A stretch of DNA of 64,000 bases from Bacteriovoracaceae bacterium (lineage in GTDB: Bacteria > Bdellovibrionota > Bacteriovoracia > Bacteriovoracales > Bacteriovoracaceae), in NCBI GenBank assembly GCA_947446575.1, contig CANFHC010000001.1, forward strand, positions 124,001-188,000. The letters run 5' to 3'. The notes beneath the pieces were generated by a model. It was given only the letters and a program-made list of their open reading frames with translations, made no database searches and had not been told where the DNA came from. Numbering within the stretch: position 1 is the stretch's first letter; the number at the start of each line of letters is the position of its first letter. Of this stretch, positions 1 through 64,000 are shown piece after piece. A program made the position numbers and the translations under genes.

Positions 1-1160
1 TCTGGAAGTTTATAAAAGATAAACTCATTCTTCCCTACCTTGATTTGGAAATTAAATACTTCGACTTAGGAATGGAATACCGTGATCAAACTAATGATCA
101 AGTAACTGTAGATGCTGCTGAAGCCATAAAAAAATATAATGTAGGTATCAAATGCGCGACGATTACTCCAGATGAAGCGCGCGTAAAAGAATTCAAATTA
201 AAAGAAATGTGGAAGTCACCAAATGGTACGATTAGAAATATTCTTGATGGAACTGTTTTCAGAGAGCCTATCATCTGTAAAAACGTTCCTCGTTTAGTTC
301 CCAATTGGACTAAGCCAATCATGATTGGTCGTCACGCGTTCGGTGATCAATACCGCGCTACTGATTTCGTTACAAAAGGTCCTGGAAAGTTAACAATGAC
401 TTTCGAAGGCGCTGATGGAACAAAGATTCACAAAGAAGTTTATAACTTTAAAGGTGATGGTGTAGCCCTTGCTATGTATAACACTGACGAATCAATTAAA
501 GGATTTGCTCATTCATGTTTTAACATGGCGATGACAAAAAAATGGCCTCTATACTTCTCTTCAAAAAATACTATTTTAAAAAAATATGACGGAAGATTTA
601 AAGATATATTCGAAGAAATCTACCAAGCAGATTACAAAAGTAAATTTGAATCCCTAGGAATCACTTATGAACACAGACTTATTGATGACATGGTAGCCTC
701 TGCTCTTAAATGGAACGGTGATTTCGTTTGGGCATGTAAAAACTATGACGGAGACGTTCAATCAGATACAGTTGCTCAAGGTTTTGGTTCATTGGGCCTT
801 ATGACTTCTGTTTTGATCACTCCAGATGGAAAAACGATGGAAGCAGAAGCCGCTCATGGAACTGTTACTCGTCACTTCAGAATGCACCAACAAGGCAAGC
901 CAACTTCGACTAACCCAATCGCTTCAATCTTTGCTTGGACGAGAGGACTTGGCCATAGAGCTAAACTTGATGGCAACACTGAACTGGCCCACTTTTCTGA
1001 AACTCTTGAGAAAGTTTGTGTCGCAACGGTTGAGTCTGGAAAAATGACGAAAGACCTTGCGGTTTGTATTTACGGCGAAAAAGTGACTGCAGACAAGTAT
1101 TTAACGACTGAGCAGTTTCTAGATGCAATAGATGATAATCTAAGAAAAGCGCTTGGATAA
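1..1160 (+). CDS. icd: NADP-dependent isocitrate dehydrogenase, 5'-truncated by window edge
   Basis: Oxidative decarboxylation of isocitrate to 2-oxoglutarate with NADP in the cytoplasmic TCA cycle. The frame is open from base 3, reading W-K-F-I-K-D-K-L before the first possible start (a TTG at 45), and it aligns with the N-terminal part of the eukaryote-type homodimeric NADP-IDH (as in human IDH1). So roughly 20-25 residues lie upstream of the window and the TTG is not the true start. Family motifs are clear: [59 protein letters not shown] and [14 protein letters not shown] strong intrinsic terminator follows at once. This is the eukaryote-like subfamily rather than the E. coli Icd type. Confidence 0.95.
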
Positions 1161-1185
1161 TAAATAAAACATAACAATTAAAATG

Positions 1186-1216
1186 AAGGCTGCATCCAAC
1201 GCAGCCTTTTTTATTT
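1186..1216 (+). terminator. Intrinsic terminator after icd
   Basis: Perfect 8-bp stem AAGGCTGC/GCAGCCTT (1186-1193 and 1201-1208) with a 7-nt loop, followed by a T-rich tract. It lies 25 nt after the icd stop codon. Confidence 0.9.
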
Positions 1217-1293
1217 AGGAGTGTCTTTTTTACACACTAACTAGACGATCCATCTTCTCCGACTTACAAACATCTAAATCTGGGGAGGAACCT

Positions 1294-1662
1294 ATGAAAT
1301 ATTTAATGCTATTAAGTGTACTTTTTGTTTTCAATGTCCAAGCACAAAATGCTGATGATCTAACTTTAGCAGATGAAGCTATTTCAAATCCATCCGTGGA
1401 TATTGAAGGACAATATCAAGTTAAAGAAGCTAAAGAAGAAAAATCAGTAGTAGTAGAAAAAGTACTTACTCCTAAGAAAGTCGCAAAAAAAGTTTCTCAA
1501 TCTGACAGATTAAAAATGTATAGAGAAAGACTTGAAGAACGCAATAGAATCATGATCGAAAAAAAGATGGAAATGATTCGCTATAGACAAGAAATGGCCT
1601 TAGCTCGTCAACTAGAAGCTTCAATGAATCAAACTCTTAAAGCAATTGATAACGTAAAATAA
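1294..1662 (+). CDS. Small exported coiled-coil protein, unknown
   Basis: 122 residues. The N-terminus MKYLMLLSVLFVFNVQAQ is a typical Sec signal peptide with probable cleavage after A-Q-A. The mature part is charged and likely helical: it has an acidic stretch, then a K/V-rich linker, then about 50 residues rich in R, E, M and K (residues 68-118) that read as a coiled coil. A strong ribosome-binding site (GGGGAGGA) sits 5-7 nt before the ATG. It stands alone between the icd terminator and the convergent peroxidase gene, whose stop lies only 5 nt beyond its own. No domain is recognised; a periplasmic structural or chaperone-like role is possible but not shown. Confidence 0.75.
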   Translation: MKYLMLLSVLFVFNVQAQNADDLTLADEAISNPSVDIEGQYQVKEAKEEKSVVVEKVLTPKKVAKKVSQSDRLKMYRERLEERNRIMIEKKMEMIRYRQEMALARQLEASMNQTLKAIDNVK

Positions 1663-1666
1663 AAAA

Positions 1667-2938
1667 TTAATGAGATGGCACTTCCCATAATGAATCGGTG
1701 AGTGCCTCTTTTAAAAAGATTTCAAGATCATCTTTTTCTGAATCCATTAAATTAAGTCCATTTCGCAAAAATCCCGCTTGTATCGAATTCATTAATTCAA
1801 TTAAATACACTGATCTTCTTTCAACATCCACTTTGACTGGCATTGTCGCTTCTCTTTCCGCAGGTATGACATAATTATTCATAGAAGAGCGAATATCATT
1901 ATAATGATTAATAACTTCTCTCAAAGTTCTGAATGCTCCGTTGTGCATATAGGGCGCTGTTAATCCCACGTTAAGTAAACTTGGCGTCCTAAAAAAATAT
2001 TTTCTAAATGTCTCTTTTGAAACAGCTCCCCGTCCTTCGTCTGGAAGAACCGGAGCTTCTCCCCAAAAAGGAACGCCTACTGAAGCAAAAAAAGAATTAT
2101 TTCCTAGCTCTCCACCTTGGTGACAGGCAATACACTTCCCATTTCCCATAAATACAGCAAGTCCTCTTTTTTGTTTTTCAGTCATGGCCGAATTGTCACC
2201 GCGAAGATAACGATAAAATGGAGAATCTGTTGATTGAAAAGTTTCGCGCTCAAAAGCTGCGATTGCTTCTGCCACATGACCGATATTGATTTTATCAATA
2301 AAGATATTCGGATAAGCCGCTTTAAAAAATTTAGGATCTTGTTTTAATCGCGCTAAAATTTTATCCCACGCTTCTAGATTATTTTTTGAGTCGGCAATTT
2401 CATTTTGTCCGATTTGTCCTTTCATCTCTTTAGTAGAGACCATGGGAAAAAGTGCTTGGGCCGCAAGTGAGCTACTCATTGCTGAAGCAATCTCTTTGGC
2501 TTTTGGATTTTCTCCATTTAGGCTTTCTTCTGGTGTCGTAAAAATTTTCTTCTGATTATCAAGTTGAACTCTCCCATCCCAAAACATAAATGTTTTTGTG
2601 GGTGCTCCTAAGTTAAAAAGAGCTTGAGAATTACGGGCTAAGATACCTTGTCCATCTTCAGTACGAGAAAGTGGCAATCCATCACTCAATCCTTTCATTG
2701 GATTATGGCATGTCATGCAACTAATATTTTTATTCCCAGATAGATTGGGATCAATGAAAAGTTTTTTTCCAAGTTCAACTAGTGCTCTATTTGCAATAGG
2801 CGCAATAGGCTCAATTGGTATAACTCTAAAGAATTCGAGCTTAGAGCGCAGCTCTTTATCTAATGCTGAAGGAAATGTTTCGGCATAGAGAGCAGTTGAG
2901 GTGAAGAGAGAATAACAAATAAGATTTTTAAAAAACAT
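1667..2938 (-). CDS. Periplasmic di-haem cytochrome c peroxidase / MauG family
   Basis: 423 residues with a signal peptide (about residues 1-19). Two covalent c-haem motifs are visible: C74-M-T-C-H78 and C-I-A-C-H near residue 270, the two-domain arrangement of CcpA/MauG enzymes. Family context is present: FIDPNLSGNKNISC before the first haem, and APYMHNGAFRTLREVINHY near the C-terminus. Known members reduce H2O2 with electrons from cytochrome c in the periplasm, or oxidise protein or small substrates (MauG). The sequence alone does not decide between these. Divergent from the coiled-coil protein gene at 3118 and convergent with the small exported protein gene. Confidence 0.9.
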   Translation of the reverse strand: MFFKNLICYSLFTSTALYAETFPSALDKELRSKLEFFRVIPIEPIAPIANRALVELGKKLFIDPNLSGNKNISCMTCHNPMKGLSDGLPLSRTEDGQGILARNSQALFNLGAPTKTFMFWDGRVQLDNQKKIFTTPEESLNGENPKAKEIASAMSSSLAAQALFPMVSTKEMKGQIGQNEIADSKNNLEAWDKILARLKQDPKFFKAAYPNIFIDKINIGHVAEAIAAFERETFQSTDSPFYRYLRGDNSAMTEKQKRGLAVFMGNGKCIACHQGGELGNNSFFASVGVPFWGEAPVLPDEGRGAVSKETFRKYFFRTPSLLNVGLTAPYMHNGAFRTLREVINHYNDIRSSMNNYVIPAEREATMPVKVDVERRSVYLIELMNSIQAGFLRNGLNLMDSEKDDLEIFLKEALTDSLWEVPSH

Positions 2939-3065
2939 GCCAAAACACTATCTTGATTATTTGGAGCTGTAAAAACTTTTGACAGGTAAAAAGTATCTGT
3001 CGATTTTTTTAACACATAATAATATTCCCATGAGAAAAATGGCTTATAAATCCCTTACATAGCAA

Positions 3066-3093
3066 TTGGCACAACTCTTGTAATAGATATACT
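3066..3093 (+). promoter_or_regulatory. Candidate sigma70-type promoter for the 3118 gene
   Basis: TTGGCA (3066-3071), a 16-nt spacer and TATACT (3088-3093), about 25 nt upstream of the ATG. Two mismatches in total from the sigma70 consensus boxes. Judged by eye only. Confidence 0.5.
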
Positions 3094-3117
3094 CACTAAC
3101 GATCAGGGGGATTTATC

Positions 3118-4293
3118 ATGAAAGCTAACAAACTTTTTTTATGTGCATTAACAATATCTTTAATATCACTTCAAACAATGTCACCAACTGACTTTATTGC
3201 TCATACGAACGCATTAAACAATAGAGGCCCTGCTAGTGAGCCCGCAAATAAAGCTTATACTAAAAATGCAGTTACAAAAAAGCTAGTAACATCAAAAGAG
3301 ATGCAAGATCTTAAAGCAAAGCTTGCTCTTCTTGAAATTGATTTAAAAGCAAAACAAGATCAATTAGACCAAAAATCTAAAGAAATAGAACAATTAAAAA
3401 TAAATAAGTCTGATGAAAAGATTGAAGCTTTATCAAAATTGATCATTGATCAAAAAGCCGATATCGATAAATTAAAAATTGATATCAAAAATTCTGAAGT
3501 TAAAGATTTCAAAATAGTCAATAACAACAAAGTTGAAGTTGTTATTTGTAAGTCAGAATCAAAAGGTGAAAAACTTCAGGATGAAGTTAAAAAAGGTTTA
3601 GAAGATAAAGAAGCTGTTATAAAAAAAGTTGAAGATATTAAACTGACAGAAATTAAAAAAGAAGAAATTAAGCCAATTGCAAAAACTGAAGAAGAGAAAA
3701 AAGAAGAGAAAAAAGAAGAGAAAAAAGAAGAAAAGAAAGAAGAAAAGAAAGAAGTTATCGCCAAAGCTGAAGTTAAAACTGAAGATAAAAAAGCTGATGC
3801 AAAACCAAGCAAAGAATTTAAATCTGATAACTCAGAAATGATTTCTCTTATGTCTCAAATGACTACCATGTTTACGACACAAATGCAGGCACAGATGCAA
3901 TTACAAGTGCAAATGATGACTATGTTGTCTCAAATGCAAACTAACTTTATGCCACAAATGAGCCCATATGCTTACGACTTTTCATCACAGGCCCATCCTT
4001 ATAGTTACAACGATACTCTAGGACTTGGTGCATGGAATGTAGGAATCCCTGCTACGAGTTCACATTGGCCTACGCAATCATGGTCAAATAATTACTCTAG
4101 TCCATACTCAGTAATGCCAAGCTTGGAGCGTCAACCAGCTCAAGCACCAACTGATTTTGGCTTCTCTTTTAAGCAACAACAGTATCCAATGATGCCATTT
4201 GATTTTAACCAAGCTCCAGCGCCAACCTCTCCGGCACCAGTGCAAAAGGCGGCACCAGTTGAATTAGCGAGAACACAAATCCTTTCCGCTTAG
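3118..4293 (+). CDS. Exported coiled-coil protein with K/E repeat and Met/Gln-rich region, unknown
   Basis: 391 residues. It has a hydrophobic N-terminal signal-like segment (residues 5-20), a long Lys/Glu/Asp-rich coiled coil (about 60-145), an acidic/basic KKEE repeat block (about 192-212), then a stretch dominated by Met and Gln (about 240-285: repeated M-T-T-M, Q-M-Q, Q-M-M). A low-complexity tail rich in Tyr, Pro, Ser, Gln and Ala ends the protein. The ribosome-binding site GGGGG and a good promoter precede it, and two intrinsic terminators follow, so it is a monocistronic unit. No catalytic domain is visible. It looks like a structural envelope or fibre-forming protein. Confidence 0.8.
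   Translation: MKANKLFLCALTISLISLQTMSPTDFIAHTNALNNRGPASEPANKAYTKNAVTKKLVTSKEMQDLKAKLALLEIDLKAKQDQLDQKSKEIEQLKINKSDEKIEALSKLIIDQKADIDKLKIDIKNSEVKDFKIVNNNKVEVVICKSESKGEKLQDEVKKGLEDKEAVIKKVEDIKLTEIKKEEIKPIAKTEEEKKEEKKEEKKEEKKEEKKEVIAKAEVKTEDKKADAKPSKEFKSDNSEMISLMSQMTTMFTTQMQAQMQLQVQMMTMLSQMQTNFMPQMSPYAYDFSSQAHPYSYNDTLGLGAWNVGIPATSSHWPTQSWSNNYSSPYSVMPSLERQPAQAPTDFGFSFKQQQYPMMPFDFNQAPAPTSPAPVQKAAPVELARTQILSA
3691..3750 (+). repeat. 12-bp tandem repeat encoding K-K-E-E units
   Basis: Three perfect copies of GAAGAGAAAAAA (3691-3726) followed by two copies of the variant GAAGAAAAGAAA (3727-3750), in frame in the coiled-coil protein. The repeat is prone to length change in steps of four residues. Confidence 0.9.
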
Positions 4294-4313
4294 TACGAAC
4301 ACACAATAAAAAG

Positions 4314-4346
4314 AAAAAGGGACATCTAAATGATGTCCTTTTTTTC
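4314..4346 (+). terminator. Intrinsic terminator 1 after the 3118 gene
   Basis: Stem GGACATC (4320-4326) / GATGTCC (4332-4338), extended by A-T pairs, with a 5-nt loop and a run of seven T. Confidence 0.9.
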
Positions 4347-4384
4347 GTTTTAGTGGAGTGAATTAATCAGTCAATATAAAGAAA

Positions 4385-4410
4385 GAGGAAAAAAATTCCT
4401 CATTTTTTTT
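4385..4410 (+). terminator. Second hairpin with T-run, tandem terminator or attenuator
   Basis: Stem GAGGAA (4385-4390) / TTCCTC (4396-4401), loop of five A, then A and eight T. It lies 47 nt after the first terminator and about 95 nt before the next gene. It could therefore be a back-up terminator or an attenuator in the leader of the zinc-ribbon gene. Confidence 0.7.
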
Positions 4411-4504
4411 AAAAAGCTAACGACAAGCTAAATAAGTTAGCTGGACTAAGGAATGATCAGCTAGAAAGGCAATGGATGCTACTTCAATGAACATAGGATA
4501 TATC

Positions 4505-4753
4505 ATGAAGGCAGAACTAACGAACAAAGAATCTGGAGCTAAGATTATTATCAAAAAATGCCATGTTTGCGGACATGTCATGGAAGGGGCCCAAGAAGTC
4601 CCAAAATGTGGAAAGTGTAAAAAATCCTTTCTACCTGTCAACTACTTCTCGAAGGTTCACTCTAAATCCCAGAAAGAATATGACCAGCTTTTCGCAGCAA
4701 GCTATGAGTTACATGAAGAAGATCTCATAAAAGGTCTTACAGTTCTCTGGTAA
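4505..4753 (+). CDS. Small zinc-ribbon protein, unknown
   Basis: 82 residues from the ATG at 4505, chosen because AGGA lies 7 nt upstream; in-frame ATGs at 4472 and 4487 lack a well-spaced ribosome-binding site. Two Cys pairs, C19-x-x-C22 and C35-x-x-C38, form a rubredoxin-like/zinc-ribbon knuckle. The rest is basic, then acidic, without known catalytic residues. It lies 37 nt upstream of recJ, separated by a strong hairpin, so the two may be co-transcribed. It could be a small nucleic-acid-binding or regulatory protein; the function is unknown. Confidence 0.75.
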   Translation: MKAELTNKESGAKIIIKKCHVCGHVMEGAQEVPKCGKCKKSFLPVNYFSKVHSKSQKEYDQLFAASYELHEEDLIKGLTVLW

Positions 4754-4757
4754 ACGG

Positions 4758-4791
4758 TGTCTATTCATGACTTAAATGCTATGAATAGACA
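4758..4791 (+). promoter_or_regulatory. Hairpin reaching the recJ start codon
   Basis: Perfect 11-bp inverted repeat TGTCTATTCAT (4758-4768) / ATGAATAGACA (4781-4791) with a 12-nt loop. The 3' arm ends on the A of the recJ ATG. No T-run follows, so it is not an ordinary terminator. If formed in mRNA it would cover the region where a ribosome-binding site should be. Confidence 0.7.
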
Positions 4792-6488
4792 TGCAAGAAC
4801 TTCATCCAATCATTCAAAGACTCTTTGATAAAAGAGGATTCGATCATAAAAAAATCGAAAATTTTTTATCTTGGGATTTAAAGGCCATTCCAGAACTTAC
4901 TTCTTTAAAAGATTTAAGTATTGCCTCCAAAAGAATTATCGAAGCAATAAACCATAATCAAAAAATCGGCGTGTATGGCGATTATGATGTTGATGGAACA
5001 ACTTCGTGTGCCCTTCTCTATCATTTTTTTAAAATGTTAAATGTCGAGCTTGATGTCGTTCAGCCTTCACGCTTTATTGAAGGATATGGATTGCACCTTT
5101 CGAGCATTGAAGAAGCAGTTGAAAAAAATATCCGTGTTCTCATTACTGTAGACTGTGGAATAACTAATAATGAAGCTGCCGATAGTGCAAAAGAAAAAGG
5201 CTTGGACTTAATCATTACTGACCATCACAAGGATGCGCGTGAGACAATGCCAGATGCTTTTGCCGTCATTAATCCTAACCGACGTGATGAAGATGAAGCA
5301 GGAGAATTAAAAACGCTTGCTGGAGTTGCCGTCGCTTTTGCGCTGGCGGTACAAATAAGAGCTGATTTACTTGCTTCGGGAAAAGTAGTTCCTACGCTTT
5401 ATCCACTCTTGCAATTTGTTGCAATTGGCACCATTTGTGACCTCGCTCATTTAAGTCCAGTAAATTTAAAACTGGTTCGCCATGGTTTAAAACTTTTAAA
5501 AGACACAACCTATCCAGGACTGCGCGCCTTTTTTACGGCCGAAGAATTAAAGGCTAAAACAATTCCTTCGGAAAAATTAGCTTTTCATATTGGTCCGCTA
5601 ATCAACTCTAAAGGACGATTAGACCATCCTGAGCTAGCGATGCAACTTCTTATTGCAAGCACGCCAGAGCGCGCACGCGAGTGCTACGATCATCTCGTTA
5701 ATTGCAATCAAGAAAGAAAATTTATTCAAAATGAAGTTTTCAAAGAAGCGCGTGAACAAGTTTTACGTGAAAGAAAAAATCTTCCATTTAATAATGAACA
5801 TTTAATCACTATCGTTTATCAATCTCAATGGCATGAAGGTGTCATTGGAATTGTTGCTTCTAAATTAGTTGATACTTTTAAAGCCCCGGCCATTATTTTT
5901 ACTGACTCTGAACACGATGGAGTGATCAAAGCATCTTGTCGAAGTGCAGGTACTTTAGACATCTTTAATCTACTTAAAAAAAACGAGCATCTTTTTATAA
6001 AATTTGGTGGCCACAAAGCAGCTGCTGGTCTTTCAATGAAAAAAGAAAACCTGCAAGAATTTATAAAAAACATGAATCAATTGCTAAAAAATGTTCCCGC
6101 CATTGAGAGAACCCGCATGGAGTTCTACGATTTAGAAATCAATGCTTCGGAAATTAATCCTCAGCTTATGCGCGAACTAGATATGCTTGAACCATTTGGA
6201 ATGGGAAATGAAAAACCTATTTTTAAAATTAAAGGTGTGAAGCTTGATTCATTTGATCTCATGAAAGACGTTCACGTGCGCTGGAATCTTTCTCAAGAAA
6301 AAGTAAAACTCAAAGGAATAAGCTTCAATTATGTTGGAAAATATGAAGCGACAAGTCCTTCTGAAATATTTTCAACTCAAAATTTAAAGAAAGAAGATTT
6401 GTCAGTTTATTTTACGTTGGGAATGAATCGCTTTAATGGAAATGAAAATATTCAGCTAATGATTGACCGCCTAGAATTTGGATTCTAG
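4791..6488 (+). CDS. recJ: Single-stranded-DNA-specific 5'-3' exonuclease RecJ
   Basis: 565 residues, the usual RecJ length. RecJ degrades ssDNA 5' to 3' in recombination and mismatch/base-excision repair, in the cytoplasm. DHH phosphoesterase motifs are seen in order: GVYGDYDVDGTTS (about residue 61), TVDCGI, TDHHK (about 143), NPNRRDE, and the DHHA1 motif GGHKAAAGLS (about 405). The C-terminal OB-like domain starts around 440. An in-frame TGA at 4782 excludes an earlier start, so ATG 4791 is the first possible one. No clear Shine-Dalgarno is visible; the hairpin covers that site. The stop codon lies inside another hairpin (6468-6491). Confidence 0.95.
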   Translation: MQELHPIIQRLFDKRGFDHKKIENFLSWDLKAIPELTSLKDLSIASKRIIEAINHNQKIGVYGDYDVDGTTSCALLYHFFKMLNVELDVVQPSRFIEGYGLHLSSIEEAVEKNIRVLITVDCGITNNEAADSAKEKGLDLIITDHHKDARETMPDAFAVINPNRRDEDEAGELKTLAGVAVAFALAVQIRADLLASGKVVPTLYPLLQFVAIGTICDLAHLSPVNLKLVRHGLKLLKDTTYPGLRAFFTAEELKAKTIPSEKLAFHIGPLINSKGRLDHPELAMQLLIASTPERARECYDHLVNCNQERKFIQNEVFKEAREQVLRERKNLPFNNEHLITIVYQSQWHEGVIGIVASKLVDTFKAPAIIFTDSEHDGVIKASCRSAGTLDIFNLLKKNEHLFIKFGGHKAAAGLSMKKENLQEFIKNMNQLLKNVPAIERTRMEFYDLEINASEINPQLMRELDMLEPFGMGNEKPIFKIKGVKLDSFDLMKDVHVRWNLSQEKVKLKGISFNYVGKYEATSPSEIFSTQNLKKEDLSVYFTLGMNRFNGNENIQLMIDRLEFGF

Positions 6489-6491
6489 GCG
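6468..6491. other. Perfect hairpin over the recJ stop codon, no T-run
   Basis: CGCCTAGAAT (6468-6477) / ATTCTAGGCG (6482-6491), a 10-bp perfect stem with a TTGG loop. It contains the recJ TAG in its 3' arm and lies between convergent recJ and the porin gene. Neither strand has a U-tract directly after the stem. Confidence 0.75.
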
Positions 6492-6510
6492 ATCAAAAAA
6501 ATCTTTGAAA

Positions 6511-7608
6511 TTATTTTAAAATTGCAGCATCAAATTTCAATCCAACCATGATTGATTTTGGAGAAGATTTAACTTCTGTTGTATTCATGCTTTCTTTAAC
6601 AGTCGCACCAGAATAAACAACGTGATATCTAAATGCATCTTCTTTTGATTCTTTAAATTCAACACCAACATCATAAGCTGATCTTTGAGCAGTTTTTACA
6701 GAAGCAGTTTTTCTTTTGTCAGCGATGTATTTTGCGAATGGAGAAAATCTTTCTCCTGCATATCTAACTAAGCCCACAAGAGAAGTAGTTTTTAAATCTT
6801 TTTTAGTAGCTGCTGTTGTACCTACGGCATATTTTTCAGTTAGAAGATCGTAATCAACTTCTAAAACAACATCATGAGGAGTATTGAATTGAAGACCAGC
6901 AGACATAAAGTTGTCATTTCCTTTATTATCACGTACTCCGCTCAACGAAGTCGCCCCACCATTTGTTCCACCAGCTTCTGGAATTACAGTATAAGCCACG
7001 ATAGGCTTAATAATCCCATTCAGCAGGCTTCCGTTCCAACCTACTGACCAACCAAATTTTGATTGAGCATTTGTTCCAGCTCCCTTTCCATTATCTTTGT
7101 TCCCATTAAAATACTGGGCCATTAAAGTTTGACCAGCAATTTCCTGAGTAAGAGTTAAACCAACTTGATTAGCTGGAGTTGCTTGGAAAAAATAAGAAGT
7201 GGAATAACGGTCAAAATTTAAATAATCGTATTCTCTACCACCAATTAAAACTGCTTTTTTCCCAAGGATAATAGAAGTTCCAGTTGAAAAAGATTTTGTT
7301 AAAAAAGCTTCATCAATAAAAGTAGAAGTTCCATCAACTGAATCTTTTTTTGCACTAGTTGCTGAATCATTAACTGTTAGAAAATCTGTCGTTAAAAAAT
7401 ATTTAACTGAAGGAGTAACTGTTCCAGCAAAAGTTGTTCTTAAGTAATCAATATTGAATGAACTAGAATTTGAATTCCCAGTTTTTTTGTAATCATTATC
7501 TAAGTAAGTCCAACCCGCTCTACCAACAGCATTGATTGTATGCTCACCAGCAAAAGCACTCGCAGAAACTAGAGTAGCAATCATTGCTACTGTACTTAAC
7601 TTTTTCAT
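6511..7608 (-). CDS. Outer-membrane porin-like beta-barrel protein
   Basis: 365 residues with a clear signal peptide (MKKLSTVAMIATLVSASAFA, cleavage after A-F-A). The mature protein alternates polar and hydrophobic residues in many short strands with Gly/Asn/Lys-rich loops (for example around SFNIDYLRTTFAGTV and FRYHVVYSGATV), the pattern of a 16-strand-type porin or phosphate-selective-porin-like barrel. No Cys is present in the mature part. It probably forms a channel in the outer membrane; substrate unknown. Strong ribosome-binding site GAGGGAG. The leader carries a 10-bp hairpin. Convergent with recJ. Confidence 0.8.
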   Translation of the reverse strand: MKKLSTVAMIATLVSASAFAGEHTINAVGRAGWTYLDNDYKKTGNSNSSSFNIDYLRTTFAGTVTPSVKYFLTTDFLTVNDSATSAKKDSVDGTSTFIDEAFLTKSFSTGTSIILGKKAVLIGGREYDYLNFDRYSTSYFFQATPANQVGLTLTQEIAGQTLMAQYFNGNKDNGKGAGTNAQSKFGWSVGWNGSLLNGIIKPIVAYTVIPEAGGTNGGATSLSGVRDNKGNDNFMSAGLQFNTPHDVVLEVDYDLLTEKYAVGTTAATKKDLKTTSLVGLVRYAGERFSPFAKYIADKRKTASVKTAQRSAYDVGVEFKESKEDAFRYHVVYSGATVKESMNTTEVKSSPKSIMVGLKFDAAILK

Positions 7609-7632
7609 TCATTCTCCCTCGAATAAGTTTTT

Positions 7633-7655
7633 TACGGAGTACTCAGTACTCCGTA
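7633..7655 (-). promoter_or_regulatory. Stem-loop in the porin 5' leader
   Basis: TACGGAGTAC (7633-7642) / GTACTCCGTA (7646-7655), a perfect 10-bp stem with a 3-nt centre, 25 nt upstream of the porin ATG on the minus strand. Either a 5'-UTR stability hairpin or a dyad-symmetric operator. Confidence 0.6.
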
Positions 7656-7703
7656 TTAATTTGTTCCATCAAATATTACTTGTTAATTACTTTTTCTATA
7701 AGC

Positions 7704-8240
7704 CTAACGGAGGATTGAAACTTTTTCAATCACAACATCTTTCACTGGGCGATCGCCTGCTCCAGTAGCTGTTTTACCGATTGTAGAGATGACTTCCATT
7801 CCTTTAACGACTTTTCCAAAAACAGTATGTCTTCCATCTAGGTGTGGCGTTGGAGCGAGGGTAATAAAAAATTGTGAACCATTAGTTCCAGGACCGGCAT
7901 TGGCCATTGATAAAATTCCAGCACTGCTGTGACGAAGAGTTGGTTGGAATTCGTCTTGAAAACGGTAACCAGGGCCACCTCTTCCAGATCCTTCAGGACA
8001 TCCACCTTGGATCATAAAATTTTCAATTACACGGTGAAAAACAAGTCCATCATAAAAAGGACCTTTTTTTGTTGTTTCTTGTCTTCCTTCTGCTAGGTTT
8101 ACAAAATTCCAAACTGTTTCTGGGCATTCTTTGGCGTAAAGTTCGATTTCAAATTCGCCAAGATTAGTTGTAACCACTGCAGTTAAGCGATCAACAGGTT
8201 CTTTGTAATCACTTTTTTTAACATTTCCTAAACCAAACAT
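7704..8240 (-). CDS. Cyclophilin-type peptidyl-prolyl cis-trans isomerase
   Basis: 178 residues. Cyclophilins catalyse cis-trans isomerisation of Xaa-Pro bonds. The sequence has the complete core: VTTNLGEFEIELYA, TVWNFVNLAEG, FYDGLVFHRVIENFMIQGG (catalytic Arg in FHRVI), GPGYRFQDEF, LSMANAGPGTNGSQFFIT and HLDGRHTVFGKVVKGMEV. There is no signal peptide; the N-terminal 20 residues are charged, so it is cytoplasmic. Ribosome-binding site AAGGAG 6 nt from the ATG. It follows the lipoprotein gene by 9 nt and is probably the last gene of a three-gene operon with the flavoprotein at 8996-10198. Confidence 0.95.
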   Translation of the reverse strand: MFGLGNVKKSDYKEPVDRLTAVVTTNLGEFEIELYAKECPETVWNFVNLAEGRQETTKKGPFYDGLVFHRVIENFMIQGGCPEGSGRGGPGYRFQDEFQPTLRHSSAGILSMANAGPGTNGSQFFITLAPTPHLDGRHTVFGKVVKGMEVISTIGKTATGAGDRPVKDVVIEKVSILR

Positions 8241-8249
8241 AAATTCTCC

Positions 8250-8999
8250 TTAATAGTTTAATATTTTATATAAGCCCAATAAATCTTCATTGCTTAAATT
8301 ATTCGATTGCGAATAATAAAATAGTTTTTGTGTGGGAGCAAAAAACTGATTGAGTTCCATTTTAAATCCCGGTGTCTTATTTCCTGCACTATCAAAAACC
8401 GAAAAAAGTTCTGCAGTAATCATCTTCGTATTAAAAGTGGGAAAACGTTTTTCTACTTCTGACCTTGTAAGACAAAAACTCACTAGTACCGGAACACCAT
8501 CATCCATAATTTTAGAATTGAGAAAACTTTTTAGTTTAGCTTCTTTTTTAGCGTCGTCGATAACTTCGTCTAGCCAGACCAAGTTCACTCTTTTAAAGAT
8601 TGGTGGATCGAAAAATAAAATTTTGTTGGTTACTTTTTCACTGACTTTATAAAAAAGTAATTCTTCATCTTTTAAAGTAATAGTTCTCTTTACGTCAGTG
8701 CTTTTAAATTCGTTGTACTCTTCGTTGAAAGTAGCTTGCACTTGTAAGGCTTTATTGTAGGTTAGCCCATAACTTTTCATAAGAGCATTTATATCAAAAT
8801 AACGAATATTAGTTGGACGATAACAAAATGCTTTTTGATCAAAATTCGCCCAGCTAGGAATATCTGTTAAAAAATATTTTTCAATTCCTGTTGGTGTGTA
8901 ATAATCCTCAATAGCTCTAGGCTTTAATCCTTGAGTTGCAACTTCAGAACAACTGGCGATCAATCCTAAAAGGGCCAACAGCAGAATAAACTTAATCAT
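8250..8999 (-). CDS. Lipoprotein, unknown
   Basis: 249 residues. The N-terminus has a type II signal peptide with lipobox L-I-A-S-C16, so it is predicted to be lipidated and anchored in the envelope; Ser at +2 suggests the outer membrane by the E. coli rule. The rest has no recognised domain: mixed alpha/beta, basic and aromatic-rich, with a single further pair of Cys (near residues 58 and 176). Its start overlaps the flavoprotein stop by 4 bp (ATGA), indicating translational coupling. Confidence 0.8.
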   Translation of the reverse strand: MIKFILLLALLGLIASCSEVATQGLKPRAIEDYYTPTGIEKYFLTDIPSWANFDQKAFCYRPTNIRYFDINALMKSYGLTYNKALQVQATFNEEYNEFKSTDVKRTITLKDEELLFYKVSEKVTNKILFFDPPIFKRVNLVWLDEVIDDAKKEAKLKSFLNSKIMDDGVPVLVSFCLTRSEVEKRFPTFNTKMITAELFSVFDSAGNKTPGFKMELNQFFAPTQKLFYYSQSNNLSNEDLLGLYKILNY

Positions 9000-10198
9000 T
9001 GAGCCCTCGAAAAAAAGGCCATTATTTTTTCTTCTATGACTTTGATCCCTGCGATTCCATCTTCTAAATTATCGGCATCAAGACAATAGTACCCAGCTTC
9101 GTCCACTTGCAGTCCTCTAGCAAAACTTTTATCGTCTTCAACTCCACAGCCAATTAAAATCGCTTCGGCAGGCAGAGTCTTTAAATCATGAACAGGAGCA
9201 AAGCTTCTAAAGTCAGGGGATTCAATTGTTGCAAAAACTCCTGTTCTATCAAGAAGGCGATCCACTGAAGTGACATCGTAACCTTGATAAATTTTTAGTT
9301 TTGCTTCTGGCTCAATTGGTTTTGGAATTTTTGCTTTTATGTAATCTTCTAGATCACGCCATTCAAACATTTTCTTTTCAAAGACAATTTTATCTTGTTC
9401 AAATAAATCATTTGAAACTTTCAAAAGATTTTTCAACTGAGTATTGATCCATTCGTTATGATATTCTTTCTCAACCGAAGTTGGAGTAACCCAAGATAAA
9501 GTATGATTGGGTTTTGAAAACAGCCATTCTTGGCATTTTAACAACGTTAGAATTGCAGACTCACTATTGCCCACAACGACTAGTTGAGTTTTTCCTTCCA
9601 AAGAAAAATTTGTAAAAATATCTTTTTCATAAAAAAGCGGCGCACTTATTTTTATGTTGTTTTCGTTTAAAGCAGCTGCTGCAGAAGGTCCCATCGCTAC
9701 AGGAGATTTTCCTCTTCCTCTAGCATCTACAACAATATCAAAATCTTCAAAGCTCTCAACAGGCATATGGAGCGAATTAACAACTTGCTCGCCTAATTGT
9801 TTAAACATATCCGGATTTTCTTCAAGTTGTTTTAAGATGGCCTCTTTAGGGTTAACAGAAAAAATAACTCTAAATAGATCATGCATACGCGTTCGTTTAG
9901 AGATCACTTCATTAGGATGCAAAAAACGTTTATGCACACGCAGAACTTCGCCGGCCTTCGTAAGGTTTTTTTCTTCGATATTTTTAATAACGGGAATGAG
10001 TTGTTCTTCCCATAAAGAATTAAGTGATAATTTTTTTCCATCAAAAATAACTTCCATTGCCGGAAAATGTTCGAGTAGGAAACGTGCATTTCCGCCTAAG
10101 GCATTTTTTTGAAAAAGAACAACTTCTGCCCCTAGTTGGTCAAAATGTTGTGCGCATAAAATAGCTAGCGGACCTGAGCCGATGATGGCCAATTTCAT
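8996..10198 (-). CDS. FAD/NAD(P)-binding oxidoreductase, putative
   Basis: 400 residues. The N-terminal Rossmann motif G8-x-G-P-L-A with a following acidic/hydrophobic strand (GAEVVLFQK) is of the FAD-binding type. A second dinucleotide fold begins around residue 205 (TQLVVVGNSESAILTLLKC). A late motif, AEAILIGCGVEDD...GLQVDEAGYYCLDADN, resembles the ATG/GD motif of the pyridine-nucleotide-disulphide and glutamate-synthase-like flavoproteins. The redox CxxC of thioredoxin reductase is absent. Substrate unknown. Gene order flavoprotein, lipoprotein, cyclophilin is tight and may form one transcript. Confidence 0.7.
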   Translation of the reverse strand: MKLAIIGSGPLAILCAQHFDQLGAEVVLFQKNALGGNARFLLEHFPAMEVIFDGKKLSLNSLWEEQLIPVIKNIEEKNLTKAGEVLRVHKRFLHPNEVISKRTRMHDLFRVIFSVNPKEAILKQLEENPDMFKQLGEQVVNSLHMPVESFEDFDIVVDARGRGKSPVAMGPSAAAALNENNIKISAPLFYEKDIFTNFSLEGKTQLVVVGNSESAILTLLKCQEWLFSKPNHTLSWVTPTSVEKEYHNEWINTQLKNLLKVSNDLFEQDKIVFEKKMFEWRDLEDYIKAKIPKPIEPEAKLKIYQGYDVTSVDRLLDRTGVFATIESPDFRSFAPVHDLKTLPAEAILIGCGVEDDKSFARGLQVDEAGYYCLDADNLEDGIAGIKVIEEKIMAFFSRAQ

Positions 10199-10303
10199 AG
10201 TCTTTGTACTCCAAAGTCGTGAAGTACAAAGCTATCATAGTTTAGAGGTGAAGTGAACCGAACACATTGAAGAAGATTCGCCTTTTAATGTGACGGAGCA
10301 AGT

Positions 10304-10330
10304 AAAAATGCAGCTTCGGCTGCATTTTTT
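10304..10330 (-). terminator. Bidirectional intrinsic terminator of the rsgA/PilZ operon
   Basis: AAAAATGCAGC (10304-10314) / GCTGCATTTTT (10319-10329), an 11-bp stem. The tetraloop is TTCG on plus and CGAA on minus. It ends the minus-strand PilZ-like gene, 5 nt after its stop. Confidence 0.9.
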
Positions 10331-10334
10331 CAGT

Positions 10335-10796
10335 TCACTTAAAATAAACTTTAGTATCGCCCTTATCAATTGCCGAGTGTTCAGCGAATTTATAGATGAA
10401 ATCTATGAAGCTTTGCATAGCTTCAAAAGTAGGAACACTCTTATCAAACTCGCAACCATATTGAATGTGGGTTGTTCCGTCCTGAGCAATCACTTCTTTG
10501 GCATGGCGCACGTTCATAATCACTGGGATGTATGAAGCATTGGTAAAGTACATTCTCATGCAAACTTCGAAATCTTGTGCCAATTTTTTATCTTTAAGAG
10601 GGTTCCAAGGAACTTGAAATGAACACCCGTCGCCAGCGATATCTACCATTGTTACCGGAAAGATACTTCCGTTGTCATCGATTACCGAATAGGCACCCAA
10701 AAAATTTTGAAAAACAATTCTATTAAATGCTCTTCTTTTTTGTTCAATTGTATCAGCTTTTTTCTTGTTGAAATCGAGTACTTTAAAATCACTCAT
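10335..10796 (-). CDS. PilZ-like domain protein, putative c-di-GMP receptor with altered motif
   Basis: 153 residues from ATG 10796, preferred over the upstream in-frame ATG at 10850 because GGGGGAG lies 9 nt before it. The R21-R-A-F-N-R26 segment and D52-x-A-x-x-G57, followed by a hydrophobic beta strand, fit the PilZ pattern RxxxR...(D/N)xSxxG, with the Ser replaced by Ala. PilZ domains bind cyclic di-GMP and control motility or envelope functions. Binding here is uncertain because of the substitution. It lies 66 nt downstream of rsgA, before a strong terminator. Confidence 0.6.
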   Translation of the reverse strand: MSDFKVLDFNKKKADTIEQKRRAFNRIVFQNFLGAYSVIDDNGSIFPVTMVDIAGDGCSFQVPWNPLKDKKLAQDFEVCMRMYFTNASYIPVIMNVRHAKEVIAQDGTTHIQYGCEFDKSVPTFEAMQSFIDFIYKFAEHSAIDKGDTKVYFK

Positions 10797-10862
10797 AATA
10801 AAAAACTCCCCCAAAGGTTTCACACTCAAGGGCTTCTCGGTTAATTTCATTTATTTTTTAGC

Positions 10863-11807
10863 TTACTTTTTAAGATAACTTGGAGTCTGGGAAATTTCTT
10901 CTTTCATCCGACAAAAAGATTCAAGTCTCGACATTTTTAGTTTGGTAGAATGAGCGTTTTGGTCAAGTTTAGTATAGAAATAGCAGCCTTTAGAGTCTTC
11001 ATGATGTTCACAATTTGAGAACTTACACTGCACGGCCCCTTCTTCTAAATCGGGAAAGTACGTTATTAATTCTTCTTCTAATAAATCTTCTACCCCAAAT
11101 GATCTTATCCCGGGAGAATCAATTAATGACATACGTTCGCTGTCAACAATCTCACTCCACGTTGTGGTGTGTTTCCCTTTTCCAACTCTTCCAACTTCAT
11201 TAGAAAGTAAATTGATTGCTCCATCAGAAACTTGGGAAATCAAACGGCTCTTCCCTACTCCTGATTGGCCTAAAAAAATAGACGTTTTATATGCAAGTCT
11301 GTCTTTAAGATCACTAAGTCCCAAGCTCAAAAATTGTGTCTTATAATTTGGATCTGTTGCTGAAACTTCAAAACACTCGATCCCCAAATTATTCATGCGA
11401 TCAAATTCAAATTGAAAATCTAATTCATCAGGATTGAATTCATCCATTTTATTAAAGACCATAAGAGGCCTGATGCCCCATTGATGGGCCCGAACTAAAA
11501 AGCGATCGACGATTCCTCTTTTATATTCAGGTCTTGAAACAGAGCTTACGATAACCATTAGATCGCAATTGGAAGCGGTCACTTTCTTTTTTTGCTCGCG
11601 AATAATAAGTCGGTACATTTCGTTGGTGCGGGGAAGAACTTCAACAATGACGTTATTATCTATCATCACGTAGTCGCCTACGACGATTGTATTCTCATCA
11701 CCTTTCAGCAGGTTTCCTAATGCGGTTGCGACAACTCTTTCGCCCGAATCTAGGATTTTGCATTCGAATTCTCGTTTAGCAGATTTAAAGACACGTGCTT
11801 TTAACAT
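10863..11807 (-). CDS. rsgA: Ribosome small-subunit-dependent GTPase RsgA
   Basis: 314 residues. RsgA releases late assembly factors during 30S maturation. The N-terminal OB fold (about 1-75) is followed by a circularly permuted GTPase: FNKMDE (G4, about 120), VSAT (G5), GQSGVGKSRLIS (P-loop, about 180), T-T (G2) and DSPGIRSFG (G3, about 225). The C-terminal zinc site reads C-x4-C-x-H-x6-C, as in the family. The start overlaps the end of the FAD-linked oxidase gene by 7 bp. Confidence 0.96.
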   Translation of the reverse strand: MLKARVFKSAKREFECKILDSGERVVATALGNLLKGDENTIVVGDYVMIDNNVIVEVLPRTNEMYRLIIREQKKKVTASNCDLMVIVSSVSRPEYKRGIVDRFLVRAHQWGIRPLMVFNKMDEFNPDELDFQFEFDRMNNLGIECFEVSATDPNYKTQFLSLGLSDLKDRLAYKTSIFLGQSGVGKSRLISQVSDGAINLLSNEVGRVGKGKHTTTWSEIVDSERMSLIDSPGIRSFGVEDLLEEELITYFPDLEEGAVQCKFSNCEHHEDSKGCYFYTKLDQNAHSTKLKMSRLESFCRMKEEISQTPSYLKK

Positions 11808-13117
11808 GACATAAATCCTTCTGGAAAAAATTGTCCTTTGGGATCAAATATTTTTTTCAATCCTCTAAAAACAATTCGTTCATTGTCGTGGTAAAAAGGA
11901 GCGATAAATTTTTTCTTCAATAAACCAATTCCATGTTCAGCAAATGGAGAACCATGCCACTTCAAAACTTCCGTATAAAGGCGCTCGAGTTCATGGTTGC
12001 AAAAATCATTTTGGTCTTTCGTCGGCATAAAATTAAAATGCAAATGGGCATCGCCAAAGTGACCAAAGAGATTGTATTTCACACCGAGCAATGTATAGCT
12101 TTTATAAAATTTTAAAAGCTCTCTAAAATTGTCTGCAGACACTTGAACGTCTGTTCCTTTTTTCGTTACACCCATTCGACTGTTGACTTCAAAAATGGCG
12201 CGAGGAACACTCACGCGAAGATCGCGGCACTTGCCAGAGGCCATCTCGAAAATATTCTCACTTGAGACAAGAGTTAACTTTTCTAAAAGATTTTCGTAAA
12301 TCATTTCAAAGTCACTACTTCGCAACTCTAAAAAAACTACATCTTGATTTTTTCCAGGATTTTTTTCGGCTGGCAAATAAGAAAGTGAATTGGAATCAAT
12401 AAATTCCACTGCGCGTATTTGATTTCTAAAAGATTGTACGGCATTAAAGATTTCTAAATGTGGCTCAAAATCTTCTTCCCACTTTGGAAGCAATAAAAAC
12501 AAATAAGTTTCTTCTTCATAAGGAATAGTCTTCAATACAGCACTAGTGATAATTCCCAACTGCCCTTCTGTTCCCGTCATTAAATCGGTTTCTACTTCTA
12601 GGCGAGGATAAGGTGCATTTTTAAAATTCTTATAAGGCGCAAAATCTTTTTGATAAAAAGAAAGATCAATAGGCAGAACTAGCTTTTTATCGGCTAATAA
12701 TTTTTTCTCTATTCCTTCGAAATCGATATAGTGAAGTTCTACGATTTGCGAACGAAGATTTTTGAATCCAAAAGATCGCTCTCCTGTACAACTTGTCGCG
12801 ATTCCAGCTAGAACTCCTGCTAACTCTTCTGTTGGCGAAGTCATGATTTCTCTTCCCTGGCTTCGGCAAAATTCTTTAGCTTCTTTCCAGGTAACAAAGC
12901 CAGTGACTAATAAATTATTTTCTTTTGTAAATTCTAAATGACCTTTTATAGTTGAGAGGTTTCCAAGAACAGTGCTTGCCTGCAATTCAAGACTCAAATT
13001 TTCAAAAGGAATTACTGTTGATGTTTGCGAAGAATGATAAAGCGTTGGGACACCAGTTTTAATATGGCCCTTTACTTCTTCCCAATTATAAAAGCTTTTT
13101 GTCTTTTCGTGTGTCAT
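11801..13117 (-). CDS. FAD-linked oxidase, glycolate oxidase/D-lactate dehydrogenase-like
   Basis: 438 residues. The N-terminal PCMH-type FAD-binding domain includes SPTEELAGVLAGIATSCTGERSFGF (Gly-rich FAD pocket) and DLMTGTEGQLGIITSAVLK. The C-terminal FAD-oxidase cap has FGHFGDAHLHFNFMP (H-F-G-D-x-H-L-H metal/substrate site) and FAEHGIGLLKKKF, both diagnostic of GlcD/D-LDH/alkyl-DHAP synthase-like enzymes. Probably oxidises a 2-hydroxyacid. No signal peptide. First gene of the rsgA-PilZ operon; an unusual partner for rsgA. Confidence 0.85.
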   Translation of the reverse strand: MTHEKTKSFYNWEEVKGHIKTGVPTLYHSSQTSTVIPFENLSLELQASTVLGNLSTIKGHLEFTKENNLLVTGFVTWKEAKEFCRSQGREIMTSPTEELAGVLAGIATSCTGERSFGFKNLRSQIVELHYIDFEGIEKKLLADKKLVLPIDLSFYQKDFAPYKNFKNAPYPRLEVETDLMTGTEGQLGIITSAVLKTIPYEEETYLFLLLPKWEEDFEPHLEIFNAVQSFRNQIRAVEFIDSNSLSYLPAEKNPGKNQDVVFLELRSSDFEMIYENLLEKLTLVSSENIFEMASGKCRDLRVSVPRAIFEVNSRMGVTKKGTDVQVSADNFRELLKFYKSYTLLGVKYNLFGHFGDAHLHFNFMPTKDQNDFCNHELERLYTEVLKWHGSPFAEHGIGLLKKKFIAPFYHDNERIVFRGLKKIFDPKGQFFPEGFMSC

Positions 13118-13204
13118 AGGTATAGTCTAGGCGGGGAATCCTAATCAGCAAAGAAATATGTTAAAATTCTAGGGACTTACAAACCCTAAAAGCTTATCTT
13201 TCGC

Positions 13205-13233
13205 TTGACATTAAGGCTTGAAACTATTAATTT
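13205..13233 (+). promoter_or_regulatory. Candidate promoter for tRNA-Arg
   Basis: A perfect TTGACA (13205-13210) is followed 16-17 nt later by the AT-rich TTAATTT, about 25-30 nt before the mature tRNA 5' end. The -10 element is poor, so confidence is moderate. Confidence 0.45.
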
Positions 13234-13258
13234 TCTCTTCACCAAATATCTTAAAAAT

Positions 13259-13335
13259 GGATTCGTAGCTCAGTTGGATAGAGCAACCCCCTTCTAAGGG
13301 GTAGGTCGTAGGTTCGACTCCTACCGAATCCGCCA
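13259..13335 (+). tRNA. tRNA-Arg (anticodon UCU)
   Basis: Full cloverleaf: acceptor GGATTCG/CGAATCC, D arm GCTC...GAGC, anticodon stem ACCCC/GGGGT with loop CTTCTAA (anticodon TCT, reading AGA), T arm GTAGG-TTCGACT-CCTAC, discriminator G and an encoded CCA. 77 nt. AGA is a common Arg codon in this AT-rich genome. Confidence 0.97.
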
Positions 13336-13345
13336 TTTTAAATTT

Positions 13346-14716
13346 TTATTTCAACTTCTTTAAATGCCTACCAAAAGACTTCATAACGATTAAGTGTGCA
13401 ACCGCTTGTGTGTATTTATAGGCAATCCACGGAAGTGCAGGCCTGAAGTCATGAATGCCTGCAATAATATATTTTTTATCTAGAACTTCACGAAATTCTA
13501 AACGTGCTCTGGTTTGCTTAGCGGCCAATAACCCACCTTTAATATAAAGCAGTTGCCGGTCATTTGTGCTTCGATCAATTGATTTTTCTAATAGCAGCAA
13601 AGTAATTTTGGGATGGAGAAAATAAAAAATGCAAAGTCGATTGCGAACTTTTGTCTTAATAATAAAAGATAAAAATACAGGTAACCATTTAAAGTATTCA
13701 TCAGCGACCCAGGCTGCATCTTTTCCACTCGGAAGAGGTAGCCTTTGAACTGAACGCACATGTTTAGGTGCTTTAAGAACAATAGGTGTCTGGAAAGCGT
13801 GAACTTCTTCTTCTTTTTTTGAAACTAAACGTTTTATGGATTCTTCTATTGGCGTAGATGTTAATTCCAAGTAAGGAAAGCGCGCTTCTTCACGTACAAG
13901 CATTGAATGCTTTAAGCTTTGCACTAATGGGTAAACAAGCGCTTTTGGAGCTCCTGTAATAAGTGTTACCCATAGCCAAGACAGTGTTGGATAAAAAACA
14001 TTGATGCTAAAGAAGGGAATTTTTTTATTTAAAATATCTGCGGTTAATTTCATCATTTGTTGATAAGAAAGAATTTTATTTCCACCGATATCCCAAGTTT
14101 TCCCTTGCACAGTCGCATCACTAAAACATTTTTTAAAAACTAAAATAAGATCGTTCAAATCGATTGTTTGCGCTAGGGTATTAGTCCAACTCGGACATAG
14201 CATAACGGGTAGTCTTTCAACCAATCTTCTCATGATAACAAAAGAGGATCCGCCTTCACCTAAAACCATTCCAGCTCGCAAAACAGTCAATTTAGGTGCT
14301 GCATTCCTTAGACAATCTTCTACTTCTAAACGACTTTTTAAATGCCAAGACAGATGACTTTGATCGCGAGGCAGTAATCCGCCGAGATAAATGATGTGGG
14401 AGATTTTATTTATTTTTGCAGCCCTAGCAAAATTATCGGCCAAGATTAAATCTAAATCATAAAAAGTTCCTTGAACTAAAGAAGCAGAAGGAAGCATTGA
14501 ATGAACTAAATAAACGGCTTGATCACAACCTTCCATAGATTCTGCGATATCTTTTAGAGAAAAAAGGTCTGCTTGCCTCCACTCTAATCTAGAGTGAACA
14601 ACATTATGTTTTTGACGAGAAAGAGCGACGATGCTTAAACTAGCATCAGCTTCTAAACTTTTTATAAGTGCTTTCCCTACAAAACCTGAGGCCCCAGCAA
14701 TGAGTATTTTTGACAC
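13346..14716 (-). CDS. NAD(P)-binding epimerase-like protein with C-terminal extension
   Basis: 456 residues starting at GTG 14716, chosen because GGAG lies 9 nt upstream and the Rossmann strand (VSKILIAGASGFVGKALI, GxxGxxG) begins there. The longer open frame upstream is antisense to the neighbouring gene. The extended-SDR/NmrA-like domain spans about 1-300. A C-terminal part ends with an FRPxLPWxxYxYT-like motif, seen in multidomain epimerase proteins with a DUF2867-like tail. The substrate is unknown; a quinone- or lipid-related reductase is possible. It overlaps head to head with the gene at 14700. Confidence 0.75.
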   Translation of the reverse strand: MSKILIAGASGFVGKALIKSLEADASLSIVALSRQKHNVVHSRLEWRQADLFSLKDIAESMEGCDQAVYLVHSMLPSASLVQGTFYDLDLILADNFARAAKINKISHIIYLGGLLPRDQSHLSWHLKSRLEVEDCLRNAAPKLTVLRAGMVLGEGGSSFVIMRRLVERLPVMLCPSWTNTLAQTIDLNDLILVFKKCFSDATVQGKTWDIGGNKILSYQQMMKLTADILNKKIPFFSINVFYPTLSWLWVTLITGAPKALVYPLVQSLKHSMLVREEARFPYLELTSTPIEESIKRLVSKKEEEVHAFQTPIVLKAPKHVRSVQRLPLPSGKDAAWVADEYFKWLPVFLSFIIKTKVRNRLCIFYFLHPKITLLLLEKSIDRSTNDRQLLYIKGGLLAAKQTRARLEFREVLDKKYIIAGIHDFRPALPWIAYKYTQAVAHLIVMKSFGRHLKKLK

Positions 14717-15470
14717 TTTTTTATTCTCCAAAAAATTTCTTAATGATGACACTAGGGAAATCTTCCAACACCTCCCCAATGCTCTCTCAGATCTTATTTC
14801 ATGGAAAGAGATGTTATCAGAGGTTACAACTTTGTCTAACAGACTTATAACCGGAAAAGGCGTTGATGCTGTAAAAAGCAATTTGAAAGGTGTCATTTCT
14901 TCAGAGATTGAATTTGTAGAGACACTTTCAGGCAAAAAATTAACAGCAGACAATGGTGAAATGCTATTAAAGATATATTTTTCCCAAGTCATGCATTCAA
15001 AAATTTTCTTTTTAGATTTGCGTTCCAAACATTTCTCTAGAGTAGAGACATCCCTAGAAGGGCTACAGTGGAAGCCTGGAAACTTGTGGGCCGAACTAGA
15101 TGAAGACTTCAGCCAAGGCATTCAGATGGTTTATAAGGGGTATTACGCTGACGACGACGTAGACTTTGCAGAAGGTTTAAAGAAATGTCAATTGGTGAAA
15201 AATCATTGGAGCGAAGCGCAGCAACAAGAAGTCTTAGAAGTTTTTAAAAAGCATTTCTCGAATGGACGTGAAGAAAAAATTCATTTTAACCTTGAGCATT
15301 TTCAAAAATCTTTTTCTGCAATTTTTAAAACGTTGATAAAAAACAAAATACGACTAGATAAAAACTTTTTATATCTCGGAGTAATGTTAGTTACTTTATA
15401 TATGGCGCTGGATGAAATTGGCGGTGATTATGATGTGGCAAAAATATTTAAGGAAGTTATCAAAACGTGA
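14700..15470 (+). CDS. Unknown soluble protein
   Basis: 256 residues from ATG 14700 with GAGG 9 nt upstream. No signal peptide, mostly helical and charged, no recognised domain. Features: a Lys/Glu-rich N-terminal half, a Trp-containing middle (LQWKPGNLWAELDEDF), and a hydrophobic segment near the C-terminus (FLYLGVMLVTLYMALDEIGG) that is too polar at its ends to be a sure membrane span. Its first 17 bp overlap the start of the divergent epimerase-like gene. It ends in a bidirectional terminator shared with the RRM gene. Confidence 0.7.
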   Translation: MSIFDTFLFSKKFLNDDTREIFQHLPNALSDLISWKEMLSEVTTLSNRLITGKGVDAVKSNLKGVISSEIEFVETLSGKKLTADNGEMLLKIYFSQVMHSKIFFLDLRSKHFSRVETSLEGLQWKPGNLWAELDEDFSQGIQMVYKGYYADDDVDFAEGLKKCQLVKNHWSEAQQQEVLEVFKKHFSNGREEKIHFNLEHFQKSFSAIFKTLIKNKIRLDKNFLYLGVMLVTLYMALDEIGGDYDVAKIFKEVIKT

Positions 15471-15474
15471 AAAT

Positions 15475-15507
15475 AAAAAAGCCCATCTGTTATTTGACGG
15501 GCTTTTT
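15475..15507. terminator. Bidirectional intrinsic terminator
   Basis: AAAAAAGCCC (15475-15484) ... GGGCTTTTT (15499-15507). It has A-runs before and T-runs after the stem on both strands and lies between convergent genes at 14700-15470 and 15516-15791. Confidence 0.85.
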
Positions 15508-15515
15508 CTATTTAA

Positions 15516-15791
15516 TTACCAGCGACTTGAACTAGTTTTTGGTGCCATTTCTTTGGCTTCAGAAACATTCATTTGACGACCTTCAAACTCAGTACCATTT
15601 AAGCTTGAGATTGCAGAAGATGCTTCTGATGAAGAAGACATTTCCACAAATCCAAACCCTTTGCTGCGATTAGTATCGCGGTCGATGATTACTTTTGCTG
15701 ACTGAACAGTACCAAATTGTGCAAATTTATCTGTTAAAGAATCGTTAGTAACTCCGTATCCAAGGTTACCGACGTAAATTTTCTGACCCAT
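15516..15791 (-). CDS. RRM-type RNA-binding protein
   Basis: 91 residues from ATG 15791 (GGAG 7 nt upstream; the longer in-frame start at 15815 has none). One RNA recognition motif: RNP2 I5-Y-V-G-N-L10 and RNP1 K44-G-F-G-F-V-E-M51, with the aromatic residues that stack on RNA bases present. The tail ends SSSRW. Bacterial single-RRM proteins of this type are often cold-induced RNA chaperones. A small palindrome (GTCAC-6 nt-GTGAC, 15811-15826) lies in the leader. Likely cytoplasmic. Confidence 0.93.
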   Translation of the reverse strand: MGQKIYVGNLGYGVTNDSLTDKFAQFGTVQSAKVIIDRDTNRSKGFGFVEMSSSSEASSAISSLNGTEFEGRQMNVSEAKEMAPKTSSSRW

Positions 15792-16072
15792 AAAAGACTC
15801 CATATAAACAGTCACGAAGTTGTGACGTTAAAAAAACGTATGAAAAATATTTTGATTTGCTATTGGATTGATTGAACTGTAATCGAATAAAAAACGAAAC
15901 ATTGACTTTACTGCTACACTCTAACCCTTATATTCCAAAAGGACAGCACTTTATCACCTAATTCATCTTATCTATATTGATTCACCTACTTAACTATACA
16001 ATCATACTGTAAAGTTTTGGTCACCTAATTGGAAAATTAAATATTACACTCTAATAGTCCGATAAAACAGTG

Positions 16073-16576
16073 ATGAAATTTCTCTTCAACCTATTCTTAT
16101 TCTTTTTGTCTTCTGGTCTTTTTGCCAGTGATTTTTCTAATATCCAACTCAAAGGTTGGACAAAAGAAATTCTAGCCGTGGATCACCTTCGTTTTAAAAA
16201 TTTCGAAAATAAAAATCTCATCATCCATCTTCAAGTTGAGAGCTTTGATAAAGAAGAAAGTTGGAATGAAAAAAATTTAGCTTTTGATATTGCCAAGATG
16301 GTCGGTGTGAGAAAAATCATGTCATCTTTTTTAGGAATGTCTCAATATCAAATTTCAACATTCAAACTAAAAAAACATAAAATATATTCAACCCTAGATA
16401 TTTCTGGCTCGTACATCAGATTAAAAAATCAACTTATGCACTTTAGAGAAATAAATTTTTATCACAACGAACACTTCTTACAATTAAAAGTTATCAGTGA
16501 AGCGTCATTACCTAATCAAAGTGAAATTGATAAATGGATAAAAGAAATAAATCCAGATCAAGTTGAGATTGATTAA
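16073..16576 (+). CDS. Small exported protein, unknown
   Basis: 167 residues from ATG 16073 (an in-frame GTG lies one codon earlier). Signal peptide MKFLFNLFLFFLSSGLFA with cleavage after L-F-A. The mature protein is basic and beta-rich, with no Cys and no known motif. Its stop lies 2 nt before the start of the 851-residue exported protein, so the two are almost surely co-translated and probably work together in the periplasm. No strong ribosome-binding site is seen. Confidence 0.75.
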   Translation: MKFLFNLFLFFLSSGLFASDFSNIQLKGWTKEILAVDHLRFKNFENKNLIIHLQVESFDKEESWNEKNLAFDIAKMVGVRKIMSSFLGMSQYQISTFKLKKHKIYSTLDISGSYIRLKNQLMHFREINFYHNEHFLQLKVISEASLPNQSEIDKWIKEINPDQVEID

Positions 16577-16578
16577 CC

Positions 16579-19134
16579 ATGATAATGAAAAAAATTTTAA
16601 TTATCGTTCTTTCTATTCAACTCCTTCTTCCAGGACTTGCCTACTCGAAGGCACCAATTCCAAATGCCTCGGCCAGTGTTGACTGTCGTAAGGATAAGCA
16701 AATTGAAACCTATACTCGCCTATGCCATAGCATAGACGACATATTATGCAAAGGAACTCCCGATCGTATTCGCAGGTCATGTGACGAAAAAGAACAAACA
16801 ATAATTCACTCTGGAATGACCGCTACTGAGGTTTATGATTTCGCAAAAGGATGTATGAAGTCAGCGGCAACTTCATTCGTGGAATTTTTTACTAAATTTT
16901 TGCCTGATCTTTGTAAAGCAATTTGGGATTTATCTAAAGATGCTTACCATGCTGCCACATCTCCTGGTTTTTTTGCCAGCATAAAAGGAGCTTATGAGTC
17001 TGCTCGTTCGATGACTGCTGATGTTTATGAGTCAATTAAAAAAGATCCTGGTCAATTCTTCAATGAGCTCTGGAACAAAATTACAGATGCTGTTGGACCT
17101 ATGGTTGCTCAATATGATTGTTTGAGTCCCCAAGTAAAAGTAGAAAAAATATGTGGCCTCATTGCTGAATGGGTAATGCCTCCAGCAATACTGGCAAAAG
17201 TCATCGTTCGGGGATCAAAAGCGGCTAAAGAATTAGTGGAGTTAGGTCTCATTGCAAAGCTCGGACAAAGTAGAGCTCTTAGCGCAATTGAAGAATTTGA
17301 ACATGCGCCCAAAATCTCACTGAAAGAATCAAGAGAACTATTTAATAAATATAAAAAGAATGGATACACTCTTGAAGATTTTAAGCTTATGGATTCAAGA
17401 GGGATGCTACACCAAATAAATCCAGAAGAATTAAAATCTCTAGAAACGATCGATGGCATTAATCAATACGAAAGACTCACTGGGAAATCTAAAAAACCAA
17501 AAACAGAACAAAAAGAGAAATCATCTAAGCCTTCCGTGCAACAGAAGGTGGATCCGAATCCACAGATGAATGCTTTCAAATTAAAATACAGCAAGGAGCT
17601 TAAACTAGCCTCGAATGCCAATAGAGATTTTATCCAGTTTATGGAAAAAGATGGTGCAACAACAGCAAAAGACACTCTTTATTTCGATGTCGAAAACTCT
17701 GTACAAAAAACATTGAACGATCAGGTTTTTGTAGAGAAAACAGCAGTAGATTCAATTAATAATTCATTCTTTGAAAAATTTAATGCAAACTTGAGAGAAA
17801 ATCCAGAACTTGTGTCTCGCCTTGAAGGAGAATATAAGGACTACAAGTCATATCGTTTGCGTCTTAAATTAAACCCCGGTGATGATCCTAAAAAATACGA
17901 AGCAATGCTCGCTGAACTTTATAAAAAAACAAGTGATGAGTTTCTTCATGATCCTCTACTCATTGATGTCGCAAAAACAATCCCACCTCGTATAGATAAT
18001 ATTGTAGATCCAAAAACCTGGTTTCTCGCCGGGGCCGGAGACAATGCACTTGAAGCTAATATGGCCGCAAGAAGCGCACGCAAAACAGCCGGAGAAGGAA
18101 AACCACCCTTAACTCACTTTAGAGAGCATGTCGGTTCACTCAATGCCGAGGTTCAAAGTATAGAGGATATAAGAAACGCTCTTGCATCTAACAAAACGTT
18201 ACTCGAAAAAAAAATCTTAGAGAAAACCCATGATGGGAAAATCATCCCGTCAAAATTGATGATTGGTATTTTGAGAAAAATTAAACCTAATGACTTCTCT
18301 ACAGAGGCAGATTTCTTGAAAAAAGTTGCCGAGAAGACAAAAGAAATTTCTGGAACCACAATTGATGAAGAAACATCGCGTGCGTTGGCTCAATATTTTT
18401 TAAAAGTTGATGCGCTTTCTCCTCCGCTCTTTGCAACTGAGCGAGTTGTTATCGATTTAAATAAAGCAAATAATGGACTTATCTCTGTCGATTTCGCAGG
18501 TATAGGTGTGGATAATATTTATGAACAAATGAAATCCCTTACACTCGTCGATTATAAGACTGGAACTGCAGAGTCTCGTCTTCATGAAAGTTTTCAGCGC
18601 ATGCAAGGTGGAGTTAATGAAGTCACTTCACAGATGGATCAAGCCAAAGATACTTTTAGTGCAGCCATAGGAAAATTAAAAGATGAAAAGGGTAAGCCAC
18701 AATTTTCAGGTGATGATGGAATTCACATGCCTACTCGTGCTTTGACGACTGAACAAAAAACGGAGCTCGTTCACGATCTCTCTAAGCTTGGAGATCCTGC
18801 CAAATATCGAATTACTTTTGTTTCTACACATTTCCCTGGTGGTGAAGTCATTCCAGCGGCTGAGAGATCACAACGAATCGTTCGTGCTGAAAGTTTAGAA
18901 AAAGAATTGCGAACAAAAATTATTGGCGCTGATAAAATTTCTGAAGTGAATGCAAAAACATTCATAACAGCCATTGATTACGTCCCCGAAAAAAGAGGTG
19001 GTGTTTTTAATTTAATACTAAGTGGGAGAAATTTGTCCGGTAAGGAATTAAAAAGAATTGAAGATGCCTTTAGGTCTTCAATTAATATTGATCGCGGTGA
19101 AAAATTCGGCAAAATTATTATTAAGACTTATTAA
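16579..19134 (+). CDS. Large exported protein carrying the Y-x-C-x-S-P-x-V-K motif, unknown
   Basis: 851 residues. Signal peptide (about 1-23, cleavage near Y-S-K-A), then a Cys-rich segment (Cys near 36, 49, 57, 69, 92, 112). The motif Y179-D-C181-L-S-P-Q-V-K-V-E-K-I-C192 is followed by a hydrophobic stretch (to about 225). A Lys/Ser/Pro linker (about 305-330) leads to a long, mostly helical C-terminal region of some 520 residues with segments such as FLAGAGDNALEANMAARSAR and STHFPGGEVIPAAERSQR. No known enzyme motif is recognised. The modular layout (Cys-rich head, linker, large tail) recalls secreted effector or toxin proteins, but nothing proves it. The 44493-46223 product shares the Y-x-C motif. 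Confidence 0.8.
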   Translation: MIMKKILIIVLSIQLLLPGLAYSKAPIPNASASVDCRKDKQIETYTRLCHSIDDILCKGTPDRIRRSCDEKEQTIIHSGMTATEVYDFAKGCMKSAATSFVEFFTKFLPDLCKAIWDLSKDAYHAATSPGFFASIKGAYESARSMTADVYESIKKDPGQFFNELWNKITDAVGPMVAQYDCLSPQVKVEKICGLIAEWVMPPAILAKVIVRGSKAAKELVELGLIAKLGQSRALSAIEEFEHAPKISLKESRELFNKYKKNGYTLEDFKLMDSRGMLHQINPEELKSLETIDGINQYERLTGKSKKPKTEQKEKSSKPSVQQKVDPNPQMNAFKLKYSKELKLASNANRDFIQFMEKDGATTAKDTLYFDVENSVQKTLNDQVFVEKTAVDSINNSFFEKFNANLRENPELVSRLEGEYKDYKSYRLRLKLNPGDDPKKYEAMLAELYKKTSDEFLHDPLLIDVAKTIPPRIDNIVDPKTWFLAGAGDNALEANMAARSARKTAGEGKPPLTHFREHVGSLNAEVQSIEDIRNALASNKTLLEKKILEKTHDGKIIPSKLMIGILRKIKPNDFSTEADFLKKVAEKTKEISGTTIDEETSRALAQYFLKVDALSPPLFATERVVIDLNKANNGLISVDFAGIGVDNIYEQMKSLTLVDYKTGTAESRLHESFQRMQGGVNEVTSQMDQAKDTFSAAIGKLKDEKGKPQFSGDDGIHMPTRALTTEQKTELVHDLSKLGDPAKYRITFVSTHFPGGEVIPAAERSQRIVRAESLEKELRTKIIGADKISEVNAKTFITAIDYVPEKRGGVFNLILSGRNLSGKELKRIEDAFRSSINIDRGEKFGKIIIKTY

Positions 19135-19347
19135 ATACATAGAAAAATGGCAGTGGAATTACAAGGCATGACTGAAAAAGTAGTCAGAAAATCTTCTTTT
19201 CTAAACGTCAATTGACTAGCATTACGTACCTTAAGTTTCATTCTATTTTCCAGAAACATCAACAACTTACCAACGATATCAAAGCTCACCCCTGTAAAAA
19301 GCACTCATCTTGAATTTTAAGTCACTTATTAAGTTATAATTTTTGAA

Positions 19348-20004
19348 ATGAAAAATCTTACAATCAAAAAATTAATAAAATTGGCCATTCTTTTGCTATC
19401 GATTTTGTTCATTCAAAGTTGTTCGAGTATTGCTCCTAAAAAAGAACATAAAAAAATTGTTAAAAAACATAAAACTAACATGCCTCCTAACTTTGAAAAC
19501 TTTGACCGCAAGCCATTTCCAAACGAAGCTTTCGTCATCGCAAATATGATTGCGATTGTACAACCTGAAATGGATGGCGATGATAGAGATGATATTGCTT
19601 CTCAAATGTCCAAGGCATTGCAAAAACATAAAGTCGAACCACAAATCATGGTCGCCATAATCGATACTGAAAGTAATTTTCAGCCAGACAAGATTTCGAG
19701 AACTGGAGATGTATCAGTTGCCCAAATCAACGTGGAAATGTGGAATAGAGAATTTACGAGAATGAAGCATGAAATGATTGATAAAGAAAAAGTTAAAATT
19801 GATCAAGAATATGCTCTTACAAAAATGGCTGAGATATTAGCAATAATAAAAAAACGATATTCTAAAAAAGATCATAAGTGGTATGCTCGCTATCATTCCA
19901 ACACTAAGAATCACAAAAAAGATTACTTAAACAAGTTAGAGATTCGTTTGAAAATGCTGGCTTTAGCAAATAATCTCAATACAAAAATTGCTCAAGGAAA
20001 TTAG
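19348..20004 (+). CDS. Lipoprotein with lytic transglycosylase (SLT-like) domain
   Basis: 218 residues. Type II signal peptide with lipobox F-I-Q-S-C25, then a Lys-rich linker. The SLT-like core reads I-D-T-E-S-N-F-Q-P (catalytic Glu in ESxF-like context, about residue 110), G-D-V-S-V-A-Q-I-N in place of the usual GxxGLxQ, and Y-H-S-N-T in place of the YNxG motif. Such enzymes cleave peptidoglycan glycan strands to 1,6-anhydromuramic ends. The GLMQ motif is degenerate, so activity is likely but not certain. Its stop overlaps the convergent glycine-rich lipoprotein by 4 bp. Confidence 0.75.
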   Translation: MKNLTIKKLIKLAILLLSILFIQSCSSIAPKKEHKKIVKKHKTNMPPNFENFDRKPFPNEAFVIANMIAIVQPEMDGDDRDDIASQMSKALQKHKVEPQIMVAIIDTESNFQPDKISRTGDVSVAQINVEMWNREFTRMKHEMIDKEKVKIDQEYALTKMAEILAIIKKRYSKKDHKWYARYHSNTKNHKKDYLNKLEIRLKMLALANNLNTKIAQGN

Positions 20005-20375
20005 TCCCAAGCAAGAACTTGATATCCCTTATTGGCCAAACACTGATTCACAAAACTTCTTTTAACATCCATAGAACTCATACCATTATCGTGAGTTCCA
20101 ACGCCGACTCCAACTCCGACATTACTTGATCCACCAATGCTCACCGCTCCGCCCATCATAGTCCCAAATCCGCGGCTGCCATTTGCTACTTTTTTTCCTT
20201 CGGGTGATTTTAAATACTCATCAGCACTCTTTAAGCATTGATCAATGTCAGCCCTAGCGACTAGTGGGCCTTTTTCTTTAAATACTTCATTTGGATATAA
20301 GGTTGGTCTGCTGTGTGAAGCACAAGCATAGACAAAGAAAGACAGTAAAAAAATAACTACTCTTTTTTTAAACAT
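20001..20375 (-). CDS. Small glycine-rich lipoprotein
   Basis: 124 residues. Lipobox F-V-Y-A-C18. The mature part has one short conserved-looking helix (DIDQCLKSADEYLKSPEGKK), a Gly/Val zipper (GTMMGGAVSIGGSSNVGVGV) that can associate with membranes, then a second Cys-containing helix (SFVNQCLANKGY). Two mature Cys could form a disulphide. It resembles the broad group of glycine-zipper outer-membrane lipoproteins of unknown function. Confidence 0.75.
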   Translation of the reverse strand: MFKKRVVIFLLSFFVYACASHSRPTLYPNEVFKEKGPLVARADIDQCLKSADEYLKSPEGKKVANGSRGFGTMMGGAVSIGGSSNVGVGVGVGTHDNGMSSMDVKRSFVNQCLANKGYQVLAWD

Positions 20376-20527
20376 AAAAAACTTTCTCCTACTTTTTCCT
20401 TCAGGTCAAAATGCATCGGACAAATATCACGTCCGATTAAAATTTAATGAGCTACTTATGGCACTATCTTTGCTCAAGGATCAATGATGGTTAAGACTGA
20501 TTATTTAAAAAAGTTATGGAGGATATA

Positions 20528-20641
20528 ATGGAAAATGTAAAAGATGAAAAAATGGAAGCTCTTGAAAATAAAAATCAATTTTTGTATGATTTCGAAACTA
20601 TGGATCATTTTTATCTCTTTAATACAAAGCTTGAATTATAA
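20528..20641 (+). CDS. Candidate 37-residue small protein
   Basis: MENVKDEKMEALENKNQF then a tail rich in Tyr, Phe and Leu, ending in -TKLEL. The case rests on a near-ideal ribosome-binding site GGAGGA 4 nt before the ATG, in a 370-bp space that would otherwise be empty. Acidic/basic N-terminal half, aromatic C-terminal half, no signal peptide. Stop TAA at 20639-20641. Function unknown. Confidence 0.5.
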   Translation: MENVKDEKMEALENKNQFLYDFETMDHFYLFNTKLEL

Positions 20642-20748
20642 ATTTCATAAATAGGACCATGAATCTTGTATTTTTTTCAATACCCTTGAGTCTGGTTCCA
20701 ATACTGTTAAACTCATTAGAATTAACCTTAACAAGAATTGAGAACATT

Positions 20749-21195
20749 ATGAAAAAGACATTTATCCTGGTCCTTTTGACACTTATCTCTACATCTGGAA
20801 TTGCAGCAGTTATTAAGGGACGTGATAGTGATAATGCCTGCACTCTTTATAAAATTATGCCTTCAGATGCTAAGGGAAAAGTGGCCTTGTCTGAAGGAGA
20901 AGTCGTTATATACTTTAAGGAAGCATATGGTCTTTCATTCACAGAGATGGAAGTCAATTTTGACAATCGTGAAGTGTTAATTCAACCTACAATCAATATT
21001 GTCATGGGATTTAACCTTCCTCTGATTCAGACCAAAGCAGCTATTCCTTCTGATCATGTTGATTTTAACTTTTTAATTAATCAATTAAATCGCAAAATTT
21101 TACTTTTTGAAAAAATTTGTATCACTCAAGACAACAAAATTGCTTATGCGAAAATGTTTGAACAAACACCTGCACCAGAAAGTAAATTGAAATAA
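20749..21195 (+). CDS. Small exported protein, unknown
   Basis: 148 residues from ATG 20749; the frame is open further upstream but the signal peptide (MKKTFILVLLTLISTSGIAA) starts here and TTGAGAA precedes it. The mature part has two Cys (about residues 31 and 124) and a mixed beta pattern, with a Pro-Glu-Ser-Lys tail. No domain recognised. Probably periplasmic. Confidence 0.75.
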   Translation: MKKTFILVLLTLISTSGIAAVIKGRDSDNACTLYKIMPSDAKGKVALSEGEVVIYFKEAYGLSFTEMEVNFDNREVLIQPTINIVMGFNLPLIQTKAAIPSDHVDFNFLINQLNRKILLFEKICITQDNKIAYAKMFEQTPAPESKLK

Positions 21196-21257
21196 ACATT
21201 GGCCATTACACATGAACAAATAGAATTATTTCTCTATGGAAAGTTGGATAAAAGTAC

Positions 21258-21731
21258 TTAGTAGACTTCTAAAATTTTATAATTCCTTAATTCTTTAGGA
21301 GTTTCTACTTCAAAACTTTCACCTTTTTTCAAACCAAGTGCCTCATTTCCAATTGGAGAAAAAACCGAAATAACTAAAACGGCTTGACCGTTAATTGTTA
21401 GCATCGTTCCACCAGAGGTAGAAGTTAAGAAATAATATCTGCTTTGATTATTATATTCTAATAAAGCCAATGATCCCATTTGCAATTGTGTGGATGGGTG
21501 AATTTCTAGATCTTCTAACATTTGAATATCTATTTTTATTTCTTCTACTCGCTTTTGTTGAGCAGAGGCAAGATAAGAAGCTTCAATGGCCCTTGTATCA
21601 TACTTCCCTTCAGATTTTAAATCATCGGCAGTTGCAAGATCTTTAGTTGAATTGGCTGCAGACTCAACATCTTTTAATTCTTTCCGTAAGTTTTCTAAAA
21701 GCGTTTCTAAAATTATCTTTTTATCAAGCAT
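21258..21731 (-). CDS. GreA/GreB-like transcription elongation factor homologue
   Basis: 157 residues from ATG 21731. Layout as in GreA: an N-terminal helical hairpin (about 1-75, with an acidic tip region [19 protein letters not shown]), then an FKBP-like C-terminal domain with the [18 protein letters not shown] element (SPxGxALLGxxxGD in GreA). Gre factors bind in the RNA polymerase secondary channel and stimulate transcript cleavage. The coiled-coil sequence is diverged from canonical GreA, so it may be a specialised paralogue. Its ATG overlaps the MCP stop (ATGCTTGA), implying translational coupling. Confidence 0.75.
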
Positions 21732-23283
21732 CTGCTTTTTTTCCCTTGAAGATAACAACTAGCTCATCGACCATTAAGCGCAAGTCTGTTGATTTTTCTG
21801 TCAAATCTTTAGAAGACTCAAATGTTTGTGTCGCAATCGTATTATTTTTTTGAGTTGCTTGATCAAGTTGCCCAACTGCCACATTGATCTCAGAAATACC
21901 AATTGCTTGTTCGTTAGAAGCAACTTTAATCTCCTCTACTCTTTTATCTACTTCTTCAATTTTTTTAACTACATCTTCTAGTGATGCTGCACAGACATTG
22001 GCTATGTTTGTGCCTGCAGAAATTTTATCTTTACCCTGATAGACAATTTTTTCTACATTGGATTTAGTTTCTTCGACAATGGCAGAAACTTGTTTAATAC
22101 TTTCATCTAACATCTCTGTTATTTCTTGAGCTGCTTTACCACTCATTTGAGCTAAATTCCCTACTTCTTCTGCAACAACAGCAAAACCTTTTCCTTGCTC
22201 TCCAGCTCTGGCAGCTTCAACTGAAGCATTGAATGAAAGAAGTTTTGTTTGAAAAACGATATCATTAATAACTTTGGTTTTTTCGCCAATGGCAGAAATA
22301 ACTCCAACAATATCTCCAATCTTTTTATTACCTTCATCAACTCTTTGAATAATATCACCTTGGGTTTGATTAATGTCCTCCATAGCAGTTAACATTTTCT
22401 GAACCGACCCTAGTCCGAGATGAGAAGCATCTCTACTTGCAATTGAAAGCTCACGAGATCTATTGGCGTTATCCGTGTTTCTTTGAACCATTGCTGTTAC
22501 TTCGTGAAGCGATGATGCAGTTTCTTGTATGGCTGAAGCTTCTTGAGTCGTTGCATCTGATAGCTCTCTACTTTTCTCAAAAAGATTTCTTGCTGTAGCT
22601 GTTAATTGGTCAGATAAAGAATAAATTGAATCAAACACTTTTGAGGCATTTTTATTTACATTTTCATTTACAAAATAAATTACCACAGAACCAATAAACG
22701 TCCCACTTAATACAAAAATAATAGTAAGCATAGATTCAAAAATTTTTTTCTTATTAATTTCTTCAACAATGGAGCCACTATATTTAGTGGCTAGTTCTTT
22801 GAGTCTAACAAAATTTGCATTTTGCTTCATTCTTACTGGTAGATATTCTTGGCTAAAAAATTCTAATACTTTTACTCTATCCTCGTTAACCATCTCGGCA
22901 ACTTGCGTTTCTTTTTTATCTAATTCATCAGCATCTAATTTTGCCATTTCCTCATTGAGGTCATGAATCTCTTTATTTTCCTTTGTTAAACCCGCTAAAA
23001 CCTCTGAGTATTCACCATATTTTTTGTCTGCCTCTTTTTTCCTTGCTAATTCTGCGGCATTTTTTGGATCGAGTATATAACCACGCAAAGCCTCTGACAT
23101 AGTAACCATCTGAAGCTCTTGAAGGGCGACTGTGTTGGTGATTAAAATTGCACGTTCCAAAGTTTGATCTTTTTTCATGCCTTGCTGATAAATAAATATA
23201 GACACTATGATTGAGCAACCAATCATAGGTATTAAAGAAAATATAATTTTTGCCTTCATAGACAAACGAGTAAATAATTTCAC
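21724..23283 (-). CDS. Methyl-accepting chemotaxis protein
   Basis: 519 residues, GTG start with AAGGAG 6 nt upstream. TM1 about 12-30, a short periplasmic helical sensor (about 31-185, 4HB-like), TM2 about 186-208, and a cytoplasmic methylation/signalling coiled coil. The hairpin tip ([35 protein letters not shown], about 345-380) binds CheA/CheW in known MCPs. The C-terminus lacks an NWETF-like CheR tether. No HAMP domain is obvious after TM2, where the sequence runs directly into a signalling helix. Confidence 0.95.
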
Positions 23284-23548
23284 AGAGAACTCCTTTAATT
23301 TTTATCATTTATCGTCACTTAGAAAGGAAAACTAAATTTAATTATTCTTTATTTATTTATTTGAACGACTGTCAAACTCATCGCGAGAAGTTCGAATTGT
23401 TGACCAATTACCTTCAATCCAAATTGCAATCACTGTCATGGGATTCAATTTGCCCTGACAGACCGGAAATTACTCCTTCTTGTCAGTTGGTTGAGCATTT
23501 TAAAAAGTGAACACCTAAAGATAACTAGCTAATTTCACAGTGCATTCG

Positions 23549-23577
23549 AACTGGATGAGGACTCCTCCAGTTTTTTA
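23549..23577 (+). terminator. Plus-strand intrinsic terminator with no plus-strand gene before it
   Basis: CTGGA-T-GAG-GA-CTC-C-TCCAG imperfect stem followed by six T (23571-23576); the T-run overlaps the stop codon of the convergent minus-strand lipase gene. The region 23284-23574 holds no plausible ORF; it could end a small RNA. The same space has a CTGTCA...TGACAG inverted repeat (23433-23461). Confidence 0.6.
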
Positions 23578-24702
23578 ATCATCTAGTAAAAAATTTTGAA
23601 TTATTTTTTGATTATCTTTGTGAGCAATCATATTTAAGTGTGAATGCTTGGTGGGGATTAATTTTAAATTTAATTTTTTAAAATATTCTAAAGGCCTACC
23701 AGAATCTAGCGTAACTGTGCCATCGCCATCAACAAAACTTTCTTTCTTTGAAAAATCAACTTGTTTTCCTGATAGTTTTAAATTCTCGCTCACAAAGCCC
23801 AACTGAACTGTCTTGTGTCCTTTTCCCCAAGAATATAATAAAGAGAAATCCGAAGGAGGTTGATTCACAATTGGTGCTCGCAGTAGATTGTGAAATTTTT
23901 GAGAACGATTCATACATTCTTCAATAAATTTTCTAGCAGCAAAAAGTTCGTCATCTGAAATAAATTTAAAAATGCCCCACTTGTTTTTTTCCCAAGTTTC
24001 TATTTTGTGTAAATACAGCTGGATCTGCTTTCCCGTTAAACCATCCAAGCCTATATCCTCACCTTCTGGTGGAAGAAACATGTATGATGATTTAAAACTT
24101 GAATAATCACGAGCAGACATTAAATTTTTGTTGATGCCTTTTGTTGTTCCAATTTCCGTATCTCTCAATAAAACCATTAGCCCGTGAAATGGAGCCGCCA
24201 AAAGTGCTGCTTTTTTAAATATTTTCGCTCCTTCCCAATTTTCAATGGCACAATCAACTTCTTGGGCTCCATAGCGAAAATAATAAGACATAAGTAAAGC
24301 ACCGGTACTATGAGCTACGACGTACAGCTCATCATCGGAAGTTAAATCTAAACTTTTTATTTTTTTATCAATTAATTTCAGACTACTGACAAAGTCATCT
24401 CTCCAATCATAAGGAGCATTCTCTATCGTCATAAGATTTTGATCTGCAAATTTTTTTAATTGTCTAAGCGTTTTTCCATAGGAATCAATTTCGGCTAAAA
24501 TTGGAAAAAGGGTTACTTTGTGAAGTATATCGTCCGGCATTAACTCTTCAACGGCTTTTATCTTGGTCCCTGGAACGGTCGTAGGAATTCCTTTTTGACT
24601 AAAGAAAAAATCCCGTAAATTCGCCCAGCGCTTAACCGAAGTCTTTGTTTCGACTAAGGTAGAGCCGTAATATCCTGGGACAAAAAGTATAATTTTTCTC
24701 AT
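23575..24702 (-). CDS. LCAT-like alpha/beta-hydrolase (lipase/acyltransferase family)
   Basis: 375 residues from ATG 24702. Hydrolase fold with N-terminal MRKIILFVPGYYGSTL (oxyanion region), PYDWR motif (about 97-101, typical of the LCAT/PDAT family), nucleophile A-H-S132-T-G, acid in V-D-G-D-G-T-V and His in K-H-S-H-L-N near the C-terminus. Family members hydrolyse or transfer acyl chains of phospholipids or sterol esters. There is no signal peptide, so it is probably cytoplasmic or released by another route. Divergent from the secreted phosphoesterase gene. Confidence 0.8.
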   Translation of the reverse strand: MRKIILFVPGYYGSTLVETKTSVKRWANLRDFFFSQKGIPTTVPGTKIKAVEELMPDDILHKVTLFPILAEIDSYGKTLRQLKKFADQNLMTIENAPYDWRDDFVSSLKLIDKKIKSLDLTSDDELYVVAHSTGALLMSYYFRYGAQEVDCAIENWEGAKIFKKAALLAAPFHGLMVLLRDTEIGTTKGINKNLMSARDYSSFKSSYMFLPPEGEDIGLDGLTGKQIQLYLHKIETWEKNKWGIFKFISDDELFAARKFIEECMNRSQKFHNLLRAPIVNQPPSDFSLLYSWGKGHKTVQLGFVSENLKLSGKQVDFSKKESFVDGDGTVTLDSGRPLEYFKKLNLKLIPTKHSHLNMIAHKDNQKIIQNFLLDD

Positions 24703-24813
24703 AAGCTCAATATAACTCAAATGTTTAATATTGCTGTAACTATTTGTGCCTTGTCAGAGTTCTGTCAAATAAGAGATTCTATGATTTGACTTTCACTAAA
24801 CTGGGTATAAAAA

Positions 24814-25632
24814 ATGAAAAATCTATTCTTAATTTTATTGAGCTTTTTTTCAATCAGCGCTCACGCTCAAAATTTTAATAAAGTATTGGTTATTGTTTTT
24901 GAAAATACTGAGTATGTGAATGCCATTAAACAACCTTTTTTTTCAAGCCTTGCTAAAGAAGGAGCACTCTTAACAAATTTCAAAGCGGCCATTCATCCAT
25001 CGCAAGGAAATTATATTGCGATGATTTCTGGATCTACTTTTAATATCACCAACGATAAACCAATCAACCTGACAGATAATCATATTGGTGATCTTTTAGA
25101 AGAAGTAAAAAAAGATTGGAAAATTTACGCTGAAGATTACCCTGGAAATTGTTTTCTAGGAGCAACTGCTGGTGACTATGCTAGAAAGCACGTTCCATTT
25201 TTAAGTTTTGTAAATGTTCAAAAAACTCCCGCTCGTTGTGCAAAAGTAGTAGAAGGAAAAGCATTCTTTAATGACTTTGATGCCGGCAAGTTGCCAACTT
25301 TTTCAATGTATGTTCCAAATCTAAAAAATGATGGCCATGACACTGGTGTTGCTGTTGGAGATAAATGGTTTAAAAAATCTTTTGATTCAATTCTCCATTC
25401 TCCAAAATTCCCTAAAGACTTGTTAGTTGTAGTAACATTCGACGAAGGAACAACACCTAATAACCAAATTTATACACTGTTATATGGGGCCAACATTGCT
25501 CCAGGTGCAAAGTCAGCTAATGCAAACAACTTCTACACTCTCTTAAAAACTTATGAAGATGAGCTTGGATTGAATTCATTGAATAAGAATGATTTAAGCG
25601 CTCAAAGAATTGACGACGTTTGGAAAAAATAA
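24814..25632 (+). CDS. Secreted phosphoesterase (PF04185-like, acid phosphatase/phospholipase C family)
   Basis: 272 residues. Signal peptide MKNLFLILLSFFSISAHA (cleavage after A-H-A). Alkaline-phosphatase-superfamily core with motifs of the phosphoesterase family: VIVFENTEY (metal ligand region), HPSQGNYIAMISGS (nucleophile region), YVPNLKNDGHDTG (His/Asp metal site) and VVTFDEGT. These enzymes hydrolyse phosphomonoesters or phospholipids outside the cytoplasm. It is compact compared with bacterial phospholipase C proteins and closer in size to acid phosphatases. Its last codons and stop lie within a 13-bp perfect hairpin. Confidence 0.85.
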   Translation: MKNLFLILLSFFSISAHAQNFNKVLVIVFENTEYVNAIKQPFFSSLAKEGALLTNFKAAIHPSQGNYIAMISGSTFNITNDKPINLTDNHIGDLLEEVKKDWKIYAEDYPGNCFLGATAGDYARKHVPFLSFVNVQKTPARCAKVVEGKAFFNDFDAGKLPTFSMYVPNLKNDGHDTGVAVGDKWFKKSFDSILHSPKFPKDLLVVVTFDEGTTPNNQIYTLLYGANIAPGAKSANANNFYTLLKTYEDELGLNSLNKNDLSAQRIDDVWKK

Positions 25633-25645
25633 TTCCAAACGTCGT
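25613..25645. other. 13-bp perfect hairpin over the phosphoesterase stop codon
   Basis: ACGACGTTTGGAA (25613-25625) / TTCCAAACGTCGT (25633-25645), loop of 7 nt containing the TAA stop (25630-25632). It lies between convergent genes. No U-tract follows on either strand. Confidence 0.8.
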
Positions 25646-25656
25646 AAGCCTAAATT

Positions 25657-27840
25657 CTATTTAGCACTTTTAAATAATCTTGGATAACCAGATTTTTGGT
25701 AGCGATTAGAAATAAGCTCAAAGATACTTGATTGCTTATCTTGAGTGATGTCATTTTTTAAATCGTACTCATCGATTGAGGCTGAAGCTCCCGCATTTAG
25801 TGCATTGGCTGCAGCTAAGTCTTCTGCTTCTTTTTTCTCTTTTAATAAAGCTTCTTCATCGCTAGTTACTTTGGGAAGCGAGACTGCTCCTGCACCAAGA
25901 GATACTGTTCCCCCTCCACCGGCTGCTTTTTTTGCGCTTATAGCATTTTGATTAGCGTCAGGGGTTGCCTTTGTTTCATTAGATAATCCAATGGTAGAAT
26001 TTTTACCGAAAATCGCGAACATTTGACCAGCTGTCATTTTATTCTTATTTAGTTCTTTTTGAATAACTGCTCTCATGTTTGCAGAGAGCTTAGCAGAATC
26101 CTTCGCAAGATCAGTTGAGCTACCATTTGCTTTTAAAATTGCTTGAACTTGTTTTTGTCTATTAGCTAATTCTGCACGAATAGCATTGGCTTGATTTGCA
26201 ACTGTTTGAGCTTGAGAAAGTGTAGAAGCTGATAATTGACTTGTTCCATTAATTCCATCTGCCATTTTGGCAATATTTCCAATTTGCTGTTGAGCTACCT
26301 CTGGCATATTTTTTAAATCAGCTTGGGCATTTAATTTATCACTAAAAGAAGGACATTTTGAAGGATCATCTCCAGTTATACAGGGTAGGGCCTCGCCACC
26401 TTTAGCTTTTAAATCAATATCCGATCCGTTTTTTGAATTTAAACTAAGTTGAGGATTTTTTGCAATATTCTTATCAATTTTTTGATTACTTCCAGCAATA
26501 ACGTTTGCAGTGGTGACACCATTTTGAAGTGGATAAAGTTTGTTTAAAATTGCATCTATTTTATCAATGTTCGATTGAATTTTCCCAATTTCTCCATCCG
26601 TCGAGGAAGAAGCGGCATACGTTAAAGCGGCCAGTATTCCCCAAGCAATCGCTCGTCTTTTTGGAATCAGTAAGTTTAGATCTAAAGTAGTCGCCAATGA
26701 AACATTGGCAGCTAATATAAATTTAATCGCTAGTCCTGAAGCTATTCCCATTGGACTGAATAAATCTGCACGAACTTCTGGAATAAAAAAGTTAAGAGTT
26801 TTTTCCATGAAGGATTTATTTTCCTTTGCTTCAGCATAAATCTTGCGTTCTAATTTTGGGAAAAGTATTTTTTGAATATTTGGGTATTGGTTGAATTGAG
26901 CATATAAAGTAGCAGATGTTCCAAATGAAGAATCTAAAACATCGTTAACTGCTTTTAATGGACATGTACCACCATTTTCTGCTGCTAATTGTCCTGATCC
27001 ATAGGGCGTACACGGACCAGCGCTGGCCGGAAAAGAGGATTCAATTGTTGATGCTAGTGATGATGTTGTTGAAAAACCAGCTGCAGATGGAGATGGCGCT
27101 TCACGAGCAGAAATATAACTAGTCATTGTAGACATATCTGCTGCGATTTTTGCTTTACACGCATTTGCTCCAGCATTACAAAGTTGTAATTGAGCATTAC
27201 ATGCATTTAGACAAGCAGCTGCATGAGGTCCAGTACAGGCCGGAGTACACATTCCAAACGCAGCTGTACATTTCCCCATATCAGCCGAGTAACCAGCAGA
27301 AGACGCTGTTTGTAATCCCAGTAAGCATTGAGCTTGCTGAGTTTCTTCGGTTGCTGTCATTATGTAAGCTGAAATACCTGCAGCAGCAAATGCAGCGGCA
27401 GCTGCCATCTGAAGCATCTTTTTTGTATTGGCCGTCTCCATTGCAGCTTCATATGATTTTTTTAACTTTTCTAAAGTTTCAATTTGCTTTTGATCAATAT
27501 TTCCTTTTTCATCTCGAGTGATTTGGGTTTCTAAATCTTTCATCACTTCTTTGTTTTTAAAGACAGCTAAAATATCGCCTACAATATAAGCGGCTCCCCC
27601 GGCAGCGGCCAACATTATATCTGTGGTCATTTTATATCTATAAAGTCTCGAAGCGAGTAAGCCGACAGCAGTCATCGTCAAAGTCGCCATCATGTTGTTG
27701 CCACCAACTCCCTCTGTTGTGAGTGTTTCAGCTCGCGCTGAATTAAACTGAACGATTGCTCCTTTATAGCTGAAATCCAGCAAAAGCAATGAGCCTGAAA
27801 GTAGTGACACCACAAGTGTCTTATAAAGTAATTTCAACAT
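25657..27840 (-). CDS. Tandem paralogue A: large Ala/Ser-rich exported membrane protein, unknown
   Basis: 727 residues from ATG 27840 (AGAGG 5 nt upstream). Layout: hydrophobic N-terminus LLYKTLVVSLLSGSL, hydrophobic spans about 50-70 and 78-98, a charged helix (about 100-140), another span (about 145-165), then a Cys-rich loop (about nine Cys between 170 and 235). Further hydrophobic segments lie near 365-420, then a long coiled, Gln/Asn/Ala-rich region, a charged tail and the C-terminal block SIFELISNRYQKSGYPRLF. It is paralogous to the next gene upstream over its N-terminus, middle and C-terminus. No known domain. Confidence 0.8.
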   Translation of the reverse strand: MLKLLYKTLVVSLLSGSLLLLDFSYKGAIVQFNSARAETLTTEGVGGNNMMATLTMTAVGLLASRLYRYKMTTDIMLAAAGGAAYIVGDILAVFKNKEVMKDLETQITRDEKGNIDQKQIETLEKLKKSYEAAMETANTKKMLQMAAAAAFAAAGISAYIMTATEETQQAQCLLGLQTASSAGYSADMGKCTAAFGMCTPACTGPHAAACLNACNAQLQLCNAGANACKAKIAADMSTMTSYISAREAPSPSAAGFSTTSSLASTIESSFPASAGPCTPYGSGQLAAENGGTCPLKAVNDVLDSSFGTSATLYAQFNQYPNIQKILFPKLERKIYAEAKENKSFMEKTLNFFIPEVRADLFSPMGIASGLAIKFILAANVSLATTLDLNLLIPKRRAIAWGILAALTYAASSSTDGEIGKIQSNIDKIDAILNKLYPLQNGVTTANVIAGSNQKIDKNIAKNPQLSLNSKNGSDIDLKAKGGEALPCITGDDPSKCPSFSDKLNAQADLKNMPEVAQQQIGNIAKMADGINGTSQLSASTLSQAQTVANQANAIRAELANRQKQVQAILKANGSSTDLAKDSAKLSANMRAVIQKELNKNKMTAGQMFAIFGKNSTIGLSNETKATPDANQNAISAKKAAGGGGTVSLGAGAVSLPKVTSDEEALLKEKKEAEDLAAANALNAGASASIDEYDLKNDITQDKQSSIFELISNRYQKSGYPRLFKSAK

Positions 27841-27865
27841 ACGTGCCTCTTTGTTCACCAAAAAA

Positions 27866-29989
27866 CTATTTCTTAACTGGCAATGGAATTTCTTCTAATA
27901 ATCTAGGATAGCCCGATTTAATATAACGATTCGAGATAACCTGAAAAATCGAATCACCACTATTAGTATTAATATCGTTTTCACCGATATCATATTTTAA
28001 GTCTTTCTCTTTAGCGGCAGCAGCTGCTGCACCAGCTTCACCACGCGCAGCACCTTCAGCTTGAGTTTCCTTGAAATTAAAATCTAAATCTTTTTCTTTT
28101 TTTGCTTCAGCAGCTTTGGGAACATCTCCACCAAGATTAACGGATTTTTTTCCACTAGGAATTTTAGCGATCGCAACTTTAGCGTTATCAATTGCGCTCA
28201 CTCCTGTGCTCGCAAGAAATGATCCTGCTGACATTCCACTTCCAGATAATGCTTTTGCCGTTTGTATTTTCATTTGACCTAATAATTTACTTTCTTCTTT
28301 ATCATAATCAATTTTAGGACTTCCATTTTTAGCTAACATATCATTAAGTTTTGATTTCACACTGGCAGCTAATCGCCCAATGGAATTTTTGTTATTCGCT
28401 AACGCTCCGGCTGCAGTTAATGCAGAACCTGATAGAGAGTTTGTTCCACTTAATCCATCACCTAAACTAGCCGCTTGAGTAGCAACTGTTTTGAACGAGT
28501 CTGGAAGATCCGCAAATCCTGGCATTGCTTTCATTTGGCTAGCAAGCGGAGTGCAATTGTTTGATCCACTACTTGTTAAACAATCTGTTTTAACTGCTGC
28601 ATTTGAATTAAGCTTTAGGGCCGCTTGTTGATTAGCTTGAAGAGCAGCAAGTTTAATTTGTTGTTCATTTACGTTGTTTGATTTTATTCCTTTTTGAAGA
28701 TTGTTTAAATCTTTGAGAATTTTGTCTATGTCGGCGATGTGTTTATCGACATCTTCGATTGCAGATTGCGAAGCTTGTGCTCCTAAAAAAGCAGCTCCGG
28801 CCATAATTCCCCAAGCAATAATTCTTCCGCCGGGAGTAAACATATAAGAGTCGACTATTTGATCGATTTTTAATTGAACTGCAAAAAAAGCTGTCGCTGC
28901 TCCTGCGCCTAAACCTAACATTGCTAACATTCCAGCCTCAGCTCTTGGAAGAATTGTGTCGAGCATTTTCTGCAATAAACTTCGTTGTGAATAATTTGAA
29001 GCAACACTCATCTTTTCTTCTATATGTGTTGATATTTTTGCCATAAACATTTTTTCTAATCCAGGAATTACAAATTTCTCATTTGCACTAACAAATGATT
29101 TTCCAAATGCTCCATTTATTTGTTTCTTTACTAAATAAGTTGAACAAGAAGTTTTGACCATTGAATCTTTAATTGCTTCAGCAGTAGGACCTGCACATGG
29201 AGTCGCTACTTGGGCTGCATTGGCTTTATCAACAGGCTCAGACCCGGTTGCTTTTGCTAGTGAAGGTCCAGGTATTTCACTATTAGCTTTTGCAGTTGTT
29301 AATGAAGTTGCTAAGTGGGCTAGCGAAGCTTGGCAAGCCGAGCACAATGGTCCATCAGTAGGTGATGCCGCACAGGTTGAAAGAGATGCAGTGGCATTTG
29401 TAATACCAGCCTGGCAACTTGCCAATTGCCCATCTTCATCTAACCTAGCATAAGCCGCCATTCCCGCAGCGCCAGTAAAAATAACGGCCGCTGCAATTTG
29501 AAGCGTTTTTCTCGTTTTTAATGATTCCTTAACTTTCTCATATGATTCTTTCAATTTTTGAAGAGTATCAATTTGAGCTTGATCAATTTGACCATTACTC
29601 TTTTTTGTCACTTGAACATTCATGTCTTCAATTTGATTTTTTAAATTCATAACGTTGACGATTTCAGCAGCAATATAAGCCGCACTACCTGCTGCTGCAA
29701 TCGACATATCTGTAGTCCACTTTTTGTACATCAATAAGCGTGTACCGATAAAGCCAACTGCCAACATTGTTATCGTATGAAGAGCATTATCCTCCCCCGC
29801 TTTAGTTCCTTGAAAATTATGATTCTCAGTCTTTGAGAACACGCCATTTGAATCTCGCGTATAACCTGTTGCTGACGCTTGAGTCGTTGCAGTTGATGCT
29901 GTATCTTGAGCAAAGGCCAGCATATTCATAATTGATAACGAGCCTGAAATGACTGATATCAAAAGTGTCTTGTATAATAATTGAAACAT
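27866..29989 (-). CDS. Tandem paralogue B: large exported membrane protein, unknown
   Basis: 707 residues; ATG 29989 preferred since GGTGGG precedes it. Same architecture as paralogue A: FQLLYKTLLISVISGSLS N-terminus, hydrophobic spans (about 60-80, 85-105, 150-170), Cys-rich loop (about 178-225), more hydrophobic segments near 355-420, a Gln/Asn/Ala-rich helical region, and the end SIFQVISNRYIKSGYPRLL. Shared middle stretch: IDQ-x-QI-x-TL-x-KLK-x-SYE. Stop-to-start distance to paralogue A is about 25 nt, so they are one operon and probably partners. Function unknown. Confidence 0.8.
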   Translation of the reverse strand: MFQLLYKTLLISVISGSLSIMNMLAFAQDTASTATTQASATGYTRDSNGVFSKTENHNFQGTKAGEDNALHTITMLAVGFIGTRLLMYKKWTTDMSIAAAGSAAYIAAEIVNVMNLKNQIEDMNVQVTKKSNGQIDQAQIDTLQKLKESYEKVKESLKTRKTLQIAAAVIFTGAAGMAAYARLDEDGQLASCQAGITNATASLSTCAASPTDGPLCSACQASLAHLATSLTTAKANSEIPGPSLAKATGSEPVDKANAAQVATPCAGPTAEAIKDSMVKTSCSTYLVKKQINGAFGKSFVSANEKFVIPGLEKMFMAKISTHIEEKMSVASNYSQRSLLQKMLDTILPRAEAGMLAMLGLGAGAATAFFAVQLKIDQIVDSYMFTPGGRIIAWGIMAGAAFLGAQASQSAIEDVDKHIADIDKILKDLNNLQKGIKSNNVNEQQIKLAALQANQQAALKLNSNAAVKTDCLTSSGSNNCTPLASQMKAMPGFADLPDSFKTVATQAASLGDGLSGTNSLSGSALTAAGALANNKNSIGRLAASVKSKLNDMLAKNGSPKIDYDKEESKLLGQMKIQTAKALSGSGMSAGSFLASTGVSAIDNAKVAIAKIPSGKKSVNLGGDVPKAAEAKKEKDLDFNFKETQAEGAARGEAGAAAAAAKEKDLKYDIGENDINTNSGDSIFQVISNRYIKSGYPRLLEEIPLPVKK

Positions 29990-30140
29990 AGAACTACCCA
30001 CCATAATGTTTAAATCTATTTTACATTATAATTGGTTAAGCTCTTAAAAGATGGAAGGAAAGAATGACCGTTCTGAAGAGTTTCCGTCGGATATCTTAAT
30101 AAGGACCAAGTAAAAGAGTGCCAATAAAACTGGTCGAAAC

Positions 30141-30917
30141 CTAGCCTTTAAATACAATTCGATTGGTGCCCCATTTTTTAGACTTTGCCCGATCAGATTT
30201 CTTAGTATAGCCATCTTTGCTTTTTCGGTAAGAAGGCAAAGTTGTATCGAGTGCGCATTTAATCTGAAAGTCGACCATCGCTTTAAATACCTCAAGCATA
30301 TTGTCTTGTTGGTTTCCTAAATTTTCGATTCCTCGTCTATCACATTCGCTTAAGAAAAACTGGATCGATTCAATTGTCGAAAGGCAATATTTGGCAGGTT
30401 GCTCTTTTATGACAAAAACAGATTCGTGAGAGGCCGTGAAAGAAACGCGATCTAGAGTATGCAAGTTTTTTGAAAGCCGCATCATCTTCTTAGCGCAAGG
30501 CCATGTCCCATCGATTAAAAAAATAACAAGTCGTTTTCCACCCAGGTTTTTCATCGGAGTTATATCATCACTAGAAATATTAAGTGAGCGCTCCCCTGGA
30601 TATAAAATCATACAATAATTTTTTGGATCATTAATTAGATTATTAACAGCAACATCTTCGGTGAAATCAATTCCAATAATTAATTCTGAATTTTTTAAGC
30701 AGGCTAGACTTATTCGTCCCGTTCCTGTTTTTTCTTTTTTGGCTTCCATTGGATGCATTAGCAAAACAAAATGAGCTTTGGATTCAAAAGGTTTAATCAT
30801 ATGACAAAGGCAATTGTTTTGCACTCGTGCACACTGAAAACACATGGCTTCACGCTTATATTTAACAGCACTCTCAATTTGTTCCTGCTTTTTTAAAAGA
30901 TAGGTTGCTTTATCCAT
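30141..30917 (-). CDS. DTW-domain protein, tRNA acp3U-type aminocarboxypropyltransferase homologue
   Basis: 258 residues. N-terminal Cys cluster C26-x-x-C29 ... C36-x-C38, then the DTW domain with MHPMEAKKEKTGTGR, a hydrophobic core and the name-giving motif D-G-T-W-P-C-A-K-K-M (about 145). The C-terminal STIES-like segment is also present. Known bacterial DTW proteins (TapT/YfiP) transfer the 3-amino-3-carboxypropyl group of S-adenosylmethionine to tRNA uridine. The start lies 2 nt after the ArsC-like stop, so they are co-transcribed. Confidence 0.85.
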   Translation of the reverse strand: MDKATYLLKKQEQIESAVKYKREAMCFQCARVQNNCLCHMIKPFESKAHFVLLMHPMEAKKEKTGTGRISLACLKNSELIIGIDFTEDVAVNNLINDPKNYCMILYPGERSLNISSDDITPMKNLGGKRLVIFLIDGTWPCAKKMMRLSKNLHTLDRVSFTASHESVFVIKEQPAKYCLSTIESIQFFLSECDRRGIENLGNQQDNMLEVFKAMVDFQIKCALDTTLPSYRKSKDGYTKKSDRAKSKKWGTNRIVFKG

Positions 30918-30919
30918 TC

Positions 30920-31261
30920 TTAAAACTTTAATCCTTTATATGTTTCTTCATCAAAGCCTATAGCTATTGTTTTTTCATTTTTCTCCAAGACAGGTCGCTT
31001 TATCATGGAAGTATTTGTGCATAGAAATTTAATTTTAGCGGCTTCTGTTAATCCTTCATATTCGTCTTTTAATTTTTTATAGGTCGTCCCTTTTTTATTG
31101 ACTGGCAATTCGCCAAAAAAATCAGCCCAACGTTTAATTTGCTCTGATATTGGGGGAAGCTTTTTAAAATCAACAAATGTGTATTCCACTTGTTTCTTAT
31201 CAAGAAACAAACGAGCTTTTTTTACAGTGTCACAATTAGCAATAGCGTACATCGTAATCAT
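30920..31261 (-). CDS. ArsC/Spx-family thioredoxin-fold protein (YffB-like)
   Basis: 113 residues. Thioredoxin fold with single Cys10 in A-N-C-D-T-V-K-K-A (ArsC family CxxxxKxR-like site) and the conserved S-M-I-K-R-P-V-L near residue 85. YffB-type members are probable glutathione-dependent thiol reductases; the sequence cannot prove arsenate reduction. Start overlaps the methyltransferase stop region (TAAAATG). Confidence 0.88.
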   Translation of the reverse strand: MITMYAIANCDTVKKARLFLDKKQVEYTFVDFKKLPPISEQIKRWADFFGELPVNKKGTTYKKLKDEYEGLTEAAKIKFLCTNTSMIKRPVLEKNEKTIAIGFDEETYKGLKF

Positions 31262-31262
31262 T

Positions 31263-31883
31263 TTATTTTTTCCTGAAAATTAGTACTGATTTAGAATCGT
31301 TGAAAAGAATTTCCAAATTAAATTTTTCTGCTAAAAAGTTAAATGTCTTTTGATTGTAAAAAACAATGTGAGTCATATCGTTTTTGTACCACCATGACTT
31401 ATAATCCACATCTTCATTTAAAAAGAGTGTCATGATTGCCAATAGAGCATTTGGTTTAACTAAATTAATTAACTCTTCCCAACTTTCGGCAGGATTTTTA
31501 AAATGCTCAACCACTTCAGTTGAAGTAACTACATCATATTTTACGTTTAATAATTCTTTATCCGGATGAAAAAGTGGATCGAAATTATGAACTTTTCCAC
31601 CAAGCTTCTCCATTAAAATGGACAATGTGGGACCAGGTCCGCAGCCATAATCTAACAAAGAAAAAGAGGGTGCGAGAAATTGAGTCAACGGATTAATAAG
31701 TTGTTTTAAAAAATTAATATAACCTAAATCTTCACTATTGTTTTGATGAGTTAAATAACGTGCTAATTCTTTTTCTGTTGTAGCAAATACATTGGGATTT
31801 TTAAATACCAATCCACAATGCGAGCACTTAAAAGCATCACAAAATAGATCTGTGTCGGGAGTATGGCAAAGTAGGCAATTCAT
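31263..31883 (-). CDS. Class I SAM-dependent methyltransferase with N-terminal zinc finger
   Basis: 206 residues. N-terminal C-x-x-C...C-x-x-C (C3/C6 and C20/C23) zinc-finger-like pair, then motif I L-L-D-Y-G-C-G-P-G (about 75-83), an acidic motif II (NFDPLF), and STEVVEHFKNP (motif IV region) typical of the Methyltransf_23/11 group. Such zinc-finger-linked methyltransferases often act on sugars or small molecules. Substrate unknown. Confidence 0.85.
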   Translation of the reverse strand: MNCLLCHTPDTDLFCDAFKCSHCGLVFKNPNVFATTEKELARYLTHQNNSEDLGYINFLKQLINPLTQFLAPSFSLLDYGCGPGPTLSILMEKLGGKVHNFDPLFHPDKELLNVKYDVVTSTEVVEHFKNPAESWEELINLVKPNALLAIMTLFLNEDVDYKSWWYKNDMTHIVFYNQKTFNFLAEKFNLEILFNDSKSVLIFRKK

Positions 31884-31895
31884 TAAGAGTTGATA

Positions 31896-32573
31896 CTATA
31901 ATTCAAAGTCATTGGAAATGGATTTTTTCTTTTGGAAAATCTCTTTTTTAACACTAGATTTCAGCAATATTTTGCCCAACATAAGGGCAAGAGTTCCACT
32001 GTTATTAGAGACTTGAAATGAACCAATTATGGCCATATCTGATTGAGAGGTTTTCACTAAACGTAAAGTCTTTTTTTCATCATAACCATTTTCTGTTGAA
32101 CACTGACTTGAGTCTCCTAGTACTGCATTTGTTCTGCATACCGATGGGCGGTCTTCATATACAAGGCATAGATTATTAGATCCCAGAAAAACACATTTTC
32201 TTGATTCATATGATAGCTTATAAAAATCCTCTGATTTGTTACCGGCATTCATTTGCTTTTGCAATTGAGCTCGGTCTATCTTTAAGCCATCATTGACAAT
32301 TCTGGCGAGTAGTTCAGCTTCATCTTCCGTGATACTAACTTGGGTGTGACAACAACCTGTACATCCGGCCTTGCAGCCAGAGAGTTCTTTGACTAATGGA
32401 TGAGCAAATACTTCGCGATTAAATTCATCGACCACGTTATGGACAAATTTTGCTCGCTCGGTTGGGGATGAAATTTTTTTTAAATGCAGGATAATGAAGG
32501 CGCTAATATTCGAAAAGGCTTGTTGCCCTTTTAATAAATCGTAGGTTTGTTTAGCGATCGCGGGAAAATTCAT
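31896..32573 (-). CDS. YkgJ-family cysteine cluster protein
   Basis: 225 residues. Cys cluster C-x3-C-x2-C-C-H (CKAGCTGCCH, about 69-78), later C-V-F-L near 125 and C-L-V-Y-E-D-R-P-S-V-C-R near 135-146, the layout of YkgJ/Fe-S-cluster or zinc proteins. Biochemical role unknown. First gene of a minus-strand run with the methyltransferase, ArsC-like and DTW genes, divergent from uup. Confidence 0.85.
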   Translation of the reverse strand: MNFPAIAKQTYDLLKGQQAFSNISAFIILHLKKISSPTERAKFVHNVVDEFNREVFAHPLVKELSGCKAGCTGCCHTQVSITEDEAELLARIVNDGLKIDRAQLQKQMNAGNKSEDFYKLSYESRKCVFLGSNNLCLVYEDRPSVCRTNAVLGDSSQCSTENGYDEKKTLRLVKTSQSDMAIIGSFQVSNNSGTLALMLGKILLKSSVKKEIFQKKKSISNDFEL

Positions 32574-32682
32574 TTTAGACCTCTGCAGGGCCTTATAAAT
32601 TAAATTTTAGCACGCTATTAAGCACTAGATAGATAGAGGGAATAATTTGCCGAATGCCCTAATAATCTCTATAATTAGGCTC

Positions 32683-34581
32683 ATGAGTTTGCTTTGCACA
32701 TTAAAAAATATTCGCCTTAGTTTTGGTCCAAAAATAATTTTTGACAATGCTCACCTTGCTGTTTCTACTTCTGATCGAATTGGTCTTTTGGGATTAAACG
32801 GAAAAGGAAAATCGACTCTCTTTAAAATTCTAACCGGTGATATAGTTCCAGATCACGCAACTCCCCCATTTGAATTTAACAAAGCCCGCGGAGATGGAGA
32901 TGAAAGTAAGCGCTTCTCCCTTTTTTATGTCCCCCAAGAATTACCACTTGAAAACTTGGCTGATATTTCTATTAAAGATTATTTTTTTGTTTTTTATCCT
33001 GAATTAAAATCCATTTATGAAACCAATTTGCATCGTTTTGAAGAAATGCATGGATGGGAAATGGTTCAAAACTATGAGTCCTACCTGAAAACTTTTGGCC
33101 ACGAAGATCTTAATAAAAAAGTAAGTGAACTTAGTGGTGGTGAGCAAAAAAAAATCCTCCTAAGTCTGGGACTCTCTAGTACGGCTAATTTAGTTTTATG
33201 GGATGAACCTACCAATCATTTAGATATTGAAACTATCAAAATTTTTGAAGATGAGCTCAACTCAACAACTAGAGCATTCATGCTGATTACCCACGATCGT
33301 TTTCTACTTTCCAAATTAACTCGCAGAATTCTTCATATCCAGCACGGCCGAATTGAAAACTTTAACGGCTCATACACTGATTATTTATCATTCTTAGAAA
33401 GAGAAGAGTCATCTAAATTGCGCTTATTAGACAAGCTTAAAAACAATTTAGAGCGCGAACAAGCTTGGATGAGACAAGGGATCAAAGCACGTGGGACTCG
33501 CAGTAAAAAACGAGTGGAAAATTTTCTTGATTTAAAAAGCCGAGTTTCCACAATTAAAAGTGAAGCTAAGAAAAACCTAGATCTCACTTTGCAGAAATCA
33601 GGCAGACAAACAAAGGTTCTCGTCTCATTTAGTGATCTTTCTTTCCAATACCCGGATCAAGCCCCTTTGTTTGAAAATATTTCTGGTGAAATTCATAAAG
33701 GGAATAAGATTGGTTTACTAGGTAAAAATGGAGTTGGCAAAACGACTCTTCTAAAATTGATAAAATCAGATATTTTTCCAGTTTCTGGAGTTATGAAAAC
33801 AGCTGATAATTTACAGATCCAATATTTTTCTCAAAAAAGAGATGAATTAGAAATAGACATGACACCTCATCAACTCTTGGGTGATGGATCAGATTTTGTG
33901 AATCTTCCCGACGGATCAAAAAAACATGTCTCTTCCTATTTTGAAAGTTTTCTTTTTCATCGCGATGATATTCACCGCCCATTAAAAACATTTTCTGGCG
34001 GTGAAAAAAGCCGATTGCAACTAGCTCTAAATCTTACCAAGTCTGGTGACATTCTTATTTTCGATGAACCTACCAATGATCTCGACTTAGAAACAATTGG
34101 AATTCTAGAAGAGAAGTTATCTGAATTTCAAGGCGCTGTAATTTTGATTAGTCACGATCGTGCTTTTTTAAGTACTGTAACCAACAAAGTTTGGTTGATT
34201 GAAAATAAAAAATTGCAAAACTTTGAAGGTGGATACGAACAAGTTGCTCCTTATCTTGAGGCGCTAGATCTTGAAAGAGAAATGGCAGAAGATAACATTG
34301 AATCACAAAATGGAACAAATGCTCCTCTTTCTCCTGTTAAAGAAGTCATCAAACTAAACAATAAAGAAAAAAAGCGCCTAGAAACTATTTATGACGATAT
34401 TGAATCTACTGAAGGAAAATTAAAAATAATTGAAGAAAAAATTGCGAATTTAGACTTTAGCAAGCTCGCCGATCCTAAAAATCAGGAGTTGAAAATACTA
34501 ACTGATGCTCAAACCGTTCTAGAAGAACGACTTCTTGCTCTCTATGAAGAACTCGAAGATCTCGAATCCCGCAATACTTGA
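32683..34581 (+). CDS. uup: ABC-F ATPase, Uup-type
   Basis: 632 residues from ATG 32683 (AGG upstream; the frame is open earlier). Two ABC domains: Walker A G-L-N-G-K-G-K-S-T and G-K-N-G-V-G-K-T-T; signature LSGGEQ and FSGGEK; Walker B LVLWDEPTNHLD and ILIFDEPTNDLD. They are separated by the ABC-F linker with Arg/Lys-rich helices (about 240-310). There is no membrane domain. The C-terminal coiled coil (about 560-630) fits Uup, which associates with ribosomes and affects ribosome assembly and transposon excision in E. coli. Confidence 0.93.
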   Translation: MSLLCTLKNIRLSFGPKIIFDNAHLAVSTSDRIGLLGLNGKGKSTLFKILTGDIVPDHATPPFEFNKARGDGDESKRFSLFYVPQELPLENLADISIKDYFFVFYPELKSIYETNLHRFEEMHGWEMVQNYESYLKTFGHEDLNKKVSELSGGEQKKILLSLGLSSTANLVLWDEPTNHLDIETIKIFEDELNSTTRAFMLITHDRFLLSKLTRRILHIQHGRIENFNGSYTDYLSFLEREESSKLRLLDKLKNNLEREQAWMRQGIKARGTRSKKRVENFLDLKSRVSTIKSEAKKNLDLTLQKSGRQTKVLVSFSDLSFQYPDQAPLFENISGEIHKGNKIGLLGKNGVGKTTLLKLIKSDIFPVSGVMKTADNLQIQYFSQKRDELEIDMTPHQLLGDGSDFVNLPDGSKKHVSSYFESFLFHRDDIHRPLKTFSGGEKSRLQLALNLTKSGDILIFDEPTNDLDLETIGILEEKLSEFQGAVILISHDRAFLSTVTNKVWLIENKKLQNFEGGYEQVAPYLEALDLEREMAEDNIESQNGTNAPLSPVKEVIKLNNKEKKRLETIYDDIESTEGKLKIIEEKIANLDFSKLADPKNQELKILTDAQTVLEERLLALYEELEDLESRNT

Positions 34582-34655
34582 TCAAAGCATAAGGGAATAA
34601 TTTACTCCTTAATTAATCTGAAAAAATTACGATAAGATTGCACTAGGAGTTGGCA

Positions 34656-35096
34656 ATGAAGAAACCACTTTTTTCTACAATCTACATTTTTACACTTATG
34701 GCTGCGGGCCTTACAATTCATCAAGCTTTCGCAGAAAGAAGTCCTTCGGTTGAACCGATGACAGAAATTTCGATTGAAGAAAACAGACCTAAAAGCATTC
34801 AAAATGGTTTTGATTTTGCCGACGCAACTCATAGAGCAAGTCCTGCTCCAGCCGCAACAAGAGTACCTGCCAATATTACTACTAAAGCTGCTCACCCTAG
34901 TTCACCTTATTCATATATTGGGCCAATGATTTTTCTTTTCGCTCTACCGATTGCACTTTGGATTGTCGTAGCAAAGAAAATGAAAGTTACCGATTCACCA
35001 GAAAAAGTGGATTATTACCCAAAAACTTTTCAATTCAAACCTTACCAAAAGCATGACCTTGACGAAGAAGATCAGGATTATCCAAAAGCTTCTTAA
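34656..35096 (+). CDS. Single-pass membrane protein, unknown
   Basis: 146 residues from ATG 34656 with AGGAG 7 nt upstream. N-terminal signal-like segment (to about residue 25, A-F-A), a 60-residue Pro/Ala/Thr/Ser-rich linker, then one strong transmembrane span (PMIFLFALPIALWIVVAK, about 90-107) and a charged, acidic C-terminus. Looks like an anchored periplasmic linker protein. No known domain. Confidence 0.7.
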   Translation: MKKPLFSTIYIFTLMAAGLTIHQAFAERSPSVEPMTEISIEENRPKSIQNGFDFADATHRASPAPAATRVPANITTKAAHPSSPYSYIGPMIFLFALPIALWIVVAKKMKVTDSPEKVDYYPKTFQFKPYQKHDLDEEDQDYPKAS

Positions 35097-35104
35097 TTTT
35101 TATT

Positions 35105-35755
35105 TTAGTTATTAAATGACTTCCACTTTCCTTCACCATCATAGATAAAAACTTGACTAGTATCATGGTACTTAATGATTAATTCTTTTACGCTATCATT
35201 GTTTAAATCTTGCAGATAAACCTGATAATTTCTTAAATGATAATGCCCTTTAAGAGATTTATGTTCTTCAAAAAAGCTCGGCCCCTTAAAAGCACTGAGC
35301 GTTTTTAGATCTTTGTTATCTATAGTCACAGCATAGATTCTCGAAGTACCCTGCATCTCTGTATATTTACTTAATCCTTCATAGTAATAGAGCAACAATA
35401 TAACTGATGATGCTGACACTCGCTTTAATTCGATTCTAAAGAGTTCAGAGTTGTACCCCTTAGTCTCAAACCGATAACTAAAAATCTTTTTCTTTATGCC
35501 TTTTTCATTTTCAAAAATTTCTATCCAGTCTTCACTATCTTTTTTTACGAACACAATATCTTCTGGATTTTTGTCATCATTGAGATCAAGGGCATAATAA
35601 GGCGTGTGTACAAAATAAGAATATTTTTTTTCATCTGGGGCAACTGCGCCACGGGCGAGCTCTCCCGAGAAGATTTGACGGAAATAACGCTCGTCTTGGG
35701 GCATGGCCCTCCATGGCGCTACTAGGAATAAAAGTAAAAATAAGAATTTTCCCAT
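35105..35755 (-). CDS. Exported protein with VCBS/FG-GAP-like repeats, unknown
   Basis: 216 residues from ATG 35755, where a signal peptide begins (MGKFLFLLLFLVAPWRA). Two segments, YALDLNDDKNPEDIVFVKK and YLQDLNNDSVKELIIKY, carry the D-x-N-x-D-x calcium-loop pattern found in FG-GAP/VCBS repeat proteins, suggesting a small beta-propeller-like or Ca-binding exported protein. Convergent with the 34656 gene. Confidence 0.65.
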   Translation of the reverse strand: MGKFLFLLLFLVAPWRAMPQDERYFRQIFSGELARGAVAPDEKKYSYFVHTPYYALDLNDDKNPEDIVFVKKDSEDWIEIFENEKGIKKKIFSYRFETKGYNSELFRIELKRVSASSVILLLYYYEGLSKYTEMQGTSRIYAVTIDNKDLKTLSAFKGPSFFEEHKSLKGHYHLRNYQVYLQDLNNDSVKELIIKYHDTSQVFIYDGEGKWKSFNN

Positions 35756-35892
35756 TATTTTCAGTGTATACGACCTTGAAAAAAAGGCGAATTTGACCAA
35801 TTTTTACCTAGCAGGACATTCCCATAAAAAAACATTTCAGATAGACTATTAACTAACAAAAACAATCGGTTTTATCACACGCTAGGGAAAAA

Positions 35893-36642
35893 ATGGATTT
35901 TACTCTTTTATACACAAAAAACGCCCAACAAGGTGTCCTTCGCACTTTCAAACCTAATGAAACTATCACGAGTAAGGTAATTGACCTCGCTGAGGCTAAA
36001 CAATTCCCAATCCATGGTTATATTTTTTCTGAAGACCTAAAAAGTGATGATTTCATGGCCGGTCTTGAAAGCGAAATCAAGTTCTACCCAATTCGCTCTC
36101 ACACTGAATTTGGTTTGAACCTCGAGAAATTTGAAAAATTAACTTACGACGATGCTAAAAAAATATTCGATAAAATGCGAGAGAACTGGATTCTTCAGAA
36201 CAATATTTCTTTGATTGAAGAAGTATTTAAAGTGAGAAATCATCTTCTCGGATTATGGCCCAATGATCGTTCAGGATTTTTTGAAGAATTATGGTTTATC
36301 TTAAAATCTAATCTGGGTGCTTCAAATTTAAAATTGATTTATAACGACATGATCAAATCTAAAAATGAACATGAAAAAAATAAATTAGTAAAAGTTAAGG
36401 TTCTTGGTGAACGTTATCCCGAGCTTACTTCATGCGATGAAATGGATGAGCATATTTTAAAAAGTTACGAAAAAGAATTTGGAAATATTTTTGAAATTAC
36501 TGACTACAATAAAGAAAAGGGACAATTAGTTATTTGTGCCAATATTAAAAAGAGCCCAGTGCTGATCTTAGCTAATATTTACCAGCTAACACGCTTGCAA
36601 AAGGCCCTACTGTCTTCATTGTTTGAAGGATTAAATCTTTAA
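35893..36642 (+). CDS. Unknown cytoplasmic protein
   Basis: 249 residues, no signal peptide or membrane span. N-terminal beta-rich part (about 1-80), then mainly helical with repeated charged residues. A central W-rich helix (LLGLWPNDRSGFFEELWFILK) may form a hydrophobic core. No motif recognised. Ribosome-binding site AGGGA. Its last 12 bp overlap the convergent lipoprotein gene. Confidence 0.7.
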   Translation: MDFTLLYTKNAQQGVLRTFKPNETITSKVIDLAEAKQFPIHGYIFSEDLKSDDFMAGLESEIKFYPIRSHTEFGLNLEKFEKLTYDDAKKIFDKMRENWILQNNISLIEEVFKVRNHLLGLWPNDRSGFFEELWFILKSNLGASNLKLIYNDMIKSKNEHEKNKLVKVKVLGERYPELTSCDEMDEHILKSYEKEFGNIFEITDYNKEKGQLVICANIKKSPVLILANIYQLTRLQKALLSSLFEGLNL

Positions 36643-37683
36643 ATTCAAATTTCGCCCAAGTATAGTCAAACTTAAATCTGATCTTAAAATAGGTGTTAAG
36701 TCCAACTCACTGCTATTGGCCCGCCCAATACATTGAGAAGAATAATCATAACCAAAGACTACTTTTGAAACGTTTGAAACGCTAAACGGTAAGATTTGCA
36801 ATTCAATATTTTCATTAACATCCATAGACTTTAGATCAATTACTACAACTAAATGTTCATTATCAATAGATGTTTCAAAAAGATTATGATGATAAATTTT
36901 ATTATTAATTTTTACTGTGAGATTAAAATCAGCTTGCCTCCAAGGGGTTTTCACTAAATTAGTATTTAATACTTCAATCTTATAGTCGCATCCTCCACAC
37001 ACCCCTGCTTCATTCATATCTTTTGTGCATTTTTGAATATTAGCATTTGTGCGATTTACAATTTCAGTTTGTCTTAGAAAATAATCTAATTTAAAATCCA
37101 AAATAATTTTTTGATTTTTTTTAAATTTAAAAGACTCTTCTTTAAAATCTTTTAAAAAAAACTGAGTTTTATAAAAATTACTATCATTGTTTTTCATTTC
37201 AGTTATGTTGGAACTTACAAGATAGTAGATATTCCCTTTAGTTAAAAAAGCGCCTGGATCTTTAACCCATAATAAGTTATTTCCCAACTCTGCTTTTAAA
37301 TCTAATTGTGCCATTGCATTGTCTTTCGCAATTCCAGTGGGGACAAAATAAATTTCTTGATGATTCTTGAAAGAAACAATGATTTCAGCACAAGTCTGTT
37401 GGTAATTTTCATAAATTTTTTTATCGTTTTGATCAAAAAGATAAGGCTCATTGATAATATTAAATTCATCACCTGAAGCAATTTTAACATCAGTATTTTC
37501 TTTAAGGATTTTAGCTAAATTTAAATGGAGTAATTTTCTTCTTAAAATAGATTGATCTGTCCCATGGGCTAAATATAAAAAAGAGCTATGCTCAAAGGGC
37601 ATCTTATTGGGACCAATTGTTGTATTGGTTTTTTTACAGGCAAAAGCAAATAGGATGAAAAGAAATAGAAAGTAGTGTTTCAT
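36631..37683 (-). CDS. Lipoprotein, unknown
   Basis: 350 residues. Lipobox F-A-F-A-C16 then K-K-T-N-T-T; strong ribosome-binding site AAAGGAGATATCC. Lys/Asn-rich beta-structured mature protein with a compact Cys cluster (C-T-K-D...C-G-G-C, about 215-230) that could be two disulphides. No enzyme motif. Confidence 0.75.
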   Translation of the reverse strand: MKHYFLFLFILFAFACKKTNTTIGPNKMPFEHSSFLYLAHGTDQSILRRKLLHLNLAKILKENTDVKIASGDEFNIINEPYLFDQNDKKIYENYQQTCAEIIVSFKNHQEIYFVPTGIAKDNAMAQLDLKAELGNNLLWVKDPGAFLTKGNIYYLVSSNITEMKNNDSNFYKTQFFLKDFKEESFKFKKNQKIILDFKLDYFLRQTEIVNRTNANIQKCTKDMNEAGVCGGCDYKIEVLNTNLVKTPWRQADFNLTVKINNKIYHHNLFETSIDNEHLVVVIDLKSMDVNENIELQILPFSVSNVSKVVFGYDYSSQCIGRANSSELDLTPILRSDLSLTILGRNLNLKI

Positions 37684-37788
37684 GGATATCTCCTTTAATT
37701 TGATGGAGACTTTCTAAAACAATGAAACAGTCTTAGCTCTCTTAAAAAGACTTTCCTCGACTGCTATTTCAAATATGAATTGGATCTT

Positions 37789-38136
37789 CTAACGGCGTCC
37801 GAAATGTCCGAGAGGCTCTCCCCCGACGACATGGAAATGAGTATGGAACACCGTTTGACCGGCATTTGGCCCTAAATTTGTGACTACTCTAAATCCATCT
37901 GTGCTTAAATCTTTATCTTTTGTGTACTCAGCAATCGCCTGAAAAACTTCCGCGATAGCAGTAGAATCTTTGCTCATATCGTTGATATTGGACGTATGGG
38001 TTTTATGAACGAATAATAAATGAGTTTTTGCTTGAGGATGAATATCGACAAATCCAAAAACTTTCTCATTTTCAAATATTTTTTGCGATGGAATTGCACC
38101 TGTTCCAATTTTACAAAAAAGACAATTTTCGCTCAT
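37789..38136 (-). CDS. HIT-family (histidine triad) nucleotide hydrolase
   Basis: 115 residues. HINT-type signature H98-T-H-F-H102-V-V-G-G and the upstream P-Q-A-K-T-H-L-L-F-V. Hydrolyses AMP-lysine or other nucleotide conjugates in known members. C5 and C8 at the N-terminus (C-L-F-C) are the usual zinc pair. Its ATG lies 2 nt after the murA stop: last gene of the rho-to-HIT cluster. Confidence 0.94.
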   Translation of the reverse strand: MSENCLFCKIGTGAIPSQKIFENEKVFGFVDIHPQAKTHLLFVHKTHTSNINDMSKDSTAIAEVFQAIAEYTKDKDLSTDGFRVVTNLGPNAGQTVFHTHFHVVGGEPLGHFGRR

Positions 38137-38138
38137 GA

Positions 38139-39389
38139 CTATTCCTTCACTCTTTTAATTTTAGCACCTAGCTTGGAGAATTTTTCTTCTAATTTTTCGT
38201 AGCCTCTATCTAGGTGGTACACGCGTTGAAGTTCCGTATCACCTTTAGTGGCTAGAGCTGCGATAATAAGAGCAGCTGAAGCACGCAGGTCTGTGCACAT
38301 GATAGGAGCAGCAGTTAGAGGCATTCCTCCTTCAATAACTGCAATTTTTCCTTTCAGCGTAATATCGGCCCCTAAACGAATAAGCTCTGGAACATGCATA
38401 AATCTATTCTCAAAAATATTTTCAGTAATAACAGAAATTCCTTTTACCTGGGTACAAAGAGCAATTAGTTGCGCTTGAGCATCAGTAGGAAATCCTGGAA
38501 AAGGTGCCGTATCAACCTGACAGCCTTTTAAATCACTTTTAAAGACCATAATCCTATCGTCAGTGGTTTCAATCTTTGCCCCCATCTTACGAAGTACATC
38601 AATAACGAATTGCAGATGTTTAGACTGCACTCCTTCAATTGTAATATCAGATCCTGTTGCAAGTGCGGCCATTAAATAAGTTGAAGCTTCGATACGATCT
38701 CCGATAGCTTCGTAAGTCACTTCATTAAAACTTTTTACACCAGTAATTTGAATTTTTTGTGTTCCAATACCTGTGACTTTAGCTCCCATCGCATTGAGAA
38801 AATTAGCGAGATCATCAATCTCCGGCTCTAATGCTGCATTTTCAATCGTCGTAGTTCCGTCTGCAAAAACTGAAGCCATGATTAAATTTTCAGTAGCACC
38901 CACTGAAGGGAAATCTAGGCGCAAACTTGTAGGCTGCATTTTAGCGACATGAGCTTCTACATAACCCGCGTTCAAAGTTATTTCGCAACCAAGCTTTTCT
39001 AAATTTGTTAAGTGCAAATCAATAGGACGAGTTCCGATCGCACATCCTCCAGGAAGAGAAACTTTTGCTTTTCCTAGACGAGCAAGCAGTGGCCCGAGCA
39101 CAAAAATAGACGCGCGCATAGTTTTGACTAAATCGTACGTAGCTTCATGAGAGTTCAAATCTTTTGCATCAAAAGTTGTTATGTCGCCATTTTTTGTAAC
39201 TTTTACGCCTAGGTTGGATAAAAGTTTAATCATCGTTTTGATGTCTTGAAGTTCTGGAATATTTTTCAAGTGAATTGGTTTATCTGATAAAAGAACGGCT
39301 GCTAAAATGGGAAGGTAAGCATTTTTAGCACGCGATATTCTCACATTTCCAGAAAGAGTGCATGGCCCGCTTATAATTAATTTATCCAC
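38139..39389 (-). CDS. murA: UDP-N-acetylglucosamine 1-carboxyvinyltransferase MurA
   Basis: 416 residues, GTG start with AAGGA 7 nt upstream. First committed step of peptidoglycan synthesis (PEP + UDP-GlcNAc to enolpyruvyl-UDP-GlcNAc). K22-N23 (SRAKNAYLPIL, where SGAKNA is usual), the loop Cys (PGGCAIGTRPIDLHL, about 115, the fosfomycin target) and the PFPGFPTDAQAQ and RASAALIIAALA motifs are all present. Cytoplasmic. Confidence 0.96.
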   Translation of the reverse strand: MDKLIISGPCTLSGNVRISRAKNAYLPILAAVLLSDKPIHLKNIPELQDIKTMIKLLSNLGVKVTKNGDITTFDAKDLNSHEATYDLVKTMRASIFVLGPLLARLGKAKVSLPGGCAIGTRPIDLHLTNLEKLGCEITLNAGYVEAHVAKMQPTSLRLDFPSVGATENLIMASVFADGTTTIENAALEPEIDDLANFLNAMGAKVTGIGTQKIQITGVKSFNEVTYEAIGDRIEASTYLMAALATGSDITIEGVQSKHLQFVIDVLRKMGAKIETTDDRIMVFKSDLKGCQVDTAPFPGFPTDAQAQLIALCTQVKGISVITENIFENRFMHVPELIRLGADITLKGKIAVIEGGMPLTAAPIMCTDLRASAALIIAALATKGDTELQRVYHLDRGYEKLEEKFSKLGAKIKRVKE

Positions 39390-39418
39390 TTGTTTGTCCT
39401 TGCGATAGGTAACGATGA

Positions 39419-40309
39419 TTATTTTCTAAGTCTTAAAAAACGATTTCTATGGGTATAATCTTTGATGATTTCTACTTTAGCAAATCCTACTTTTTTGGCA
39501 ATTTCACTTAAACCCTCAAGATGGCTTTCGTGACCTTCAATTAAACTCATACCATTAGCAGTTAACTTTTGGTGAATACTTATAAAAAAATCCTCAAACC
39601 AAAGATCGTAGACATCATCATCCAAAAATAGTGCCATTGCTGGTTCATAACTAAGTACCTGATGATGAACAAAATCTTTATCCACACGGCTTTTTATATA
39701 GGGAGGATTGGATAAAATGATCTGAAATTCCCCATCAATGTTCTGCATACGATCACTCTGCTGAAAGCTAATTTTATGCTTAGCAGAAATAGCATAACGA
39801 AGGTTGAAAAAATTTTCTTTAGCAAGAGTTAAAGCCTTTTCAGAAATATCAGTCGCAACGACATCTAGTATTGCGGCATCTTCCATCATAAGCGTTAAAG
39901 CAATAATGCCTGACCCTGTCCCAATATCGACTAAGCGACATTCTTTATTGCGGTAATTTTTTTGGATTTCTTGAACCGCCAATTCCACTAGGATTTCTGT
40001 TTCACTACGCGGAATTAGAACATCAGGAGTGACTTTAAAGAGTGAGCGGTAAAAATAAGCATAGCCAGTTATATATTCAAGTGGAACGCCAAGGCGTAGC
40101 TTTTCAAAAAATATAGTTAGCGGATTGCTTCTATGAGGAAGGTAGGGAAAATCAAAAAGTTCCTCAGAATCAACGCCACTTAAAAAAGCATGCAATTTAA
40201 TATCACTTTGAAGACGATGAAGAGTGAGGCCTGGGTAATGTGAAAGAAGAGATTTTTTTTCTTCATTAAAAAAAGCTTTTAAATGCTCCCCTAATCTCTT
40301 AATTGCCAC
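39419..40309 (-). CDS. prmC: Release-factor glutamine N5-methyltransferase PrmC
   Basis: 296 residues from GTG 40309 (AAGGA 8 nt upstream; an in-frame TTG is two codons earlier but too close to the ribosome-binding site). Methylates the GGQ glutamine of RF1/RF2. Motif I V-D-I-G-T-G-S-G-I-I (about 135), catalytic N-P-P-Y-I (about 195), SRSETE-like substrate segment I-P-R-S-E-T-E. Directly downstream of prfA as in many bacteria. Confidence 0.95.
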   Translation of the reverse strand: MAIKRLGEHLKAFFNEEKKSLLSHYPGLTLHRLQSDIKLHAFLSGVDSEELFDFPYLPHRSNPLTIFFEKLRLGVPLEYITGYAYFYRSLFKVTPDVLIPRSETEILVELAVQEIQKNYRNKECRLVDIGTGSGIIALTLMMEDAAILDVVATDISEKALTLAKENFFNLRYAISAKHKISFQQSDRMQNIDGEFQIILSNPPYIKSRVDKDFVHHQVLSYEPAMALFLDDDVYDLWFEDFFISIHQKLTANGMSLIEGHESHLEGLSEIAKKVGFAKVEIIKDYTHRNRFLRLRK

Positions 40310-40334
40310 AAACAAGGTCCTTTTTTAGAAATTC

Positions 40335-41408
40335 TTATTCTTCCTGACCTTTCATTAACTCAGCTTGGTGATGAGCTATTAAGGCATCTGTAATCCCTGC
40401 AAGATCCCCGTTCATTACACCATCAAGGTTGTGAACAGTTAAACCGATTCTATGATCACTGATTCTATTTTGTGGATAATTATAAGTTCTAATTTTTTCT
40501 GAGCGATCTCCTTCGCCAATTTGTCCGCGACGTTCGCTATCGATTTCATCTTTTTGTGCTTTAACCATATTGTCGTAAATTCTCGAACGAAGAATCTTCA
40601 TTGCTTTTTCTTTGTTCTTTAACTGAGATTTTTGATCCTGATTAGCTACCGACATACCGGTTGGTAAGTGAGTAATACGAACAGCTGAATCGGTGGTGTT
40701 AACTGACTGTCCACCAGATCCACCAGAGCGATAAACGTCGATGCGAAGTTCGTTTGGATTAAGTTCAAATTCAACTTCATCCACTTCCGGCATAACTGCT
40801 ATCGTAATTGTTGAAGTGTGAACTCGTCCCATTGTTTCCGTTTTTGGAACACGTTGAACCCGATGAACTCCAGCTTCCCATTTTAATTTAGAGTAAACTT
40901 TATCACCTGTAACAGTGAAAATTATTTCTTTAATCCCTTGATCACTTTCTGACATCGAATCAAGTTCGATTTTATAACCTAGGTGACGGAAATAGTTTTG
41001 GTACATGCGGAACATATCAGCTACGAAGATTGATGCTTCATCCCCTCCAGCTCCCGCTCTCATCTCCATGATAACATTTCTATCATCGAGAGGATCTTTA
41101 GGAAGGAGAAGCAGTTTCAAGCGTTCTTCTAATGGTGGAATTTGAGCTTCCAGCTCACTGGCTTCCATTTTGGCCATCTCTCTTAGGTCTTCGTCTTTTT
41201 CATTTCGAAGCATCTCTTTTGAGCCTTCAAGATCATCTTTAATTTTTTTATATTCGCGAAAAGTTGAAACAACTTCTTCGATATTTGATCGCTCAGAAGA
41301 AATGTCTTTAAACTCTTTCTGGCGGTCATAAATAGAGGGGTCTGCTAGCTTTTCTGTAAGCTGTTCATAACGAGCAACAACTGCTTCGAGTTTATCAAAC
41401 ATGGACAT
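40335..41408 (-). CDS. prfA: Peptide chain release factor 1
   Basis: 357 residues. RF1 recognises UAA/UAG and catalyses peptidyl-tRNA hydrolysis. R-S-G-G-S-G-G-Q-S-V-N (GGQ about 232) and the RF1-specific anticodon-like loop region near 190 are visible; RAGAGGDEASIF and GEGDRSEKIRTYNYPQNR are conserved. A second in-frame ATG lies two codons later (41402). Confidence 0.96.
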   Translation of the reverse strand: MSMFDKLEAVVARYEQLTEKLADPSIYDRQKEFKDISSERSNIEEVVSTFREYKKIKDDLEGSKEMLRNEKDEDLREMAKMEASELEAQIPPLEERLKLLLLPKDPLDDRNVIMEMRAGAGGDEASIFVADMFRMYQNYFRHLGYKIELDSMSESDQGIKEIIFTVTGDKVYSKLKWEAGVHRVQRVPKTETMGRVHTSTITIAVMPEVDEVEFELNPNELRIDVYRSGGSGGQSVNTTDSAVRITHLPTGMSVANQDQKSQLKNKEKAMKILRSRIYDNMVKAQKDEIDSERRGQIGEGDRSEKIRTYNYPQNRISDHRIGLTVHNLDGVMNGDLAGITDALIAHHQAELMKGQEE

Positions 41409-41413
41409 GAGTA

Positions 41414-42544
41414 TTAGCCTTCTAAAAAATCTTTAAGTTTTAAATTACTACTTTCAACATCTGCGAGGTCTTTGAAATCAATTTCATCAACAGTGATTTT
41501 TTTCTCACTTGCCTCTTTTAAATTATATTTTTCTTCTAAAAATAAAACAGCTTTAATAGAGGCTAATGCCACTTCTAACTGAGCGTCTTCCGGCTCATTC
41601 GTTGTTAATCGCTGAAGAAGCTTACCTGGATAACTCATTACACTGCCAATAAATGAATTTGGATCTTTTCCAACAAACTTTATAAGCTCATATGAAATTC
41701 CAGCTATAGGAAGTGTAAGCGCCACCTTAAAAAGCATCGCATAAATGTGTTTTAAAATAACAGGAGAATTAACTCCGATAGGTATAATTGCAAAAATAAT
41801 AGCGAAAAGAATAATCGACACAAACATTAAAAAGAAAATGAAAGTCGTTCCACAACGTGGGTGAAATGTCGGATACTTTTTAGCATTTTCAATCGTTAAT
41901 TCTTCGCCTGCTTCAAAAGTCGAAATCGATTTGTGCTCAGCTCCGTGATATTGAAAAACTTTTTTAATATCAGGAAGAAAACTAATCAAATAAATATAAG
42001 TCAGGAAAATGCACGCTTTAATAGATCCATCTACGGCGTGAAATTGCCAACTTTGTAAATCCCACTTGGCCCCACTGTATTTTTCAATGACAGCAGTCAG
42101 TGCGTGAGGAAGAAAAACGAAGAGCCCAATACCAAATGCAAATGAAAAAGCGATAGAAACAAAAGTTTCAAATCCAACTTTTTCTTTAGATTTTTTCTTT
42201 GATTCGTAATCTGACTCACTAATACCTTTTTTCATCGCCTCTTTTTTATTTTCTTCATCCATTGCAATATTGGCAGAATAATTTAAAGAGACAACTCCGT
42301 TGGCCATCGTTTCAATCAAAACGAGAACGCCACGAAGAAAAGGTTTTTTCAGGAAAGACAGTTTTTGCGATAAACCAAACCACTGATCTCGTCTTAAGCG
42401 AATTGAGCCGTCTGGCTTTCTTACTGCTACGACGAAAGCATTGGGTGACCTCATCATTACGCCTTCAATAACGGCTTGGCCGCCAATGGAAGCGTATTGT
42501 TTTGAAACGAGAAGAATTAGTTTATTTAAAATATTTTTTTTCAT
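41414..42544 (-). CDS. DUF1385 membrane protein (YqhQ-like)
   Basis: 376 residues. N-terminal GGQAVIEGVMMRSPN and FKYHGAEHK-like Q-Y-H-G-A-E-H-K-S-I motif, plus Y-P-T-F-H-P-R-C-G-T-T (all diagnostic of DUF1385), with about six transmembrane segments between 125 and 300. Function unknown. In many bacteria it lies next to prfA; here it sits between rho and prfA. Confidence 0.92.
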   Translation of the reverse strand: MKKNILNKLILLVSKQYASIGGQAVIEGVMMRSPNAFVVAVRKPDGSIRLRRDQWFGLSQKLSFLKKPFLRGVLVLIETMANGVVSLNYSANIAMDEENKKEAMKKGISESDYESKKKSKEKVGFETFVSIAFSFAFGIGLFVFLPHALTAVIEKYSGAKWDLQSWQFHAVDGSIKACIFLTYIYLISFLPDIKKVFQYHGAEHKSISTFEAGEELTIENAKKYPTFHPRCGTTFIFFLMFVSIILFAIIFAIIPIGVNSPVILKHIYAMLFKVALTLPIAGISYELIKFVGKDPNSFIGSVMSYPGKLLQRLTTNEPEDAQLEVALASIKAVLFLEEKYNLKEASEKKITVDEIDFKDLADVESSNLKLKDFLEG

Positions 42545-42571
42545 ATTGCGATTTCTACTTATAATTTCTTC

Positions 42572-43819
42572 TTATGAATTCATCTGGTCCAAAAAGTCTG
42601 CATTAGATTTAGTCTTCGTTACTTTTGAAAGAACAAATTCCATAGCATCGATTGGTGCCATAGCGTGAAGAACTTTTCTAAGTAAATATGAACGCTGAAG
42701 ATCGGCAGGTGCCATAAGAAGATCTTCTTTTCTCGTAGATGACTTGTTGATATCAAGAGCTGGGAAAATTCTTTTTTCAAGAAGTTTTCTATCGAGTTGG
42801 ATTTCCGAGTTACCAGTTCCTTTGAATTCTTCAAAGATAACTTCATCCATTCTTGAACCTGTGTCGATAAGAGCAGTAGCGATGATCGTAAGAGATCCAC
42901 CACCTTCGATATTGCGAGCTGATCCGAAGAATCTTTTTGGCTTATGAAGAGCGTTTGAGTCAACCCCACCTGAAAGAATTTTTCCCGATGGTGGAACAAC
43001 TGTGTTGTATGCTCTTGCCAGACGAGTGATTGAATCTAGAAGGATTACTACATCTTTTCCAGCTTCAGTTAAACGTTTTGCTTTTTCGATTACCATTTCT
43101 GCAACTTGAACGTGGCGAGAAGCAGGTTCATCGAATGTAGATGAAACAACTTCAGCTTTAACGTTTCTTCTCATATCAGTTACTTCTTCCGGACGTTCAT
43201 CAATTAAAAGAACGATCAATACTGACTCTGGGTGATTCGTTGTAATTGCGTTTGCAATATCTTGAAGAAGAACTGTTTTACCAGCCTTCGGTGGAGCAAC
43301 GATCAAACAACGTTGTCCAAATCCTTGAGGAACAAACAAATCGATTAAACGAGTTGAGTAGTTCGTTGGATGGTATTCAAGATTGATTTTTTTCTCTGGG
43401 TATAACGGAGTTAAGTTATCAAAGAGAACTGTCTTTTTATGCTTTTCTGGCGACTGCGAATTTATTTCATTTACTTTAACAAGAGCGAAATATCTCTCAC
43501 CTTCTTTTGGCGGTCTGATTTCACCTTCAACTGAGTCCCCTTTACGAAGACCAAATTTTCTAATTTGTGATGGAGATACGTAAATATCATCTGCACCTGG
43601 AAGGTAGTTATATAAAGGAGATCTTAAAAATCCGAATCCGTCTGGAAGGATTTCAAGAACGCCGTTTCCGTAAATTGATTTATCGTCTTTTGCTGTTGCT
43701 TTTAAAATAGCAAAAATGAGTTCGTGTTTTTTTAGATTGCTGGGGTTCTCAATTTGAATGTCTTCAGCCATTTGTGTTAGTTCGGCGATGTCTTTTTCTC
43801 TGAGATCGTTGAGATGCAT
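42572..43819 (-). CDS. rho: Transcription termination factor Rho
   Basis: 415 residues. N-terminal Rho-N helical domain (about 1-45), RNA-binding cold-shock domain ([26 protein letters not shown] motifs), Walker [11 protein letters not shown] (about 180), Walker [16 protein letters not shown] (about 260), Q-loop and R-loop [23 protein letters not shown] precedes the ATG; first gene of the cluster, with a promoter candidate 140 nt upstream. Confidence 0.97.
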
Positions 43820-43960
43820 TTGAAGGTAACTCCTGTTGCGTGTAAAAATATATTAGGAAATAAAAATGAATTAATTATGAAAAAAGCAAAACCGAATTAT
43901 ATTGAAACCTCTTATGACTAATTTTCGGTGAATGATTTTGGAAGTTAGTTAGATACTTAC

Positions 43961-43988
43961 ATATTAACCTCTCGTCCTTTTCTGTCAA
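43961..43988 (-). promoter_or_regulatory. Candidate promoter for the rho cluster
   Basis: On the minus strand: TTGACA (43988-43983), a 16-nt spacer, TAATAT (43966-43961). The -35 is perfect and the -10 matches four of six. Implies a leader of about 135 nt before the rho start, long enough for Rho autoregulation. Confidence 0.55.
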
Positions 43989-44010
43989 GAAATAAGCCTA
44001 AAATTACGAC

Positions 44011-44039
44011 TTGTGTCGCACTATTTTCTGCGCTATAAG
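44011..44039 (+). promoter_or_regulatory. Candidate promoter for ruvX, implying a leaderless mRNA
   Basis: TTGTGT (44011-44016), 17-nt spacer, TATAAG (44034-44039). The expected transcription start falls 6-8 nt downstream, on or next to the ATG at 44048. Confidence 0.45.
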
Positions 44040-44047
44040 CCACCTAT

Positions 44048-44506
44048 ATGCTAGATTTTTCAACATATAGGCGTTTTAAGGCCCTCCAAAATAAACCGAT
44101 TATGGCCATCGATTTTGGATTTAAAGTTGTGGGAACTGCCTTTTTCTGTCCTGGTCGCGACCCCTTTCCTTATCTAGGGGAAAAAATAATCTTCAAATCT
44201 CAAACTGAAACAATCAACTCTTTAAAGAAAATAATTGAAGATGAGAGTATTGAAGTTATTGTTTTAGGTATTCCGTATTATTTAGATGGCAAAGAAAGTG
44301 AAACAACTAAACTGATTAAACATTTTGGCAAATTAGTTCGCGAAAGTTTCCCCTGTGTAGAGTTTTACGAACAAGATGAAACACTAACGACCAAAGCAGC
44401 TGAAGAGAGAATGCAAAACTCTCCTCAATTTAATTTTAAAATTGATATGACAATGATCGATTGCGTGGCCGCAACCATTATCCTTGAAGATTTTATTCGC
44501 TCTTAG
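44048..44506 (+). CDS. ruvX: Putative pre-16S rRNA nuclease / RuvX (YqgF) family
   Basis: 152 residues. RNase H-like fold with A-I-D-F-G-F-K-V-V-G (motif I, D-x-G-x-K-x-x-G), V-I-V-L-G-I-P-Y (motif II), D-E-T-L-T-T-K-A-A-E-E-R (motif III) and I-D-C-V-A-A-T-I-I-L-E (motif IV, D at the end position). Acts in 16S rRNA 5'-end processing. The first 18 residues precede the conserved core; ATG 44048 has no ribosome-binding site. Overlaps the convergent exported-protein gene by 14 bp. Confidence 0.9.
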   Translation: MLDFSTYRRFKALQNKPIMAIDFGFKVVGTAFFCPGRDPFPYLGEKIIFKSQTETINSLKKIIEDESIEVIVLGIPYYLDGKESETTKLIKHFGKLVRESFPCVEFYEQDETLTTKAAEERMQNSPQFNFKIDMTMIDCVAATIILEDFIRS

Positions 44507-46223
44507 GAAATTGTGCAAAGTCTGAATCAACCTTCCTGGCCCGCATTCCAGATTGATCTATGAATTTAAATTCTTCCAATAACGCTTTTTGCTTTCTTCT
44601 TGCAGCTTCCAAGTTAAGTTGTCCTTTCGCACCAACATTGCGAGCATGTTGAACTTCACTTTCAAGCTGATCAAATATTTCATTGGCAGCATCCGCTGTA
44701 CTTTTCCAACCAAGTCTTTTGGCATCGATTGTGTATTGTTGCTTAACAAATTCACTCATCCCTTTTTTCACTGCCATTTGATCACCTGCGCGTCCAGCCA
44801 GATCAAGATAATTTTCTAAAGTTTTTGTACGATTAAAATACCCTTTTTCTTTTTCAGCAACGGCCTTAACTTTGTCGAGACCATTTTGATAAAAACCTTT
44901 CGCAAGATTTATGTCTTCAGATTGGGTCATTTCTCCAAGCAGTCGAGCATAATTTGCTTTTGATGCAGGATCATCAGCTTTTCTATAATCTTCTAGCAAG
45001 CGATTGAACTTATTAAGTTGTCCATCTCGCTCTTTAGGATTTGAAAACTTCAATCGATTGGTAGTATTTTTAACAAACGTTTTTTTCGCTTCTTCTACTG
45101 AAAATTCACCGGTGATACCACTTCTTAATAAGAGTGCACGCTCTTCTTCATTAAAACCTGCTTCTTTTAAAATTTTAGCTTTTTTCCTAAGGTCATCAGA
45201 GGTGTAAGTGAAATATCCGCGTCCTTCATTAAGTCCAATTTCATGAGCTTCAATAATCGCTTTTTCCTGAGCTTGGCTGAGATTTTTTTCCAAAATTAAT
45301 GCCGCTGCTTTTTTTCTATCGGCAATTAATAGTTTTGCCGAATCTTTTATATCAACTTTTTCTTCTAGTGTAACCGCTTTGCTAATAGCTCCCAAAGCTT
45401 TTTTAGACTTTACGACAGCGTTTATTTTTGTGATTGCCGACTTCACTCCCATCCCCATTGCTGTATCAACAATAAGAGAGGTAACTCCAGCACAAATTAT
45501 TTCCGCTTTGACTCTTGGAGTGTAACATTCATATCGAACTTGAGCATCACTCATGACAGACTTTAATTGAGTCATTAAATCTGATCCATCCTCTTTTTTT
45601 CCTGGCAAATCACGGGGCTTTTTATTTGTGAGGATCGCCGATTGTCTCTCTCGCATCAAGACGTCTTGATAATTTTGATAGCGGGCAAAAAGTAATTTAT
45701 CGATTTCCGCACAACTTGCATCTTCTAACCATTTGCCTAAAAATTGTTCACTCAATTTAAAGCGTGAATCATCAATAGATAAATTAAACGCTGTTAGCAA
45801 TTCTCTTTTTTTATCAACACTCGTATTGCAAAGCTGAGTGTCGTGAAAACCTTTGGCAACTGATTCAACAATTTTTCCTGGAAGTTTGGTTAGGTCTAAT
45901 AAATTTTCTCCAGATAATTTTATTCCATTAAAAATGCATGTTCCAAAACTCATGTTTGATAATTTATTCTCTTCCATGGATTTAGCATCACATTGAATGA
46001 TTTTTTTCTTATCATTACCTTCTAGCGCTGCTTCTAATTCGCTACATTTGTACTGCTCTTTTTGCAGCATGCATGTTGAAGACAAGCTGTTTTGAGCAAG
46101 ATTTAACACTGAAGTCATCGCACCATTATTTTTAGCCAAACATTGTTGAGCAAAACAAACAGGTATTGTTGAATAGAGTGTAAGTATAATTAAAAGGAAA
46201 ATTTTCATCGTCGTTTTCTTCAT
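44493..46223 (-). CDS. Large exported protein carrying the Y-x-C-Y-T-P-x-V-K motif, unknown
   Basis: 576 residues. Signal peptide (about 1-26, cleavage near C-F-A). The mature N-terminal half is Cys-rich (roughly a dozen Cys between 28 and 245). The motif Y231-E-C233-Y-T-P-R-V-K-A-E-I-I-C244 is followed by a hydrophobic stretch, as in the 16579-19134 product. After that comes a helical region with H-E-I-G-L-N-E-G-R-G-Y near 325, RKKAKILKEAGF near 345 and a charged helical repeat-like tail. Convergent with ruvX. Function unknown. Confidence 0.8.
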   Translation of the reverse strand: MKKTTMKIFLLIILTLYSTIPVCFAQQCLAKNNGAMTSVLNLAQNSLSSTCMLQKEQYKCSELEAALEGNDKKKIIQCDAKSMEENKLSNMSFGTCIFNGIKLSGENLLDLTKLPGKIVESVAKGFHDTQLCNTSVDKKRELLTAFNLSIDDSRFKLSEQFLGKWLEDASCAEIDKLLFARYQNYQDVLMRERQSAILTNKKPRDLPGKKEDGSDLMTQLKSVMSDAQVRYECYTPRVKAEIICAGVTSLIVDTAMGMGVKSAITKINAVVKSKKALGAISKAVTLEEKVDIKDSAKLLIADRKKAAALILEKNLSQAQEKAIIEAHEIGLNEGRGYFTYTSDDLRKKAKILKEAGFNEEERALLLRSGITGEFSVEEAKKTFVKNTTNRLKFSNPKERDGQLNKFNRLLEDYRKADDPASKANYARLLGEMTQSEDINLAKGFYQNGLDKVKAVAEKEKGYFNRTKTLENYLDLAGRAGDQMAVKKGMSEFVKQQYTIDAKRLGWKSTADAANEIFDQLESEVQHARNVGAKGQLNLEAARRKQKALLEEFKFIDQSGMRARKVDSDFAQFPKSE

Positions 46224-46317
46224 CCCATTATTGTAATTTAGGTATTGGTAATCAATACTAGGAATTTATGACCCCCTAGTTTGAAAGCGCGCAAACCTCT
46301 ATTAACCTGAAGATATT

Positions 46318-47349
46318 ATGAAAAAATCACATCTTCTCTTTTTGATCGGTGCCCCTATGCTTGCCCTCCTTTTGGTGGCAATTAGGGTTTATTACTCTGC
46401 GGTTGTTTGGCGTTACCCGGGGCCTGATGTGGAGTTTTCAATTAGCCCGAATGAAAATTTCTCCTCTATAAATGGGCGATTAAAACAGGGAAATATCATT
46501 TCATCAGCCAGACTTTTCCATCGCTACTCACAATTCAAAGGCGTCTTAAACAAATATAAAACTGGTCACTATATAATAAAACATAATTCAAACTTACTTG
46601 ATGTTTACCGCATTTTAATTATTGAAAAAAATCAGGCGACACTCTTCACTATTCCAGAAGGGAAAAACATGTTTGAAATTGGAAAAATGCTTGAAGCAAG
46701 TTCCATCACTTCCTATGATGATTTTATTCAGAGTGCTCGCGATAAAAAGTTTTTGCAGGACTTGGGAATTAATGCAGATACGGTAGAGGGATATCTGTAT
46801 CCTGAATCTTACGACTTCGCACCTCACCAACCGGCCAAATCAATTATAAAACTGATGGTTAAGCAATTTAATAAAAAAACGGCGTTGATTAATTTTTCTT
46901 CCACAACACTCTCTCCAGGACAAGTGCTTATCCTGGCTTCAATGGTAGAAAAAGAAACAGGAGATAAAAAAGAGCGGCCATTGATTGCCGGAGTTTTTTT
47001 AAATCGTCTTAAATTAAAAATGCGTCTGCAATCTGATCCCACTACGATCTATGGAATTTTTGAACACTACAATGGCAACATTACCAGAAAAGATTTAACG
47101 ACTCCGAGTGACTATAACACTTATACCATTCCGGCACTTCCTATTGGTCCGATCTGTAATCCTGGTGTGGAATCGATTAAAGCTGTTCTCTATCCCGCGA
47201 ATCATAAATTTCTTTATTTTGTGAGCCAGAACGACGGCACTCATATCTTTTCAGAGAACTATGAAAAGCACTTAGCAGCCGTAAAAAAATGGCAGGTAGA
47301 TCCTAAAAATCGTGAAGGTCGAACTTGGCGTGATCATGAAAATCAATAA
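46318..47349 (+). CDS. mltG: Endolytic murein transglycosylase MltG
   Basis: 343 residues. One N-terminal transmembrane span (about 7-27) and a YceG-like domain. Catalytic region A-S-M-V-E-K-E-T-G-D (Glu about 219) and R-L-Q-S-D-P-T-T-I-Y are present. MltG cleaves nascent peptidoglycan strands and sets their length. GAAG precedes the ATG. Placed near ruvX, as in several bacteria. Confidence 0.94.
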   Translation: MKKSHLLFLIGAPMLALLLVAIRVYYSAVVWRYPGPDVEFSISPNENFSSINGRLKQGNIISSARLFHRYSQFKGVLNKYKTGHYIIKHNSNLLDVYRILIIEKNQATLFTIPEGKNMFEIGKMLEASSITSYDDFIQSARDKKFLQDLGINADTVEGYLYPESYDFAPHQPAKSIIKLMVKQFNKKTALINFSSTTLSPGQVLILASMVEKETGDKKERPLIAGVFLNRLKLKMRLQSDPTTIYGIFEHYNGNITRKDLTTPSDYNTYTIPALPIGPICNPGVESIKAVLYPANHKFLYFVSQNDGTHIFSENYEKHLAAVKKWQVDPKNREGRTWRDHENQ

Positions 47350-47358
47350 ATTTTAAAT

Positions 47359-47652
47359 TTAGTGAGTTTGTTCGACAGACTTTAAAGTGCGACGAGCATA
47401 ATCTCTGACGAGCATGTCTTTATCGTTTGATAAACGAGTTAAAGTTTCAATGGCCGTCATAGGATTTTTTGCCACTTCATGGCGAACGGTAATTGCTGAA
47501 TGCCGAGTAAGTATGTCCAGTATTCTTGGTGAAGTGTTTTTTGACTTCGCTAATTCAACAGCAACACCTGGCTTGTCTTCTTTTAAGAATTGAAATTGTT
47601 TTTCTTCATCTTTACAGTCGCGAACCAGTGACAAATATTCTTCAGCGTACAT
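47359..47652 (-). CDS. Small HEAT/LRV-like repeat protein
   Basis: 97 residues. Two or three tandem helical repeats with the leucine-rich-variant/HEAT pattern: A-V-E-L-A-K-S-K-N-T-S-P-R-I-L, V-R-H-E-V-A-K-N-P-M-T, V-R-D-Y-A-R-R-T-L. Such small proteins are protein-binding scaffolds. Good ribosome-binding site GGAGAGAG. Convergent with mltG, 9 nt apart. Confidence 0.75.
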   Translation of the reverse strand: MYAEEYLSLVRDCKDEEKQFQFLKEDKPGVAVELAKSKNTSPRILDILTRHSAITVRHEVAKNPMTAIETLTRLSNDKDMLVRDYARRTLKSVEQTH

Positions 47653-47808
47653 TACTCTCTCCGTATATATAGATATTGCTTTTTACAGTCTAAGATAAAA
47701 CCTATGTTAATCATCACAGGAAATCTTGTAAACTTTTTTGACACTTTTAACATCTTCTCTGACTGATTCCAAGACAGAAGATGATAGTTTTCGTGGTAGT
47801 TTTTTCCC

Positions 47809-47838
47809 TTGTGTCAAAAACAAAATCCAGTGTACAAT
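47809..47838 (+). promoter_or_regulatory. Candidate promoter for the TraR/DksA gene
   Basis: TTGTGT (47809-47814), 18-nt spacer, TACAAT (47833-47838, five of six matches to TATAAT). Leaves a leader of about 95 nt. Confidence 0.4.
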
Positions 47839-47941
47839 TATTCTGTTGCGACCCATGCGTTATTTTATAACTCGCATGACACTAGTAAATGGAATCTCAA
47901 AAAACGTAATAGGAAGAGATTTCGAATTCAAGGAGGAATGT

Positions 47942-48313
47942 GTGGAGAAAGCAAAAATGGAAAAGTTTAAAACACTACTCCTGCAGGCTAAAGTAAAGAT
48001 TATGAACGGCGGTATTCTTCGCTCAACTGAAGATCTGACTGTCTCTTCTGATGATTTATCAGATGAAGCAGATCTTGCCAGCAGTGTAATTAATCAACAA
48101 GTCACATTTAATATGCGCCAAAGAGAGCTTGTTAAGCTTAAGGCGATTGAAGAAGCTCTTTACAGAATTGAGCAAGGCAGTTTCGGTCACTGTGAAGAAT
48201 GTGATGAAACAATCGGTGAAAAGCGTTTAGAAAACCAACCGTGGACTACTCTTTGTATTACTCACGCTGAAGAGCAAGAAAGAGAAAACCAAAAATTTAT
48301 TAGAGCTGTTTAA
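47942..48313 (+). CDS. TraR/DksA-family zinc-finger transcription factor
   Basis: 123 residues from GTG 47942, chosen because the near-perfect AAGGAGG lies 5 nt upstream. The coiled-coil region has the acidic tip D41-E-A-D44-L-A as in DksA. The zinc finger is C84-x-x-C87 ... C105-x-x-H108: the fourth ligand is His, where DksA has Cys. DksA binds RNA polymerase with ppGpp and regulates rRNA and amino-acid promoters. A strong terminator follows. Confidence 0.88.
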   Translation: MEKAKMEKFKTLLLQAKVKIMNGGILRSTEDLTVSSDDLSDEADLASSVINQQVTFNMRQRELVKLKAIEEALYRIEQGSFGHCEECDETIGEKRLENQPWTTLCITHAEEQERENQKFIRAV

Positions 48314-48340
48314 TTTAATCTCTCACAACAACATTTCTAT

Positions 48341-48371
48341 AAAAAAAACCTCCTATTGGAGGTTTTTTTTG
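48341..48371 (+). terminator. Strong bidirectional intrinsic terminator
   Basis: AAAAAAAACCTCC (48341-48353) TATT GGAGGTTTTTTTT (48358-48370). On the minus strand it can also end the small lipoprotein transcript (stop at 48393). Confidence 0.95.
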
Positions 48372-48392
48372 GCTTAAAATAAAAATTGATAA

Positions 48393-48569
48393 TTAACAAA
48401 GATTACTTGATCGAGAGTAGTGCTTGAAAGTTTTTTTCGGTTTCAACTCTTGTTTCATATCTTGTTCCATAGCTTTTCTCTCATGTCCTATAACTCTGTT
48501 CTCGCATGAGAATAGGCCCATCGAAACTAAAATGAATAAAAAATAAAATCTAAAAAGTCCGTTTTTCAT
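48393..48569 (-). CDS. Small lipoprotein, 58 residues
   Basis: ATG 48569, with GAGG 7 nt upstream. Residues 1-20 are a hydrophobic lipoprotein signal (ending M-G-L-F-S-C21, lipobox), and the mature 38 residues are basic (-EQDMKQELKPKKTFKHY-). Stop TAA at 48393-48395. Short enough to be missed by length cut-offs. It is the only gene in the 424-bp space between the TraR/DksA gene and the 48738 gene. The bidirectional terminator lies 20 nt after it. Anchored in an envelope membrane; role unknown. Confidence 0.75.
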   Translation of the reverse strand: MKNGLFRFYFLFILVSMGLFSCENRVIGHERKAMEQDMKQELKPKKTFKHYSRSSNLC

Positions 48570-48584
48570 GCTATACCTCGCAAG

Positions 48585-48598
48585 CCCAATCCATTGGG
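48585..48598. promoter_or_regulatory. Palindrome in the leader of the small lipoprotein gene
   Basis: CCCAAT-CC-ATTGGG, 14-bp dyad, 16 nt upstream of the ATG. Either an operator or a short mRNA hairpin. Confidence 0.35.
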
Positions 48599-48737
48599 AA
48601 TCACCCTCTTAGCAGGGCCTATCATGTTACAAAGCAATTTCCGCGCCTATTTTTTAGTGTCATTTTTTCACTGATCAACAACCTCAGCTTTTTTTGTTTT
48701 ATAGTACCTTTAATTATCAAATATAGGAGATTTACCA

Positions 48738-49106
48738 ATGAAAACCTTATTAGCTATCACCCTGTTTACTGTACTTACAGCAACTGCTGGAGCCTCTACG
48801 GTACCGGTCCTTTCTTGCTTTGGAACTGAGCCATTTTGGGGAATTTCAACCGATGCCAAAGGTGTGCTCTCTTTTAATAACCCAAGATCTGATGAAATAA
48901 AGGTCTATCCAAAGACCGAATTAAAAAAAGCTTCCGGAACGCCTGAACTATATGCCTTCCAAATTGAAGCCCATAATCAGGCAAAAAGCACACTTAAGCT
49001 CAATGTTGTAAGAAATGAGTGTAATGATGGTATGTCAGATAAAATCTATACTTATACAGCTTTAGTTGATGTTGATGGCGATCTCTTGATGGGTTGTTGT
49101 AACTAG
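48738..49106 (+). CDS. Exported COG3650-like protein
   Basis: 122 residues. Signal peptide MKTLLAITLFTVLTATAGA. The motif C-F-G-T-E-P-F-W-G-I-S and the C-terminal C-x-D-G-M-S-D...G-C-C are the hallmarks of COG3650-type small exported proteins (EPFW motif). The protein is probably periplasmic with disulphides. AGGAG 8 nt before the ATG. Followed by an intrinsic terminator. Confidence 0.75.
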   Translation: MKTLLAITLFTVLTATAGASTVPVLSCFGTEPFWGISTDAKGVLSFNNPRSDEIKVYPKTELKKASGTPELYAFQIEAHNQAKSTLKLNVVRNECNDGMSDKIYTYTALVDVDGDLLMGCCN

Positions 49107-49108
49107 TA

Positions 49109-49143
49109 GTGACCAAAGTTTGTACGGGTCACCAAAGTTTTTT
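49109..49143 (+). terminator. Intrinsic terminator after the EPFW-motif gene
   Basis: GTGACC (49109-49114) / GGTCAC (49127-49132) with a 12-nt loop, then CAAAG and a T-run. Confidence 0.65.
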
Positions 49144-49187
49144 CGATAGTTTTTTAGACACTTGATTTAAACCGTTAATTTAACAGA

Positions 49188-49254
49188 CTGTTCTCTTGGC
49201 GCGGGTCTTGCTTTTAAACCAGGAGAACATAGTTTAAGCGAATGACTAATTCGC
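49188..49254 (+). promoter_or_regulatory. Two-hairpin structured leader before the S8 protease gene
   Basis: Hairpin 1: TGTTCTCTTGG (49189-49199) pairs with CCAGGAGAACA (49219-49229), 11 pairs including one G-U, loop of 19 nt. Hairpin 2: GCGAAT (49238-49243) / ATTCGC (49249-49254), loop GACTA. Ribosome-binding site and ATG follow at 49264-49276. Could be a riboswitch-like or protein-binding leader, or a DNA operator. Confidence 0.5.
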
Positions 49255-49275
49255 GGATCTAATTAAGGGATTATT

Positions 49276-50400
49276 ATGAACAAGCTGACTATTAAAAAGA
49301 TCATCCTCGCTCATGTCATTGCGACTTTGTCGTTTTCGGCAATGTCACAGGCCATCTCAATTGTCCCACGAACATCTATCTCAAAATCGGAAGATAGATC
49401 TTATTTTGATCCAAAAGATTTAACATCATCTTATGTAAGCTGGGGAGTTAATCCTGGAAATCCATCGAGCATCAATTTACTCGATGCCTGGAAACATTTT
49501 AAAAAGAAAAGAGATATTGTAGTTGCTGTCGTTGATACAGGTATCGATCGCGAACATCCATTTCTTCAAAACAATATTTTTGTTGAAGCTGGAAGTGTTG
49601 ATCCTACAAACTTCGGTGTAGATTTTTCTAAAGATAAAAAAGCTAAAGGAATGCCGACTGATAATCATGGCCATGGGACGCACGTTTCAGGGATCATTAA
49701 AAGCATTTATCCGGACGTAAAGATTCTAGCCCTTAAATATTATAATCCGAACGCTTCAGGTGTTGATAACTTAAATTCTACAGTAGAAGCTCTTCGCTAT
49801 GCTGTTGATCACAACGTAGACGTTATTAACTACTCTGGTGGTGGACCAGAAGCTGCGAGTGAAGAACTTCGCGTTTTAAAAGAAGCAGAAAGAAAAGGTA
49901 TTCTTGTTGTAGCAGCTGCCGGTAACGAAGAATCAAATATCGATGATAAAAAGAAAGCTTATTTTCCAGCAAGCTATGGATTAAAAAATATTATCACGGT
50001 TACAGCTCACGACGAAGACTTGAAGATTTTAAACTCTTCAAACTATGGTCGCTCGAGTGTTGATATCTTTGCTCCAGGTTATAGAATTAAATCAAGTCTT
50101 CAAAATGGCCGTTCTGGATACTTAACTGGAACAAGTCAAGCAACTGCTTTCGTTACTGGTGTAGCAGCACTTATTAAAGCTGAGTACCCACAATTATCAA
50201 CTGAAAAGATAAAAGAAATCATTAAAGTTTCTGCTAAAAAAGAAATCACGATGGAAGGTAAATGCGCTACAGGCGGTCGCCTCGATGCTGGATCTGCTTT
50301 AGCTCTTGCTGCTCAATTCGCTGGAGAAGGTGATGCAAAAAGACAAGTGGCAAACACGGAAACAAAAGAAGGAAAAATTATTTACCGAATTGCGAACTAA
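49276..50400 (+). CDS. Exported subtilisin-like (S8) serine protease
   Basis: 374 residues, signal peptide about 1-25. Catalytic triad motifs in order: V-V-D-T-G-I-D (Asp about 86), H-G-H-G-T-H-V-S-G (His about 134) and L-T-G-T-S-Q-A-T-A (Ser about 287), the oxyanion N in A-A-G-N-E near 215. The prodomain (about 26-60) is short. AAGGGA 6 nt from the ATG. Tail overlaps the convergent zinc-ribbon membrane protein gene by 23 bp. A secreted protease fits a predatory or scavenging lifestyle. Confidence 0.93.
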   Translation: MNKLTIKKIILAHVIATLSFSAMSQAISIVPRTSISKSEDRSYFDPKDLTSSYVSWGVNPGNPSSINLLDAWKHFKKKRDIVVAVVDTGIDREHPFLQNNIFVEAGSVDPTNFGVDFSKDKKAKGMPTDNHGHGTHVSGIIKSIYPDVKILALKYYNPNASGVDNLNSTVEALRYAVDHNVDVINYSGGGPEAASEELRVLKEAERKGILVVAAAGNEESNIDDKKKAYFPASYGLKNIITVTAHDEDLKILNSSNYGRSSVDIFAPGYRIKSSLQNGRSGYLTGTSQATAFVTGVAALIKAEYPQLSTEKIKEIIKVSAKKEITMEGKCATGGRLDAGSALALAAQFAGEGDAKRQVANTETKEGKIIYRIAN

Positions 50401-51031
50401 TAATATCCTTATACTGAACGGCCAGAGTGAGAACTGTGGTTGTTAAAATAGCTGCCTTTAACAAAAATTCCATCCTCAACATTCCTCCTGCTCGAAATTG
50501 GAGAAATGATTTATGCCAGGGAAGATCCGCTGAGATTTGTACTTTTGCTTGCTCTAGATAAAAAAGTAATTCCTGACCTATAAGACTATTATCATTTTCC
50601 TCTAATAAAACTTGAATGATTTGCGGATGAACAGCATACCGAAGCATTTCATCGATAATTTCCATGCTTTCAATATAAAAAAGTTTTCTCTCACTCTTTT
50701 TAATCACATCTTGCGAATTAAAAGCTGAGATGAGATCAGCGAATCGTTTGGAGAGGTTTCTTATAAAACTTTGAGCCTCTGGTGATTTTCTATCTTCAAA
50801 TTGTGGAAAAAACCGTAAAAAGGCATTTTGATTTTCAATATAACGCTCTTTCATTCCAAAAAAACTTTTTGGTCCAAATGGATCTCCAATTGGATGATAA
50901 AGCAGCGAACGTCCACAAGCTTCACAAGCTTTAGAGTTAATGAAAACGGACTGACAATAGGGGCAGCGTTTGACTTTTTGGTAGGCTGACTCAGGAATTC
51001 GAAGAGTCGCGGTGTTTATTTCATAATCCAT
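50378..51031 (-). CDS. Zinc-ribbon protein with C-terminal membrane span
   Basis: 217 residues from ATG 51031 (the frame is open upstream but overlaps lnt). C23-x-x-C26 ... C36-x-x-C39 zinc ribbon, a helical middle (about 70-160), and a hydrophobic C-terminal span (LLKAAILTTTVLTLAVQY, near 190). It is a tail-anchored membrane protein with a cytoplasmic zinc ribbon by appearance; function unknown. Confidence 0.7.
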   Translation of the reverse strand: MDYEINTATLRIPESAYQKVKRCPYCQSVFINSKACEACGRSLLYHPIGDPFGPKSFFGMKERYIENQNAFLRFFPQFEDRKSPEAQSFIRNLSKRFADLISAFNSQDVIKKSERKLFYIESMEIIDEMLRYAVHPQIIQVLLEENDNSLIGQELLFYLEQAKVQISADLPWHKSFLQFRAGGMLRMEFLLKAAILTTTVLTLAVQYKDIISSQFGK

Positions 51032-51097
51032 AATGAAAAGTTTAAAGGGAAAACGATCTGGTTGGCAAATAATCCAAAAAAATTTACTATCTACGCT

Positions 51098-52657
51098 ATG
51101 TTGTCCAAAATCAAATTTCCCAAATTCCAATCTCTCATAATGGCCCTTTTAGGTGGATTTTTTTATGCCTGCGGATTTCCCCTGTTTTTTGGACATTCAT
51201 TTTTTCTAGGTCCAATGATTGGATTCTTTTTGTTTAATTATGCTCTTTTTCAAGAAGAAGAAATAAAGAAACAAATGTTTGTTGCTCTCGTTTACTCATT
51301 TGGATTTTATGCTTTAGGTTTTTATTGGATTCCCCACACGCTCAAAGAATTTGGAGGATTACAATTTCCACTTGACCAATTGTTGGGATTAATCTTTTCT
51401 TTAGTTATAATTCCTCAAATTTATATTTATACGGCAATTCAAAGAAGATTTAAAAGCCCTGCACTGTTGGCTATCGCCTATGTTATGCTAGAAGAATTTA
51501 TACCTCAGCAATTCCCAGCACACTTAGGACATAGTTTTCTTTCCATTGTTCCTCAATTCCCTCTTAAACTTGCACCCATTTTTGGCGCTCCAGCTTATTC
51601 ATTCCTCTCAGCATTTATTGGTTTAGTTGTCATCGAACATATCAGAACAAAAAAAGCTCCTCGCCTATCCTATGTTTTATTCTCCATCATGATTATTGGG
51701 AATTTTATTTTACCAAACCCTTTTAGCGGTGGCACACTGCCTTCGCTCAATGTCAGAATTGTTCAACCGAATATTGGAAATTTTATCAAAATCACTTCTG
51801 AGCGCGGAGAAACCAATTCTCTAAAAAGTGTTTTCGATAGTTATTATGAATTAAGTACTGCTCCTTCAGAGAAGCCCTTAGATTTAATTATCTGGCCCGA
51901 GACTTCTTTTCCAACACTGATAGCCAGTGACTTAATGAGAAAAAATAATGATTTAAAAATTCCTGGAACTCTCTCTCAGATAATCGAGAAAACTCAAGCA
52001 GAACTTTTCATTGGCGGATACGATTTAAAACCAAGTAATGGAATGGGCGATTATGAAAGTCAGTACAATGCTGCTTTCTTATTTGGAACAGATCAAAAAT
52101 TAAAAGAAGTTTATAGAAAAATTCATTTGATTCCTTTCGGAGAAGGTCTGCCTTTTGGGCCGTTTAATAAGTTTTTAAGTAAAATTATTACCAATGTTTC
52201 TTATTTTGCTGAGGGTGAAACTTTTCCAAGTTTTAAAACTCATAATGATATTCCATTCATCAGTGTCATATGTTATGAAGTTCTTTTTTCTGATTTTCTA
52301 AGAGAATTTTTAAATAAACAAAGTACTCCTCCGCAATTTTTAGTGAATCTTACAAATGATTCTTGGTATGGTGATACAGCTGAACCACATCAACACTTAT
52401 TTTTAGCAAAATGGAGAGCTTTAGAATTTAATATTCCTGTCATTCGATCGACCAATACTGGAATTACTACTGTCATAATGCCTGACGGAGCTGAGTCAAA
52501 TCGACTCACTTACCAAGAAAAAAAGAATCTTGATGTTGATATGAAACTTCATGTGAGAACAACAACTGTTTATCAACAATTTGGTTTATGGATGGTGTTA
52601 CTTCTAGCTGCACTTTTTTATGGAATAGAAAAACTCTCTCGTAAATTTATGGTTTAA
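51098..52657 (+). CDS. lnt: Apolipoprotein N-acyltransferase
   Basis: 519 residues. Third step of lipoprotein maturation: transfers an acyl chain from phospholipid to the N-terminal Cys. Several N-terminal transmembrane spans (about 10-200), nitrilase-like domain with W266-P-E268 (catalytic Glu), the Lys region and I-C392-Y-E (nucleophile Cys), and N-L-T-N-D-S-W-Y-G. A single C-terminal span. Start at ATG 51098; overlaps the convergent kdsD by 11 bp. Fits the many lipoproteins here. Confidence 0.95.
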   Translation: MLSKIKFPKFQSLIMALLGGFFYACGFPLFFGHSFFLGPMIGFFLFNYALFQEEEIKKQMFVALVYSFGFYALGFYWIPHTLKEFGGLQFPLDQLLGLIFSLVIIPQIYIYTAIQRRFKSPALLAIAYVMLEEFIPQQFPAHLGHSFLSIVPQFPLKLAPIFGAPAYSFLSAFIGLVVIEHIRTKKAPRLSYVLFSIMIIGNFILPNPFSGGTLPSLNVRIVQPNIGNFIKITSERGETNSLKSVFDSYYELSTAPSEKPLDLIIWPETSFPTLIASDLMRKNNDLKIPGTLSQIIEKTQAELFIGGYDLKPSNGMGDYESQYNAAFLFGTDQKLKEVYRKIHLIPFGEGLPFGPFNKFLSKIITNVSYFAEGETFPSFKTHNDIPFISVICYEVLFSDFLREFLNKQSTPPQFLVNLTNDSWYGDTAEPHQHLFLAKWRALEFNIPVIRSTNTGITTVIMPDGAESNRLTYQEKKNLDVDMKLHVRTTTVYQQFGLWMVLLLAALFYGIEKLSRKFMV

Positions 52658-53639
52658 GAGAAAATCCTTCTTTAAGTAAATCATGTAATCTGATGAAGCC
52701 TAAAAATCTCGAGTTCTCTACTACTGGAAGAACTTGCAACGACCGAGATTTTCCTTCCATCAACTCTAATGCTTCAAAAGCTAAATGTTCTGGTCCAATA
52801 GAAATGGGCTTAGCGTTCATGATTTCAACGACAGCTGTTTTTAATCCAAAGTTTTCTTTGGTGAAAGTTCTTCTTATATCTCCTTCAACTAAGATCCCTA
52901 AAAACTTTCCGTTCTCAACAATGGCACATCCGCCGACTGGAAATTTCGTCATTAACAGAATAACTTCTTGAAGTGTTTGCGAAGGTCTTACAACCGGACA
53001 AACTGATTCTTTAATCATTAGGTCTTTTACTTTCATGCGCAGTGATTTCCCCAGAATTCCACCTGGATGGTTAACTGCAAAACCTTCTTTAGATAGTCCC
53101 ACTAATGCTTCTAGTAAAACGGCCATAGCATCCCCCATAGCAATTGCGACAGTAGAACTTGTGGTTGGTGCTTGATTATTTATGCACGCTTCTTTTTCAA
53201 CTGAACAATCAAAAAAGATTCCGCATTCTGCTCCTATGGGCGAAGTTGTAGCCCCGATGAGGCCGATACGATTTTCTTTTTTAGTCACGATAAAAGGCAG
53301 GAGTTTCAAAATTTCTTCCGTAGTTCCAGATTTGCTAAGAAAAACGATAGCATCTGATTTTCTTAAACGGCCGAGATCTCCGTGCAAAGCTTCGGTTGGA
53401 TGCAAATAAAATGATGGTAAGCCTAATGAAGTGAAGGTTGAAGCACATTTTTGGGCAATAATTCCAGACTTTCCTACTCCACAAAAAAACAATGCAGACT
53501 CTGTTGCTTGCAGTTCTTGCAAAAGACCAACGAGTTTATCAACTTCCTTGGATCCAGCATTTTCTAAAAGAGAGGCTGTGCGCTCAAGTGCTTTTGCTTC
53601 TAATCTTAAAACATCTGCCATAGTTTGGGTGTGGGCCAT
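52647..53639 (-). CDS. kdsD: Arabinose-5-phosphate isomerase (KdsD/KpsF/GutQ)
   Basis: 330 residues. N-terminal SIS domain (G-V-G-K-S-G motif, L-S-K-S-G-T-T-E-E) and two CBS domains (from about 205). Converts ribulose-5-phosphate to arabinose-5-phosphate, the first step of Kdo for LPS. AAGAAGGA precedes the ATG. Supports an LPS-bearing envelope. Confidence 0.94.
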   Translation of the reverse strand: MAHTQTMADVLRLEAKALERTASLLENAGSKEVDKLVGLLQELQATESALFFCGVGKSGIIAQKCASTFTSLGLPSFYLHPTEALHGDLGRLRKSDAIVFLSKSGTTEEILKLLPFIVTKKENRIGLIGATTSPIGAECGIFFDCSVEKEACINNQAPTTSSTVAIAMGDAMAVLLEALVGLSKEGFAVNHPGGILGKSLRMKVKDLMIKESVCPVVRPSQTLQEVILLMTKFPVGGCAIVENGKFLGILVEGDIRRTFTKENFGLKTAVVEIMNAKPISIGPEHLAFEALELMEGKSRSLQVLPVVENSRFLGFIRLHDLLKEGFSLKP

Positions 53640-53699
53640 ACATTCCTTCTTATCAATTATCTTTCGCTTATTTTTATTCTTCGTTACAATGTATTTAAG

Positions 53700-54242
53700 A
53701 TGATAAAAAGTTTTTTACAACTAATAAAGATTTCTTTCTGCGCAATAACGGCCTGTTTCCTATTATCAGGATGTTCTTCCTATGAAAATTTTAAGCAAAT
53801 CAGCGAAGAGCTGGAAATACCTAGCCAAGTTTACCGGGCAGATTACAATAAAGTTTGGCAAGAAGTCCTAAAAATTACCAATAAATACGATCGTGAAGTC
53901 TATAACCAAGAAGCGGGAGTCGTAAAAACTCGTTGGATGGATAATACTCTCGAGCTTAATTTTGCTGATTCATTTGGTTCAAATGACGCTGTAAAATCAG
54001 CACAATTTAAATTAATTCTTAACGTTGTAAAAGGTTATCGCGGAAATAAAGAAGTCTGCAAAGTCACCGTCTTTAAGCGCCAGCGAATTGAGCAAGACTT
54101 TTTGCAGGGCTGGAAGGTCATTAGAAGTGATGGAATCCTAGAGAAGGCCATTCTTTATAGGTTAGAGCGAGCTCTCGCTATCGAATCCAAACTCCAAGAA
54201 ATTGAAGAAAAGAAAAGCAAAGAAGCAGAAAAGAATTTCTAA
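53700..54242 (+). CDS. Lipoprotein, possibly BamC-like
   Basis: 180 residues from ATG 53700. Lipobox L-L-S-G-C24. The mature part has a Y-x-x-V-W-x-x-V-L-x-I-T segment, E-A-G-V-V-K-T-R-W and L-x-L-x-V-V-K-G-Y, reminiscent of NlpB/BamC-type helix-grip domains in outer-membrane assembly lipoproteins, and a C-terminal charged coiled coil. The BamC link is a guess from pattern; unknown is also tenable. Confidence 0.6.
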   Translation: MIKSFLQLIKISFCAITACFLLSGCSSYENFKQISEELEIPSQVYRADYNKVWQEVLKITNKYDREVYNQEAGVVKTRWMDNTLELNFADSFGSNDAVKSAQFKLILNVVKGYRGNKEVCKVTVFKRQRIEQDFLQGWKVIRSDGILEKAILYRLERALAIESKLQEIEEKKSKEAEKNF

Positions 54243-54246
54243 TTAT

Positions 54247-55032
54247 TTACTCAATAGTAGAATTGAGTGCCATTCTCTGCCAAAAAATTCTTTTTGCTTT
54301 TATGTCTCCGTTTGGAGAATTTTGACCGGTAATTTTATTTAAACTCTGATCCATTTCCGGAAAAATATCATTGTATTTATCTTTTTGAATCATCTTAATA
54401 AGAGGAGCTTTTGCCTGAGAAAATTTTAAATCTCCCACTGTCGATATGACTGACTTAATAATATTTGAACGTTTGGTCTTCAGCTCTTTTCCATTAAGTT
54501 TTGGTTGATAATAATTTTTTTTATCATAAAGCATCGCCCAGACTTGTGGAGCAGTACTGGAAATTTTTAGAGTTCTGATATTTTCTAGAGCTTGAGAGCG
54601 CACGATAAAAGAATCATCTGCAAGTAACATTGCATAGTGAGCACCATAATCTTTTTGCTTAAGCGCCAACATAGTTTTAAGACTGGCCATTCTCAAGACC
54701 CAATTTGGATGTTTTAAAAATTTTGCTAAGAAGGGAGCAGATTTTTCACCCATTATTTGACCCAATAAAAAAGTCGCGACCCAACGATTCTTATCCGGGT
54801 ATTTTCCATTTTTCATGACTTCAATTAAAGCTTCAACAGACTGACCACCTTTTTTTAGTGTTTCGCTTTTTAGGGCCGCCATCTGATTCTTATCAGAATA
54901 ATTAATCATGTATTTTTGCAGAAGAGCATCTTTTACTTCATTGGCGTTAATCGAAGCATGAGCAGATAAACAAACCATCAGAACAGAAAAAACAGAGATT
55001 TTTTGGAGACGTTTTAAATTAATTTTTTTCAT
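54247..55032 (-). CDS. Exported HEAT-repeat protein
   Basis: 261 residues from ATG 55032 (GGGGA upstream). Signal-like N-terminus (about 1-28). At least three helical repeats of PBS-lyase/HEAT type: N-R-W-V-A-T-F-L-L-G, W-V-L-R-M-A-S-L-K-T-M-L, F-I-V-R-S-Q-A-L-E-N-I. Protein-binding periplasmic scaffold is likely. Confidence 0.75.
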   Translation of the reverse strand: MKKINLKRLQKISVFSVLMVCLSAHASINANEVKDALLQKYMINYSDKNQMAALKSETLKKGGQSVEALIEVMKNGKYPDKNRWVATFLLGQIMGEKSAPFLAKFLKHPNWVLRMASLKTMLALKQKDYGAHYAMLLADDSFIVRSQALENIRTLKISSTAPQVWAMLYDKKNYYQPKLNGKELKTKRSNIIKSVISTVGDLKFSQAKAPLIKMIQKDKYNDIFPEMDQSLNKITGQNSPNGDIKAKRIFWQRMALNSTIE

Positions 55033-55054
55033 ACTCACAGATCCCCTGTTTATT

Positions 55055-55960
55055 TTATCCCAACATTTTTTCGAATTCAGAAAGTAATTCTTCAGCTGAT
55101 TTTTGCTCAGCTTCAGCTGCTGGTTCATCTTCCGCCACCTCAACTATTGGTGCAGCTTTTGAAGCTGGTTTACTATCAGAGATCGCTTGTGCCATTTCAG
55201 CTTCCAAGTCTACTTCTTCAAGAATAGGTGCAGCTGCTGATGGAGGTGGAGGAGGTGCGACGATATCAGCAACTTTTGCTCCACCTTTTTTAAGTGCAGC
55301 AAGCTCAGCTTTTAGCTGATCATTTTCCTGTTGTAGCCTTTTTAAATTAGCTAAATCTTCTTCGATAATTTCATATTCTTTCAATCGTTCGCGAAGATCA
55401 TTTCTTTCAGTTGTAATAGTAGCTAAATCTCGTTGAAGATTAGCATCTCCCCCATTAGCCGCTTGAGCTGCTGCAAGTTGCGCTTGCAGAGAAGCAACAT
55501 CTTTTTTTAGAATATCGACTTCTGCACTTCCTTTTCCAGAAGACAATTCTTGCATTCGTTTTTCTAATTCAGAAACTTGTTTTGATCGATCATTTAATTT
55601 TAATGTTAAAGAAGCAATCTCTGCATTTTTTTGATTCACTTCTTCAGAACCAGACCCAACACCAATATTCATTGAGCTTGGTAAATCACCAACAGGAACA
55701 ACAGAAGGAATTCCATTCCCCATATCGAGACCACCGCCTCTAAAAAGTGAAGACTTTAATGCAGTAGAATTTTGAATGATTGAATCGAGATAATTTTTTA
55801 CAACACTCGCTGGAATTTCATGAGTGAGTTGATGAAATTTTTTGCGATTATATAACCAATAAATAATAATTCCGGCCATCGTTACAAGTAACAACATGCT
55901 AAATACGGTTATTGTTTCGTCGGTAAATTTTGTAAGAATTAAACGTAATGTTTCTGACAC
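55055..55960 (-). CDS. Single-pass membrane protein with coiled coil and acidic tail
   Basis: 301 residues, GTG start after AAGGGA. N-terminal span (about 16-37), a short soluble part, a long coiled coil (about 105-235, with L-x-L-N-D-R-S-x-Q and an E-N-D-Q-L-K-A-E-L-A-A-L block), a poly-Pro segment (PPPPPS), then an acidic Ala/Glu-rich tail ending A-E-E-L-L-S-E-F-E-K-M-L-G. Likely a cell-envelope scaffold; no domain recognised. Confidence 0.75.
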   Translation of the reverse strand: MSETLRLILTKFTDETITVFSMLLLVTMAGIIIYWLYNRKKFHQLTHEIPASVVKNYLDSIIQNSTALKSSLFRGGGLDMGNGIPSVVPVGDLPSSMNIGVGSGSEEVNQKNAEIASLTLKLNDRSKQVSELEKRMQELSSGKGSAEVDILKKDVASLQAQLAAAQAANGGDANLQRDLATITTERNDLRERLKEYEIIEEDLANLKRLQQENDQLKAELAALKKGGAKVADIVAPPPPPSAAAPILEEVDLEAEMAQAISDSKPASKAAPIVEVAEDEPAAEAEQKSAEELLSEFEKMLG

Positions 55961-56000
55961 GGTCCCTTCCTAGGAAAATCATTTTGCAATCTACTTAAAA

Positions 56001-56954
56001 TTATATGCTTTCCTGGAAATTTGACAAGATCTCACTGTGTAATGGAGCCCTTGCCGCCACAATTGTTTCTTGAAATGGATGAAATTTCTGACCAGTATAA
56101 TCAGTTACTACGACACCAGCTTCCTGACATATTAATCCAGCGGCTGCAACATCCCAAGCCGCTAAACCTCTTTCCCAAAATCCATCAAAAATTCCTTTGG
56201 AAACGTAACAAAGATCTAAAGCGGCACTCCCCATTCGTCTTATCCCGCGAGATTTTCCGAGCATATTTTTAAAAAGAGTAAACTCTTCTTCAAAAACCGG
56301 ACCCTTTTCAGTCGTAAAGCCCGTTACCATCAATGAGTTTTTCAAAGATTTTTTATTAATTATTTTTTTGAGAGTGATGGGTTGAGATTTCCTAGAAAGG
56401 TTGATCAGTTTAGTCCCCTTTCCTTTTATGGCGTAAAAGCATTCACCGTTACTTGGTCGTAGGACGACTCCAACAACTGGTTCACCATAATGGACTAAGG
56501 AAATGCAAATGCCAAAATAATCCAGGCCATTTAAAAAATTATTTGTTCCATCTAGTGGATCAATAATCCATACCCATGCTTTTTCTTTCAAAAATTCATA
56601 ACGAGACATTTCACCAAGATATTCTTTATAGGCACTTTCTTCGGCTAAAATAAAATGATCAGGATATTGTTTTTTGATACCATTAATAATCATTTTCTCT
56701 GACTCAACATCAGCATTAGAAGCTATTCCTTGGGCAATTTTAGTCGTTATTTTAAGCGATGATATTCGCTCTTGTTTTTTTAATAAAAAAGCACCAGAAG
56801 ATTTTGCTAATTTTAAAGCTAGCTTTAAAGCCTCATCGTGAATTTGAGAATTCGTTTTTTTATTCGTAGTCACTTTCGTTGTAGTCGTTGTCTTCGTCGT
56901 AGGCTTGCTCGTAATTTTCCGGGGCTTTTTCGTTGTCATTTTGATTTTGCTCAT
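56001..56954 (-). CDS. Inositol monophosphatase family protein (SuhB-like), start uncertain
   Basis: 317 residues if started at ATG 56954 (GGAAG upstream); ATG 56939 or GTG 56873 are alternatives. Metal sites E-E-S, D-P-L-D-G-T-N-N-F-L-N-G (about 135-150) and W-D-V-A-A-A-G define the IMPase/FBPase fold; a Lys/Thr-rich N-terminal extension precedes the core. Its first ~95 bases overlap the end of yacG in another frame. Confidence 0.88.
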   Translation of the reverse strand: MSKIKMTTKKPRKITSKPTTKTTTTTKVTTNKKTNSQIHDEALKLALKLAKSSGAFLLKKQERISSLKITTKIAQGIASNADVESEKMIINGIKKQYPDHFILAEESAYKEYLGEMSRYEFLKEKAWVWIIDPLDGTNNFLNGLDYFGICISLVHYGEPVVGVVLRPSNGECFYAIKGKGTKLINLSRKSQPITLKKIINKKSLKNSLMVTGFTTEKGPVFEEEFTLFKNMLGKSRGIRRMGSAALDLCYVSKGIFDGFWERGLAAWDVAAAGLICQEAGVVVTDYTGQKFHPFQETIVAARAPLHSEILSNFQESI

Positions 56955-57123
56955 TGGCTTCCGTTGGGGTTTTATCTTTTTCTGGAACTCTATAGGACTC
57001 TTTGAACCAGTGACCGAGATCAATTAGCCTGCATCTTTCGCTACAAAAAGGTCTGAACTCAGATTCATAATAAGCAAATTCTGTTTCACATTGTGGGCAT
57101 TTTACTCGTAAAGATTTATTCAT
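56860..57123 (-). CDS. yacG: DNA gyrase inhibitor YacG-like zinc protein
   Basis: 87 residues. C9-P-x-C12 ... F-R-P-F-C27-S-E-R-C31-x-x-I-D-L-G-x-W, the full YacG signature: a small zinc protein that inhibits DNA gyrase in E. coli. The tail (about residue 50 on) is acidic, rich in Asn, Glu and Asp, and longer than in E. coli YacG. Start ATGA overlaps the aminotransferase stop. Confidence 0.92.
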   Translation of the reverse strand: MNKSLRVKCPQCETEFAYYESEFRPFCSERCRLIDLGHWFKESYRVPEKDKTPTEANEQNQNDNEKAPENYEQAYDEDNDYNESDYE

Positions 57124-57893
57124 ATTAACTCACCGAATCTTCCTAAAAAAGTTGTTACTTTTTCGAATATAGAATTTTTCCTCTCAAATTTATTCTGTTC
57201 ATATTGAGAAACAAACCGAATACCTTTCACTGAATTAGTTAACCAGATTTCTTGCGCACCTTCAAGTTCTGCTTTAGTGATGGGTTCTACCTGCACAACT
57301 AAATTCATTCTTGGTAAATTTTTTATTAACTGCTCTCTGGTAATGCCGGCTAAAACCATGGGGGAAATTGGTGGAGTTTTTATAACACCGGCCATTGTTA
57401 CTATAAAAAGATTTGAAGTACTTGCTTCCGAGACATACCCATCCCAATCAAAAAAGACGACATCATCAAAGCCATTTAGCTTTGCTTGTCTTACTTCAAG
57501 ATCTGCTTCAAGATAATTGGATAATTTTAAATAGGCCGGTATTAATCCAGGAGTTTTAATTTTAATGGCTGAAGTCAAACTCAGCTCAACACTTTCAAAC
57601 TCTAAAACTTTTCGCTGTAAGTAAATGCAGTCATCAAATATCGTTAGCCTAAAATAAGCATCCGATGAATCTTCTTTAAATATATTTAAAACATATTCTT
57701 TTATTTTTTGATGACTTATTTCCCATTGAAAAATGGGAAATAAAAAAGATGCTCCTCGTAATAGGCGCTCAATGTGGGGATCTAAAAAAAGGATTTTTCC
57801 TGCTCGAGATATAAAAGAGGTAAAAACGACATGACCTCTATTCAAGGAGGCTATTTGGTAATGCTGTGCTATTTCGTTGGATAATATTTTCAT
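57120..57893 (-). CDS. Class IV aminotransferase (PabC / IlvE-like PLP enzyme)
   Basis: 257 residues. PLP fold-type IV: D-P-H-I-E-R-L (about 38-44), Lys site in L-K-L-S-N-Y-L-E-A (about 122-130), G-Y-V-S-E-A-S-T-S-N-L-F (Glu, phosphate-binding), A-G-I-T-R-E. Candidates are 4-amino-4-deoxychorismate lyase, branched-chain or D-amino-acid aminotransferase. Divergent from the KARI-like gene across about 75 bp. Confidence 0.85.
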   Translation of the reverse strand: MKILSNEIAQHYQIASLNRGHVVFTSFISRAGKILFLDPHIERLLRGASFLFPIFQWEISHQKIKEYVLNIFKEDSSDAYFRLTIFDDCIYLQRKVLEFESVELSLTSAIKIKTPGLIPAYLKLSNYLEADLEVRQAKLNGFDDVVFFDWDGYVSEASTSNLFIVTMAGVIKTPPISPMVLAGITREQLIKNLPRMNLVVQVEPITKAELEGAQEIWLTNSVKGIRFVSQYEQNKFERKNSIFEKVTTFLGRFGELI

Positions 57894-57969
57894 TCGCTTT
57901 GCTCTGGCCCCTTTCTACATATAAGTGTAGCGTTAAGTGGAAAGATTTGCCAATGAGAAAAGGAATGTT

Positions 57970-58893
57970 ATGACAATTGATTCTCCCATCGTCATTGTAG
58001 GTTTTGGCTCTCAGGCACGGGCTTGGGCACTCAATCTTAGAGATTCAAAAATTGATCTTAGAATTGCTCTTCAACCTAAGAGTTCTACTAGAGCAAAAGT
58101 CGAGTCTTTAGGATTTCAATGCATTAATCTTGAAAGTGTTGATTTACAAAATTATTCTTCTTTTCTTCTCTTGATTCCTGATGATAAACATCTTCCCTTC
58201 TTTAAAAAAAATGAGTCCTATTTGAAAGATGGTTCGCATTTTATCTACGCTCACGGATTCAGTTTATCCAAAGAACGTTTGCATGAAACTTACAAACAAT
58301 TTTCTCACTCTCTCCTTGCTCCTAAAGCTATAGCCAGTGATGTTCGCTTTCAGTACGAGACAAAAGGAAAAATTGGAGCAGCTTATTATGCACCAAATGA
58401 AGAAGCTGAAGAATTTTTAAAAGCTCTTGCTCAAAAAGTTGGTTTTACCGCTCTTTATAAAAGTCATTTCGAAGAAGAATGCATGGCCGATCTTTTATCT
58501 GAGCAATCAATATTATGCTCTCTCATTCCTTATGCATCACTTAAGTCTTACAATATTTTAAGAAAGAATGGCATATCTGCTGAAGTTGCATTTATGGAAT
58601 GTTTTCTTGAATTAAAATCTATCTCGCAAGCTTTTGTGACATTGGGTCCACAAGGATTTTTTAACCTAATTTCTCCCAATGCACTTATTGGATCTCAAAA
58701 AGGACGCAAAATTCTTTTAAATGATTCTTTTGATCAAGGCTTAGAGCAAATACTTATTGATATAAAAAATAAACAGTTTTATAAAGAAGTTGAAATTGAT
58801 GCAGATCTTTTACGCCAAAACGTTTTAAAAGAATGGGATCAAGAAGAATTATCGCAAACATTTATAAGACTAAAACCAGAGTTGATTGTATGA
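57970..58893 (+). CDS. Ketol-acid reductoisomerase-family protein, probable ketopantoate reductase
   Basis: 308 residues from ATG 57970 (AAGG upstream), shorter than the about 330 of class I KARI. N-terminal Rossmann V-G-F-G-S-Q-A-R-A (G-x-G-S-Q pattern), NADPH-type loop L-Q-P-K-S-S-T-R-A-K, A-P-K119, then the KARI C-terminal knot: D174-x-x-x-E178 and E210-C-x-x-E214-L-K with S235, all metal or substrate ligands in place. KARI also reduces ketopantoate in some bacteria. Its stop overlaps panB (ATGA), so a role in pantothenate synthesis is inferred. Confidence 0.85.
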   Translation: MTIDSPIVIVGFGSQARAWALNLRDSKIDLRIALQPKSSTRAKVESLGFQCINLESVDLQNYSSFLLLIPDDKHLPFFKKNESYLKDGSHFIYAHGFSLSKERLHETYKQFSHSLLAPKAIASDVRFQYETKGKIGAAYYAPNEEAEEFLKALAQKVGFTALYKSHFEEECMADLLSEQSILCSLIPYASLKSYNILRKNGISAEVAFMECFLELKSISQAFVTLGPQGFFNLISPNALIGSQKGRKILLNDSFDQGLEQILIDIKNKQFYKEVEIDADLLRQNVLKEWDQEELSQTFIRLKPELIV

Positions 58894-59675
58894 CTTATTT
58901 AAATCCTAAAACAAATTCTAAACTAAATACACGACAAATCAGAGCGTTTAAAAAATCCAAGGCCAATCGCACGCTACAAATGCTAACGTGTTATGACTTT
59001 CAAACGGCGTCTCTTCTTAATGAGACGGCCCTAGATCTCATCCTTATTGGCGATAGCTTGGGAAATGTAATCCTTGGTTACGATACGACTATTGAAGTTA
59101 GTATTGATACAATGGTGCTTTTTTCAAAAGCAGTAAAAAAAGGGGCACCAAATAAATTCGTTATCGCAGATCTTCCTTTTGGAAGTTACGCTTCAATGGA
59201 ATTGGGCCTTGCGAACTCTATTAAACTTTTTCAACAAAGTGGAGTTGAAGCATTAAAACTTGAAGGCGCATTTCCTTTTGAATTGGAACTCATCACAAGA
59301 CTTACTCAAATTGGAATTCCTGTCATGGGACATATTGGATTAACTCCTCAATCAGTGCACGAGCAAGGTGGATATTTTACTCACGGAAAAAATGCCGATG
59401 AACAAGAAAAACTAATGAATGAAGCTTTGGGCCTACAAGCTGCGGGTTGTTTTTCAATTGTTTTAGAATGTGTTGAAGAATCTCTTGCTAATAAAATAAC
59501 GGAAAAACTCTCTATTCCAACGATTGGAATTGGAGCGGGATCAGGTACAGATGGACAAGTTTTAGTCATTAACGATCTGCTACATTTAGGAAAAAATGAT
59601 CCTCCTAAATTTTGTACTTCAATAGCCAATTTATATGAAACAAAAAAACAATTACTAAATGAATACCTAAAATAA
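58890..59675 (+). CDS. panB: 3-methyl-2-oxobutanoate hydroxymethyltransferase PanB
   Basis: 261 residues from ATG 58890, which overlaps the KARI-like stop. Adds a hydroxymethyl group from methylene-THF to ketoisovalerate, giving ketopantoate. Motifs M-L-T-C-Y-D-F, I-G-D-S-L-G-N-V (Mg-binding), V-M-G-H-I-G-L-T-P-Q and I-P-T-I-G-I-G-A-G are conserved. coaX starts directly after its stop. Confidence 0.96.
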   Translation: MTYLNPKTNSKLNTRQIRAFKKSKANRTLQMLTCYDFQTASLLNETALDLILIGDSLGNVILGYDTTIEVSIDTMVLFSKAVKKGAPNKFVIADLPFGSYASMELGLANSIKLFQQSGVEALKLEGAFPFELELITRLTQIGIPVMGHIGLTPQSVHEQGGYFTHGKNADEQEKLMNEALGLQAAGCFSIVLECVEESLANKITEKLSIPTIGIGAGSGTDGQVLVINDLLHLGKNDPPKFCTSIANLYETKKQLLNEYLK

Positions 59676-60386
59676 ATGCGCTTAATAACAGTTGATAACG
59701 GAAATTCAAATCCTCATGTTGGCATCTTTCAAGATGGTGTACTCTCTAATGTTATTCCATTAAAAAATTATTCTCCTCGTCCAGATGATTTCATTCTCGC
59801 TTCTGATGTAGGTCCCCCACTTCCATTTACACCTACCTACGATTTAAAATCCAAGCGACATACACAAAAGCATTCTTTCTTTTTCGATATGCCGGTGCAT
59901 TATACTGAAACTCTCGGCGACGACCGCCTCTTTTTCAGTTACCTCCTCTTTAAAAGGTTCCAGGAACCTTCTAAGAAAAATATTTTAGCAATTGATGCTG
60001 GAACTTTTATCACGATGGATTTAATAGGCCCGGAAGGTTTTATGGGGGGATATATTTACCCGGGAATAAACACGTTCCTCTCTTCGTATGCGAAGGGATC
60101 CAAACTGCCTGTTTTAACGGAAAAAAGATTAACGATTAACGATCTTCCTCATTCAACTGAAGAGGCGATATTTAGTGCGGCTGATATTTATTTGGAAAGT
60201 ATTCTTTTAAGTACAATTAAAAAAACTTCCCCCGATGTTATTTGTATCACCGGTGGAAGTTTAGAATTTATTAAAAATAAAATTGAAAAGCTTAATTTAA
60301 AAGTTCAACTTGAGTCGGATCCTCACTCAATACATTTAGCGTTAGCATTGATTTTTCAGACTCATCTTCAGACAAAAGATTCTTAA
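59676..60386 (+). CDS. coaX: Type III pantothenate kinase CoaX
   Basis: 236 residues. D-N-G-N-S-N phosphate loop at residue 7-12, L-G-D-D-R-L (substrate), A-I-D-A-G-T-F-I-T-M-D (motif II, catalytic Asp), G-G-Y-I-Y-P-G-I. First step of CoA biosynthesis. ATG begins right after the panB TAA; stop-to-start is zero, so it is translationally coupled. The 3' end overlaps the antisense 60292 gene by 95 bp. Confidence 0.94.
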   Translation: MRLITVDNGNSNPHVGIFQDGVLSNVIPLKNYSPRPDDFILASDVGPPLPFTPTYDLKSKRHTQKHSFFFDMPVHYTETLGDDRLFFSYLLFKRFQEPSKKNILAIDAGTFITMDLIGPEGFMGGYIYPGINTFLSSYAKGSKLPVLTEKRLTINDLPHSTEEAIFSAADIYLESILLSTIKKTSPDVICITGGSLEFIKNKIEKLNLKVQLESDPHSIHLALALIFQTHLQTKDS

Positions 60387-60588
60387 GTTTCGCAGGAATT
60401 TCGACAGCACGATATTTTTTTCCGTTAGTCGTTCTAATCCAATATCCTTTCACTAATTTTTCTTCAACCACCATACGAATTGGTTTCATACTTATAACGT
60501 GATCAAGGTTTATTAAAAGCGTTTCAAAAACATTGTCTACAGACTGACCGTCTTTTGGTGAAACAATTTTAAATCTTTCTAATGCCAT
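60292..60588 (-). CDS. Small unknown protein, overlapping coaX antisense
   Basis: 98 residues. Ribosome-binding site AGAGGA 5 nt before the ATG at 60588 argues that it is real, although its last 95 bases are antisense to coaX. N-terminal half is beta-like (F-x-I-V-S-P-K-D, V-I-S-M-K-P-I-R-M-V-V), then charged helix. No domain recognised. Confidence 0.55.
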   Translation of the reverse strand: MALERFKIVSPKDGQSVDNVFETLLINLDHVISMKPIRMVVEEKLVKGYWIRTTNGKKYRAVEIPAKLKNLLSEDESEKSMLTLNVLSEDPTQVELLN

Positions 60589-60670
60589 AAATTCCTCTTT
60601 GGTAAATCCAAGAATATCAATAGAAGGATTATATGCTTACTTGGGAAACATGAAAGTGAGGCTGTATAAA

Positions 60671-61396
60671 TTACAGGTTCTTGCTGTGAATGCTTCGCAG
60701 TCTAAAGGCAGCAAATAGACTTATACACAATGGGAGATAAAAGCCAAAAAACTTAAAATGCGTGTAAAGAACGGCAGAAACAAGTGAGCCTCCGACAAAT
60801 GAAATATAAATTCCGAATCTACACCAATTTGCAAAAATTTCTTGTTTAGATGGGGCTTTTCGATTGGTCCAAATTCGAACTAATCCAATACCAAAATCGG
60901 TAGTTAGGCCTGTTAAGTGAGTTGTTCTTATGACGGCCCCTGAAGCTGAAGAGATGACGGCATTTTGCAGACCACAAGTAAAAGGTAGAAGGAATAATAG
61001 AAAATAATCTCTTCCCGAGTTAAGTGGTTCACCAAACTCTCCAAAAAATCCTAAAGTCCCTAAACCTGATATGAGTAGGATATTGAAAATAATAATTGAG
61101 AAAACAACAGAATAACGTGGGACAAGATTTCTAATTCTTTGGCGTTCGACATTCCAAGAAGAAATCATAACCCCCATTAAAAAATAAATAGGCACTAAAA
61201 TGAGTCCAAACATAGATAACCAGTCGGACTTAGCTCCGGCGACAGCTGCAAGAGTCGCAAATCCAGTCATATGCGAGACAAAACGATGAACTGCTAAATA
61301 CCCTCCAGTATTTAGTGCGCCACCTTGGAAGGCCAGAAGAAACCAAATAAATAGGTTTCTCGGAGCATATAGTAAATCTTCTCTTCCTTTAAACAT
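60671..61396 (-). CDS. YoaK/DUF1275 membrane protein
   Basis: 241 residues with about six transmembrane segments (from about 13 to 230). DUF1275 features: G-A-L-N-T-G-G-Y in the first loop, S-H-M-T-G, T-C-G-L-Q-N-A and R-T-T-H-L-T-G. Likely inner-membrane; substrate unknown. Divergent from tcdA. Confidence 0.88.
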   Translation of the reverse strand: MFKGREDLLYAPRNLFIWFLLAFQGGALNTGGYLAVHRFVSHMTGFATLAAVAGAKSDWLSMFGLILVPIYFLMGVMISSWNVERQRIRNLVPRYSVVFSIIIFNILLISGLGTLGFFGEFGEPLNSGRDYFLLFLLPFTCGLQNAVISSASGAVIRTTHLTGLTTDFGIGLVRIWTNRKAPSKQEIFANWCRFGIYISFVGGSLVSAVLYTHFKFFGFYLPLCISLFAAFRLRSIHSKNL

Positions 61397-61453
61397 TCAC
61401 TAATTATTACCATCTCTCTTCCAAATGAAAAGTCGAAATTGTATAGTTCACTC

Positions 61454-62266
61454 ATGCAGGATTTTAATTTTGAAGACTATAACCAACGCTTCGGCGGAAT
61501 TGCCAGACTCTACGGAGTTCAAGGGTTAAATAATCTTTTAAAGTCTCACGTTCTTATTGTAGGTCTTGGTGGTGTTGGTACTTGGGCAGCCGAAGCCCTG
61601 GCCCGTTCTGGCGTTGGTGCTATAACTCTAGTTGATCTCGATGATATTTGTATCACAAATACTAACCGCCAAATTCATGCAATGGATGGAATGGTTGGAA
61701 AAATGAAAGTCACCGCTGTTGCTGAACGTATTAAGGCCATTAATCCCCAGTGTAAAATTACGAGTTTTGAAGATTTTTTTACAGCCTCTACATCTGAAAT
61801 TATTTTAAACCAAAATTTCGATTATGTTATTGATGCTATTGATAGTCTTCAAAATAAATGCGTTTTAGCTCATGCATGCAAAGAAAAAAACATTCCTTTA
61901 ATCGTTACTGGTGGAGCTGCTGGAAAAAGAAATCCTACAAAGATTAAAGTTGATGACTTGGGCCTTGCTTGCAATGACTCTCTTTTATTTTCGCTTCGAA
62001 AAAGGTTGAGACAAGAATTTTCATTTCCTTCTGGTGCTGGATTTACTCGCAGTAAAAAACAACTATTCCAAATTGCTTGTGTCTATTCTGATGAAGAGCC
62101 AATGTTTCCAAAAAGTGACGGAACTGTATGTGCAGTCGCTGATCTTGAAACTAATTTACGCTTAGATTGTGAAACAGGGATGGGATCAATCACTCATATC
62201 ACTGGAACTTTTGGATTCTTGGCTGCCAGCCATGTGATCGATCAAATCACAAAACCAATTTTTTAA
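61454..62266 (+). CDS. tcdA: tRNA threonylcarbamoyladenosine dehydratase TcdA
   Basis: 270 residues from ATG 61454. E1-like fold: R-F-G-G-I-A-R-L-Y-G, ATP loop G37-L-G-G-V-G42, D-x-D-x-I-x-x-x-N-x-N-R-Q near residue 65. ATP-dependent cyclisation of t6A37 to ct6A in tRNAs reading ANN codons. Convergent overlap of 4 bp with the DUF4440-like gene. Confidence 0.92.
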   Translation: MQDFNFEDYNQRFGGIARLYGVQGLNNLLKSHVLIVGLGGVGTWAAEALARSGVGAITLVDLDDICITNTNRQIHAMDGMVGKMKVTAVAERIKAINPQCKITSFEDFFTASTSEIILNQNFDYVIDAIDSLQNKCVLAHACKEKNIPLIVTGGAAGKRNPTKIKVDDLGLACNDSLLFSLRKRLRQEFSFPSGAGFTRSKKQLFQIACVYSDEEPMFPKSDGTVCAVADLETNLRLDCETGMGSITHITGTFGFLAASHVIDQITKPIF

Positions 62267-62628
62267 GCCGCAAATGTCCCTTGATGAAAAATCATCTGCC
62301 ATTGCAAATGACTCTTTTTCCACAGGGAACTTCTTAAGGCCACTCGCTCTTCGCGAGAATTATTTTTACGAAATGAAACATAGGTAATTAAAAAAAGTTC
62401 ACTTGTTAACTCTTTAACAAGATAATCACGAGATTCAATCTTTAATGGATTAGAGCTCTCTTCTGTTGGAAGTCGAGTTAAAATATCTTTTTTTGTCCAG
62501 ATATTTCCCGAAGAACCAAACTCGTAAAAATCATCTGCCAATAAAATATTTAATCTTTCTTGATTAGATCTAGTAAGCGAAGTGTGCAGTTCTTTTTCTA
62601 ATGAAATAAGTAATTCGTTAATTGTCAT
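62263..62628 (-). CDS. NTF2-like / DUF4440 protein
   Basis: 121 residues, SnoaL/DUF4440 pattern: a helical start, F-Y-E-F-G-S-S-G-N-I-W, R-D-Y-L-V-K-E-L, and an ending W-Q-M-I-F-H-Q-G-T. Small one-domain fold used for binding small ligands. Overlaps the quinone-reductase-like gene by 11 bp. Confidence 0.75.
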   Translation of the reverse strand: MTINELLISLEKELHTSLTRSNQERLNILLADDFYEFGSSGNIWTKKDILTRLPTEESSNPLKIESRDYLVKELTSELFLITYVSFRKNNSREERVALRSSLWKKSHLQWQMIFHQGTFAA

Positions 62629-63193
62629 CTAGACCTGCCCGGTAAGCGCTATACAATAGACTCTCACGTTTTTTTTCGTTGGCATTTTTAATGGAACCAA
62701 AACTTGTGACAGTTACAGGGCTCACACCACAAAATTCCAATACTGCTTTTTTCATCATGTTCACTGCCGGATGAAAGTAAGCAAGATACAACCACAAAAC
62801 TGGTGCATCACTCGTAATAATTAGACGCGAGCTTCTTCCCGTTAATAATTTATCCCAATTAGAAGAATGCTCACGGTATTTAAAAGCAAAGCCTGGTAAA
62901 AAAACACGATCGATAAATCCTTTCATCAAGGCCGGAGGTGATGACCACCAAACAGGAAAGACAAAGACAATATGGTTTGCTGATTTTATGTGGCGTTGAG
63001 CTTCAACTAAATCTGGTTCTAAATTTTGAATGCGAGTGTATCCATTGCGCAAAATTGGATCAAAGCGCAGATCGCTTAAATTAATCCTCATCACGTCTCC
63101 ACCTTTTTCTTGGGCCCCTTTTTCATAAGCGTCAGCAAGACCGGCACAAAAAGAGTTCTTATCTGGATGACCAAGGATAATCAGCGTTCTCAT
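62618..63193 (-). CDS. NAD(P)H:quinone oxidoreductase-like flavoprotein (flavodoxin fold)
   Basis: 191 residues. Flavodoxin-like: I-L-G-H-P-D-K-N-S-F at the FMN/FAD loop, F-V-F-P-V-W-W-S-S-P-P-A-L-M-K-G-F-I-D-R-V (conserved in NQO/MdaB). Two-electron quinone or nitro reductase likely. Start overlaps the coaD stop (ATGA, 4 bp). Confidence 0.9.
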   Translation of the reverse strand: MRTLIILGHPDKNSFCAGLADAYEKGAQEKGGDVMRINLSDLRFDPILRNGYTRIQNLEPDLVEAQRHIKSANHIVFVFPVWWSSPPALMKGFIDRVFLPGFAFKYREHSSNWDKLLTGRSSRLIITSDAPVLWLYLAYFHPAVNMMKKAVLEFCGVSPVTVTSFGSIKNANEKKRESLLYSAYRAGLDDN

Positions 63194-63696
63194 GAAATCG
63201 CCTTGTCTCCGTGAAGCTTATGCAGAATTTTTTTTGCAATTGTTGGCATTACATATTGATCAATACGCTCGTTTAAATTAGCGAGCTCACGAATGAGTGT
63301 TGAAGAAATTGTCGCAAAGTGAGGTTTTGCAAAAAGACAGATCGTTTCAATCTCTTTATTGATCCCACGATTCCCGACTGAGAGTTCAAGTTCCATTTGA
63401 TAATCTGAAGAATTTCTAAGACCGCGCAGCAAAAACTGAGCGCCTTTTTCTTCAGCGAAACGAGCAATCGTCCCTTGATATTCGCAAATCTCAACGTTTT
63501 TTAATTTATAATAATCAACATAGGCTTGCATCATCTCCAAGCGCTCTTCTCTGGTAAACATATATGTCTTTTTTGGGTTAGTTGCAGCCACCCAAATAAC
63601 TTTATCGAAATGAGTCGCCGCTCTCATCATAATATCGGCGTGTCCCCATGTTGGCGGGTTAGCACTGATTGGGTAGACGATGATTTTTTCACTCAT
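63190..63696 (-). CDS. coaD: Phosphopantetheine adenylyltransferase CoaD
   Basis: 168 residues from ATG 63696 (GAGAG upstream). ATP + 4'-phosphopantetheine to dephospho-CoA. Nucleotidyltransferase motif is P-P-T16-W-G-H19 where E. coli has G-T-F-D-P-x-T-x-G-H; L-L-R-G-L-R-N and I-S-S-T-L-I-R-E are retained. Nearly full length for CoaD. Confidence 0.9.
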   Translation of the reverse strand: MSEKIIVYPISANPPTWGHADIMMRAATHFDKVIWVAATNPKKTYMFTREERLEMMQAYVDYYKLKNVEICEYQGTIARFAEEKGAQFLLRGLRNSSDYQMELELSVGNRGINKEIETICLFAKPHFATISSTLIRELANLNERIDQYVMPTIAKKILHKLHGDKAIS

Positions 63697-63727
63697 AAAG
63701 ACTCTCAATTTTTATGTTTACTCCCCT

Positions 63728-63733
63728 ATTATA
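63728..63733 (-). promoter_or_regulatory. Candidate -10 box for coaD
   Basis: TATAAT on the minus strand (ATTATA on plus, 63728-63733), about 30 nt upstream of the coaD ATG. No clear -35 box. Confidence 0.4.
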
Positions 63734-63808
63734 CACTTTATAAAAAGAATTCCTAGTGTTAGACTTTTGACTTCAAAAACATAGGTTCAAATACCTTAGG
63801 ATTTACAC

Positions 63809-64000
63809 ATGTCAGACACCGCTCCAAAAACAATCGAGTACAACTTTAAAGAAATCGAAGCCAAGTGGCAAAAGTACTGGGATGAAAACAAAACGTTTAA
63901 AACTCCTAACGATTCAAAAAAACCAAAATACTACGCACTCGATATGTTCCCTTTTCCCTCTGGAGACGGTTTACATGTTGGTCACCCTGAAGGATATACA
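63809..64000 (+). CDS. leuS: Leucyl-tRNA synthetase, N-terminal part (cut at window end)
   Basis: First 64 codons, frame open to the window edge. M-S-D-T-A-P-K, then [14 protein letters not shown] and the HIGH-type signature [15 protein letters not shown], where LeuRS normally reads [15 protein letters not shown] precedes the ATG. Charges tRNA-Leu. Confidence 0.95.

Follow-up and report, generated by a model that had tools for sequence, protein, structure and literature searches.

The window analysed here is a stretch of 64,000 nucleotides covering positions 124001–188000 of contig 1 of a 3.39 Mb genome, to which Bacteriovorax sp. and Bacteriovoracaceae MAGs are closely related. The Bacteriovorax-type lineage is known for bacterial predators, and the predatory habit of these particular bacteria is presumed from taxonomy. 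On the minus strand, the window holds a tandem pair of genes for predicted exported proteins. P0002 (27866..29989, 707 aa) is the first gene, counted from the second ATG at 29989 (the ATG at 30004 would give 712 aa), and is followed after a gap of 25 bp by P0001 (25657..27840, 727 aa), which has orthologs in the genus. Upstream, on the same strand, lies a conserved cluster of four genes (30141..32573), assigned with Pfam, which marks the ancestral locus: a DTW-domain gene (30141-30917), a 113-aa gene (30920-31261), a methyltransferase (31263-31883), and a CxxCxxCC protein (31896-32573). The full-length BLASTP alignment of P0001 and P0002 (29% identity, 46% positives, 216 bits) has an E-value of 1e-64, so the resemblance is far beyond chance. 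The initial annotation had described two adjacent large paralogs with three common blocks, and this description holds: the ORFs are real, neighbouring, and alignable end to end, the blocks LLYKTL..SGSL, IDQxQIxTLxKLKxSYE, and ISNRYxKSGYPRL were all found, and the likeness does not vanish in an alignment of 30 sequences.

Both proteins begin with a predicted signal peptide read from the sequence, which in P0001 spans residues 1-37 and ends A-R-A|E (27730..27840, minus strand) and in P0002 ends A-F-A|Q (29909..29989, minus strand). Export to the envelope, as read initially, is thus far supported. In P0001, a helical N-terminal part with C172 and C293 leads to a block at 351-358, of the form [LIF]3-P-x-A-x-A; its P-x-[AV]-x-A portion (P354-A358; 26767..26781, minus strand) resembles an internal signal-peptidase-I site. 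Among the 30 aligned relatives, A358 is kept in 29, A356 in 25, and P354 in 23, and a P-R-A-E-A block of P0002 (28934..28948, minus strand) aligns at the same position. To judge from this pattern, the internal site may be cut in both proteins. Two further weakly hydrophobic segments follow. Beyond the Cys pair C487/C496 the chain becomes helical, then disordered in a linker at about 609-701, and closes with a terminal helix. The Cys-rich loops noted initially reduce to only four well-conserved Cys columns (C172 and C487 in 28 of 30 sequences, C496 in 27, C293 in 25). Likewise, the several membrane segments were found, but they are Ala-rich and merely marginal (family-mean Kyte-Doolittle about 0.8-1.1), and their number and topology are uncertain, hydrophobicity and the positive-inside rule having given contradictory topologies. 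The AlphaFold models, almost entirely helical, are of low confidence, with a mean pLDDT of 57.5 for P0001 and 55.4 for P0002.

P0001 and P0002 belong to no known family in Pfam, NCBIfam, or the PDB, as had been suspected. Pfam and NCBIfam searches with both proteins returned sub-threshold noise only, a PDB sequence search with P0001 gave one weak match that was taken as noise, and Foldseek found nothing in the PDB at E<=0.001 for the low-confidence model of P0001. A toxin identity is not proposed for P0001: Umb1 and alpha-pore-forming toxins were its best Foldseek matches, but at TM-scores near 0.1 and with low probabilities. An outer-membrane beta-barrel with a C-terminal beta-signal was likewise discarded for both proteins, given their almost wholly helical predictions, which are of low confidence.

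Relatives of P0001 occur in 23 of 57 related genomes (E<=0.001), every one in the same family. Contigs scanned with P0001 alone gave no match and the 30-row alignment was too diverse; an alignment restricted to the genus gave a usable search. The pair is adjacent in all nine genus genomes with contigs spanning the locus (G000, G001, G003, G005, G008, G009, G010, G011, and G013), a count from which G002, G004, G006, and G012 were left out because of broken contigs or other paralogs; G007 had no match to the pair. In most genomes of the genus, the pair is preceded by the CxxCxxCC protein, the methyltransferase, the 113-aa gene, and the DTW gene, in this order. The same cluster precedes a single family gene in G015, G023, and G025, which belong to other genera and are syntenic; altogether, it was seen beside one or two family genes in these three and in G001, G003, G005, G008, G009, and G011. 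Two genomes of other genera, G029 and G034, carry three or four tandem copies at a different locus. In the tree, P0001-type and P0002-type proteins form two clades (support 0.997 and 1.000) that are sisters (0.981), while G010a falls outside both with weak support. This sister relationship indicates one duplication within a Bacteriovoracaceae genus, followed by divergence, much as had been proposed. Within the genus, the pair is thus adjacent wherever the contig is intact, and other genera differ. A two-subunit envelope system, which had been suggested on the same grounds, is neither required nor excluded, with a single gene in G015, G023, and G025 and three to four copies elsewhere.

When the own genome was searched with the family profile, extra matches appeared in which the C-terminal end alone was covered; their bearers are signal-peptide proteins that differ otherwise and have this ending in common. 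The ending, from which a profile (A3) was built, has the core S-[IL]-[FW]-x-x-[IV]-[ST]-x-R-Y and the longer form S-[IL]-[FW]-x-[ILV]-[IV]-[ST]-x-R-Y-x-[KR]-[ST]-[GA]-[YF]-x-[KR]-L. In P0001 it reads SIFELISNRYQKSGYPRLF (25672..25728, minus strand; E=6.2e-18 in the own genome) and in P0002 SIFQVISNRYIKSGYPRLL (27896..27952, minus strand; E=1.1e-18), and it coincides with a low-confidence AlphaFold helix at residues 706-716 and 686-696, respectively. Loci were then fetched by score and genome, irrespective of match position. Of their 808 ORFs, 85 match the tag, and in all 85 the match lies no more than 20 residues from the C-terminus; 21 control profiles, one reversed and 20 column-shuffled, matched none of the same ORFs. 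Thirteen more regions, picked by score, again placed the tag at the C-terminus, in bearers of up to 2033 aa. Within the core, Y, [FW], and [IL] are present in 85/85 matches and R in 82/85, and 5-26 residues follow RY. A hydropathy scan detected no transmembrane-like window near the C-terminus of tagged proteins, several of which carry strongly hydrophobic segments. A crude, permissive test, passed by 48% of background ORFs as well, recognized signal-peptide-like N-termini in 74 of 81 complete tagged ORFs; in six of the seven that failed, the N-terminus resembles a signal peptide by eye. No described C-terminal motif for this group was found in the open-access literature. The C-terminal block, which the initial annotation had recorded as a feature shared by the pair, is a tag that extends beyond the P0001/P0002 family to many unrelated exported proteins.

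The own genome encodes seven tagged proteins, namely the P0001/P0002 pair (group C1), an 821-aa protein with a transpeptidase domain (C2), a 247-aa protein (C8), a 637-aa protein (C21), and two proteins of 422 and 682 aa (C39). Modularity was assessed by hhalign between groups after the signal peptide and the tag had been trimmed; these comparisons were preferred to single-linkage clustering, which over-merged the tagged proteins. Without the tag, the 247-aa group (G_247), the group J_L083, and others reach only 0.1-10% probability against the pair, i.e., no profile-profile link. With the tag restored, the pair and G_247 rise from 0.1% to 93.6%, and G_247 and J_L083 from 0.1% to 94.6%; several groups regain 40-95%, aligned mostly at the C-terminus, and others remain low. 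Eight groups (transpeptidase-domain, 247-, 606-682-, 1105-, 1418-, 748-, 717-, and 930-aa) showed no tag-free hhalign link to what was termed superfamily A. This superfamily, which comprises the pair, the single-copy proteins, the tandem arrays, the 414-637-aa, c63, and membrane-rich groups, and L112, does cohere without the tag, its strongest links reaching 95-99% probability and the C21 group joining solely via a Cys-rich stretch. A superfamily E (about 930-1213 aa) coheres as well, and the transpeptidase-domain and 606-682-aa groups cluster together. Since some tagged groups are homologous among themselves, the independent backgrounds on which the tag was acquired are fewer than the tagged proteins or groups.

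The L,D-transpeptidase-type proteins illustrate this modularity cleanly. A YkuD_2 domain sits at the N-terminus of two of them (E=9.9e-47 in L085 and E=3.4e-19 in the own genome), and C2 is a putative L,D-transpeptidase. On its own, this domain has no such tail, whereas the tagged forms add 500-600 residues and the tag; a 191-aa untagged protein encoded elsewhere in the same genome (L102:6659-7234) clusters with them. Overall, the tag is C-terminally placed and modular, and is found on unrelated exported proteins.

With the A3 profile, the tag was detected in 95 of 100 Bacteriovoracaceae genomes (E<=1e-3), with 1-14 matches per positive genome, and outside this family only weak single matches were returned; no genome wholly devoid of the tag and usable for profiling was found. 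Diverged cores also end exported proteins in other families of Bdellovibrionota (f12, with NIFEEISKRYQKKSAEGSVF, as well as f8, f6, f14, and f2), and within Bacteriovoracaceae, genus g55 and G016 have diverged cores only. In genus g67, which we infer to be Bdellovibrio, one protein of ~325-344 aa ends in DSIFLMM[TS]RRYKVKESQ in at least seven of the eight genomes searched; its individual scores are weak (E about 0.08-0.2), yet it is the same protein and the same C-terminal place each time. In the two Bdellovibrio-type genomes examined, the single tagged gene is preceded by a TadG-like minor-pilin gene (PF13400, E=1.2e-8) and by a gene for a 496-513-aa signal-peptide protein that itself ends in the tag-like NWEK[IV][KR][ED]RY. 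In ten genomes, one TadG-like gene per genome passed the cut-off. In six Bacteriovoracaceae genomes, this gene is apart from the tagged genes, and the link to a Tad pilus is thus a lead only.

Among known C-terminal systems, the tripartite tags (LPXTG, PEP-CTERM, GlyGly-CTERM, and MYXO-CTERM) are similar in being short C-terminal homologies that recur, throughout a lineage and from several to many times per genome, on many signal-peptide proteins otherwise unrelated to one another. In them, the signature motif is followed by a transmembrane helix and by a basic tail on the cytoplasmic side (PMC11980579). The present tag has the look of an amphipathic helix; because it lacks the transmembrane one, it falls outside the tripartite class, though it would work like sorting tags; none of the curated NCBIfam CTERM models matched P0001, P0002, or ten other tagged proteins. 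In type IX secretion, the C-terminal domain folds into a beta-domain some 70-80 residues long. The cargo likewise comprises large multi-domain proteins that pair an N-terminal signal peptide with a C-terminal signal, but the tag described here has about 20-35 residues and is predicted, with low confidence, to be a short helix with no beta-sandwich. The closest mechanistic analogue, as the system is generally described, seems to be the secretin S-domain, whose short amphipathic helix at the C-terminus is bound by a pilotin lipoprotein, a periplasmic carrier. That helix serves one protein, the secretin, while the tag is found on many unrelated proteins.

Taken together, the tag resembles an address label or a docking tag of a kind not previously described. 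The reading that we favor, with moderate confidence, is that it is a helical, non-transmembrane element by which exported proteins dock with, or are sorted by, a common envelope partner, P0001 and P0002 then being duplicated exported envelope proteins within a larger tagged set. The signal peptide would take each of the two across the inner membrane, beyond which disulfides would probably form and a cut at the internal PxAxA site might occur. A long disordered linker would then display the C-terminal amphipathic helix to one common extracytoplasmic partner, which might gather unrelated proteins, among them L,D-transpeptidase-type, helical, and very large ones, at one place in the envelope, or pass them on for surface delivery. 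By count, with the signal peptide cleaved and five hydrophobic segments behind it, the tail of P0001 and P0002 would end up in the cytoplasm; an external tail is favored by the conserved Cys pairs and by those tagged proteins that are soluble. We infer that the tag has a receptor and a destination, is bound as a helix, and affects function; no receptor or dedicated enzyme for it was identified, and it may alternatively be a conserved element that serves folding or oligomerisation.

A signal peptide combined with a C-terminal tag is also how type IX and MYXO-CTERM cargo is built (MYXO-CTERM: PMC11980579), and TadG-like proteins, downstream of one of which the tagged gene lies in two Bdellovibrio-type genomes, are predicted pilus tips in predators (PMC12075869). 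The tag may thus be a secretion signal, with periplasmic export followed by passage across the outer membrane, and perhaps onto the prey or into it, through a system that reads the helix. This is unlikely, as several tagged proteins are hydrophobic enough that they should remain in the inner membrane and the TadG-like gene does not adjoin tagged genes in the six Bacteriovoracaceae genomes; a search of four genomes for the SprA translocon also gave no match, although it had no positive control. It is improbable, too, that P0001 and P0002 are simply a genus-specific two-subunit envelope complex with a common C-terminus that is merely a dimerisation element. A single duplication with both copies retained and always adjacent in the genus would suit such a complex, but the same C-terminus occurs on unrelated proteins, and the copy number in other genera is one, three, or four.

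The block might also be the best-kept remnant of one ancient family, with tagged proteins that are homologous throughout and upstream parts that have diverged past detection. Superfamily A does exceed the extent seen by BLAST, since the pair and the single-copy, 414-637-aa, c63, and membrane-rich groups are linked without the tag, and a Cys module recurs across several groups. Even so, a common origin for all tagged proteins seems quite unlikely: the YkuD_2-domain, 247-, 1105-, 1418-, 748-, 717-, and 930-aa proteins are unlinked to superfamily A once the tag is removed, and YkuD_2 is a known enzyme fold of which a relative in the same genome, related by clustering, is untagged. Unrelated folds upstream of the tag are found in part, in the transpeptidase-domain proteins.

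The known predators of the phylum must position enzymes and adhesins with precision, whether in the prey or in their own envelope, and no family is known for many of the proteins that they export. L,D-transpeptidase-domain proteins, in turn, are a class known for cell-wall modification. Extending the proposal further, a sorting pathway common to all Bdellovibrionota, in which a dedicated receptor reads the tag (core S-[IL]-F-x-x-[IV]-[ST]-x-R-Y) and carries its bearers to the surface of the cell, to its invasive pole, or to the prey, is a tentative possibility; if it exists, this genome would hold seven clients, P0001 and P0002 among them. Present on 1-14 proteins per genome, the tag would provide a sequence handle on an otherwise featureless exportome. 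It names candidate clients, including L,D-transpeptidase-domain proteins, and makes the search for a receptor directly testable.

The relatives of the tandem paralogs P0001 and P0002 found at loci L042 (4505-8807, in coordinates local to each locus, as for all loci here) and L043 (6887-10914) have lost the C-terminal tag and end in KLRGY. They are adjoined by a signal-peptide protein of 685-709 aa, which bears the variant tag DSLF[DG][VI][VI]TKAYIRNYEKV. In Bdellovibrio-type genomes, a row of three genes (L166:902-5744 and L167:5518-10253) encodes a TadG-like minor pilin, a Cys/Gly-rich signal-peptide protein ending in an NWEKIKERY motif similar to the tag, and a tagged protein of 325-336 aa.

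The ~600-640-aa protein of other genera (L090, L093, L097) corresponds in the window's genus to two neighbouring genes of 378 and 422 aa (L033:5041-7442), of which only the second carries the tag. On contig 8 of the window's own genome, an untagged 191-aa signal-peptide protein (L102:6659-7234) falls into one cluster with the tagged proteins that contain an L,D-transpeptidase domain, yet has neither their long extension nor the tag. Several tagged families share a second recurring module upstream of the tag, approximately DPxCxC....C, with examples at L055, L051, L103, L102, and L166. Two tagged genes at L229:2201-5824 are convergent, and since not a single base separates their stop codons, the tag-coding ends abut.

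Approximately midway through the proteins of the P0001/P0002 family lies a conserved internal P-x-A-x-A block, directly preceded by three hydrophobic residues and present in both paralogs (window positions 26767-26781 and 28934-28948). This block looks like a signal-peptidase-I site within the protein, and cleavage there could divide each family protein into two parts.
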